From positions 1-39,307 of the forward strand of contig JAITPF010000008.1 in NCBI GenBank assembly GCA_031289585.1: a stretch of DNA of 39,307 nt, read 5' to 3'. The notes under the pieces are model-generated. The model worked only from the letters and a program-made list of their open reading frames with translations, was not told where the DNA came from and searched no databases. The DNA is from Endomicrobium sp. (GTDB lineage Bacteria; Elusimicrobiota; Endomicrobiia; Endomicrobiales; Endomicrobiaceae). The position numbers and the translations under genes were made by a program. This document shows positions 1 to 39,307 of the stretch, piece after piece (within the stretch, counting starts at the first letter, position 1; each line of letters opens with the position of its first letter).

Positions 1-155
1 TAATGGACAATTCTGAATTTATAACGAGATATATGGGGGAAATAGAAAGATTAACGGATAACGATATAACTAATTTCTTTAAAAAATATTATTCTCCTGC
101 AACAATTTCTAATATAACATTACTCCCTAAAGGATTATTGGAGGTAAATAAATGA
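1..155 (+). CDS. M16-family peptidase, C-terminal end (partial)
   Basis: An open frame (codons from base 3) runs from the window edge to a TGA at 153-155. The about 50 visible residues end with a pattern typical of the last helix and strand of M16 (insulinase/PqqL-type) proteins: a 'FFKKYYSPATISNITLLPKG' segment like the family's 'kkyl.p.n.tv..l.P'. The TGA overlaps the ATG of the next gene (ATGA), so the two are co-translated. M16B proteins often come as pairs of one zinc-binding and one inactive subunit. Since the downstream gene lacks the zinc motif, this gene is the likely catalytic partner, but its active-site region lies outside the window, so that role is inferred. Confidence 0.6.
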   Translation, partial: MDNSEFITRYMGEIERLTDNDITNFFKKYYSPATISNITLLPKGLLEVNK

Positions 156-1450
156 AAAAAATATGCTCATTTTTAGTTTCACTTCAAATTATTTTTTTAT
201 TGCAAAGCGCGTTTGGAGGACACATGGAAAGTTTTATGCTTAAAAATAATATTAAAGTTATCTTTAATAAAACTAAGGGAGTTAAGGTTACCGCAGTAAA
301 AATATTTACTCCAGTTTCAGTTATAAACGAAACTTTAAATAATGCCGGAATATCGTATCTAACTGTAAAACTTATGACACAGTCAACAAACAACCGTTCC
401 AATGAAATTCTTGCAAATGACATAGAAAACATTGGGGCTGATTTGTCGTGTGACGCGGATTACGATATGGCTGGACTTAGTATGACTTTTCTTTCGGAGT
501 ATTTCGATAAAGCATCCGGAATTCTTGCAGATGTGGTATTAAATCCCGCATTTAATGAAAAGGAATTATCTTTTGAAAAGCAAAATATTATAGCAGCACT
601 TAATTCGCGTAAAGATAGTATAGGGAGAACTGCTTTAGATGAATTTACAAAAATATTTTACCAGAATACGCCTTATGCTATGCCTGTTTATGGTACAAAT
701 GAAGCAGTTTCAAAAATCACTCGAGAAGATTTAATAAAATGGCATAAGTATTCTTACAATGCATCAAATATTTTAATTTCAGTCGCTGGCAATTTAGATA
801 AAAAAATTGTAAAAGAGTCTTTAGAAAAATATTTTGTACAGATTCCTAGCGGCACAAAGTTTGAAAAACCTATTTTTGACATTAAACAATCCGAATCAAT
901 TACAAAAAAAATTAAAGGGAAGTTTAATCAGGCATACATAATTGTAGGGTTTCATGCGCCTGATATTTCCAATAAAGATTTTGTTTCAGTCAAAGTTGCA
1001 AATGCCGTTTTAGGTGGAAGAATGACAAGTAGATTATTTGTTGAGCTAAGAGAAAAACTTGGTCTTGCTTATGAAGTGAACGCTATCTATCCGTTAAGAA
1101 GGGAAAAGAGCTATTTTGCAATTTATATAGGACTTGATAAAAAAAATATAGATTTAACGTTAAAAAAGATAGATGAAATCTTAAAGGATTTTTGTACTAC
1201 AGAAGTTGATGAGCAGGAATTAAAAGACACTAAAACATATATAAAAGGTCTATATATTATGGATAGGCAAACCGTAAGTAAACAGGCTTATTATTATGGT
1301 TGGCGTGAAATTATAGGACAAGGATACGAATATGATAATAGATATCTTAAAGATGTAGAAAAAGTTACAACAAAAAATATAATAGACGTTGCAAATAAAG
1401 TGTTTTTAAATCATTCCGTAACTATAATAATTAACCCAAACGCGAAATAG
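152..1450 (+). CDS. M16-family peptidase-like protein, non-catalytic subunit, secreted
   Basis: A 432-residue protein with an N-terminal signal peptide (hydrophobic residues about 5-22), so exported. The fold is recognisable as M16B: an N-terminal half with a 'VLNPAF..ELSFEKQNIIAAL' segment and a C-terminal half with the 'GGRMTSRLFVELREKLGLAY' segment that carries the substrate-binding Arg/Tyr pair. The HxxEH zinc motif is absent: where active enzymes read G-L-A-H-F-L-E-H, this protein reads G-I-S-Y-L-T-V-K (about 66-73). It should therefore be the substrate-binding, inactive half of a heterodimer with the upstream gene. A GGAGG at 140-144 lies 7 nt before the ATG, and the ATG overlaps the upstream stop. 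Substrate unknown; probably periplasmic peptides. Confidence 0.85.
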   Translation: MKKICSFLVSLQIIFLLQSAFGGHMESFMLKNNIKVIFNKTKGVKVTAVKIFTPVSVINETLNNAGISYLTVKLMTQSTNNRSNEILANDIENIGADLSCDADYDMAGLSMTFLSEYFDKASGILADVVLNPAFNEKELSFEKQNIIAALNSRKDSIGRTALDEFTKIFYQNTPYAMPVYGTNEAVSKITREDLIKWHKYSYNASNILISVAGNLDKKIVKESLEKYFVQIPSGTKFEKPIFDIKQSESITKKIKGKFNQAYIIVGFHAPDISNKDFVSVKVANAVLGGRMTSRLFVELREKLGLAYEVNAIYPLRREKSYFAIYIGLDKKNIDLTLKKIDEILKDFCTTEVDEQELKDTKTYIKGLYIMDRQTVSKQAYYYGWREIIGQGYEYDNRYLKDVEKVTTKNIIDVANKVFLNHSVTIIINPNAK

Positions 1451-1565
1451 ATGCAAGGAAATAATTGAGTTTATTATTTTTGTTACAGCCTTGTGTGTAC
1501 TGTCCATGTTGATACAGTTGTTTTCATTGCACCACCGATGTCGATGACAGAGAACATAAATAACC

Positions 1566-1603
1566 AACCCCCCAGTAAGGACCAATTTACTTACTGGGGG
1601 GTT
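1566..1603 (-). terminator. 14-bp perfect GC-rich hairpin, candidate terminator
   Basis: Arms 1566-1579 and 1590-1603 are perfect inverted complements (14 bp, including a run of six C paired with six G) around a 10-nt loop. It lies about 45 bp after the end of the frameshifted small secreted-protein gene on the minus strand. The sequence after the stem on that strand is only moderately T-rich, so intrinsic termination is plausible but not certain. It is far more stable than anything else in this A+T-rich gap. Confidence 0.45.
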
Positions 1604-1647
1604 TGCGCATTTACTACAAATTTCTACACTACACACTTAGAGATGGT

Positions 1648-1879
1648 TTAAAGCTCTTTACAATTTCTTACGCATTGTTGTAGACATTCTGCATGCTGAG
1701 GCTCATATCCTGGGCAAGTTTGCAGCACAGCTTTGGATACACAATCCTTCTCTAGGCTGACGCCCAGCAAAAGCTAAGTCAACTAGAAGAGAAAAAATCC
1801 CAGCATTAGCAGACGAAACTGTAAAGAAAGCTAACAACAAACATACTACCGATAAATTCTTAACCTTTTTGATGGACAT
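1648..1879 (-). pseudogene. small Cys-rich secreted protein, frameshifted
   Basis: The start at 1879 (MSIKKVKN...) follows a perfect AAAGGAGG Shine-Dalgarno with 8-nt spacing. The first about 26 residues are a clear Sec signal peptide ending in SANA-G. This frame continues to a stop at 1703. A second frame, open from about 1772 to a TAA at 1648, encodes a Cys-rich tail with spacing C-x8-C-x9-C-x3-C-x3-C, ending CKEL. Joining the frames somewhere near 1745-1770 would give a secreted protein of about 77 residues. I infer a one-base indel, or less likely recoding; alternatively the real product is the shorter form ending at 1703. I recognise no family. A promoter lies upstream (1948-1976) and a strong hairpin downstream, so transcription looks intact. 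Confidence 0.5.
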
Positions 1880-1947
1880 TTTCATCACCTCCTTTTTTTC
1901 AAAATATTGTCTACTACGGGATGGGGTGGTAATAAGATCTTTTAAAA

Positions 1948-1976
1948 TTTATAAGCAGCTGTAATACAGTTTGCAA
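1948..1976 (-). promoter_or_regulatory. sigma70-type promoter with palindromic spacer
   Basis: On the minus strand TTGCAA (1976-1971) and TATAAA (1953-1948) are separated by exactly 17 bp. An 11-bp palindrome, CTGTA-A-TACAG (1959-1969), occupies the spacer and could be a repressor operator. Predicted transcription would begin near 1941, about 60 nt before the start of the small secreted-protein gene. Confidence 0.5.
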
Positions 1977-2300
1977 CGATTGTTAATAAAGACTAACAAA
2001 TAGACAGTTATAAAAACAAATGCATTAACAATATTTGGTTTCATAACCAACCCGGTTGTTAAGCCTATAAAAACTAACTGCTCAGCGCTTGCCTTAGGCG
2101 TTTGGCTTTGTTTATGCCCTTGTTTTGGCTATAAGCTTTTTACTTTCATTTGTACGCTGTGTCTATTTGTACTAATTGAAACTGTCAAAGTCAAGGCAAA
2201 CACAAAACACAGCGGGCATAAGGGCTTAATCCAAAAGCATTTACAATCGACGGACACAAAGAAAGTAATAAGAGCGCTTTTTTTAGCAACTTTTATGCCC

Positions 2301-2337
2301 ATTACGAGTTGCGAAACAACGTGGCAATCTTTTCTTT
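2301..2337 (+). repeat. GTCATTGCGA/GTGGCAATCT dispersed repeat, copy 1
   Basis: The sequence reads ATTACGAG ... GCGAAACAAC then GTGGCAATCT and a T-rich tail. It matches the layout of the copies at 37715-37750 and 37768-37821: a CATTGCGA-like left part, a variable middle and a GTGGCAATCT right part. It is degenerate at the left end. Confidence 0.6.
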
Positions 2338-2397
2338 AGCAACTATGTGAGTGATATTTAACAACTATTCAAGAAAAATATAATTACAATTGAAATT

Positions 2398-2419
2398 ATT
2401 TATATTTATAAATATAAAT
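2398..2419. repeat. 22-bp perfect AT palindrome
   Basis: Every base pairs across the centre between 2408 and 2409 (ATTTATATTTA/TAAATATAAAT). Such palindromes arise more easily in AT-rich DNA, so function is uncertain. Confidence 0.6.
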
Positions 2420-2444
2420 TTTATTAAAGATAATAATTTACTTT

Positions 2445-2467
2445 ATTGTTTACAATCTGTAAACAAT
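2445..2467. promoter_or_regulatory. interrupted palindrome, possible operator
   Basis: ATTGTTTACA and TGTAAACAAT are perfect 10-bp inverted arms around a 3-bp centre. The size and symmetry suit a dimeric repressor site. No gene start lies close by (DUF1844 begins at 3090 and reads toward it; the Cys-rich gene begins at 1879), so the target is unclear. Confidence 0.35.
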
Positions 2468-2787
2468 TCATCGTACTTAACATAATATATATTATCGGAC
2501 ACAAATAATCAACAAAAAAAATAACAATATTTGTTATTTAATAAAATTATTTATATTTTTTGAAATCCATTTTTTGAATTTGAAGTTGTTTAAGAAATTT
2601 TCTAAAAGCTTTTTTGTTTTATCGGCAAACTCGCTTGTTCGTACCTAAAACTGCCGCAGGCTTTTTAGTAAATATATTATTCATATATGGAATGGGCGAA
2701 GACTAATCAATTGAATTTTTTAGAACACCTGAATATGTCAATCAAATTTAAAATCTTTATTTATGCTCCTTTACTTATTTTCTTTCT

Positions 2788-3090
2788 TCAATTTTGTTTT
2801 TCATTTTCATCTTTTAGTTCCGGTTTTGCCACTTCATCAGCATAATTGATTTGTAAATTAGAAATTGTTGAAGTTAACATTTCCTCTTCTTTGTTTGTTA
2901 AATTGCCTTTTGTTTTATCACGAAGCATAAGAAGCATATCAATTGTTACTTTAGCATTTTGTAAATCCTTTTTTATTTTACCATCAACTGGGTTTTGCAT
3001 TTTACCAAGTTGGCACCAAGCTGAAGAGGTAAACATAGTTATAAGATTAAACAAATATGGATTGACATCTAAAATTTCTTTTTCTGACAT
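2788..3090 (-). CDS. DUF1844 domain protein
   Basis: A 100-residue cytoplasmic protein that matches DUF1844 along its length. The N-terminal part has 'NPYLFNLITMFTSSAWCQLG' followed by the family's 'NPVDGK...L..AK.TIDML.ML..KTKGNLT.EEE' pattern, ending in a charged tail. The function of the family is unknown. The start is an ATG preceded by GGGGG about 6 nt upstream. It is the last gene of the minus-strand group with gltX, 32 bp beyond the gltX stop, so it may be co-transcribed. Confidence 0.85.
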   Translation of the reverse strand: MSEKEILDVNPYLFNLITMFTSSAWCQLGKMQNPVDGKIKKDLQNAKVTIDMLLMLRDKTKGNLTNKEEEMLTSTISNLQINYADEVAKPELKDENEKQN

Positions 3091-3122
3091 TTTTCCCCCT
3101 TTGTAAAAGACGTAATAATTTT

Positions 3123-4610
3123 TTAAACTGTTTTAAAAAACTTGTTTATAGTTACATTTATTCTTCTTACCACTTCATTTTTCCCCATAACTTCCATCAT
3201 ATGGAACAAACTAGGACCTTGAGTTCGTCCCGAGATTGCAACTCTTATCGGATGAAATACTTGTCCGGTTTTAATATTTTTCTCTGCAGCTAAAGCTCTG
3301 GCATATTGTTCTAATGCTGCAGATGAGAAATCTTGTTGATTTGCAAGTCTTACAACACTTTCAGTTAAAACAAATTTTGCACTATCTTTTGATTTCTCAG
3401 AAAGCAATGTTTTCTGTACAGCTTCTTCTTTATATTCTATATCTTTTGCAAAAAAGAAATCCACAAGGGATGGAATATCTTTTAACAATTTTATTTTATC
3501 ATGTTCTAAAACTATTGCTTTTTTTAGTAGATCAATATCCCAGTTTTCTATTAATTTCTCATTGTTTGTATACTTTAGCCAATCAATAAACAATTCATAT
3601 ACCTGCTCTGGTGCTTTAGAACGAATTTTTTCACCGTTAAGCCACAACAATTTTACTGGATCGAAAATGGATGGACTTGTACCACATCTTTCTATAGAAA
3701 ATTTCTGTTCTAACTCTTCTATTGTAAAAATTTGTTGACTATCTTCTGTGGACCACCCTAATAGTGCAAGATAATTTATTAATGCCTCTTGTAAATATCC
3801 TTCTTTTCTGTACTCTAAAACAGAAGTATGTCCGTGCCTTTTTGAAAGTCTTGCACCATCATGACCCAAAATCATAGCCATGTGTGCAAATTCAGGCATT
3901 TTCCAACCTAAAGCATTATAAATATGCATTTGACGTGGTGTATTTGAAATATGATCATCGCCTCTTAAAACATGAGTTATTTCCATAAGATAATCATCAA
4001 CAACACACGCAAAATTATATGTAGGTACACCACTTGCTTTCATTATTACAAAATCATCAAGCAAAGAATTATCAAATTCTACTCTTCTTCTTATAAGATC
4101 ATTTAAAACAGTAATTCCTAAATCGGGCATTTTAAATCTTATAACAGCTTTTCTCCCATCTGTTTCTTTTTGTTTTTTTTGTTCAGATGTAAGGTGACTG
4201 CATCTACCATCATATTTGGGAGGAAGTTTGTTGGCTTGAGCCTCTTTCCTCATCTCATCAACCTCTTCCGGAGTACAATAACAATGATATGCAAGCCTTT
4301 TTATAACAAGTTCATCTGCATATTTTTGATATATTCCTTGTTCTTTACGTTTCATTTGATAGTATGGAGCATATTTTAGACATTCGTTGCCAGGACCTTC
4401 GCCCCACTTAAGTTCAAGCCATTTCATAGCATCCAAAATAACTTTTACAGATTCTTCAGTTGAACGAGCTTCATCAGTATCTTCAATTCTTAAAATAAAT
4501 TCCCCGCCTTTGTTTCTTGCAAAAAGCCAGTTAAATAGAGCCGTACGTACCCCTCCTATGTGCAAATCGCCCGTTGGGGACGGCGCAAATCTTACTCTTA
4601 TGTTACTCAT
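3123..4610 (-). CDS. gltX: glutamyl-tRNA synthetase
   Basis: A 495-residue class I aminoacyl-tRNA synthetase that charges tRNA-Glu, normal length for bacterial GluRS. It opens with '[20 protein letters not shown]', containing the HIGH-type motif (HIGG), then 'FILRIEDTD', the family signature. The KMSKS-type loop is 'KLSKR'-like (ARLSKRHG, about residue 258). A Cys-rich segment (CYC ... C-S-H, about 109-137) lies in the position of the zinc-binding insertion seen in many GluRS. The C-terminal anticodon-binding helices end with '[18 protein letters not shown]', typical of the family. The start is an ATG with a GGAAA-type ribosome site. The next gene upstream is hisG, 45 bp away. Confidence 0.97.
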
Positions 4611-4655
4611 TTGTGTTTCCTTAAAAAATTGTTCTCATGCGTTTGTCGTGACTAA

Positions 4656-5528
4656 TTAATATATTATTTTATTCAACGGATACTCAATAATTCCTGTTGC
4701 GCCAGCCCTTTTCAATGCAGGGATTATTTTTTTTACAGTTTTTTCTTCTAAAATACCTTCCAAAGCACACCAATTTTTATCACTTAATTGTGATATCGTA
4801 GGTTTTTTAAGTGATGGAAGAACAGTCGTAACTTTTTCCAAAGATTCAAGCGGAACATTCATCTTGAGACCTACCATTCCTTCCGCTGCAAGTGCTCCTT
4901 TTAAAAGCATTGCCATACTTTCAATTTTTTCTTTTTTCCAGTTATCATTCAATGTTTCGATATTTGTAATAAATCTTGTAGTTGAAATAAGCATTTCATC
5001 AACTATTCTCAATTTGTTTGCTCTTAAAGATGACCCTGTTTCTGTAAGTTCAACTATTGCATCAACAAGTTTGCCAGCTTTAGCTTCTGTTGCACCCCAC
5101 GAAAACTCAATATCTGCTTTAACTTTATTTTTTGCAAAATATTTTTTTGTATAATTTACAAGCTCAGTTGCAACACGCTTTCCTTGTAAATCTTTTATCG
5201 ACTTAATTTTTGAATCCTCTGGTACGGCTAAAACCCATCTTACAGGTCTAAATCCTGATTTTGCATAATTCAATTCGCATATTTCTTTTACTTTCGCACC
5301 ACTTTCACAAATCCAGTCATAACCAGTAAGTCCAGCATCAAAAAAACCATCTTGAACGTACCTTGCCATTTCCTGTGAACGCACTAACATTATTTCCAAT
5401 TCATCATCATCTGATATTGGATAATATGATCTTGACGATACATTTATTCTTATACCTGCTTTTTTAAACAAATCAATTGTTGAATCTTGAAGACTTCCTT
5501 TTGGAAATCCCAATTTTAACTTTTTCAT
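4656..5528 (-). CDS. hisG: ATP phosphoribosyltransferase, long form
   Basis: Catalyses the first step of histidine synthesis (ATP + PRPP to phosphoribosyl-ATP). At 290 residues it is the long HisG form, with two PRT/periplasmic-binding-fold catalytic domains and a C-terminal ACT-like histidine-sensing domain (about 215-290, ending [13 protein letters not shown]). The PRPP-site signature '[20 protein letters not shown]' (about 156-175) is intact, as is the N-terminal '[11 protein letters not shown]'. The long form does not need HisZ. No other his genes are in the window, so this is a detached hisG. The start ATG follows GAGG-type SD at ideal spacing. It may be transcribed with gltX. Confidence 0.95.
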
Positions 5529-5570
5529 AACATCTCCTCTTTGTTACTATTTCAAATATTTGATTGTAAA

Positions 5571-5650
5571 GCCCAAAGAACTGTGGCAATCTTTATTTTT
5601 TTACAATGTGGATTGTTCACTGGTTTTACCGGTTCGCAATGACAACAAAA
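5571..5650 (-). repeat. GTCATTGCGA/GTGGCAATCT dispersed repeat, copy 2
   Basis: Read on the minus strand: GTCATTGCGAA near 5642-5632, a middle with ACCGGTAAAACC, and GATTGCCACAG-TTCTTTGGGC at the other end. The TTCTTTGGGC end block is shared with the copy at 37461-37496. It lies between hisG and the CvpA-like gene. Confidence 0.6.
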
Positions 5651-5688
5651 AACAATTTATTGAGACACACTTTAGTATTGTAAAGATT

Positions 5689-6150
5689 TTACTTTTGATG
5701 CTTTACCTCTTTTATTTCCAGTGATTGCGGAATATAATTCTTAAACACTGGAATGTTAGATTGCAGTATATGAGAAATAATTTTATATATTGTTGTATGC
5801 GTTGATTTATCCACCGCATATATTCCATGAGTCATTGTAGGGATTATCACATTGAGGGATACTATAAGCCAAACACAAACACTTAAAATTAATCCGCCTA
5901 TTTTATCCAAAATAGTTAGATAGAAAAAACTGATAATTCTCAACATAAAAGCGCCAATTAAAATAACAACTAATGCAGTTATTGCAAAGACTAAATAGAA
6001 ATTTATTCCTTCTTGATATGGATATTTATTTGCTATAAAAATAGCAAAAAAACCGGCAATAACTGCAAAAAAAGTTCTTGTAAACCCTACAGACCACCCA
6101 AGCCATGCTATTAAAATTATGCTTACTACCAAAAAAGTATCTATTACCAA
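5689..6150 (-). CDS. CvpA-family membrane protein
   Basis: A 153-residue integral membrane protein with four hydrophobic segments (about 5-22, 28-46, 53-73, 80-105). The opening, 'D..LV.SII.IAWLGWSVGFTRTFFAV', matches the CvpA (colicin V production) family, whose members are small multi-spanning inner-membrane proteins; the biochemical role is poorly defined. The only plausible start is a TTG, 2 nt after the stop of the DUF1015 gene, suggesting translational coupling. The C-terminal about 40 residues are soluble and unusual. Confidence 0.7.
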   Translation of the reverse strand: MVIDTFLVVSIILIAWLGWSVGFTRTFFAVIAGFFAIFIANKYPYQEGINFYLVFAITALVVILIGAFMLRIISFFYLTILDKIGGLILSVCVWLIVSLNVIIPTMTHGIYAVDKSTHTTIYKIISHILQSNIPVFKNYIPQSLEIKEVKHQK

Positions 6151-6152
6151 GA

Positions 6153-7370
6153 TTATACAGTCCTTATCACCATTCCGCTTGCAAGTTTCGGATAGAAATA
6201 TGTTGATTTCTGTGGCATCATCTCATTGTTTAAGCTGATAGCTTTCAAAGAGTCAACCGGAGTTGCTGGGACTATAATTGCAATTCTTCCAGTTTTTTGT
6301 GCAAGTAACACTGCTTCTTTATCACTTTTTACATAAGTAAATTCTGCAGCATCTATGCTTGGCATAAGTATATAATGCAAAGCACTTACTGCCAAATTTC
6401 TATAAGCTTTGCCCTTGTTTGGCATAGCTTTTTTTAGAAATGCTTCCTTTTTGATTGTCAAAACCCTGTATTTACCATCTTTAAAAATCATCATAGGCTG
6501 AATTTCTTTTTTAGAGAGTTTCTGAAAATCTTTTACCGAATGTACGTCAAAATATTTTTCAATATTTGATTCTAAATCAGTAGTAGACTCAATAACTCTA
6601 TGTGTAGGCCAGATTGAAATTCCTGGATCTTCCATGGGGCATAAATAGGTTAAAACGTAATTGTACTCTTTTTCTGAAGTATAAGTTTCATCTTTCTCTT
6701 TTCTTTCCTGGCTATAATTCCACGCAGTTTCGTATCTATGGTGACCATCAGCTATAAACATTTTTTTACTTGACAAATATTTTTCAACCGTTTTGACAAT
6801 TTCTTCATCTGTGACAGCCCACAATTTATGAAATGTCCCTTCTTCATCTCTTGCAGTTGCCGTAGGAGTTCTTCTTGCTATTTTTTTGCAAATATCTATT
6901 ACTATATGCTTATCATCGTCAAATAAACCAAAAATAGGGCTGATATTTGCCTTTGTTGCTTTTAAAAGTTTCAATCTGTCAGCTTTAGGCTTTGCAAGTG
7001 TTTTTTCGTGTGGTTTCACCGAACCTTTACTAGAATGAGGATTATCAAGTTTTAAAGCTGCAAAAAGTCCTCTTCTTGTCATTTTAATTCCATGATCCTC
7101 AAAAATCTGTTCATAAAAATATAAAGACGGTCTTTCATCGCATACAAGAACACCGTTACTTTGCCACAATTTAAATAAATTAGTAGCGTTTCTATACTTG
7201 TTCTTTTTACCTCTAGGATCAGGTAATTCAATATTAACTATATTAAAAGGTGAAAGTTTCTGAAGTCTTTCTTTTTTTTCAGGATTTATAACATCATAAG
7301 GAGGGCAAATAAAATTGGTAACTATTTCTTTCGAATATCTTATTGCCTGAAATGCTTTTATTTCTGCCAT
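6153..7370 (-). CDS. DUF1015 family protein
   Basis: About 405 residues, a full-length DUF1015 (PF06245) protein of unknown biochemical role; the family is cytosolic and widespread. Supporting blocks are 'CPPYDVINPEKK' near the N-terminus, 'PHEKTLAKPKADRLKLLKATKANISPIFGL' (shown in parts) and 'MFIADGHHRYETAW', the most conserved family motif. I chose the ATG at 7370 rather than the one at 7412 because GGGGAGGAAG lies 7 nt before it. The gene ends 2 nt before the TTG start of the CvpA-like gene. Confidence 0.9.
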   Translation of the reverse strand: MAEIKAFQAIRYSKEIVTNFICPPYDVINPEKKERLQKLSPFNIVNIELPDPRGKKNKYRNATNLFKLWQSNGVLVCDERPSLYFYEQIFEDHGIKMTRRGLFAALKLDNPHSSKGSVKPHEKTLAKPKADRLKLLKATKANISPIFGLFDDDKHIVIDICKKIARRTPTATARDEEGTFHKLWAVTDEEIVKTVEKYLSSKKMFIADGHHRYETAWNYSQERKEKDETYTSEKEYNYVLTYLCPMEDPGISIWPTHRVIESTTDLESNIEKYFDVHSVKDFQKLSKKEIQPMMIFKDGKYRVLTIKKEAFLKKAMPNKGKAYRNLAVSALHYILMPSIDAAEFTYVKSDKEAVLLAQKTGRIAIIVPATPVDSLKAISLNNEMMPQKSTYFYPKLASGMVIRTV

Positions 7371-7450
7371 AAATAACTTCCTCCCCAAATTTATGCTGTT
7401 TGCTGTTTTCACCCCAATTTAAATGTTAATTTTATAAAAATATTCTAATA

Positions 7451-7479
7451 TTGTCAAAAAACTAAAAATTTTATAAAAT
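7451..7479 (+). promoter_or_regulatory. promoter of the M23 peptidase gene
   Basis: TTGTCA (7451-7456), then 17 bp, then TAAAAT (7474-7479). The predicted transcription start is near 7486, only 2-8 nt before the candidate ATGs at 7488 and 7494, and no Shine-Dalgarno is visible. The mRNA should be leaderless or nearly so. Confidence 0.5.
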
Positions 7480-7487
7480 TATGTATT

Positions 7488-8699
7488 ATGATTATGAAAT
7501 TTTTTTCAAAAAAACCTCTGATATTTTATACATTAATTTTTTGTTTTGTTTTAGTTACTATAGCCGTTACTATAATTATTATAAAAAAACCTTCAAACAT
7601 TAAACAACCTCTCGCCCAAGACAATCTTCCTAATATTGAGAAAATAATTATAAAAAAGGGCGATATTTTTGCTTTGACGTTAAACGACACAAAACTTTCA
7701 GCAAAAGATTCAAGTGATATCATCAAAGAACTTAAAAAGGTTGTAAATATCAATAGGTGTATGCCTGGAGATTTTTATGAAATACTTTATGATTTCAAAA
7801 CTGGAGAATGGACAGATTTTTGCTACTATCCATCAGGTGCTTCGTATTATTCAATAACTAAATCTTCCGACAATGTTATAAAAGTCGAAAAAAAAGAGTT
7901 TGAAATAATATTATCTGAATTTAAAGAGCAAGGAACCATAACTTCTTCCTTATGGACAGCAATGTCATCTCAAAACATATCACCTGGCATAATACTCTCT
8001 TTTGCAGATATATTTGCATGGCAAATAGACTTTCTTACAGACACTAAACAAGGTGATGCCTTTAAAGTTATATATGAAATAAAACAAATAAGTAAAAACA
8101 ATGCAATTTTATCATCAAAAATTATTGCAGCACAATACAAAACATCTTCAAAAACCTATAATGCATTTTACTTTAAAACAAAAAATGCTGGAAATGGATA
8201 TTTTGATGAGAATGGAAAATCAGTAAAAAGTGCATTTTTAAAAGCACCTCTTCAATTTAGAAGAATAAGTTCATCCTTTACAACAAGTAGAATTCACCCT
8301 ATATTAAAATATGCAAGACCACATTTGGGCATAGATTATGCTGCTCCCAGTGGTACACCTGTATCTTCTATCGGTGATGGAATGGTGACAAAAGCACACT
8401 ATAGTGGAGGTTTTGGCAATTTAGTTATTATAAAACATTCAAACGGTTATGAAACTTATTACGGACATCTATCAAAATACGCAAAAGGAATAAGAAAAGG
8501 TGCTAGAGTAAATCAAGGACAGGTTATAGGTTATGTAGGAATGACAGGACTTGCCACGGGTCCACACTTAGATTTTAGAATAAAACTCAACGGCAAATTT
8601 TTTAATTTCCTTACAATGAAACAACCGCCTACAACAAAATTAACAGGAGAAAATAAAAAAGAGTTTGGAGAACAAACACAAAATCTTCTTGATTTTTGA
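7488..8699 (+). CDS. M23-family peptidoglycan endopeptidase, membrane-anchored
   Basis: A 403-residue protein with an N-terminal signal anchor (about 10-32), an OapA/Csd3-like central region (about 45-260), and a C-terminal lysostaphin-type M23 domain (about 265-385). M23 enzymes are zinc peptidases that cut peptide cross-links of peptidoglycan. The first motif is intact (HLGIDYA, with ligands His and Asp), as is the catalytic-region YGHLS. In the third motif the usual GPHLHF is GPHLDF: the second His, normally a zinc ligand, is Asp. Asp can bind zinc, so activity remains possible. The start may be 7488 or 7494 (ATG-ATT-ATG); neither has a ribosome site. Confidence 0.85.
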   Translation: MIMKFFSKKPLIFYTLIFCFVLVTIAVTIIIIKKPSNIKQPLAQDNLPNIEKIIIKKGDIFALTLNDTKLSAKDSSDIIKELKKVVNINRCMPGDFYEILYDFKTGEWTDFCYYPSGASYYSITKSSDNVIKVEKKEFEIILSEFKEQGTITSSLWTAMSSQNISPGIILSFADIFAWQIDFLTDTKQGDAFKVIYEIKQISKNNAILSSKIIAAQYKTSSKTYNAFYFKTKNAGNGYFDENGKSVKSAFLKAPLQFRRISSSFTTSRIHPILKYARPHLGIDYAAPSGTPVSSIGDGMVTKAHYSGGFGNLVIIKHSNGYETYYGHLSKYAKGIRKGARVNQGQVIGYVGMTGLATGPHLDFRIKLNGKFFNFLTMKQPPTTKLTGENKKEFGEQTQNLLDF

Positions 8700-8751
8700 T
8701 TAAAATTATATTTGCATCATCAAAAAAAATGATTTTGTATGCTTTTACAAT

Positions 8752-10329
8752 CTATTTTCTCAATCTTACAGTAGAGAATTGAAAAGGTTTTATAGAAAGA
8801 ATTTCTGCTTTAGTTTTAATACTTTGATTTAAGAAATCAATTATAGTTTTTTTACCATCAACATCACAGACAGCTATAGATTGATACCCCCAATTAACAG
8901 GATTTCCTCTTATATATTTCTGCGATATTAAAACAGAATTATCATTAACTGGCAAATTTGAAACAATCGAAGCCCAATCCGAAGAATATTTATATAAAAC
9001 TGCTTTATCTTTATATATTCTCAAAGCATATTCCCACCCTGATTCCGTTGTAAAAAATCCATTTATGCCAGCAAGTAGAGATGTGGAACCTGTACCATTA
9101 ATGTTATTTAAATCTATATATAAATCTACAAAGGAGACACTTTCATTCCACTTTCCATCTTCAAAAGAAAAACTTAATTTTATGCCACCATCTTGAGAAA
9201 CAATTTTTATTAAATTTAATAACCCTTTATTATATATTGCAACTCCATTTATAATACTTTCAACAATAGTCTGCCCACTTAAAACAGGAATATCTTTTCT
9301 CTCTCTTTTGGCTTCATATATAAAATTATTCAAATTTTTACTTTTAGTCTCTTTAGCACTATTCAAAAGGCGATGAATATTCCCGTAAGCAACATCAAAC
9401 ATTCTTTTCCCATAAGTCTCATCCGCAGATACAGCACTCAACAAATCCCAACTACAAAGATAAACTAATTCACTCCGGGCATTATTATAAGCATATTCTT
9501 TAAAATTGTTAAAGTCTGCATAATTATTAATCAAATTTGCCACGCAATAGAGCTTTTCCATCACCACAGCATCTAAAACAATTTGTTTAAAATATATGTT
9601 TTTATGTTGAAGTAAATCTTTTTTAACTTCAGATATATATGAAGGTGTTGCAGGTTTTATGTTGCTATTATTAAAAAGATTTATAAGATATTCCATAAAT
9701 TTACTGTTTTGCAGATGTTTTTTTGTAAGCAAAACAGGCATAATATTCTCGCGTTTTGTCTTAAGCCAATTCATAATATCTTCTTGATTATAAGGAAAGT
9801 CTTTATAAAGCGAAAATACAGTAATACCATCAATATAGTAAGCACCTGGAATATTCCCTTCAGCATTGTCAGCATTAATCCACGACAGATTTAATCCTGT
9901 AAAATAATAAAGTATATTGTGCGATATTTCGGCATGATTTAAAAAGATACCGAATTCTTCTCTATTTGTATTGTTTGCAAAATCAGCTAAATTCGTTGAA
10001 ATATATTCTTCAAAAACACCTCGTTTTTTTGATTTTATCCCAGAAAGCATTGCAAGTACAGGCAAAACAGTCTCAGGGTTAAAGGAAACAGCTGGCTCTA
10101 TTTTCCCATACGAAACAAGCTCTTCCAAATTTTTAGGAACACCTGTTATGGAATTTATAGGAACATTCACACAAAAATACTTTGATAAAAGCATTTTATC
10201 AATAGTACTCTGAGAAATTACTGAACTTTCAGCAAAAAAAACTATGTATCTACTTCCATCACCAAAAGCAACAGAAACAGAAACTGAAAGTGTAACAAAT
10301 AATACAAAAATATAGATAAGTTTTTTCAT
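8752..10329 (-). CDS. secreted protein, possible GH57/glucodextranase-like architecture
   Basis: About 525 residues. The first about 23 residues after the ATG at 10329 are a typical signal peptide (MKKLIYIFVLF...AFG); ATGs at 10350 and 10335 would extend it, and none has a clear ribosome site. The C-terminal about 130 residues contain 'WNESVSFVDLYIDLNNINGTG' and 'GWEYALRIYKDKAVLYK', reminiscent of the glucodextranase-type carbohydrate-binding domain found at the end of GH57 amylopullulanases. The N-terminal 'GKIEPAVSFNPETVLPVLAML' and 'HAEISHNILYYFTGL' recall GH57 or deacetylase barrels, but I cannot identify catalytic residues, so it may be a divergent or inactive hydrolase. It is convergent with the M23 gene. 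Confidence 0.55.
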   Translation of the reverse strand: MKKLIYIFVLFVTLSVSVSVAFGDGSRYIVFFAESSVISQSTIDKMLLSKYFCVNVPINSITGVPKNLEELVSYGKIEPAVSFNPETVLPVLAMLSGIKSKKRGVFEEYISTNLADFANNTNREEFGIFLNHAEISHNILYYFTGLNLSWINADNAEGNIPGAYYIDGITVFSLYKDFPYNQEDIMNWLKTKRENIMPVLLTKKHLQNSKFMEYLINLFNNSNIKPATPSYISEVKKDLLQHKNIYFKQIVLDAVVMEKLYCVANLINNYADFNNFKEYAYNNARSELVYLCSWDLLSAVSADETYGKRMFDVAYGNIHRLLNSAKETKSKNLNNFIYEAKRERKDIPVLSGQTIVESIINGVAIYNKGLLNLIKIVSQDGGIKLSFSFEDGKWNESVSFVDLYIDLNNINGTGSTSLLAGINGFFTTESGWEYALRIYKDKAVLYKYSSDWASIVSNLPVNDNSVLISQKYIRGNPVNWGYQSIAVCDVDGKKTIIDFLNQSIKTKAEILSIKPFQFSTVRLRK

Positions 10330-10482
10330 AAACATATTTATATTGTACATTATATGACTTAAAAGTTAAAATTGAGATTACATTAGGGTTAAAATAATAC
10401 TTTACACATAACTTCTGGCCCCCTCCACTTACACAACAAATTTATATGTCAAACAGTAATTAATTTGCGATTCCTCCAAACT

Positions 10483-10853
10483 GAGAGAGTAAAATACGCA
10501 AGTAAGAAGACAAAAGCGGCAAAGAGTCTAATAATGAGTTGTTGTGTTTAGAGGGATGTCAAAAGGAAGTGTAAAATCTATTAGATACGACAAAGGACCT
10601 GAAAATGCATGGGATAACGAGATAAAAAGATTTTAGGGATAAGGTTTTATTTTTGTCGGCCGTATTATGTTGGGAGAAAGGTAGTGTTGAAAACACTAAT
10701 GGTCTTAGAAGGCGTTTTTTACCTAAAGGTACAAATTTTGTGACAATCAAATTGCGCGAATAGGATTTTGGTTAAATAACAGACCAAGAAAAAGCCTTAA
10801 TTATTTTACGCCTCAGAATATTTTTAATTCTTCTGTTGCATTACCAACTTGAA
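10483..10853 (+). pseudogene. IS30-family transposase remnant (C-terminal part)
   Basis: No single frame is open, but three frames read in succession give the IS30 DDE-domain order. First an 'ERVKYASKKTKAAKSLI' segment, then 'VKSIRYDKGPENAW' (second-Asp region of the catalytic core), then 'FCRPYYVGRK', 'ENTNGLRRRFLPKGTNF' (catalytic Glu region) and 'LNNRPRKSLNYFTPQNIF' followed by a stop at 10851-10853. The N-terminal helix-turn-helix part is missing. At least three indels or stops break it. No terminal inverted repeats were found, so the insertion is old. Confidence 0.75.
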
Positions 10854-10874
10854 TTCACCAATTTAATAAAATTA

Positions 10875-10904
10875 TTGACAAGGATTGTTAATTTCAAGTA
10901 AAAT
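10875..10904 (+). promoter_or_regulatory. sigma70 promoter of the DUF4015 gene
   Basis: A consensus -35 TTGACA (10875-10880), an 18-bp spacer and TAAAAT (10899-10904). The expected start is near 10911, about 7 nt before the ATG at 10918, leaving no room for a Shine-Dalgarno. Confidence 0.65.
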
Positions 10905-10917
10905 AGTTAAATTATTT

Positions 10918-12186
10918 ATGAAAAAACAGAAACTTATTTTTTTTACTTCTTTGGTTTTTATTATTATAGGGATAGGGTGTGCAAATTCTGCAACAAATTC
11001 TAGAATGATAATATTGGAATCCCCTCAAGAGGATCTGTCTAGTACAGATATAGCCGCTACAACTGTATTAACTGATGATATAAAAACAGAAAAAAAAGCA
11101 AAAGAGAAATACGTACGAGGCATACATCTTTCTGCATGGGTAAGTGGTTCTGAAAAATATAGGAACGTTGCAGCAGCACTGTTTAATAATACAGAGTTAA
11201 ATACTGCTGTAATAGATATTAAAGAATATGAAGGAGAAGTTTATATTGACGGTATAAAGATTGTAAATTTGAATGATGCTTACGTGAAAGCAATTCCTAA
11301 TCTTGAAAAATATATTGCAGATTTAAAAGAAAAAGGCGTTTACACCATAGCAAGAATTGTTGTTTTCAGAGACAATACAATGACAAGAAAAAACCCTGAA
11401 CTTGCAGTAAAAAATCCTGACGGCACTATTTGGGTAGATAGAAAAGGTGTTGCGTGGCTTGACCCTTATAATAAGAATTCTTGGGATTATAACCTGCAGA
11501 TAGCACAAAGAGCAGTGAATATAGGTTTTGAAGAAATACAATTTGATTACATACGTTTTCCCTCTGATGGTAATACAAAAAACTGTTGTTACAGTAAACC
11601 TCATTCTACAGTGGAAGCTTCAAAAGCTTTAGTAGGTTTCTTAAAAGAAGCTAATAAACGCCTTAAAGCTAAAGATAAAGATGCAAAAATATCTATTGAC
11701 GTTTTTGGTTTAACAACAACAGCATCAGATGACATGGGAATAGGACAAAAGATAGTTGAAATGACACAGTGGGTTGATTATGTAAGTCCTATGGTTTATC
11801 CATCGCATTACGAAAAATGGAATTACGGTATTGTAGAGCCCAATAAAGAACCTTATAAAATTGTTTATTATGCATTAGAAGGTGCATTAAAAAGAATACC
11901 AAATGAAAAACTTCGTCCATGGCTTCAAGATTTTAGTCTTGGATATAAATATGGAAAGAATGAAGTAAGAGCGCAAGTACAGGCTTGCTATGATAATAAA
12001 GTAGGTAGCTGGCTATTATGGAATCCTAGATGTATTTATACAAAAGATGCACTAAAAGGACAAGAAGATGAAAACACTTATCAACAAAGTGATCCACCAA
12101 CGCCTGAGATGCTAAAAACTGAAAAATCTAAACAACCCATAGAAGAGAAAACAGAACAATCAACTGCTACGGGCTTACGTCCGTAA
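10918..12186 (+). CDS. DUF4015 putative glycoside hydrolase, exported
   Basis: About 422 residues with an N-terminal signal sequence; a Cys after 'IIIGIG' could be lipidated, but the lipobox is poor. The main domain (about 70-385) is the DUF4015 (PF13200) TIM-barrel family. Evidence is 'VRGIHLSAW', 'TAVIDIKEYEGEV', 'GFEEIQFDYIRFPSDG' with acidic residues at the end of a strand as in retaining hydrolases, 'ISIDVFGLT', 'VDYVSPMVYPSHY' and 'GSWLLWNP'. Substrate unknown. I prefer the ATG at 10918 over the in-frame TTG at 10885 because the promoter lies between them. The last residues (TATGLRP and stop) are encoded by a dispersed repeat (12161-12193), so the natural C-terminus may have been replaced. 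Confidence 0.85.
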   Translation: MKKQKLIFFTSLVFIIIGIGCANSATNSRMIILESPQEDLSSTDIAATTVLTDDIKTEKKAKEKYVRGIHLSAWVSGSEKYRNVAAALFNNTELNTAVIDIKEYEGEVYIDGIKIVNLNDAYVKAIPNLEKYIADLKEKGVYTIARIVVFRDNTMTRKNPELAVKNPDGTIWVDRKGVAWLDPYNKNSWDYNLQIAQRAVNIGFEEIQFDYIRFPSDGNTKNCCYSKPHSTVEASKALVGFLKEANKRLKAKDKDAKISIDVFGLTTTASDDMGIGQKIVEMTQWVDYVSPMVYPSHYEKWNYGIVEPNKEPYKIVYYALEGALKRIPNEKLRPWLQDFSLGYKYGKNEVRAQVQACYDNKVGSWLLWNPRCIYTKDALKGQEDENTYQQSDPPTPEMLKTEKSKQPIEEKTEQSTATGLRP

Positions 12187-12193
12187 CTTGGAA
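12161..12193 (+). repeat. GGGCTTACG hairpin repeat, copy A
   Basis: CAACTGCTAC-GGGCTTACGT-CCGTAACTTGG, with ACGG/CCGT arms forming a small stem. It is shared with 12404-12434, 33631-33664 and (inverted) 35461-35485. It overlaps the 3' end of the DUF4015 gene and supplies its stop codon. Confidence 0.75.
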
Positions 12194-12403
12194 TCAGCTT
12201 TGCAAGCTCCCCTTGTCCCACCTCTTCTTTTTCCTGATATTTTACATATCCCTTTATCTCTTCTTCCAAAACCTTATATCTGTATTTGCTTATCCCTAAC
12301 TATATATGATATTGGCATCTATATGCTCTGTGGACTTGTTTTCTTATTTGCATTCATCTTTTTTGTCATTCTTACACAAAAAGAAGACTTGTGAATTTGT
12401 TTC

Positions 12404-12434
12404 CTCTATGGACTTACGCACGTAGTTTCCATTT
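12404..12434 (+). repeat. GGGCTTACG hairpin repeat, copy B
   Basis: CTCTATGGACTTACG-CACGTAGTTTCCATTT. Same order and orientation as copy C at 33631-33664, with two substitutions in the core. It abuts the GTGGC(A/G)ATCT repeat that begins at 12436. Confidence 0.7.
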
Positions 12435-12435
12435 C

Positions 12436-12503
12436 GTGGCGATCTTTCTCTTTCAATGAGACAGATTGCTTCGTCAGAACTTTGTCCTCCCTCGCAATGA
12501 CGA
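12436..12503 (-). repeat. GTCATTGCGA/GTGGCAATCT dispersed repeat, copy 3
   Basis: On the minus strand it reads CGTCATTGCGAGGGAGGA..., then GACGAAGCAATCTGTC, and ends AGATCGCC-ACG. Both end blocks of the family are present, with an extra internal GCAATCT, so it may be a composite of two units. Confidence 0.7.
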
Positions 12504-12578
12504 CATTGATGCTTTGTTATTGGGTTGCGCACTGCCGAAGGCAACGAGGGCAAAACACAGCCTTTTTAAGAAGATTAA

Positions 12579-13238
12579 TCAGGTTCTTGGGTGACGAACA
12601 TCTTTGCCATGTACCATAAAAATAACATCTTCACTAATATTTGTTGCGTGATCGCCAAGTCTCTCTATGCTCTTTGCTATAAACATTAAATCAACAACTC
12701 TCTGAATGGTTTCCATATCCGAAGCTTTAACCATCAAAATTTTAAGATCATCAAAAACTCTGTTTTTTAAATTATTAACTTCATCATCTTTAGCAAGTAC
12801 AGATAATGCAAGTTCAGAATCATTTGTATTAAAAGCTCTTATACAATCCATTACCATATTTTGTACAACTTCAATCATTTTAGGAATATCGACAAGGGGG
12901 TTAAGTTCGGAGTGTTTTATTAAATCAAAAGCTTTTCTACTTATATTTACGGCCTCATCGCCCATTCTCTCCAAATCACTATTAATACGCATAGCAGAAG
13001 TTATAAATCTTAAATCAGCACCAACAGGCTGGTTTAAAGCTATGAGTTTTAAACATTTATCATCAATAACTATCTCCTGGATATTAACTTTTTTTTCAAA
13101 GCAAAATACGGTATCAGCTTGCTTTGGATCTCTTGCAACAAGTTCTTGAGTTGCAGCTTTTATCATCGCCTGAACAAGACCTGCCATGTCGAGAAGACGA
13201 TTTTGCAAATCATTCATTTCAACATCAAAATGTCGCAT
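12579..13238 (-). CDS. phoU: PhoU phosphate-transport regulator
   Basis: A 219-residue, all-helical cytosolic protein of usual PhoU length. It consists of two repeats of a three-helix bundle. The metal-binding E-x3-D pattern occurs in both: 'DLERMGDEAVNISRKA' (about 90) and 'SIERLGDHATNISEDV' (about 192). PhoU couples Pst transporter state to phosphate signalling, usually through PhoR, and restrains uptake. It is the last gene of the pst cluster, 32 bp after pstB1, with a strong AGGAGGT ribosome site. No phoB or phoR is in the window, so its signalling partner must be elsewhere or absent. Confidence 0.95.
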   Translation of the reverse strand: MRHFDVEMNDLQNRLLDMAGLVQAMIKAATQELVARDPKQADTVFCFEKKVNIQEIVIDDKCLKLIALNQPVGADLRFITSAMRINSDLERMGDEAVNISRKAFDLIKHSELNPLVDIPKMIEVVQNMVMDCIRAFNTNDSELALSVLAKDDEVNNLKNRVFDDLKILMVKASDMETIQRVVDLMFIAKSIERLGDHATNISEDVIFMVHGKDVRHPRT

Positions 13239-13270
13239 ATTTTCTACCTCCTAAAAAGACAATTTTACCT

Positions 13271-14026
13271 TTATCCAAATCTACCGGTAACATAATCTTC
13301 CGTTTCTTTTCTTGACGGATTTGTAAATATTTTTTCAGTTTTTTCGAATTCTATAAGTTCACCAAGAAGCATAAATGCCGTATCATAAGAAATTCTTGCA
13401 GCCTGCTGCATATTATGCGTTACCATTACAATTGTATATTCATCTTTTAATTGAATCATTAACTCTTCTATTCGCCGAGTCGCAACAGGATCAAGAGAAG
13501 AACAAGGCTCGTCAAGAAGAATAATATATGGTGCTACAGCAATAACTCTTGCAATACAAAGTCTTTGTTGTCGTTCTAAAGTCAAATCTAATGCCGATTT
13601 GCGCAGTTTATCTTTAATATCGTCCCATAACAAAACAGCTTTTAAGCTTTTCTCTACAGTTTCGTCTATAACGCTTTTATTTGAAGCTATTCTGTTAACT
13701 TTTAAACCAAAAGCAACGTTTTCATAAATTGAAATCGGAAAAGGGTTTGGTCTTTGAAAAACCATTCCCACATTTCTTCTTAAAACATCAACATCCATTT
13801 CAGTATCGTAAATATTTTTACCAGAAATGTTAATCTCGCCGCTTGTATGCGCACCTTCTATTGTATCGTTTATTCTGTTTATTGACCTTAAAAGCGTTGA
13901 CTTTCCACAGCCTGACGGACCTATCATAGCTGTAATTCTTTTTTCTTTAATATTAATGTTAATATTTTTGAGTGCGTGGAAATTTGTGTAATATAAATTG
14001 AAATTTTTTACTGATATTTTTGACAT
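13271..14026 (-). CDS. pstB: PstB-like phosphate ABC ATPase, signature-degenerate subunit (PstB1)
   Basis: A 251-residue PstB-family ATPase of the phosphate importer. Present: A-loop Tyr ('LYYTNFHAL', 11-19), Walker [10 protein letters not shown] (36-44), Q-loop Gln91 ('[11 protein letters not shown]'), Walker B 'ILLDEP' with Glu173, D-loop SSLD (176-179) and H-loop His204 ('VTHN'). The ABC signature is lost: LSGGQ is replaced by LTLER (148-152), although the flanking QQRLCIAR is perfectly conserved. The start at 14026 (MSKIS) has GGAG in front; the longer ATG/GTG extension is poor. It lies 58 bp after a second pstB whose signature is intact but whose Q- and H-loops are not, so the two probably form an asymmetric heterodimer. 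Confidence 0.92.
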
Positions 14027-14084
14027 TTTGTCTCCAAAACAATTAAATAAAACAAAAATCACAACCACAAATTATCGTTTCCTA

Positions 14085-14837
14085 CTAACCAAATCGACCC
14101 GTTATGTAATCTTCCGTCTGTCTTTCTTTAGGCGAAATAAATAATTTATCGGTTTTATCGATTTCTATAAGGTTGCCCATAAGAAAAAATGCCGTTCTAT
14201 CGCCAACACGGGATGCTTGTTTTACATTGTTTGTAACAAGTACTATAGTATATTTTTGTTTAAGCTCAATCATTGATTCCTCAACTTTTGCTGTAGATAT
14301 AGGATCAAGTCCCGAGCAAGGTTCATCAAACAAAATAACCTCTGGATTAATTGCAAGAATTCTTGCAATACAAAGTCTTTGCTGTTGTCCACCAGACATT
14401 TTCATTGCAGATGAATCTAATCTATCTTTAACTTCATTCCATAAAGAAGCATCTCTCAAAGCCTGCTCAACTATAGCATCTTGTTCCGATTTTTTTAAAA
14501 TAAGACCTAACCGTTTTGGTGCATAGATAATATTTTCATATATGCTCATAGGAAGTGGTATAGGCATAGCAAAAAGCATACCAACACGTTTTCTTAAATT
14601 TTCCATATTCATATTAAAAATATTATCATTGTCAAGATAAACTTCACCTTTTCGCAAATAAGTTACATCTAAATCATTCATCCTATTTAGAGTCCTCAAA
14701 AATGTAGTCTTCCCGCTATTTGCTGGGCCTATAATGCTTAGAATTTCATTTTGGATAACATTAATATTTAATGAATCCAATACACATTTTTTATTGTAAC
14801 AACAACTTAAATTTTCAACTTTAATTTTATCTACCAT
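14085..14837 (-). CDS. pstB: PstB-like phosphate ABC ATPase, Q/H-loop-degenerate subunit (PstB2)
   Basis: A 250-residue PstB-family ATPase. Present: A-loop Tyr14, Walker A GPANSGKT (37-44), signature MSGGQ (147-151) in '[13 protein letters not shown]', Walker B 'ILFDEP' with Glu172 and D-loop SGLD (175-178). Two catalytic positions are replaced: the Q-loop Gln is Ala90 ('GMLFAMPIPLP' where PstB has GMVFQKPNPFP), and the H-loop His is Asn203 ('VTNNVKQASR' where PstB has VTHN). Its ATG overlaps the stop of pstA by 7 bp. Both PstBs end in the same 'TEDYxTGRFG' tail, which suggests an ancient duplication. Alone this subunit should hydrolyse ATP poorly; with PstB1 it can donate an intact signature. 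Confidence 0.92.
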   Translation of the reverse strand: MVDKIKVENLSCCYNKKCVLDSLNINVIQNEILSIIGPANSGKTTFLRTLNRMNDLDVTYLRKGEVYLDNDNIFNMNMENLRKRVGMLFAMPIPLPMSIYENIIYAPKRLGLILKKSEQDAIVEQALRDASLWNEVKDRLDSSAMKMSGGQQQRLCIARILAINPEVILFDEPCSGLDPISTAKVEESMIELKQKYTIVLVTNNVKQASRVGDRTAFFLMGNLIEIDKTDKLFISPKERQTEDYITGRFG

Positions 14838-15685
14838 TTTCTGTGTTTCCTAAAATAAATTCTTGCAATAATTGCCATAAAACTTATTGTTAAAACCATA
14901 ATCAAAAGCACAAGTGCTGTTCCAAATATTATTTTTTTTGGCATATTAGGAATCTGTGTTGAAACAATATATAAATGGTATGGCAAAGTCATTACCTGAT
15001 CAAATATAGAATGCGGTAAATGTGGAACATAAAATACAGAAGCAGTAAATAATATAGGTGCTGTTTCACCAGATATTCTTGCTATGCTGAGTATTGTTCC
15101 TGTTAAAATGCCTGGGAGAGCATTTGGAAGAACTATATGTCTTATAGTCTGCCATCGACTTACACCAAGTGACAAACTCGCTTCTCTAAACGAATAAGGA
15201 ACGCTGTTTAATGCACCGCGCGCCGTAGTTATAATAACAGGAAGTTCCATTATAGATAAAGTTAAAGCTCCGGCAATAACGGAAACCCCAAGTTTTAAAA
15301 ACATAACAAAAATACCAAGACCAAACAATCCGTAAACAACTGATGGGACGCCAGCTAAATTTACAATAGCGAGTTTAATTATTCTAGTAAGCAGATTATT
15401 TCTTGTATATTCATTTAAATATATAGCAGCAAAAACACCTATTGGCAGAGTTATTGAAATAGCACATGTAACTATTGAAAAAGTACCCAGTACTGCCGGG
15501 AGAATTCCTCCTGTGCGCATTCCATCTTTAGGCATAGATGTTAAAAAATCCCAAGTTATGGCTGAAGCTCCATTTTTTATTATTGTAAAAATTATCACAA
15601 CTACAGGAACAATTGCCAAAATAGTTGCAAGAAAGAGAATTGAATATGAAAGTTTCTGTGATAATTTAGGGCTTAGTTTTATCAT
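14831..15685 (-). CDS. pstA: phosphate ABC transporter permease PstA
   Basis: A 284-residue inner-membrane permease with six hydrophobic segments (first at about 15-40), normal PstA length. The cytoplasmic coupling (EAA-type) loop is 'SFREASLSLGVSRWQTIRHIVLPNALPGI' in outline. The family's 'LPIGVFAAIYLNEY' (first periplasmic/TM region) and 'SGETAPILFTA' are present. PstA pairs with PstC to form the phosphate channel. Its start overlaps the pstC stop by 4 bp (ATGA), and its stop overlaps pstB2, so the three genes are translationally coupled. Confidence 0.95.
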   Translation of the reverse strand: MIKLSPKLSQKLSYSILFLATILAIVPVVVIIFTIIKNGASAITWDFLTSMPKDGMRTGGILPAVLGTFSIVTCAISITLPIGVFAAIYLNEYTRNNLLTRIIKLAIVNLAGVPSVVYGLFGLGIFVMFLKLGVSVIAGALTLSIMELPVIITTARGALNSVPYSFREASLSLGVSRWQTIRHIVLPNALPGILTGTILSIARISGETAPILFTASVFYVPHLPHSIFDQVMTLPYHLYIVSTQIPNMPKKIIFGTALVLLIMVLTISFMAIIARIYFRKHRKW

Positions 15686-16551
15686 TTATTTTTACTTTTC
15701 CCAAGGAATAAATCTGCTATAAAATTTACAATAAACGTTATTACAAAAAGCACAAGTCCTATAGCAAATAACGCTTTATAATGCATATCGCCCCTTACAG
15801 TTTCGCCCATCTCAGCAGCTATTGTTGCTGTCATAGTTCTTACTGGCTCAAAAATAGAATCTGGAATATGAGCAGCATTCCCAGTTATCATCATAACAGC
15901 CATAGTTTCACCTATTACTCTTCCTATGCCAAGCATTATGGCAGCTATTATTCCAGGCATAGCAGCTTTTAATACGATCCTCCTTATAGTTTGCCACTTA
16001 GTTGCTCCTAAAGCAAAAGCGCCCTCTTTATAGTGCCAAGGAACAGAACGTATTGCATCTTCTGATATTGTTACTATTGTAGGCATAGCCATAAATGCAA
16101 GCATTATTGATCCAGAAAAAGCTGTAAGTCCTGTAGGTATATTAAAAAATATTCTAACAAAAGGTACAAGCGTAATCATACCTACAAAACCTATAACAAC
16201 ACTTGGAATTGCAGCCATAAGTTCAACTAAAGATTTCAAAATGTCCCTTATACCTTTAGGAGCAATTTCAGAAATATAAAGTGCAGTCATAACGCCAATG
16301 GGAACAGCTATTACACATGCCCCAACTGTTACTAAAGTAGAACCAACAATTAAAGGGAGAATACCAAATAACGCTGGGTTTGAAGATGGATTCCAAAATT
16401 TTCCAGTAATAAATTTTGTAATGCCAAAGTCTTTGAAAAAAGCAAAGCCTTCTTTAAATAAAAAACCAAAAATTAAAACAACAAAAATGATAGATAGTAT
16501 TGCACATATAAAAATTACTGTTTCAATTACAGTATCTATGATTTTTCTCAT
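15682..16551 (-). CDS. pstC: phosphate ABC transporter permease PstC
   Basis: A 289-residue permease with six predicted membrane spans, first at about 10-33. Family blocks are 'FKDFGITKFITGKFWNPSS' near the N-terminus, 'ALYISEIAP', 'AIPSVVIGFVG', the coupling loop 'YKEGAFALGATKWQTIRRIVL' in part, and 'GRVIGETMAVMMITGN'. It forms the phosphate translocation path with PstA. GAGG precedes the ATG at 16551. An 80-bp gap separates it from pstS, the widest break inside the pst genes, where a processing site or attenuator could lower expression of the membrane genes relative to the binding protein. Confidence 0.95.
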   Translation of the reverse strand: MRKIIDTVIETVIFICAILSIIFVVLIFGFLFKEGFAFFKDFGITKFITGKFWNPSSNPALFGILPLIVGSTLVTVGACVIAVPIGVMTALYISEIAPKGIRDILKSLVELMAAIPSVVIGFVGMITLVPFVRIFFNIPTGLTAFSGSIMLAFMAMPTIVTISEDAIRSVPWHYKEGAFALGATKWQTIRRIVLKAAMPGIIAAIMLGIGRVIGETMAVMMITGNAAHIPDSIFEPVRTMTATIAAEMGETVRGDMHYKALFAIGLVLFVITFIVNFIADLFLGKSKNK

Positions 16552-16631
16552 TTAATCCTCTATCTTGAGCTTATGAGTTTTACATTAAAGTCTATTCAAT
16601 GTTTACACTAATATACTTTCATCTAAATTTT

Positions 16632-17516
16632 TTATTTTATCTTTTTTATTGGGACAAAATCGGTTTTTAGTACGATTTTTTGTCCCACATCTGACAAAGC
16701 ATAATCTATGAACATTTTTATTATATCTTTTGGTTTGCCATTTGTATAAAGATATAAAGGTCTCGAAATAGGATATGTATTGTTCATAACATTTACCGAT
16801 GTCGGATAAATATACTTACTGCCTGCATTCAATGCTACTGAAATAGCTTTTACTCCGTTGTTTACAAAACCCATACCGACATATCCTAAAGCATTAGGAT
16901 TTTGATAAACTTCATCGTATATAGCCTGTGAAGAAGGCATCATAAGCGACTGAACAGCAAATTCATCTTTAGCGTTTTTATTATTATTTCTCAATACCCG
17001 TTCTTTAAAAAACATATGCGTTCCAGAATTGCTTTCCCTTGAAAGGATCACTATTTTTCTATCTTCTCCACCAACTTCTTTCCAATTTGTAATTTTTGCC
17101 ATAAAAATATCCCGCAATTGCTCTAACGTCAGCTGAATTACAGGATTACTTTTATTTACAAGTACAACAAGTCCGTCAAGTCCAACTTTAAACTCAACAG
17201 GCTCTATATTTTTGTATTTTGCTAAAATTTTTTCTTTTTTTTCTATTTCACGGGAGGACATTGTAATGTCGCAAGTTCCATTTATTAAAGACGCAAAACC
17301 CGTTCCAGATCCCCCTCCAGTAACGCTTATATTAAATGATGAATTTTGCTCGACAAAGTTTTCCGCCCAAGATTGAATGAGATTTACGATAGTGTCAGAG
17401 CCTTTTATTTGTATAGACGAAACATAACTATTACTGCCATCTTGAGATCGCATACAAGCAAACAAAAGTAAAGACATTAAAAAGAGAATAGAAATTAATC
17501 TAAAAAATTTCATCAT
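16632..17516 (-). CDS. pstS: phosphate-binding lipoprotein PstS
   Basis: About 294 residues; an exported phosphate-binding protein. The N-terminus is a lipoprotein signal peptide ending LLLFAC, so it is anchored by a lipidated Cys. The binding-site motifs are 'IKGSDTIVNLIQSW', 'SVTGGGSGTGFASLINGTCDI' in parts and 'SRESNSGTHMFFKERVL', all typical of PstS. The start is one of two ATGs at 17516 or 17513; the first overlaps the TGA stop of guaA (ATGATG), so translation is coupled to guaA. An upstream in-frame GTG at 17522 is less likely. Confidence 0.93.
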   Translation of the reverse strand: MMKFFRLISILFLMSLLLFACMRSQDGSNSYVSSIQIKGSDTIVNLIQSWAENFVEQNSSFNISVTGGGSGTGFASLINGTCDITMSSREIEKKEKILAKYKNIEPVEFKVGLDGLVVLVNKSNPVIQLTLEQLRDIFMAKITNWKEVGGEDRKIVILSRESNSGTHMFFKERVLRNNNKNAKDEFAVQSLMMPSSQAIYDEVYQNPNALGYVGMGFVNNGVKAISVALNAGSKYIYPTSVNVMNNTYPISRPLYLYTNGKPKDIIKMFIDYALSDVGQKIVLKTDFVPIKKIK

Positions 17517-19042
17517 TCCCACTCGATAGTTGCAGGTGGCTTATTAGAAATATCGTAAACTACTCTGTTAGCACCTTTAACTTCGTTTATAATGCGTGAA
17601 GATATCTTACCAAGTAATTCATAAGGAAGTTTTACCCAGTTTGCCGTCATTGCGTCTTCGGAATTTACGGCTCTTATAGCAATTACATACTCATAAGTTC
17701 TGGCATCTCCCATAACGCCTACAGTTTTAACAGGTAATATTATGGCAAAAGATTGCCAAACTTTTCCATAAAGTCCAGCTTTTTTTATTTCTTCTGTTAC
17801 TATATTGTCTGCTTTTTTTAAAATATTTAATTTTTCTTCTGTTATCTCACCTAGCGTTCTTACTGCTAGTCCCGGACCAGGAAAAGGCTGCCTATCTATA
17901 ATTTCTGATGGAATTCCAAGTTCTCGTCCTAAAACTCTTACTTCATCTTTAAATAAAAATTTTAAAGGTTCAACTAGTTTCATTTTCATTTTTTCAGGAA
18001 GTCCGCCAACATTGTGGTGGCTTTTTATTGGCGATTTTGCTCCTTTTATAGAAATACTCTCTATAATATCTGGATATATTGTTCCTTGTAAAAGAAAATC
18101 TACATCTTTTAATTTTTTTGCTTCCTTTTCAAAAATTTCTATAAAAGTATGTCCGATAATTTTCCTTTTTTGTTCAGGATCAGTTATACCTTTAAGTTTT
18201 GATAAAAATATCTTTTTTGCATCAATTATAATAAGATTTTTTCCAAATATTTTACCAAACACATTACGAACTCTTTCGGTTTCGCCGAGTTTCTGAAGTC
18301 CATGGTCAACATAAACGCACACAAGATGTTTCCCTATTGCTTTATAAAGCATCATAGCAGCAACAGAAGAATCAACCCCACCGGAAAGAGCGCATAAAAC
18401 TTTGCTTTTTCCTACCTGCGCCTGAATTTTTTTAACTTCATCAACAATATAAGACTTCATAGTCCAATTGCGTCTTGAATTACATATTTTAAATATAAAA
18501 TTTTGAAGAATTTTTTTACCATTAACGGAGTGTTTTACTTCCGGATGAAACTGAACGCCATATATATTTTTTTTTACATTTTCTATTGCTGCATAAGGAG
18601 AATTTTCAGATTTTGCTGTTATCTTAAACCCTTTTGGGATTTTTGAAAGTTTGTCACCGTGACTCATCCATAGAGTTTCTTGAGCGCTAAGTCCATCAAA
18701 CAAAGAACAGCTACATTCTAGATTTACTTTTGCAAGACCAAACTCTCTGCGTTTGGATGGAACTACTTTTCCTCCTAGATGTTCTGCTATAAGTTGCATG
18801 CCATAACATATTCCCAAAATAGGAACGCCAAGTTCCCATACTTTAGTATCAGGACAAGGAGCACCTTTTGAATAAACACTTTCGTAACTACCTGAAAGAA
18901 TTACACCTCTTAAATCTTTAAATCCGGAAAAAGATTCTATTGATTTATTACCATGATATATTTCGCAATATACTTTTTCTTCTCTTATACGTCTTGCAAT
19001 TAACTGTGTGTATTGCGAACTAAAATCTAATATTAAAATCAT
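17513..19042 (-). CDS. guaA: GMP synthase (glutamine-hydrolysing)
   Basis: A 509-residue enzyme that converts XMP to GMP using glutamine and ATP. The N-terminal class I glutamine amidotransferase domain has nucleophile Cys79 in 'GICYGMQ' and the His/Glu of 'QFHPEV'. The ATP pyrophosphatase domain begins with the P-loop 'ALSGGVDSSVAAMML'. The C-terminal dimerisation domain ends in 'RVVYDISNKPPATIEWE', the family's diagnostic end. Length is normal. Its stop overlaps the pstS start, an unusual link between purine synthesis and phosphate import. A DUF805 gene lies 18 bp upstream. Confidence 0.97.
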   Translation of the reverse strand: MILILDFSSQYTQLIARRIREEKVYCEIYHGNKSIESFSGFKDLRGVILSGSYESVYSKGAPCPDTKVWELGVPILGICYGMQLIAEHLGGKVVPSKRREFGLAKVNLECSCSLFDGLSAQETLWMSHGDKLSKIPKGFKITAKSENSPYAAIENVKKNIYGVQFHPEVKHSVNGKKILQNFIFKICNSRRNWTMKSYIVDEVKKIQAQVGKSKVLCALSGGVDSSVAAMMLYKAIGKHLVCVYVDHGLQKLGETERVRNVFGKIFGKNLIIIDAKKIFLSKLKGITDPEQKRKIIGHTFIEIFEKEAKKLKDVDFLLQGTIYPDIIESISIKGAKSPIKSHHNVGGLPEKMKMKLVEPLKFLFKDEVRVLGRELGIPSEIIDRQPFPGPGLAVRTLGEITEEKLNILKKADNIVTEEIKKAGLYGKVWQSFAIILPVKTVGVMGDARTYEYVIAIRAVNSEDAMTANWVKLPYELLGKISSRIINEVKGANRVVYDISNKPPATIEWE

Positions 19043-19060
19043 CCACTTTCCTTATGTTTT

Positions 19061-19396
19061 TTATTCTTTATCAAATTTATTCGGAGCAACAGTAGCCAAA
19101 GATAGAAAAACAATTAATATAATCCATCCTACAAAAGGAATAAGTCCCACCAATTGCAACCAACCGCTACGATTAGTATCGTGTAATCTACGTGTAGCTA
19201 TTGCTATGGATGGCATTAACAATGCAACAAATACTAAAAAGTTGAGAATACCTGAAGGAATAATATATAAAACCATTCCCAAAACAAAATTGATTAATAC
19301 AAAATACCAAAATTGTGATAAAGAGGCACGTCCCTCAAAATCAGCATAATGATTAACAAGAACATCCCAAAAATATACCTTAAAAAATTGAATCAT
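19061..19396 (-). CDS. DUF805 inner-membrane protein
   Basis: A 111-residue membrane protein that matches the DUF805 (YhaH/YhaI-like) family. It has the N-terminal 'GRASLSQFWYFVLINF' and the 'PSIAIATRRLHDTNRSGWLQL' block between hydrophobic spans, with four hydrophobic segments in all. Function unknown. It lies 36 bp after dcd and 18 bp before guaA on the same strand, so probably the same transcript. Confidence 0.88.
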   Translation of the reverse strand: MIQFFKVYFWDVLVNHYADFEGRASLSQFWYFVLINFVLGMVLYIIPSGILNFLVFVALLMPSIAIATRRLHDTNRSGWLQLVGLIPFVGWIILIVFLSLATVAPNKFDKE

Positions 19397-19432
19397 ACCC
19401 TATCCTCTTTCTCATATTTCTATGTTATTGTA

Positions 19433-19984
19433 TCAAATTTTTGCAGAAGTTATGGTTTTTTGCGCCTGGTATTTTCCATTTCTATCGGCATAAGAAACTT
19501 CACAAACCTCACTTGCGCCCAAAAACAGAACCTGCGCTATTCCCTCATTTGCATAAATTTTTACTGGAACAGATGTTGTATTTGTTATTGAAAGAGTAAC
19601 ATATCCCTCCCATTCTGGTTCAAACGGAGTTATATTTACAAAAATTCCGCACCGAGCATAAGTTGATTTTCCAAATGCAATTGTTACAACGTCTCTTGGA
19701 ATTCTAAAATATTCTATTGTTTTACCTAAAATTACAGAATTTGACGAAATTTCTATATAATCTTTAACAGTTACAGATTCAAACAGTCCTTCAGCTGATC
19801 TTTTAGGATCAAAAATCACTGCACTCTTTTTCATAACCATAAACTCATTTGAAAGGCGAATATCGTACCCATAAGAAGATGTCCCAAAAGAAATTTTTCC
19901 ATCTCTAACCTGTCCTGGTTCAAACGGCTCAATCATCTTATATTCAAAAGCCATCTTTTTTATCCACTTGTCATTTTTAACCAT
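19433..19984 (-). CDS. dcd: dCTP deaminase
   Basis: A 183-residue enzyme of the dCTP deaminase/dUTPase fold, supplying dUTP for dTMP synthesis. The '[14 protein letters not shown]' block, '[31 protein letters not shown]' (cited here in part: [10 protein letters not shown], and PFEPEWEG with the catalytic Glu) and the C-terminal 'YQAQKTIT' nucleotide-gating tail are all present. It acts as a homotrimer in the family. The ATG at 19984 has only a weak GGTAAA upstream. First gene of the run leading into guaA and pst. Confidence 0.95.
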
Positions 19985-20038
19985 TTATTTACCTTTTATA
20001 CTTCTATTTCTATATTCAAGCTACTATTCTAAACTAAT

Positions 20039-22333
20039 CTAAGAACATTTAGAATAGCCACAACCGCGACAAACAACACACCCCTCAGCAAAAGTTAACA
20101 TTTCACCACATTCCGGACATTGTGGACATTCTCCTGCTAAATTAGCACTTGGATCAGAAGTATATTGTTTTTCTTTAGCAGCATAAGGTTCAGAAGTAAA
20201 TATTTCTTGTGTAAAAAGAGCTGGCGACATTTTTTCTCTATTATATTCTTCTAAAGCTTTAGCAACAGCATCCGCACATGACAAGATTGCTCCACCTTCT
20301 GCTAAAGTAGGTGACGGGCATCTTATACCTTTTAATTGATTTATAATTGAATACTGATCAACCCCAGAGCGTAAAGCCAAAGAAATTAAACGACCAATAG
20401 CTTCAGCTTGTGACGAAGTACATCCCCCAGATTTACCAAGTTGTGTAAATAATTCACATGCACCTCTGTCATCCTCATTTACAGTAACATACATCTTACC
20501 ACAACCAGTATGCATAAGGAATGTAAACCCTGTTGTTTTTTTAGGGCGTGTTCTTGGCTTTTTCTCCTGTAATGTTTCCACACGTTCTTCTTTTTTATTT
20601 GCAAGATTTAACACCTGAACATCTCTGCTTCCATCGCGATAAACAGTTACCCCTTTGCAGCCCATTTTATACGAAAGAATATAAACTTTTTCTACGTCTT
20701 CTTTTGTAGCAGAATTTGGGAAATTTACGGTTTTTGATACCGCATTGTCTGTAAATTTTTGAAAAGCTGCTTGCATTTTTATATGGTTTTCCGGTGTAAT
20801 ATCATGTGAAGTTATAAAGATTTTTCTTATTTGTTCTGGAATTTCTGCAAATTCATGTATGCTTCCTTTTTGTGTTATTTTATTCATAAGTTCCAGTGAA
20901 TAAAAACCTTTTTCTTTTGCTAGTTTCTCAAAGTATGGGTTTACTTCATACATTTCCTCGTTGTCAAGACACTGCGCTCTTTTATAAACAAGCGCAAAAA
21001 TAGGTTCAATACCACCGGAAGCAGAAGCTATTATGCCAATTGTTCCCGTTGGAGCGATTGTAGTAGTAGTAGCGTTTCTTATAGGTTTTCCTTTTGCATA
21101 AATACTTTGTTTAAAGTTTGGGAAAGCTCCTCTCTTGGCTGCAAGTTCCTCGGAAGTTTTGTAGGATTTTGACTGAATAAAACTCATAAGTTTTTCAGCA
21201 AGTGTTAAAGAATCTCTGGAACCGTAAGGTATGCCCAAATACAAAAGTAAATCTGCCCAGCCCATAACGCCAAGTCCTATTTTTCTGTTCGAACGCGTAG
21301 TCTCGCCAATTCTTTGTATAGGATAATTGTTCATATCTATAACATTGTCAAGAAAATGAACCGCAGTTCTTACTGTTTGTTCAAGTTTTTTCCAATCCAC
21401 ATCATCATTTTTTACAAAATGACCAAGGTTTAGTGAACCTAAATTACAAGACTCATAAGGAAGAAGAGGCTGTTCTCCACATGGGTTTGTGGATTCTATT
21501 GAACCTATTTGAGGAGTAGGATTTTCATCATTTATTCCATCAATAAAAACTATACCTGGCTCTCCGTTTTTCCACGCTTGATTAACTATCTTATTGAAAA
21601 CTTTTCTTGCATTTAATTTACCTGTTGTTGCACCGTTTCGTGGATTGTAAAGATTATAATCTTCATTTTTTTCCAAAGCGTTCATAAACTCTTTTGTAAC
21701 AGCAACTGATATATTAAAATTACTTAAACTATCATTTTTATCTTTACAAACTATAAAATCTAAAATATCTGGATGATCTATTCTCAACATCCCCATATTT
21801 GCACCACGCCTTGTGCCACCTTGCTTAATGGCTTCTGTAGCAGCATTGAAAACCTGCATAAAAGATACTGGACCTGAAGAAACACCACTTGTACTTTTTA
21901 CTGCATCATGCTTAGGACGCAATTTTGAAAATGAGAACCCTGTTCCGCCGCCAGATTTATGTATAAGGGCAGTATTTTTCAAAGTCTCAAAAATTGAATT
22001 CATAGAATCATCTATCGGCAGAACAAAACAAGCAGAAAGCTGTTGTAAGTGTCTGCCTGCATTCATCAAAGTAGGTGAATTAGGTAAAAAATCTAAAGAA
22101 GACATTGCAAGATAAAACTCTCTTGTCAATGCAGCTATATCTGCATTCTTATCATAAATTTTGTCGGCCTGTGCAATATTTTCGGCAACTCTGTAAAACA
22201 AATCTGCAGGAGTTTCAGTTATATTGCCGTTTTCATCTTTTTTCAAATATCTTCTTTCAAGAACAGTGAGCGCATTTTTTTTCAGCTTAGGAGCGTTTTT
22301 AGAAATTAGTTTTTCTTTTACATCTTGTAACAT
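20039..22333 (-). CDS. nrdJ: adenosylcobalamin-dependent ribonucleotide reductase
   Basis: About 764 residues; class II ribonucleotide reductase, reducing ribonucleotides to deoxyribonucleotides with vitamin B12 as radical source. The 'DFLPNSPTLMNAG' segment and 'QLSACFVLPIDDSM' open the barrel. The finger-loop active site is 'NPCGEQPLLPYESCNLGSLN' with the radical Cys and Glu. 'TIAPTGTIGIIA' is present. A C-terminal TSCPD domain (about 610-690) is followed by a zinc ribbon with four Cys pairs ending 'CRGCGYSKCS'. I choose ATG 22333 (or 22336), which follows GGAGG; the TTG at 22345 overlaps that site. No class I genes are nearby. Confidence 0.96.
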   Translation of the reverse strand: MLQDVKEKLISKNAPKLKKNALTVLERRYLKKDENGNITETPADLFYRVAENIAQADKIYDKNADIAALTREFYLAMSSLDFLPNSPTLMNAGRHLQQLSACFVLPIDDSMNSIFETLKNTALIHKSGGGTGFSFSKLRPKHDAVKSTSGVSSGPVSFMQVFNAATEAIKQGGTRRGANMGMLRIDHPDILDFIVCKDKNDSLSNFNISVAVTKEFMNALEKNEDYNLYNPRNGATTGKLNARKVFNKIVNQAWKNGEPGIVFIDGINDENPTPQIGSIESTNPCGEQPLLPYESCNLGSLNLGHFVKNDDVDWKKLEQTVRTAVHFLDNVIDMNNYPIQRIGETTRSNRKIGLGVMGWADLLLYLGIPYGSRDSLTLAEKLMSFIQSKSYKTSEELAAKRGAFPNFKQSIYAKGKPIRNATTTTIAPTGTIGIIASASGGIEPIFALVYKRAQCLDNEEMYEVNPYFEKLAKEKGFYSLELMNKITQKGSIHEFAEIPEQIRKIFITSHDITPENHIKMQAAFQKFTDNAVSKTVNFPNSATKEDVEKVYILSYKMGCKGVTVYRDGSRDVQVLNLANKKEERVETLQEKKPRTRPKKTTGFTFLMHTGCGKMYVTVNEDDRGACELFTQLGKSGGCTSSQAEAIGRLISLALRSGVDQYSIINQLKGIRCPSPTLAEGGAILSCADAVAKALEEYNREKMSPALFTQEIFTSEPYAAKEKQYTSDPSANLAGECPQCPECGEMLTFAEGCVVCRGCGYSKCS

Positions 22334-22631
22334 CATCGCCTCCAAATAGCAAAAACAATTTATTTATCAAAGTTTTTAGAATCTGTTTATATACTAATAG
22401 AACAAAAGTGTTAGGGGGCAAAAATAGTCAAATGCAAGGCAAAAAGTGTGACTTAGCAAGATTATTGACTCATCTTGAGAACGCGGCAGTTGGCTATTTC
22501 TATCCTAATCTTTTGGGATGCAACAGCTTTTTGGTAAATTTTGTCAGTTTTGTTGTGTCAATATGTTCAGGTATTTCCTATCACAAAACAGTCAAAATTT
22601 CCTCAAAAATCCTAGCAGCACTTTCATCCTA
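22334..22631 (-). ncRNA. nrdJ leader with long imperfect hairpin, candidate regulatory RNA
   Basis: A 298-nt gap between nrdR and nrdJ on the same strand. Arms 22536-22553 and 22583-22600 pair at 16 of 18 positions around a 29-nt loop. The stretch 22408-22540 is noticeably richer in G+C and not obviously coding in either direction (a 75-codon plus-strand frame has no ribosome site). No B12-box sequence typical of a cobalamin riboswitch was seen. It could be a leader RNA or an old short mobile-element relic; I cannot decide. Confidence 0.3.
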
Positions 22632-23120
22632 TTAGTATGAACAAACTCTCGTTTTTTGTCTTTTTGTATGTTCTTTTTTTAGTTTTTTTAGCTCTTTCAT
22701 GAACGTATCGATATCACCAAACTTTCTGTAAACTGATGCAAATCTTATATACGCTACCAAATCAATATCCCAAAGCTTCTCCAATATCTTTTCGCCTATG
22801 ATGCTTGATGGAACTTCCATAACATATTCACCCATAATCTCATTTTCAATCTCGCTTACTATTTTATCCATTGTTTCAGCTGAAATAGAACGTTTTCTGC
22901 AAGACCTATTTACACCCCCTAAAACCTTTTTTAGCTCAAAAGGTTCTCTTCTGTTGTCTGATTTAACAACCATGAGAGTAGCTTTTTCTGGTCTTTCAAA
23001 GGTAGTATATCTTTTTTTACAGTTAAAGCATTCTCTGCGTCTTTTTACCGCTGATGTATGTTCAATAGAACGCGAATCAAGAACTTGATCGTGAACACTA
23101 CCACAAAAAGGACATTTCAT
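22632..23120 (-). CDS. nrdR: NrdR transcriptional repressor of ribonucleotide reductase
   Basis: A 162-residue regulator with an N-terminal zinc ribbon (CPFC ... CFNC, residues 3-34) and the family sequence 'VLDSRS..E..AVKRRREC', then 'RYTTFER' and an ATP-cone (about 50-140: 'VVKSDNRREPFELKKVLGG' and 'YIRFASVYRKF'). NrdR senses ATP/dATP and binds pairs of NrdR boxes upstream of reductase genes. It lies directly upstream of nrdJ, with two box-like sites before its own start (23166-23214), indicating autoregulation. The C-terminal Lys-rich tail is slightly longer than usual. Confidence 0.96.
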   Translation of the reverse strand: MKCPFCGSVHDQVLDSRSIEHTSAVKRRRECFNCKKRYTTFERPEKATLMVVKSDNRREPFELKKVLGGVNRSCRKRSISAETMDKIVSEIENEIMGEYVMEVPSSIIGEKILEKLWDIDLVAYIRFASVYRKFGDIDTFMKELKKLKKEHTKRQKTRVCSY

Positions 23121-23165
23121 TTTTTTCTCATTTTATTTTATTGCAATAAAGAATATAATACAATT

Positions 23166-23214
23166 AGACTACATATTGTGTGTGGTGAAAGTAATGTTAC
23201 AACATATATGTAGC
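23166..23214 (-). promoter_or_regulatory. tandem NrdR-box-like sites upstream of nrdR
   Basis: Box 1, AGACTACATATTGTGT (23166-23181), matches 14 of 16 positions of the NrdR-box consensus as I know it (acaCwAtATaTwgtgt). Box 2, ACAACATATATGTAGC (23199-23214), is weaker (10 of 16) but is centred on a perfect CATATATG. Centres are 33 bp apart, about three helical turns, as expected for co-operative NrdR binding. Confidence 0.55.
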
Positions 23215-23237
23215 TTTTGTCAATTCTATACATTCAT

Positions 23238-25145
23238 TCAATTTAGATTTTTTCTATCATACCAGTTGTCCTTTGTTATAAGATTATAGACTGTTTTTTC
23301 TATTGAAAATAACAGTCTATTACTAACGTTTTCAAAATCAGTCTTGTCTGGATTTTCTTTCCAATCTTGTGTTGCAACTCCGTCATTGTTTATAAGGTAC
23401 ACCTGTTCCCCCTCGTATGATAAAAAAACAAACCTATTTTTACTTTTTGAAAACAAACTTTTCCCTAATGAGGAATATGGATTCCCAATATTAAGAATAT
23501 CTATTATAGTTGGAACAATATCAAATTGCGAACTAAGTTTACTTACTTTTACAGGTTTAAATAATGACGGACAATAAATTATTGCAGGAACTTTAAAAGT
23601 TTTATCAACTTTTGTTTTTTCAAAAGTCCCATTTACTCCACCAACACCATAAGCCTGATGATCAGCACACATTATAAATATAGTCTTATCAAACCACTCT
23701 TCATTTTTTACTTTCTTAAAAAACTCCCCCAAAGCATAATCAGAATAATAAAGTCTATTTAAATAACCAGTTTTTTCAGTTCCATCTGCAGGATATTTCT
23801 CAAGCGATTTCAAAATTGTTTTAGTATATGGAATATGCGTGGTTGTAGTAAAATAAAAAGCAAAAAATGGTCTTTTTAAAAGTCGCACTTTTTCAAAGAA
23901 AAATGCCAAACCTTCAATATCGTAACCTTTACTTATCGATAAATATTTATGTTCAACTGGAATATCTTGTTTTCCATAAGATTCATTAAATCCCAGATAA
24001 TTTGCAAGAGTTATAGCATTGTCAGATTCTCTCTTGTCTCCCTGAACAAAAACGTTGTTGTATCCGTTTCTTGTAAGTATTGCTGGAAGCCTTGTCTGTC
24101 CGGAATTTTCAAGACCATATCCCATATAAGGTATCCCTTTAACATAAGGCAAACTGAAAAATACAGACATCAACCCCATTATACTGCGTTGTCCATTTGC
24201 ATAAAAATTATCAAATACTATTGAATTATTAACTAAAATATCAAAATTAGGTGTCACTCCGTAACTAGTACCAGCTATTGAATCTATATAATCTCTCTGC
24301 CAGCTTTCAAGCAAAATAAAGACAATATTATAATCTTTACCATCAACGTTAAATTTAACTCTTTGGCGCATTAAAGGATACTGTTTATTAGGAATTATTT
24401 CCTCACCTGCATCTAAAAGATTTGTCTCTACAACTTTAAGAGCTTCTGAATCTGAAATATCAATTTTATTAGACATTGTTTTTGAGCGAACACTTATCAA
24501 AGAAGTAAAAATTCCATTTAATTTCAATTCACCCGAAACTAGGTTTTGAGAATATGCATCAGATATTGAAAGAATTCTTTCTTGAACTCCTCCTCTTACT
24601 GCAACAATCATCACAAAACCAAACAACAAAAGAACTACTGTATTTAATAAAATCTTTGGATTTGCAGGCACATAATATTTGTCAATAATTTTAAATGAAA
24701 AGTAGAAAAGCAAAATTATAAATAAAAAATTTGCAATTGTTATAAAAATATAATCGCCAAAAGCTAAACTTAAAAAATAACTGAAATGATTTTTGATAAG
24801 TAAAACTTCTGTTGTAAGATGTTTTTCAAAAAGCTTAAAATGTATGACATCTGCTGCAAGTAAAAATGAAGAAACAAAAATAAACAAACTTAGAAAAGCA
24901 CAGTTGATTTTGATAAAAATTTTGGAATCAACTGGAATATTTATTAAAAATAAAAATGCACTACAAAATGTACAAATGGTAAATATATCAAAACGTAAAC
25001 CCTGCAAAAAAGAACAAATAATTTCCCATAAAAATAAATCTTGGAAAAATGAATGAGCAACAAAAAATAGCGCTAATCTAAAAACGCTAAAAATAATAAG
25101 TAAAATTAAAATATATATTCTAGTTAATTTTAATCTAAATTTCAT
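23238..25145 (-). CDS. LTA-synthase/phosphoglycerol-transferase-type sulfatase-fold membrane enzyme
   Basis: A 635-residue protein with an N-terminal membrane domain of about five spans (10-190) and a C-terminal extracytoplasmic alkaline-phosphatase/sulfatase domain (about 255-600). Metal and nucleophile motifs resemble LtaS/OpgB: 'VFILLESWQRDYIDS' (metal Glu), 'FYANGQRSIMGLMSVFFSLP' (putative nucleophile Ser after Arg) and 'MCADHQAYGVGG' (Asp-His). Such enzymes transfer phosphoglycerol or phosphoethanolamine to envelope glycans. Its start directly follows the YdjC stop (TAA then ATG), and the upstream glycosyltransferases suggest a role in decorating a surface polysaccharide or lipid-linked sugar. 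Exact substrate unknown. Confidence 0.85.
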   Translation of the reverse strand: MKFRLKLTRIYILILLIIFSVFRLALFFVAHSFFQDLFLWEIICSFLQGLRFDIFTICTFCSAFLFLINIPVDSKIFIKINCAFLSLFIFVSSFLLAADVIHFKLFEKHLTTEVLLIKNHFSYFLSLAFGDYIFITIANFLFIILLFYFSFKIIDKYYVPANPKILLNTVVLLLFGFVMIVAVRGGVQERILSISDAYSQNLVSGELKLNGIFTSLISVRSKTMSNKIDISDSEALKVVETNLLDAGEEIIPNKQYPLMRQRVKFNVDGKDYNIVFILLESWQRDYIDSIAGTSYGVTPNFDILVNNSIVFDNFYANGQRSIMGLMSVFFSLPYVKGIPYMGYGLENSGQTRLPAILTRNGYNNVFVQGDKRESDNAITLANYLGFNESYGKQDIPVEHKYLSISKGYDIEGLAFFFEKVRLLKRPFFAFYFTTTTHIPYTKTILKSLEKYPADGTEKTGYLNRLYYSDYALGEFFKKVKNEEWFDKTIFIMCADHQAYGVGGVNGTFEKTKVDKTFKVPAIIYCPSLFKPVKVSKLSSQFDIVPTIIDILNIGNPYSSLGKSLFSKSKNRFVFLSYEGEQVYLINNDGVATQDWKENPDKTDFENVSNRLLFSIEKTVYNLITKDNWYDRKNLN

Positions 25146-25841
25146 TTATAAATCAGCAAAAGAAATTACTTTTATGTTGTTTTTTTTGATTTGTCGTTTA
25201 AGTTCTGGGTCACAACATTTTGCAAGATCAAAAGCACGATATCTCTCAACAAAGCCAGGATGCATCATAATTTCCCCACTCTCATAGTTTGGACTAAAAT
25301 CAAATTTATCTCTTAAAAAATGAGGATATTTTAGATTAAACTCCTTTAAAATAGGAACTAAAACATTTTTTTCAAGATTACGATACAAAAATTTACTACA
25401 ATCATAATATCCATTATGGAATCTTATTGGAACGTTTAAATCTTTAGCTTTTTGGGCAACTAGCGGTAACACATCAGGATGCATATGTGCGTGGTGATGA
25501 CTGTCAAGATGACTTAAAGTAAAACCAGCTTTTAAAAATTTATCAAGTTGTTTATTTATTGAATCTTTTATTTGCTGTTTCATAACAGGTGTAATTTTAT
25601 GAATCTTTTTAAAAAATCTATTTGGCTCTCTCATAATAAATATCGCATCTAAATCAATATGAAGCCCTGTCTTTAAATTAGGATATGCTTTGATTATCGT
25701 CACAGCATGGTCGAATCCATTTCTTTCAGTCATTACAGTAGTACTTGAAAGAATACCGTATTTATGAGTAAATATTATAGCTTCATTATTTTCTTTATTC
25801 CTACCAAAATCGTCGGCATTAATAATTATTTTTTTTATCAT
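25146..25841 (-). CDS. YdjC/ChbG-family carbohydrate deacetylase
   Basis: A 231-residue YdjC-type TIM-barrel deacetylase. Metal ligands are visible: Asp in 'INADDFGRN' near the N-terminus, His in 'TGLHIDLD' and the His cluster in 'LSHLDSHHHAHMHPDVL'. Members remove N-acetyl groups from diacetylchitobiose or from lipid-linked or glycan sugars (for example the hopanoid-associated HpnK). Context with two glycosyltransferases and a phosphoglycerol-transferase-type enzyme points to modification of an envelope glycan rather than chitin use. ATG preceded by GAGG. Confidence 0.88.
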   Translation of the reverse strand: MIKKIIINADDFGRNKENNEAIIFTHKYGILSSTTVMTERNGFDHAVTIIKAYPNLKTGLHIDLDAIFIMREPNRFFKKIHKITPVMKQQIKDSINKQLDKFLKAGFTLSHLDSHHHAHMHPDVLPLVAQKAKDLNVPIRFHNGYYDCSKFLYRNLEKNVLVPILKEFNLKYPHFLRDKFDFSPNYESGEIMMHPGFVERYRAFDLAKCCDPELKRQIKKNNIKVISFADL

Positions 25842-25901
25842 TTTACAACCCTCGTATTATTTATTTTACTATCAATTAACGACAACAAACAAATTAGCTT
25901 T

Positions 25902-26738
25902 TCATTTTACATATCCACTTTTTGCATATATTTTGCTCAGTTTTTTTACGGTTTGTTTTTGGATAAAATATTTATGAGGTTGATGAAGCATAAAACCATG
26001 TTTTTTGTACTTATCTTCAAATAAAAGATATTTTATCATTGCTGCCTGCTTTTTTAATACTATAGGGAGCATTTTGTTTGTTATTTCTTTATTAAACTCT
26101 GATAACGGTATAAAATTTGTAGAAAACTCAACTGAAGAAGAGTTGCAGTTCTGCCCGTCAAAACCTATATGCTGAACATAACAGTTTTTTGGGACCATAA
26201 GCCTTATACCATTTTTAATTAAAAAGCTAGACAATTTAAAGTCCATAGATCTTGGTCTTTCTTTCTGCGTTAAAACAAATTTCTGAAGAAGAAGCCTTGA
26301 TATACATATTCCGGCAAAGCCAACATCTTCTTTATATACAAATTCCCCGTCAAAATACAAATCTCTGTGAAGATCTGAATTATACAATCCCAAAAAACCA
26401 TCAGTTCGTGTAAAATTATCAAAAATATAATCTACCGTATCAGGTCTTAATAGTAAATCAGAATCACAAATAAATAAAACATCGTTATCTGTCTTTAAAA
26501 AATCAAGCATAATACGATAAGTATGCCTATCAGCTCTAAAATTCTTTTCTCTATTTATAACTTCAGTATTGTATTTATTAAATAAATGCTCTAAATAATT
26601 GTTGTCGAATTCCGTGCTGTAATCATTAAAAATTTTTATGGCAGTTTTATTAATATTTGAACATTCATATAAGGCCTTAGCAGTAATTTCGAGATATTTT
26701 TTTCTATTGTAAACAGGAATTGCAATCATGAGTTTCAT
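25902..26738 (-). CDS. family-2-like glycosyltransferase
   Basis: A 278-residue GT-A-fold enzyme: 'MIAIPVYNRKKYLEITAKAL' at the N-terminus, 'IFNDYSTEFDN' and the nucleotide-sugar/metal motif Asp-Ser-Asp in 'VLFICDSDLLL' (about 92). The C-terminal part is variable, with 'VPKNCYVQHIGFDGQNC'. No membrane span, so probably cytosolic face. Its start overlaps the stop of the upstream GT9 gene (ATGA). Sugar donor and acceptor unknown; likely adds a residue to the same envelope glycan as its neighbours. Confidence 0.85.
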   Translation of the reverse strand: MKLMIAIPVYNRKKYLEITAKALYECSNINKTAIKIFNDYSTEFDNNYLEHLFNKYNTEVINREKNFRADRHTYRIMLDFLKTDNDVLFICDSDLLLRPDTVDYIFDNFTRTDGFLGLYNSDLHRDLYFDGEFVYKEDVGFAGICISRLLLQKFVLTQKERPRSMDFKLSSFLIKNGIRLMVPKNCYVQHIGFDGQNCNSSSVEFSTNFIPLSEFNKEITNKMLPIVLKKQAAMIKYLLFEDKYKKHGFMLHQPHKYFIQKQTVKKLSKIYAKSGYVK

Positions 26739-27958
26739 TTTGAAGATCCCTTTAAAAGTTTTTGTAAAGCATTTAAAATATCAACATTAGGTATATTTTT
26801 TATATCGTTTTCTAAAGTACTGTTTTTTGTATTCACAGAAAGTTGAATAGAATTGGGATTATTAGGTCCCCAGATTATATCAATTTTTTCGTAAGTATTT
26901 GAATAATTTAAATATAAAGCAACTATTTTTTTATTAAAAGCTGCCGCAATGTGAACTATAGAAGTGTCTGGACTGATCACTAAATCAGCATGTCTTATTA
27001 AAGCAGCGCTTTCTAAAACGGACTCAAAACAAACTGCAAAAGTCCTATTATTTTCTAAAGATTTTATCTCTTGTTTATTTTTTTTCTGACAAAGCATAAA
27101 TACACAACAATCAATCTTATCCTCTATAATATTTATCAATTCTTTAAGTTTATAATATTCAAAACTTCTGTGTTTACTTGCTGCAAAAGGATTTAAAACT
27201 ATTTTATATTTTACACTGTATTTCTTTATCGTATTTTTTGCAAAATTTTGCTGTTTGTCGTGTTTAGGTAACTCTGTTGCCGAAGTGTCTCCCTCTCGTG
27301 AATTCTTCATTACAATGATTTTGTCTTCTTCGTTTGATGCAGATGGTGTCGATAAGTTTTCTATCAACTTGAGAACTTTGATTTCCTCTTTAGAACTAAG
27401 AACTATATCATACTTTAAATCAGGATTTTCAATTTTTAAGATTTTTAATAGATACTCATAACGTTTTGAAATATGTATATCAAAAAAATTAACATCTATC
27501 GAGAAATCATAAATATTATATAAACTTTTATAAAAACCTACAAGAAATTTTGGAGCAATAATGCGCAACATTAACAAATGTTTAAAACGCGGTCTGAATG
27601 GATAAAAATCAACAGCAAGACTTACATTCTGTTTTCGCAATTTCAAAAAAATCAAAATATCTTTAAAAATACTTTTTCCAACTTCATATATTTGCTCAAC
27701 ATTATTGTTATATTTTATTATTTCCCTATTATTCTTACCACAAAGGACTATAATTTCAATATCAGAATATTGCTTTTTTATTTCCCTAAAAAGCAAAGTT
27801 GAAACCACAACATCACCTATTTTATCATCATTTCTAAAAAACAAAACCGACTTGACTTTATTTACATCAAAAGTCTTGCCGGATTTGTCTTTTTTATCGA
27901 AAATCTTTTTTGCTAAATATTTTCTAAATGATTTAAGTACATCTTTAATATTACACAC
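26735..27958 (-). CDS. GT9 (heptosyltransferase-like) glycosyltransferase with inserted linker
   Basis: A 407-residue GT-B enzyme of family 9. The N-domain has 'VLFFRNDDKIGDVVVSTLLFREIKK', the classic GT9 opening (cited in part as NDDKIGDVVVSTLLF). The C-domain has 'IVLNPFAASKHRSF' and the donor-site 'LVISPDTSIVHIAAAFNKKIV' in part (PDTSIVHIAAAF). Between the domains (about 204-250) lies an extra, highly polar stretch rich in Ser, Asn, Glu and Lys that I do not expect in GT9. The start is a GTG 7 nt after the ahcY stop. Likely role: addition of heptose or a related sugar to a lipid-linked surface glycan. Confidence 0.85.
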   Translation of the reverse strand: MCNIKDVLKSFRKYLAKKIFDKKDKSGKTFDVNKVKSVLFFRNDDKIGDVVVSTLLFREIKKQYSDIEIIVLCGKNNREIIKYNNNVEQIYEVGKSIFKDILIFLKLRKQNVSLAVDFYPFRPRFKHLLMLRIIAPKFLVGFYKSLYNIYDFSIDVNFFDIHISKRYEYLLKILKIENPDLKYDIVLSSKEEIKVLKLIENLSTPSASNEEDKIIVMKNSREGDTSATELPKHDKQQNFAKNTIKKYSVKYKIVLNPFAASKHRSFEYYKLKELINIIEDKIDCCVFMLCQKKNKQEIKSLENNRTFAVCFESVLESAALIRHADLVISPDTSIVHIAAAFNKKIVALYLNYSNTYEKIDIIWGPNNPNSIQLSVNTKNSTLENDIKNIPNVDILNALQKLLKGSSK

Positions 27959-27965
27959 GTATTAT

Positions 27966-30411
<2,446 letters not shown>

Positions 30412-30453
30412 AAAACGCCTCTCTTATACTTAAGTATGAACCAGACTCTAATT

Positions 30454-31479
30454 TTATTTAGAATATTCCATCATTATAGAATCAAATAATGTAATATTGT
30501 CTGGTATTAAAATGTCATATCCAATTATTGTGTTTGTTATATTCACATTATTACCAACTTTTGAATTTTCCCAAATTATTGATTTTTCCACAGAAGCATT
30601 TTTGCTTATTTTTACATTATCCGATATAACTGCGAATGGTTTAATTACTGCATTCTTTTCTATTATTACATTATTTCCTATAAAACACGGTCCCTGTATT
30701 TTAACGCTTTTATCAATCTTTGCATTAAAACTTATATATTTACTTCCTTTATTTTTAATCCCAATATCAACTTTAATTTTACCTTCTAAAGCATCAAAAA
30801 CACCTTTTTTATACTCAATAATATTACCTATATCAGTCCAATATTCTTCCATCAAATAACCATAAATTTTTTTCTTTTTCTTCATCAAAAGAGGGAACAA
30901 ATCCATACTAAAATCAAAAAACTTATTTTTGGGTATAAATTTAAAAACCTCTGGTTCAAATATATAAATTCCTGTATTTACCTTATCATCGAAAACATCA
31001 CCCCATAATGGTTTTTCAACAAATGTTTTTATTTCGCTGTTTTTATTTGTTATTGCAATACCATATTCAAATCTTAAATCTATTTTCTTTAAAACTATTG
31101 TAGCAATTGATTTTTTTTTATTATGAAAGTTTATAGCTTTTCTTAAATCAATATCAGTCAAACCATCTCCAGACATAACTAAAAAAGTATCATCAAAAAA
31201 ATATTCTTTATTTTTTATTGCACCTGCAGTCCCTAAAAGTTTTTTTTCGTGAGAGAATTCTAACTTGATGCCAATTTTATTATCCTTAAAAAAATCTGTT
31301 ATAACATCAGAACGATAATACGTGTTTACACAAGCGCTGTCAAAACCATTTTTTAAAAGATTTAAAAACGTATAGTACAAAGCCGGTTTACCTAAAATAG
31401 AAATCATCGGTTTAGGAATATTGTTAGTTAATGGTCTTAATCTTGTGCCTACTCCTGCAGCTAAAACAAAAGCCTTCAT
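30454..31479 (-). CDS. sugar-1-phosphate nucleotidyltransferase with left-handed beta-helix domain
   Basis: A 341-residue enzyme. The N-terminal nucleotidyltransferase domain begins 'MKAFVLAAGVGTRLRPLTNN' and contains 'KPMISILGKP' and the metal Asp region 'LVMSGDGLTDID'. The C-terminal about 100 residues are hexapeptide repeats of a left-handed beta-helix ('GPCFIGNNVIIEKNAVIKPF' and following). The architecture is that of mannose-1-phosphate guanylyltransferase-like or glucose-1-phosphate thymidylyl/uridylyltransferase-like proteins; I cannot fix the base or sugar. It probably supplies the activated sugar for the two glycosyltransferases downstream. Confidence 0.88.
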   Translation of the reverse strand: MKAFVLAAGVGTRLRPLTNNIPKPMISILGKPALYYTFLNLLKNGFDSACVNTYYRSDVITDFFKDNKIGIKLEFSHEKKLLGTAGAIKNKEYFFDDTFLVMSGDGLTDIDLRKAINFHNKKKSIATIVLKKIDLRFEYGIAITNKNSEIKTFVEKPLWGDVFDDKVNTGIYIFEPEVFKFIPKNKFFDFSMDLFPLLMKKKKKIYGYLMEEYWTDIGNIIEYKKGVFDALEGKIKVDIGIKNKGSKYISFNAKIDKSVKIQGPCFIGNNVIIEKNAVIKPFAVISDNVKISKNASVEKSIIWENSKVGNNVNITNTIIGYDILIPDNITLFDSIMMEYSK

Positions 31480-31513
31480 TTCATCTCCTTTTATTTAGAA
31501 AGACAACAACTTG

Positions 31514-31570
31514 AATATCTGTTGGAATTTACCCTCGAATGCCTTTTATCAGGGGCGGCGCACACGATAG
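31514..31570 (+). pseudogene. short gene fragment matching 37581-37611
   Basis: A 31-bp core (31528-31558) is nearly identical to the inverse of 37581-37611, and both encode L-P-S-N-(A/V)-F-Y-(Q/R)-G in the corresponding frame. Here the frame ends in TAG at 31568-31570. It is a relic of a multicopy gene or repeat. The rest of 31480-31632 shows nothing recognisable. Confidence 0.4.
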
Positions 31571-31632
31571 AGTCTCTAGAGTCTATGTTTTTTCAACCTT
31601 CATAAATTTTCTTTGTTATTTTGGTAAGAATT

Positions 31633-32463
31633 TCAAAGTTTTTTGAAGCTTTCTTCTGCTAAGTACGAGCTACGAATGTATCTTCCGGAAATAACTTGTC
31701 TTATTCCTGTTGAAACAGCAAAATCTTCTATTATTTTAAATTCTTCTTGAGTATATTCTTTAATTACAGGATAATGCTCTTTTGTTGGAGCAAGATATTG
31801 CCCTATTGTAAGAGTATCAGTATTTATATTTTTTATATCTCCAATAGTTTCAAAAACTTGTGATTGTGTTTCACCAAGTCCTAACATTATTCCGGTTTTA
31901 ACTTTACAATCTCTTGATTTGGCATATTTCAAAACTTCAAGAGAACGTTTATACTCGGCTCCTTTTCTTACTTTGCCATATAAAGCAGGCACTGTTTCCA
32001 AATTGTGTGAAAAAACATCTGGATTCGCATCTAAAACAGTATCAATAGATTTTTCACTGCCTAAGAAATCAGGCACAAGAACTTCGACTTTAATTCCATG
32101 AATAAGAGTTTTTATTTCATCAATTGTTTTTGCAAAATATTCTGCTCCACCATCTGGTAAATCATCTCTTGTTACTGAAGTTATAACAACATATAAAAGA
32201 CCTAGTTTTTTAATTGCTTTTGCTATTTTTAATGGCTCATTTTTATCTACAAGTTCAGGTTTATGTTTTTCTATAGCACAGAAACCGCATCCTCTCGTAC
32301 AATACTTGCCTAATATTAGAAAAGTCGCTGTTCCTTTTTTAAAACATTCGCCGATATTAGGACATTTTGCGCTCTGACATACCGTATTGAGACTTTTAAA
32401 TCCAAAATCCTTTTTTAAGGCTGTTATATCTGCAATAGTAATTTTCTTTTTTTCTTGCTTCAT
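31633..32463 (-). CDS. lipA: lipoyl synthase
   Basis: A 276-residue radical-SAM enzyme that inserts two sulfurs into octanoyl groups to make the lipoyl cofactor. Both iron-sulfur motifs are intact: the auxiliary cluster Cys triad in 'VCQSAKCPNIGECF' and the radical-SAM CxxxCxxC in 'YCTRGCGFCAIEK'. The C-terminal Arg-x-x-x-Ser end, 'GRYIRSSYLAEESF', carries the conserved auxiliary-cluster Ser. The length is typical of shorter LipA forms. LipB or LplA is not in the window. The start lies 2 nt after the stop of the upstream secreted-protein gene. Confidence 0.96.
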   Translation of the reverse strand: MKQEKKKITIADITALKKDFGFKSLNTVCQSAKCPNIGECFKKGTATFLILGKYCTRGCGFCAIEKHKPELVDKNEPLKIAKAIKKLGLLYVVITSVTRDDLPDGGAEYFAKTIDEIKTLIHGIKVEVLVPDFLGSEKSIDTVLDANPDVFSHNLETVPALYGKVRKGAEYKRSLEVLKYAKSRDCKVKTGIMLGLGETQSQVFETIGDIKNINTDTLTIGQYLAPTKEHYPVIKEYTQEEFKIIEDFAVSTGIRQVISGRYIRSSYLAEESFKKL

Positions 32464-32465
32464 TA

Positions 32466-33164
32466 CTAAATGTATTTTTTTCTTAATTTATCTAAATTTT
32501 TCTTATCTTCAGACGAAAAAGATATAACAAAATTTTTACCATCGGCTGTTTCAATCTCTTCAATAACAACATCAAAAACTGCTAAATCTGGAGGGTTTAC
32601 TCTTGACCACTGACCAAACGAATTCAGAGGTATATTATAAGTATTTTTTTCGCCTGATTCAAGAACAAATGGTAAATCGTAATTAAAAGTATCATTAATT
32701 AAAACTTTGTCTGTTATGTGCGTCGTAAGTTTTCCTTTGAAAAAAATTTTTGTGATTGAATATTCAGATCTATTTTCTATTATAAGTTCAGCTGTTGAAA
32801 TAGGTAAAGTATCCGATGTGTACTGTTTATAGAACCTTGCATTTAAAATTTTTATTTTTGATATTTCCTTTTTTACACTTTCAGACTCTTCTTTTCTTTT
32901 TTCCAAAAGCTCAATTTCATTAAAAGCAACATTATATTTTCTTCTATAATACTCATAGTTATAATAACGATTGTAATCATAATAAAATATTCCGTAATAT
33001 ATATCAGGATAATAATAGTATCTCGGACCATAACCCCAATAACAATCTAGCGGATAAGTTCTGTCACAATAGCGCCCATAATAACTTGATAATGCATAGT
33101 TATTTGCAAAAGAAACAATGGGATATAGCATTAAAAAAGATAAAATAAGTGTAATCTTTTTCAT
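32466..33164 (-). CDS. secreted Tyr-rich protein of unknown function
   Basis: A 232-residue protein with a signal peptide (MKKITLILSFLMLYPIVSFA). Residues about 24-75 are extremely Tyr-rich (over 20 Tyr, with Asp/Arg/Gly), followed by a short charged coiled-coil-like segment ('EIELLEKRKEESESVKKEI') and a C-terminal beta-rich domain of about 120 residues ('AELIIENRSEYSITKIFF ... YNIPLNSFGQWS'), similar in style to FxLYD/DUF4352-type extracellular modules. I do not recognise the family. A GAGG ribosome site precedes the ATG. It overlaps nothing and leads into lipA with a 2-nt gap, so lipA expression may depend on it. Confidence 0.75.
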   Translation of the reverse strand: MKKITLILSFLMLYPIVSFANNYALSSYYGRYCDRTYPLDCYWGYGPRYYYYPDIYYGIFYYDYNRYYNYEYYRRKYNVAFNEIELLEKRKEESESVKKEISKIKILNARFYKQYTSDTLPISTAELIIENRSEYSITKIFFKGKLTTHITDKVLINDTFNYDLPFVLESGEKNTYNIPLNSFGQWSRVNPPDLAVFDVVIEEIETADGKNFVISFSSEDKKNLDKLRKKYI

Positions 33165-33284
33165 AAGTATGCCTCACATTTACAAAGGATTTTACAAATT
33201 ATAGTATTATATAATATTAATGAGTGTTGTGTCATCATACTCGCTCTCTCACTGCCAGGATTGGACTCTAGTTAGTGAAAAGAG

Positions 33285-33630
33285 TATAAAAGATGTATAA
33301 TAGAAAGTTATGCACAACATTATGGAAGTAAAAGGTGAGAAATTGCATGGGAAACAAAAACACGAATGTAAAGAAATGTGGAAGGAAGTTTGGATGAAAA
33401 TTGCATAGTGCTATTGGTAATAAAATGGATAAAAAGCGTATATATAAGAATTTGGGAGCAAAGATGGAAAGGGAAAGTAAGCAAATAAGCAGTGGTCCTG
33501 AAATAATAGAGATGGATGAGATAGAAAACAAAAAAATGGCAATTGTATTCTTATAATTAGGAGACAAAAGAGTGTTATTGAATTTGAAATAGGCAATGAA
33601 GGGATAAAGTATTGATTTTAAAAAGCAAGT
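33285..33630 (+). pseudogene. decayed transposase, IS1-like
   Basis: No open frame, but consecutive frames give a segment 'IKWIKSVYIRIWEQRWKGK', then 'SSGPEIIEMDEIENKKMAIVFL' (first-Asp region: E-M-D-E-I followed by a Lys pair, as in IS1 E-(V/I)-D-E-x), then 'LGDKRVLLNLK', matching the IS1 order of 'GdRs..t...L'. Many stops break it. No terminal repeats seen. The family call is tentative. It fills most of the gap before the permease pair; 33165-33284 holds only the leader of the Tyr-rich gene on the minus strand. Confidence 0.4.
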
Positions 33631-33664
33631 CAACTGCTATGGGCTTACGCCCGTAGTTTCCATA
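33631..33664 (+). repeat. GGGCTTACG hairpin repeat, copy C
   Basis: CAACTGCTATGGGCTTACGC-CCGTAGTTTCCATA: a 4-5 bp stem (GGGC/GCCC) within the shared sequence. It is near-identical to copy A over the first 25 bp and to copy B over the last 12. It ends 25 bp before the first ABC permease start. Confidence 0.75.
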
Positions 33665-33688
33665 AGGTATAGTTATGAAGACAGCAAG

Positions 33689-34579
33689 ATGAAAAATACA
33701 CCTATAGAAAAGATAAAAAATTTTTGTTTTATTTTACCGGCATTATTGTTATTTTTGGTATTTAGTTTATATCCCATTTTGAGAATTTTTGAACTTAGTG
33801 TTTTCCAATGGAATGGTATAGGTAAAAATATGGTGTTTGTAGGTCTTGTACAGTATAAGCATATCTTATTTAACAACCCAAATTTTTGGAACTCAATGTT
33901 AAATGCCGGATATATAACTTTTCTTGCTCTTATTATTCAAAATACTCTTGCATTATTTTTAGCGATACTTGTAAACAGAAATATAAAAGGCAAAAACATT
34001 TACAAAACTATATTCTTTTTGCCTTCAGTGCTATCTGGGATTGTGGTAGGTTTAATCTGGAAATTTGTTTTTGATGGCAATTTCGGCATATTAAATCATT
34101 TTCTTGCAAGCATAGGTTTTACTAACTTTCAAGATTTTTCATGGTTTTCCAAAACTAAAACTGTTCTTTTTGCTGTAACTGTCGCGCATATTTGGAAAGG
34201 GTTTGGGTATGGGTTTATAATTTTTCTTGCAGGTTTGCAGACAATTCCTGTAGAACTTTATGAAGAGGCAGAAGTTGACGGTGCAGATGAATGGCAAAAG
34301 TTTAAATACATTACTTTCCCTTTGTTAATTCCTATTTTTACAATAGCAGTAGTTCTTACAATTTTAGGTTCGATGCAAATATTTGACTTAATTTATTCAG
34401 TGACAAGAGATGTATCAGTTGAACATACGTATGTTCCTATAACGCAAATATATGAATATATGAACAATGGTGAATTCGGTTATTCTATGGCGATGACTGT
34501 TATATTTGCTACATTATTACTTATGGTTTCATTTATACAGATTCTAGCTTCTAAAAAATTAAATTATAACAATAAATAG
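33689..34579 (+). CDS. sugar ABC transporter permease, MalF/UgpA type
   Basis: A 296-residue membrane protein with six spans, the first at about 10-33, of the carbohydrate-uptake-1 (CUT1) permease family. 'SLYPILRIFELSVFQWNGIG' near the N-terminus and the cytoplasmic coupling loop 'ELYEEAEVDGADEWQKFKYITFPLL' (cited as EEAEVDGADEWQKF) are diagnostic. It forms the channel with the next gene. The expected solute-binding protein and the MsmX/UgpC-type ATPase are not in the window, so the ATPase may be shared or the operon broken. No clear ribosome site; a TATAGT lies 16 bp upstream of the ATG. Confidence 0.9.
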   Translation: MKNTPIEKIKNFCFILPALLLFLVFSLYPILRIFELSVFQWNGIGKNMVFVGLVQYKHILFNNPNFWNSMLNAGYITFLALIIQNTLALFLAILVNRNIKGKNIYKTIFFLPSVLSGIVVGLIWKFVFDGNFGILNHFLASIGFTNFQDFSWFSKTKTVLFAVTVAHIWKGFGYGFIIFLAGLQTIPVELYEEAEVDGADEWQKFKYITFPLLIPIFTIAVVLTILGSMQIFDLIYSVTRDVSVEHTYVPITQIYEYMNNGEFGYSMAMTVIFATLLLMVSFIQILASKKLNYNNK

Positions 34580-34587
34580 GAAAACCA

Positions 34588-35418
34588 ATGTGTGTTTTTA
34601 GACTTAAAAAATTGATATTAGCTTGTATGACTCACTTTATTCTTATAGCAATATCACTTATCTGTATTTTCCCTATTTTTTGGATGTTATTTTCTTCTTT
34701 AAAAACTCATCATGATGTTTTTTTTAAAATGACTCTTCTACCGCAAACTTGGAATTGGTCGAATTATATTACGGCCTTTATTAAAGCTGATTTTGGACAA
34801 TATTTTTTAAATAGCGTTATTTATACTGTTGTTGGTGTATTTTTTATTATTTTAATTTCGTCTCTTGCGGCATATAGTTTTTCAAGACTTAACTTTTGGG
34901 GAAAATCCTTTTTCTTTTACCTTCTTATAGCGACATTTTTAATACCTATACCAGGGATTTTTGTTCCTTTATATTTGTTATTAAAAAATTTCTCTCTTCT
35001 TGATACAAGAACAGGTTTACTCTTATGTTACATAAGCAATGGTCTTGCTTGTGCAATTTTTCTATTGAAATGTTTTTTTGACAAAATACCTAAAGAAATT
35101 GAAGAAGCTGCTATTATCGATGGTTGTTCGCGTTTCGGCATATATTGGAGAATATTACTGCCTCTTGCCAAACCTGTTTTAGCAACACTTGTAATTATGA
35201 ATTCTCTTACAATATGGAATGAATTTCTTCTAGCTCTTGTTGTTTTTCAAGATAAGGCCAAAATGCCTATACAAAGAGGGTTAATGGTATTTCAAGGTGA
35301 TTATCCACTTCTGATGACAGGTCTCACAATAGCAACAATTCCTATCGTTCTAATCTATCTTTTGATGCAAAAATACATAATGAAAGGCATAATAGCTGGT
35401 GCTTTAAAAAGAGTATGA
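34588..35418 (+). CDS. sugar ABC transporter permease, MalG/UgpE type
   Basis: A 276-residue partner permease with six spans. It carries 'CIFPIFWMLFSSLKT' (first periplasmic entry), 'AAYSFSRLNFWGKSFFF' and the coupling loop 'EIEEAAIIDGCSRFGIYWRILLPL' (EEAAIIDGCSRF). It ends 'GIIAGALKRV', close to the usual 'GLTAGAVKG'. It starts 8 nt after the previous stop with AGGA in between. Substrate is a sugar or glycerol-phosphate-type compound by family; no further evidence. Confidence 0.9.
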   Translation: MCVFRLKKLILACMTHFILIAISLICIFPIFWMLFSSLKTHHDVFFKMTLLPQTWNWSNYITAFIKADFGQYFLNSVIYTVVGVFFIILISSLAAYSFSRLNFWGKSFFFYLLIATFLIPIPGIFVPLYLLLKNFSLLDTRTGLLLCYISNGLACAIFLLKCFFDKIPKEIEEAAIIDGCSRFGIYWRILLPLAKPVLATLVIMNSLTIWNEFLLALVVFQDKAKMPIQRGLMVFQGDYPLLMTGLTIATIPIVLIYLLMQKYIMKGIIAGALKRV

Positions 35419-35460
35419 ATAGATAAGAAAAGTAAGCGATTTAAGATTAAAGAAAAAAAT

Positions 35461-35485
35461 GCTGACGTAAGTCCATAACAGTTAA
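35461..35485 (-). repeat. GGGCTTACG hairpin repeat, copy D (inverted)
   Basis: On the minus strand it reads TTAACTGTTATGG-ACTTACGTCAGC, matching copies A-C over about 20 bp. It lies 42 bp after the second permease, in inverted orientation relative to copy C before the first. Confidence 0.6.
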
Positions 35486-35502
35486 TTTTTTATCAATCCT
35501 CG

Positions 35503-35953
35503 TTAATCAAATTTCTTTTCTTTATACTTAACACCATTACTTAAATCACTTCTGTTAAGTAAAAACTTAATAGCAACTCCTGTATTTGTCCCTTTAAGAC
35601 GATAATTACTATAAGAAGAAAAATCACTATAAACAGATAATGCTTCACTTGTAATTACGCAATCAGCCCCAAGCAACGCCGCTACTTCTATTAACTCTTT
35701 TGTGCTTTTGCTGTCAATAAAAGCAATATCTCTATATGGCTTTACTGGAAGATGAGTTATACATAACTCAATATCTTCTGGGTTAGTAGACTTATACTTT
35801 TTTACTGTAAAAGGTTTATAGTAAATTGTTTCAGCATTAATCTCAATGGCAATATAGCTATCTTCTTTTTTCTTGTTTCCATTTTTTTATATTCTTTCCA
35901 CAAGCAGATAACACAAAAACCAAACACACAAAAAATACAAGTAATTTTTTCAA
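35503..35953 (-). pseudogene. lipoprotein gene frameshifted in a poly-A tract
   Basis: The TTG start at 35953 is 2 nt after the HD-gene stop. The first frame gives a lipoprotein signal peptide ending VLSAC, then GKNIKKWKQ and a stop. After an A7 run (35882-35888), the +1 frame is open for about 125 codons to a TAA at 35503, encoding a soluble protein with 'LPVKPYRDIAFIDSKSTKEL' and 'ALLGADCVITSEAL'. With six A instead of seven, the two frames join as one 149-residue or so lipoprotein. The downstream frame shows normal codon use and no stops, so decay is recent, or the tract allows slippage. The family is not certain; the middle resembles lipoproteins with an 'xxGADaVi' motif. Confidence 0.75.
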
Positions 35954-35955
35954 TT

Positions 35956-37149
35956 TTACACTTTTAAATTTGTATGAAAATAATCAAACAGCTGTTTAAA
36001 ATCAAAATTATTCTTTTTAATGCCGGTATATTTGTTATAAAGGGCTTGTTTCGATTTGATTAAAGTTAAAGATTTTATGCCATATTCTAATGCCATTGAA
36101 GCTTCAATATAGGCACATAATTTGTCGCACATTTCAATCAAACTTCCATCAACAGCATTATATTTATTATCATTAAAATCTTCTGCATTGTCCACTCTTT
36201 TTATACTGCCATTTTCAATAATTTTATCTGAAAATTCATCTTCTATAAAATATTGCATTTCTGCATGCCAACTTGACGGAATTAAAGGAAGTATTTTCTC
36301 ATCAACTTGTTTCTTTTCGTAATGCTTTATTATATCTTCAAGTCCAAATATTGATGCTTTTACTGGTTTAATAATATCTTTTGTTAAGATCTCAGGAAGA
36401 TCATGGAATAATGAAGAATAAAAATTATTATACTTTCTTCTCTCTGAAGCATTCATTTCCATTGATAATATATATGTAAAGATTGCAACCGTAAGCATGT
36501 GACCAAGAACAGTCGTTTTTGGTATTCTAAAAGCCTGTGCCCACCTTTGCTGAAACCTTAACTGCCCGCATAAGTCCAAAAACCCGTAATATTTTTTATT
36601 TATCATTAATTTCCTTATACCCAGCAAATCGTCAAAAGCTGCAATACCTTCTTCTATTTCTTGTTTTGTCTTTTCTATTCCATATATCATTAAATTCCAC
36701 GGATAAATTATACCAAACTCCCACCTTGTAGAAAGGCAATGCGCCGCGCTTAAAATCCTTTTCTCATGCATTGCATAATCTGGTTCTAAAAGATATTTTG
36801 AACATCTCTCTCTAAAGCCGCCTTTTAAAACAGATAAGTCATTATTTAAGTTTTCCATTACCCATCTGTTTAATTCTTTTGCTTTTTTTGACATTATTTC
36901 ATGGAAGATTTCCGGTTTCAAATCTGTAAGCATTATTCTCTGAAAAAATTCAAAAATTCCACCTTCAATAAGTTTTATCCAGTCAACATCTTTACCATCT
37001 TCTTCTTCAAACTTTGCAACTATATAAGCAATTATCATTTTATGAGCTTGTTTATCAAGCTCACAAAAATCAAGGGGACGTACATGATCGTTCCATCTTA
37101 AAATATTCGCGGCTGAAAAAATTCTTAAAATCAAATCTTTTGTTATCAT
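35956..37149 (-). CDS. HD-domain phosphohydrolase (YfbR-like)
   Basis: A 397-residue protein with an HD domain in its middle/C-terminal half. 'RIPKTTVLGHMLTVAIFTYIL' contains the first metal His, and 'YSSLFHDLPEILTKDIIKPVK' contains the HD pair and the D-x-x-x-P-V-K motif that mark YfbR-like 5'-nucleotidases. The N-terminal about 200 residues are helical and extend beyond a simple YfbR (about 200 residues). Likely a nucleotide or nucleoside-phosphate hydrolase; substrate unproven. AGGAT precedes the ATG. The TTG start of the lipoprotein gene follows its stop by 2 nt. Confidence 0.8.
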   Translation of the reverse strand: MITKDLILRIFSAANILRWNDHVRPLDFCELDKQAHKMIIAYIVAKFEEEDGKDVDWIKLIEGGIFEFFQRIMLTDLKPEIFHEIMSKKAKELNRWVMENLNNDLSVLKGGFRERCSKYLLEPDYAMHEKRILSAAHCLSTRWEFGIIYPWNLMIYGIEKTKQEIEEGIAAFDDLLGIRKLMINKKYYGFLDLCGQLRFQQRWAQAFRIPKTTVLGHMLTVAIFTYILSMEMNASERRKYNNFYSSLFHDLPEILTKDIIKPVKASIFGLEDIIKHYEKKQVDEKILPLIPSSWHAEMQYFIEDEFSDKIIENGSIKRVDNAEDFNDNKYNAVDGSLIEMCDKLCAYIEASMALEYGIKSLTLIKSKQALYNKYTGIKKNNFDFKQLFDYFHTNLKV

Positions 37150-37448
37150 CTATCCTAATCCTTATGTTAGACCTCTTGTGTAACCAGTATATAAAACGAA
37201 TAACTCTAAAGCCGTCTTTTTCTAAAAATACTTCTCCAACCTCACTCTCTTGCGTTACAAGTCCACTTGATGAAAAGGATTGAAGTCGTGTTACTGTTCA
37301 TCTCTTTTAGTGTCGTATATATATCATAATCCCATGATTGTTCTATTTTATCCAGTTACGTAAGAGGTTTATTTAATATTTCATACTACAACTTTAAGTA
37401 CACTCTCAAAAATATTGCCTTTCGTATTTTTCATGGCAATTTGTTTTT
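37150..37448. other. intergenic region without supported genes
   Basis: About 300 bp upstream of the HD gene. Minus-strand frames of about 35-75 codons without start codons are present ('VGEVFLEKDGFRVIRF' is one), possibly an old pseudogene, but I recognise no family and would not annotate it. The upstream half is AT-rich with no clear promoter. Confidence 0.4.
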
Positions 37449-37652
37449 TTAGTCTCGTCTGTCAATTACGAAGCCCAAAGAACTGTAGCAGTCTTTTCCA
37501 ACAGTGTCCTTCCTGCACCCAATTAAGACACTTGAGGATAAATTCCTACGAGCATCTATTCTTTTACCGTATCCATATTCCTGCCCACGATAAAAGACAT
37601 TCGAGGGTAAACAAACTCCCGCTGAATATCCGCATTGATTTAGTTGTGTCAT
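37449..37652 (-). pseudogene. C-terminal gene fragment, possibly formylglycine-generating-enzyme-like
   Basis: A 67-codon frame with 'LPSNVFYRGQEYGYGKRID' and an end 'CRKDTVGKDCYSSLGFVIDR'. The Cys-Arg...SSLGF-x-(hydrophobic)-x-R order is weakly reminiscent of the end of FGE-sulfatase domain proteins (usually CR.A.R ... GFR). No N-terminal domain lies upstream. The first part recurs at 31514-31570, and its 3' end is built from a dispersed-repeat copy (37461-37496). Function not claimed. Confidence 0.3.
37461..37496 (+). repeat. GTCATTGCGA/GTGGCAATCT dispersed repeat, copy 4
   Basis: GTCAATTACGAA-GCCCAAAGAAC-TGTAGCAGTCTTT: the same GCCCAAAGAACTGT(G/A)GCA(A/G)TCTTT block as copy 2 at 5571-5595, joined to a degenerate GTCATTGCGAA. 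Confidence 0.65.
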
Positions 37653-37684
37653 TTCTTTTGCTGTGTCATTTCTTTTGCTGTGTC
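37646..37684 (+). repeat. 17-bp tandem repeat
   Basis: GTGTCATTTCTTTTGCT occurs twice in direct succession (37646-37662, 37663-37679), followed by GTGTCATT of a third copy that runs into the hairpin repeat at 37685. Confidence 0.85.
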
Positions 37685-37704
37685 ATTCCCGCGAAAGCGG
37701 GAAT
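37685..37704. repeat. ATTCCC...GGGAAT hairpin, dRS3-like
   Basis: ATTCCCGC-GAAA-GCGGGAAT: an 8-bp perfect stem with a GAAA tetraloop, and an exact fit to the 20-bp ATTCCC-N8-GGGAAT pattern known from Neisseria dRS3 repeats and found in other bacteria within GTCATTCCCGCG-type intergenic repeats. Confidence 0.75.
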
Positions 37705-37714
37705 CCATCTTGTT

Positions 37715-37750
37715 CGTCATTGCGAGCCTACGAAGTAGGCGTGGCAATCT
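37715..37750 (+). repeat. GTCATTGCGA/GTGGCAATCT dispersed repeat, copy 5
   Basis: CGTCATTGCGAG, a perfect inverted GCCTAC-GAA-GTAGGC (37726-37740), then GTGGCAATCT. This is the cleanest member of the family in the window. Confidence 0.85.
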
Positions 37751-37767
37751 TTCCTTTTAGTCTTATC

Positions 37768-37821
37768 CGTCATTGCGAACTACCAAAAGCAGCGAGAGTT
37801 GCGAAGCAATCGTGGCAATCT
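37768..37821 (+). repeat. GTCATTGCGA/GTGGCAATCT dispersed repeat, copy 6
   Basis: CGTCATTGCGAAC, a longer middle (AAAGCAGCGAGAGTTGCGAA and GCAATC), then GTGGCAATCT. A partial seventh copy, GTCATTGCCAAGTACGAA, begins at 37840 and ends next to alkD. Confidence 0.8.
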
Positions 37822-37870
37822 GTTCTTTTGGTATTGTCTGTCATTGCCAAGTACGAAAACAACTTTTGCT

Positions 37871-38593
37871 TTACACTTTATATTTTTCTATATAATATTT
37901 TCTTTCTTCTGGAGATAGTTTTTCAATTGAATATCTTAACATCGTTCTAGGCATTACTTTATAATGCTTAGTTAAAAACAAAATAAGTATCTTTTTATTT
38001 ATTTTCCCCACTTCTCTAAGCATCCAACCTGATGCTTTATGTATTAAATCGTGCTTATGACCCAAAAATAATCTTGACAATTCTAATGTTTCTGTAAATC
38101 TTCCATGTCTTATAAAGTATAATGTTGAAATCATAGCAATTCTTTCTTTCCAAAGATTCCCTGATTTTGCATATTTCCAAAAATCTTCTAAAGAATTATT
38201 ATACCAATAATATCCTAAAATATTTGGTGCAGATAAATCAACTAAATCCCAGTTATTTATATATTTCGAATTGCTCAAATATATTTTTACAATGTTAGAT
38301 TTACCATTATCGCTTGCTTCTTTATACTTTTCAACTAAGATTATAAGCGCGGTAAGTCTTACTTCGTGGATTTTATTCTGCAATAGTTCTTCAACATCTT
38401 TTAAACTTATATCTTTCCAATATTTCCTTGCTATAATGCGTTGCTGTGGAACTCGAATACCCCAAAAAAAATCCCCTTCACCGTATCTACCTTTCTGTGT
38501 CTGAAAGTATTTTGCATGGTGTTTTGCAAAAACTCTATTCTTATATTTTTTTAGATCTCTTAATAAATCTTCTTTAAGATTTGTTTGCTGCAT
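37871..38593 (-). CDS. AlkD-type DNA alkylation repair glycosylase
   Basis: A 240-residue all-helical HEAT-like protein of the AlkD family, which removes alkylated bases. Evidence: 'FFWGIRVPQQRIIARKYWKDI' near the N-terminus, 'HEVRLTALIILVEKYK' and 'NNWDLVDLSAPNILGYYW' (Trp-Asp region that includes the catalytic-site Asp of AlkD homologues), then 'KERIAMISTLYFIRHG' and 'LIHKASGWMLREVGK'. The length is normal. It starts 1 nt after the stop of the small membrane-protein gene, so it is coupled to it. Its 3' end meets the repeat region. Confidence 0.9.
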   Translation of the reverse strand: MQQTNLKEDLLRDLKKYKNRVFAKHHAKYFQTQKGRYGEGDFFWGIRVPQQRIIARKYWKDISLKDVEELLQNKIHEVRLTALIILVEKYKEASDNGKSNIVKIYLSNSKYINNWDLVDLSAPNILGYYWYNNSLEDFWKYAKSGNLWKERIAMISTLYFIRHGRFTETLELSRLFLGHKHDLIHKASGWMLREVGKINKKILILFLTKHYKVMPRTMLRYSIEKLSPEERKYYIEKYKV

Positions 38594-38594
38594 A

Positions 38595-38768
38595 TCATAA
38601 ATTCACATACTTTTTTAGAAGTAAAGCAATAACGATATACACAATTGAAGTAAAAAAGAATATAGGCACAAAATTAATTTTAAGAATTTTCGTTTTGTAA
38701 ACAAGTAAAAGTATTAACGTATAAAAAATACTAAAAATAATTGCATATACTATTAAGTTTAAAAACAT
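38595..38768 (-). CDS. small two-span membrane protein
   Basis: A 57-residue protein with two hydrophobic helices (about 3-23 and 31-52) separated by 'YKTKILKINF'. I chose the ATG at 38768 because GGGAG lies 6 nt upstream; the TTG further up overlaps that site. The stop is 1 nt before the alkD-like ATG. No family recognised. Its coupling to a repair gene gives no clear function. Confidence 0.6.
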   Translation of the reverse strand: MFLNLIVYAIIFSIFYTLILLLVYKTKILKINFVPIFFFTSIVYIVIALLLKKYVNL

Positions 38769-38831
38769 TTCTTCTCCCAAAAAATAAAACCAACCATATA
38801 AATTTTTGATAATTTTTATGTACTTTATGTT

Positions 38832-39307
38832 CTATTTAGTCTCATTTAACTCTTTTTCAAGCTTTTCAAAACACTGTTGAGCATCGGCATATCCTTGATC
38901 CGCAGCTTTTGTATACCATTTAAGCGCCTCTTGATAATCCTGTTTTACTCCTTCTCCATTACGGTACATAAAACCTAAATTATATTGAGATTTGGCATAT
39001 CCTTGATCCGCTGATTTCTTCCAGTACTTCAATGCCTCTTGATAATCCTGTTTTACTCCTTCTCCATTACGGTACATAACACCTAAATTACATTGAGCAT
39101 CGGCATATCCTTGATCCGCAGCTTTTGTATACCATTTAAGCGCTTCTTGATAGTCCTGTTTTACTCCTTCTCCATTATGGTACATAAGACCTAAATTATA
39201 TTGAGCATCGGCACTTCCTTGCTCCACAGCTCTTTTATATAACTTAAATGCTTTTTTATAATTCTGATTTGCTCTCAAACCTAAACAATGCAATATTGCC
39301 ATATTTT
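38832..39307 (-). CDS. Sel1-repeat protein (partial at the window edge)
   Basis: At least 156 residues of Sel1-like (TPR-type) repeats of 36 residues: three full copies of 'A..YNLG.MY.NGEGVKQDYQEALK..' and a leading half-repeat. Sel1 proteins act as protein-protein scaffolds, often exported. The ATG at 39302 falls inside what looks like a repeat ('MAILHCLGLRANQNYKKAF'), so the true start probably lies beyond the window and no signal peptide can be judged. The repeats are almost identical at DNA level with a period of 108 bp, implying recent tandem duplication. It ends 'EKLEKELNETK'. Confidence 0.85.
   Translation of the reverse strand, partial: NMAILHCLGLRANQNYKKAFKLYKRAVEQGSADAQYNLGLMYHNGEGVKQDYQEALKWYTKAADQGYADAQCNLGVMYRNGEGVKQDYQEALKYWKKSADQGYAKSQYNLGFMYRNGEGVKQDYQEALKWYTKAADQGYADAQQCFEKLEKELNETK
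38933..39180 (-). repeat. 108-bp tandem coding repeats
   Basis: The block beginning GATAATCCTG-TTTTACTCCT recurs at 38933, 39041 and (one substitution) 39149, exactly 108 bp apart, with the flanking sequence also conserved. The period equals three Sel1 motif-lengths of 12 codons, that is one 36-residue repeat. Confidence 0.9.

Follow-up and report, generated by a model that had tools for sequence, protein, structure and literature searches.

Homopolymer frameshifts have been reported in eight genes of B. vafer, and some insect symbionts keep such frameshifts without further damage to the gene; earlier work cited in the same report put full-length transcripts at 30% (all from the available part of PMC3017870). 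In Endomicrobium, 10 to 37 pseudogenes per genome were annotated in five drafts (PMC8809381), and the available main text of that report mentions neither frameshifts nor lipoproteins. The locus described here lies in a stretch of 39,307 nucleotides, which was analysed as a whole and is referred to as the window. The window is contig C42 of a draft Endomicrobium genome of 1.28 Mb (49 contigs, 86% complete), and the organism is probably a termite-gut symbiont. In the assembly as printed, one lipoprotein gene of the window is split by a frame break. This gene is likely to be a recently inactivated small exported lipoprotein gene, i.e., a frameshift pseudogene in a patchy, decaying family, and the kind of event is ordinary.

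On the minus strand, a frame opened by TTG (35953-35951) runs for 31 codons (35861-35953), encodes LKKLLVFFVCLVFVLSACGKNIKKWKQEKRR, in which residue 1 was taken as Met provided that TTG is the start, and is terminated by TAG at 35860-35858. Lipoprotein signal peptides have a basic start, a hydrophobic stretch, and a lipobox with a terminal Cys. The predicted signal peptide in this frame, LKKLLVFFVCLVFVLSAC, with the lipobox LSAC, has the features of a signal peptidase II type lipoprotein. A second minus-strand frame, offset by one base, contains 127 stop-free codons (35886-35506) and ends with a stop codon at 35505-35503; this frame with its stop (35503-35886, minus strand) represents the globular part of the lipoprotein, as indicated by its coding character and its homologues. 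The whole gene (35503-35953) measures 451 nt, which is one base over 150 codons and agrees with the joined protein of about 149 residues given in the preliminary description. The coordinates and the A7 tract (35882-35888) given there were correct. The view taken there, of one lipoprotein gene in an AT-rich genome that is split by a one-base offset in or close to a homopolymer, was also borne out. The downstream frame was stop-free as stated, with a length of 127 codons instead of the 125 first given.

Since the first frame ends at 35860-35858 and the second has a stop at 35889-35887, the changeover is confined to the 32 nt between these stops (35858-35889, minus strand). This interval includes the A7 tract (35882-35888, T on the plus strand) and an A6 tract (35866-35871), both on the minus strand. 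Because the A6 tract is an alternative indel site inside the same interval, the A7 tract, to which the break had been assigned, is the likely but unproven site of the indel, and the relatives were too divergent to help in placing it exactly. Among the 30 larger genes of the window, an A run of at least 7 occurred in 4.0% of 32-nt stretches, an A or T run of at least 7 in 5.3%, and one of at least 6 in 14.5%. Chance would thus only occasionally place a frame break next to an A7, and its position here is compatible with replication slippage.

The downstream 127 codons were identified as a gene by stop-free simulations, codon usage, and homologues within the genus. Among 20,000 sequences simulated with the local dinucleotide content, none had a single frame without stops for 127 codons; when all six frames of 591 bp were considered, a run of that length was present in 25 of 20,000. 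The codon-usage score of the downstream frame (0.18 per codon) was above those of all 144 wrong-frame segments (maximum -0.012), and 24 of 73 genuine gene segments scored below it. No further defects were seen in the 127 codons. This undamaged length, with its gene-like codon use, counts against a pseudogene, as it is also expected of a rescued gene or of an assembly error.

For a frameshift pseudogene, the simplest origin would be a single-base indel by replication slippage in A7 or the nearby A6, after which the signal peptide and the globular part would no longer share a reading frame. Ribosomes starting at TTG would yield only the 31-residue peptide, and the downstream frame offers them no usual start until codon 71; an internal start was rejected, as this frame has no ATG, GTG, or TTG up to that codon. 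Ribosomal frameshifting was set aside as unsupported, since a -1 shift enters a frame that soon stops and the frame needed is +1. The classical +1 frameshift site of release factor 2 has a stop codon at the site, whereas no stop codon was found at the A run. We infer that the cell itself carries the break, that replication slippage was its cause, and that the full-length protein is not produced.

When the bare downstream frame was used as the query, 59 genomes gave matches in six at E≤0.01, one of them being the genome of the window. The best other match had an E value of 3.6e-8, and the frame belongs to a small-lipoprotein family within the genus. In one of these six genomes (G017), the matching stretch is part of a long open frame, taken here to be pheT. 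The closest relatives are only 37-41% identical, and no close orthologue was found for a selection test. When named genomes were scanned with the family alignment, two loci were obtained, one in a Ca. Endomicrobiellum devescovinae MAG and one in an Endomicrobium sp. MAG. Columns common to the eight aligned family members include an LGAD motif. The family resembles Pfam DUF4156 (PF13698) through weak matches in six of these eight members (best E 0.0018); unlike them, the window frame itself had no Pfam match at E≤1, DUF4156 included. One member matched Prenyltransf with a better value (E 0.00071), and the weak family names matched by one member each, including Prenyltransf, were set aside as chance. 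Given the unmatched window frame and the better but chance-like Prenyltransf match, the link with DUF4156 serves as a lead only. Three of the eight members matched NCBIfam LA_1841 (best E 3.8e-5). A model predicted from eight sequences (pLDDT 65) was uninformative, with a best Foldseek E value of 2.5 and no match at E≤0.001, and the best match in a sequence search of the PDB (E 0.025) was taken as chance. No second family copy was found in the window's genome at E≤1. Outside the genus, match rows without an internal stop were seen in three genomes (G036, G069, and G085).

The family is patchy, with a locus at E≤1e-5 in 6 of 41 genus genomes (G000, which is the window's, G001, G008, G010, G025, and G031). 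The count left out G002 and G029 (E between 1e-5 and 1e-3), G017, and the three genomes from outside the genus. The 16 loci in these genomes were judged by eye: six read intact (G025:C16, G025:C7, the second of G010:C69, the first of G010:C40, the first copy of G031:C1, and G008:C1, which is otherwise intact but lacks the lipobox Cys), two are cut by contig ends (the first of G010:C42 and of G010:C69), and eight are broken or doubtful. Among these eight, the window locus has one shift, as has G031 copy 2, where the alignment does not place it in a homopolymer. In G031 copy 3, the ATG already opens the wrong frame, but translation from a GTG shortly before it would give a T9-bearing signal peptide in the right frame; judging from the sequence, this copy may be functional via that GTG. 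The second locus of G010:C42 has two shifts, the first of which is bypassed if an upstream GTG is used. G008:C4 has no usual start in its own frame and an ATG in another, the second locus of G010:C40 is a partial tandem copy, and G001:C1 and G001:C4 have two shifts each. The three tandem copies of G031 (one intact and two frame-broken) lie at 4077-5640 on the minus strand of G031:C1:16000-26000 (L047). The two loci of G001 (L055, 590-1030; L056, 4570-4990) represent a more advanced stage of decay than that of the window gene.

The frame of the window gene is broken, in the assembly as printed, in a family of which 6 of 16 loci read intact, as is typical of a pseudogene. The breaks of the eight broken or doubtful loci sit at differing places, some of them outside homopolymers (G031 copy 2, G008:C4, and the second shift of G010:C42), which indicates that loss is common in this family. 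As roughly every second related gene found in sister species also seems to be broken, ordinary gene decay is the most likely explanation. The window locus would then be a clean and apparently recent case of how gene loss begins in a symbiont genome undergoing reduction, and the family could be traced from intact via once-broken to multiply broken copies in sister species.

The positions of the breaks also bear on phase variation, in which the tract length would change reversibly in the population and turn the lipoprotein on and off. The lipoprotein has several homopolymers at its 5' end, and the first break falls within about the first 35 codons in six of the seven loci in which it could be read. 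If breaks were even and a quarter of the gene were in the 5' part, the chance of six in seven would be 0.0013, a value that is too small because the loci were found via the globular part, so that breaks there were under-sampled. Furthermore, G031 copy 3 and the second locus of G010:C42 have a GTG shortly before the ATG, from which the signal peptide would be translated in a different frame. If such GTG starts are real, however, the 5' count drops to four of six. Clustering of breaks at the 5' end is possible. Tracts of 7 are ordinary in the window genome, the break sites differ and are in part outside homopolymers, and several loci have two defects. Phase variation is thus highly improbable for the window gene. 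It is just as hard to credit that the whole family is toggled by small indels that keep arising within the signal peptide or shortly after it, the broken copies being a silent reservoir of lipoproteins instead of dead genes; if this were true, G031 copy 3, with its second start in another frame and its T9-bearing signal peptide, would be a switch caught in mid-change.

Directly upstream of the lipoprotein gene is an intact HD-domain gene (Pfam HD_3; 35956-37149, minus strand). Its stop lies 2 nt before TTG, and the HD and lipoprotein genes may therefore be translated as a unit. A conserved unit of the two genes was rejected, as a match to the lipoprotein region was found behind the HD gene in none of 11 relatives' loci (reach about 430 to 1500 bases, with less than 1000 bases in four loci). 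G025 has a family member on the opposite strand, at a distance of about 2 kb from the HD gene. Two ABC-transporter permease genes (33689-35418, plus strand) face the lipoprotein gene and are its neighbours, not a part of it. Two spacers and one open frame of the window were also noted. A 720-base spacer (37150-37870) has a higher G+C content (0.384) and contains a tandem repeat of 17 nt (37645-37687) together with a hairpin that looks perfect (37685-37704). This spacer is absent from the matching stretch of the relatives, and may be a dispersed repeat element. A 1.3-kb spacer (1451-2787) without a clear gene, in which a short minus-strand frame (1706-1948) starts like a signal peptide, possibly consists of gene remains. 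An open frame of about 157 codons (38832-39302, minus strand) contains 3.4 copies of a 108-nt tandem repeat, presumably of the Sel1/TPR type, reaches the end of the window, and may continue past it.

The main rival of the pseudogene reading is an assembly or consensus error, with the gene intact in the cell and the draft carrying one base too many or too few. The genome is a fragmented and incomplete draft, assemblies often contain spurious pseudogenes, to an extent that varies with the coverage and the assembler (as stated in the available part of PMC11017572), and the remainder of the downstream frame is undamaged. On the other hand, the other window genes that were scanned look open, even though 67 A or T tracts of at least 7 occur within 30 open genes of the window. 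Together with matches above the cut-off to a Pfam family in 24 of 27 scanned genes, these tracts indicate that the window is not generally frame-broken. In addition, the same family is broken in independent genomes of the genus whose HD gene is open. In the HD gene, which served as a control, no premature stop was found in the 13 copies that were read (the window's, those of 11 relatives, L013-L023, and that of G025). Near-full-length HD copies numbered 27 in 39 genomes, and 14 of the 27 rows had one stop, which was at the natural end in all five of these that were read. HD-related debris exists too, as additional partial HD matches were listed for G020 (two in C38, and one in C63 that has two stops) and for G059 (two fragments in C146, of which one contains a stop), and this weakens the control. 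The two partial matches at G020:C38:4471-5676 are in opposite orientation, have an equal score, lie near a complete copy, and represent either an inverted duplication or an assembly fold-back. If the window genome was produced in the same way as the termite-gut MAGs of PMC11257099 (Illumina and MEGAHIT according to the available part of that report), errors in homopolymers of length 7 would be rare. Overall, an error in the draft is unlikely; since the drafts are fragmented, it could still affect the lipoprotein locus alone.

The undamaged downstream frame likewise agrees with rescue by slippage, in which the break would be fixed in the genome and RNA polymerase or the ribosome would slip in the A-rich stretch with sufficient frequency to give useful full-length lipoprotein; such rescue has been proposed for genes of Buchnera and Blochmannia. 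In Buchnera, homopolymers are the site of more than half of the single-base deletions made during transcription, although transcription deletions overall are rarely tied to them; no frame-restoring transcription errors were detected, according to the available part of that report (PMC5574713). The A7 tract is short, however, compared with the tracts of 9 or more discussed in the available part of PMC3017870. Reporters for E. coli RNA polymerase gave no detectable activity below seven T or eight A, and insertions at A7 amounted to 0.39% by sequencing (available part of PMC6260861). Moreover, the joined frame needs one base skipped (or two gained), whereas insertions on 7-11 A are at least twice as efficient as deletions (PMC6260861, same part). 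A homopolymer of at least 6 just behind the signal peptide was absent in all eight homologues, so that no slip site is conserved there; A6-A7 runs at the gene start were found in seven and T6-T9 runs inside the signal peptide in five of the eight. None of the eight homologues shares the break site of the window gene, and the related broken loci differ in place, which is a weak test as no true orthologue is known. The preliminary description had suggested that the gene may still be active through slippage or may be phase-variable, and had regarded additional stops in the downstream frame of relatives as a sign to the contrary. Further downstream breaks were found in both loci of G001. With the short A7 tract, the rarer deletions, the varied indels, and no conserved slip site in eight of eight homologues, the suggestion was not supported, and slippage rescue is very unlikely for the window gene. 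If RNA showed a restored frame, the known range of slippage rescue would grow by another phylum and would include a tract so far considered too short for it.

Decay of a frameshifted lipoprotein gene thus remains the preferred reading, and it can be compared with two described systems. Like the pseudogenes annotated in Endomicrobium drafts, the window gene belongs to the same group of flagellate symbionts, in which gene loss is ongoing (available part of PMC8809381). It also resembles the Blochmannia and Buchnera cases, in which an AT-rich symbiont gene is interrupted once, in an A/T tract, and is open elsewhere; in the window gene, the single break is likely to lie in such a tract. The genes described there, however, are mostly conserved, with longer tracts and some breaks shared between lineages (available part of PMC3017870), whereas the window gene encodes a patchy accessory lipoprotein, with an A7 and an A6 in the interval of the break, which is shared by no orthologue.
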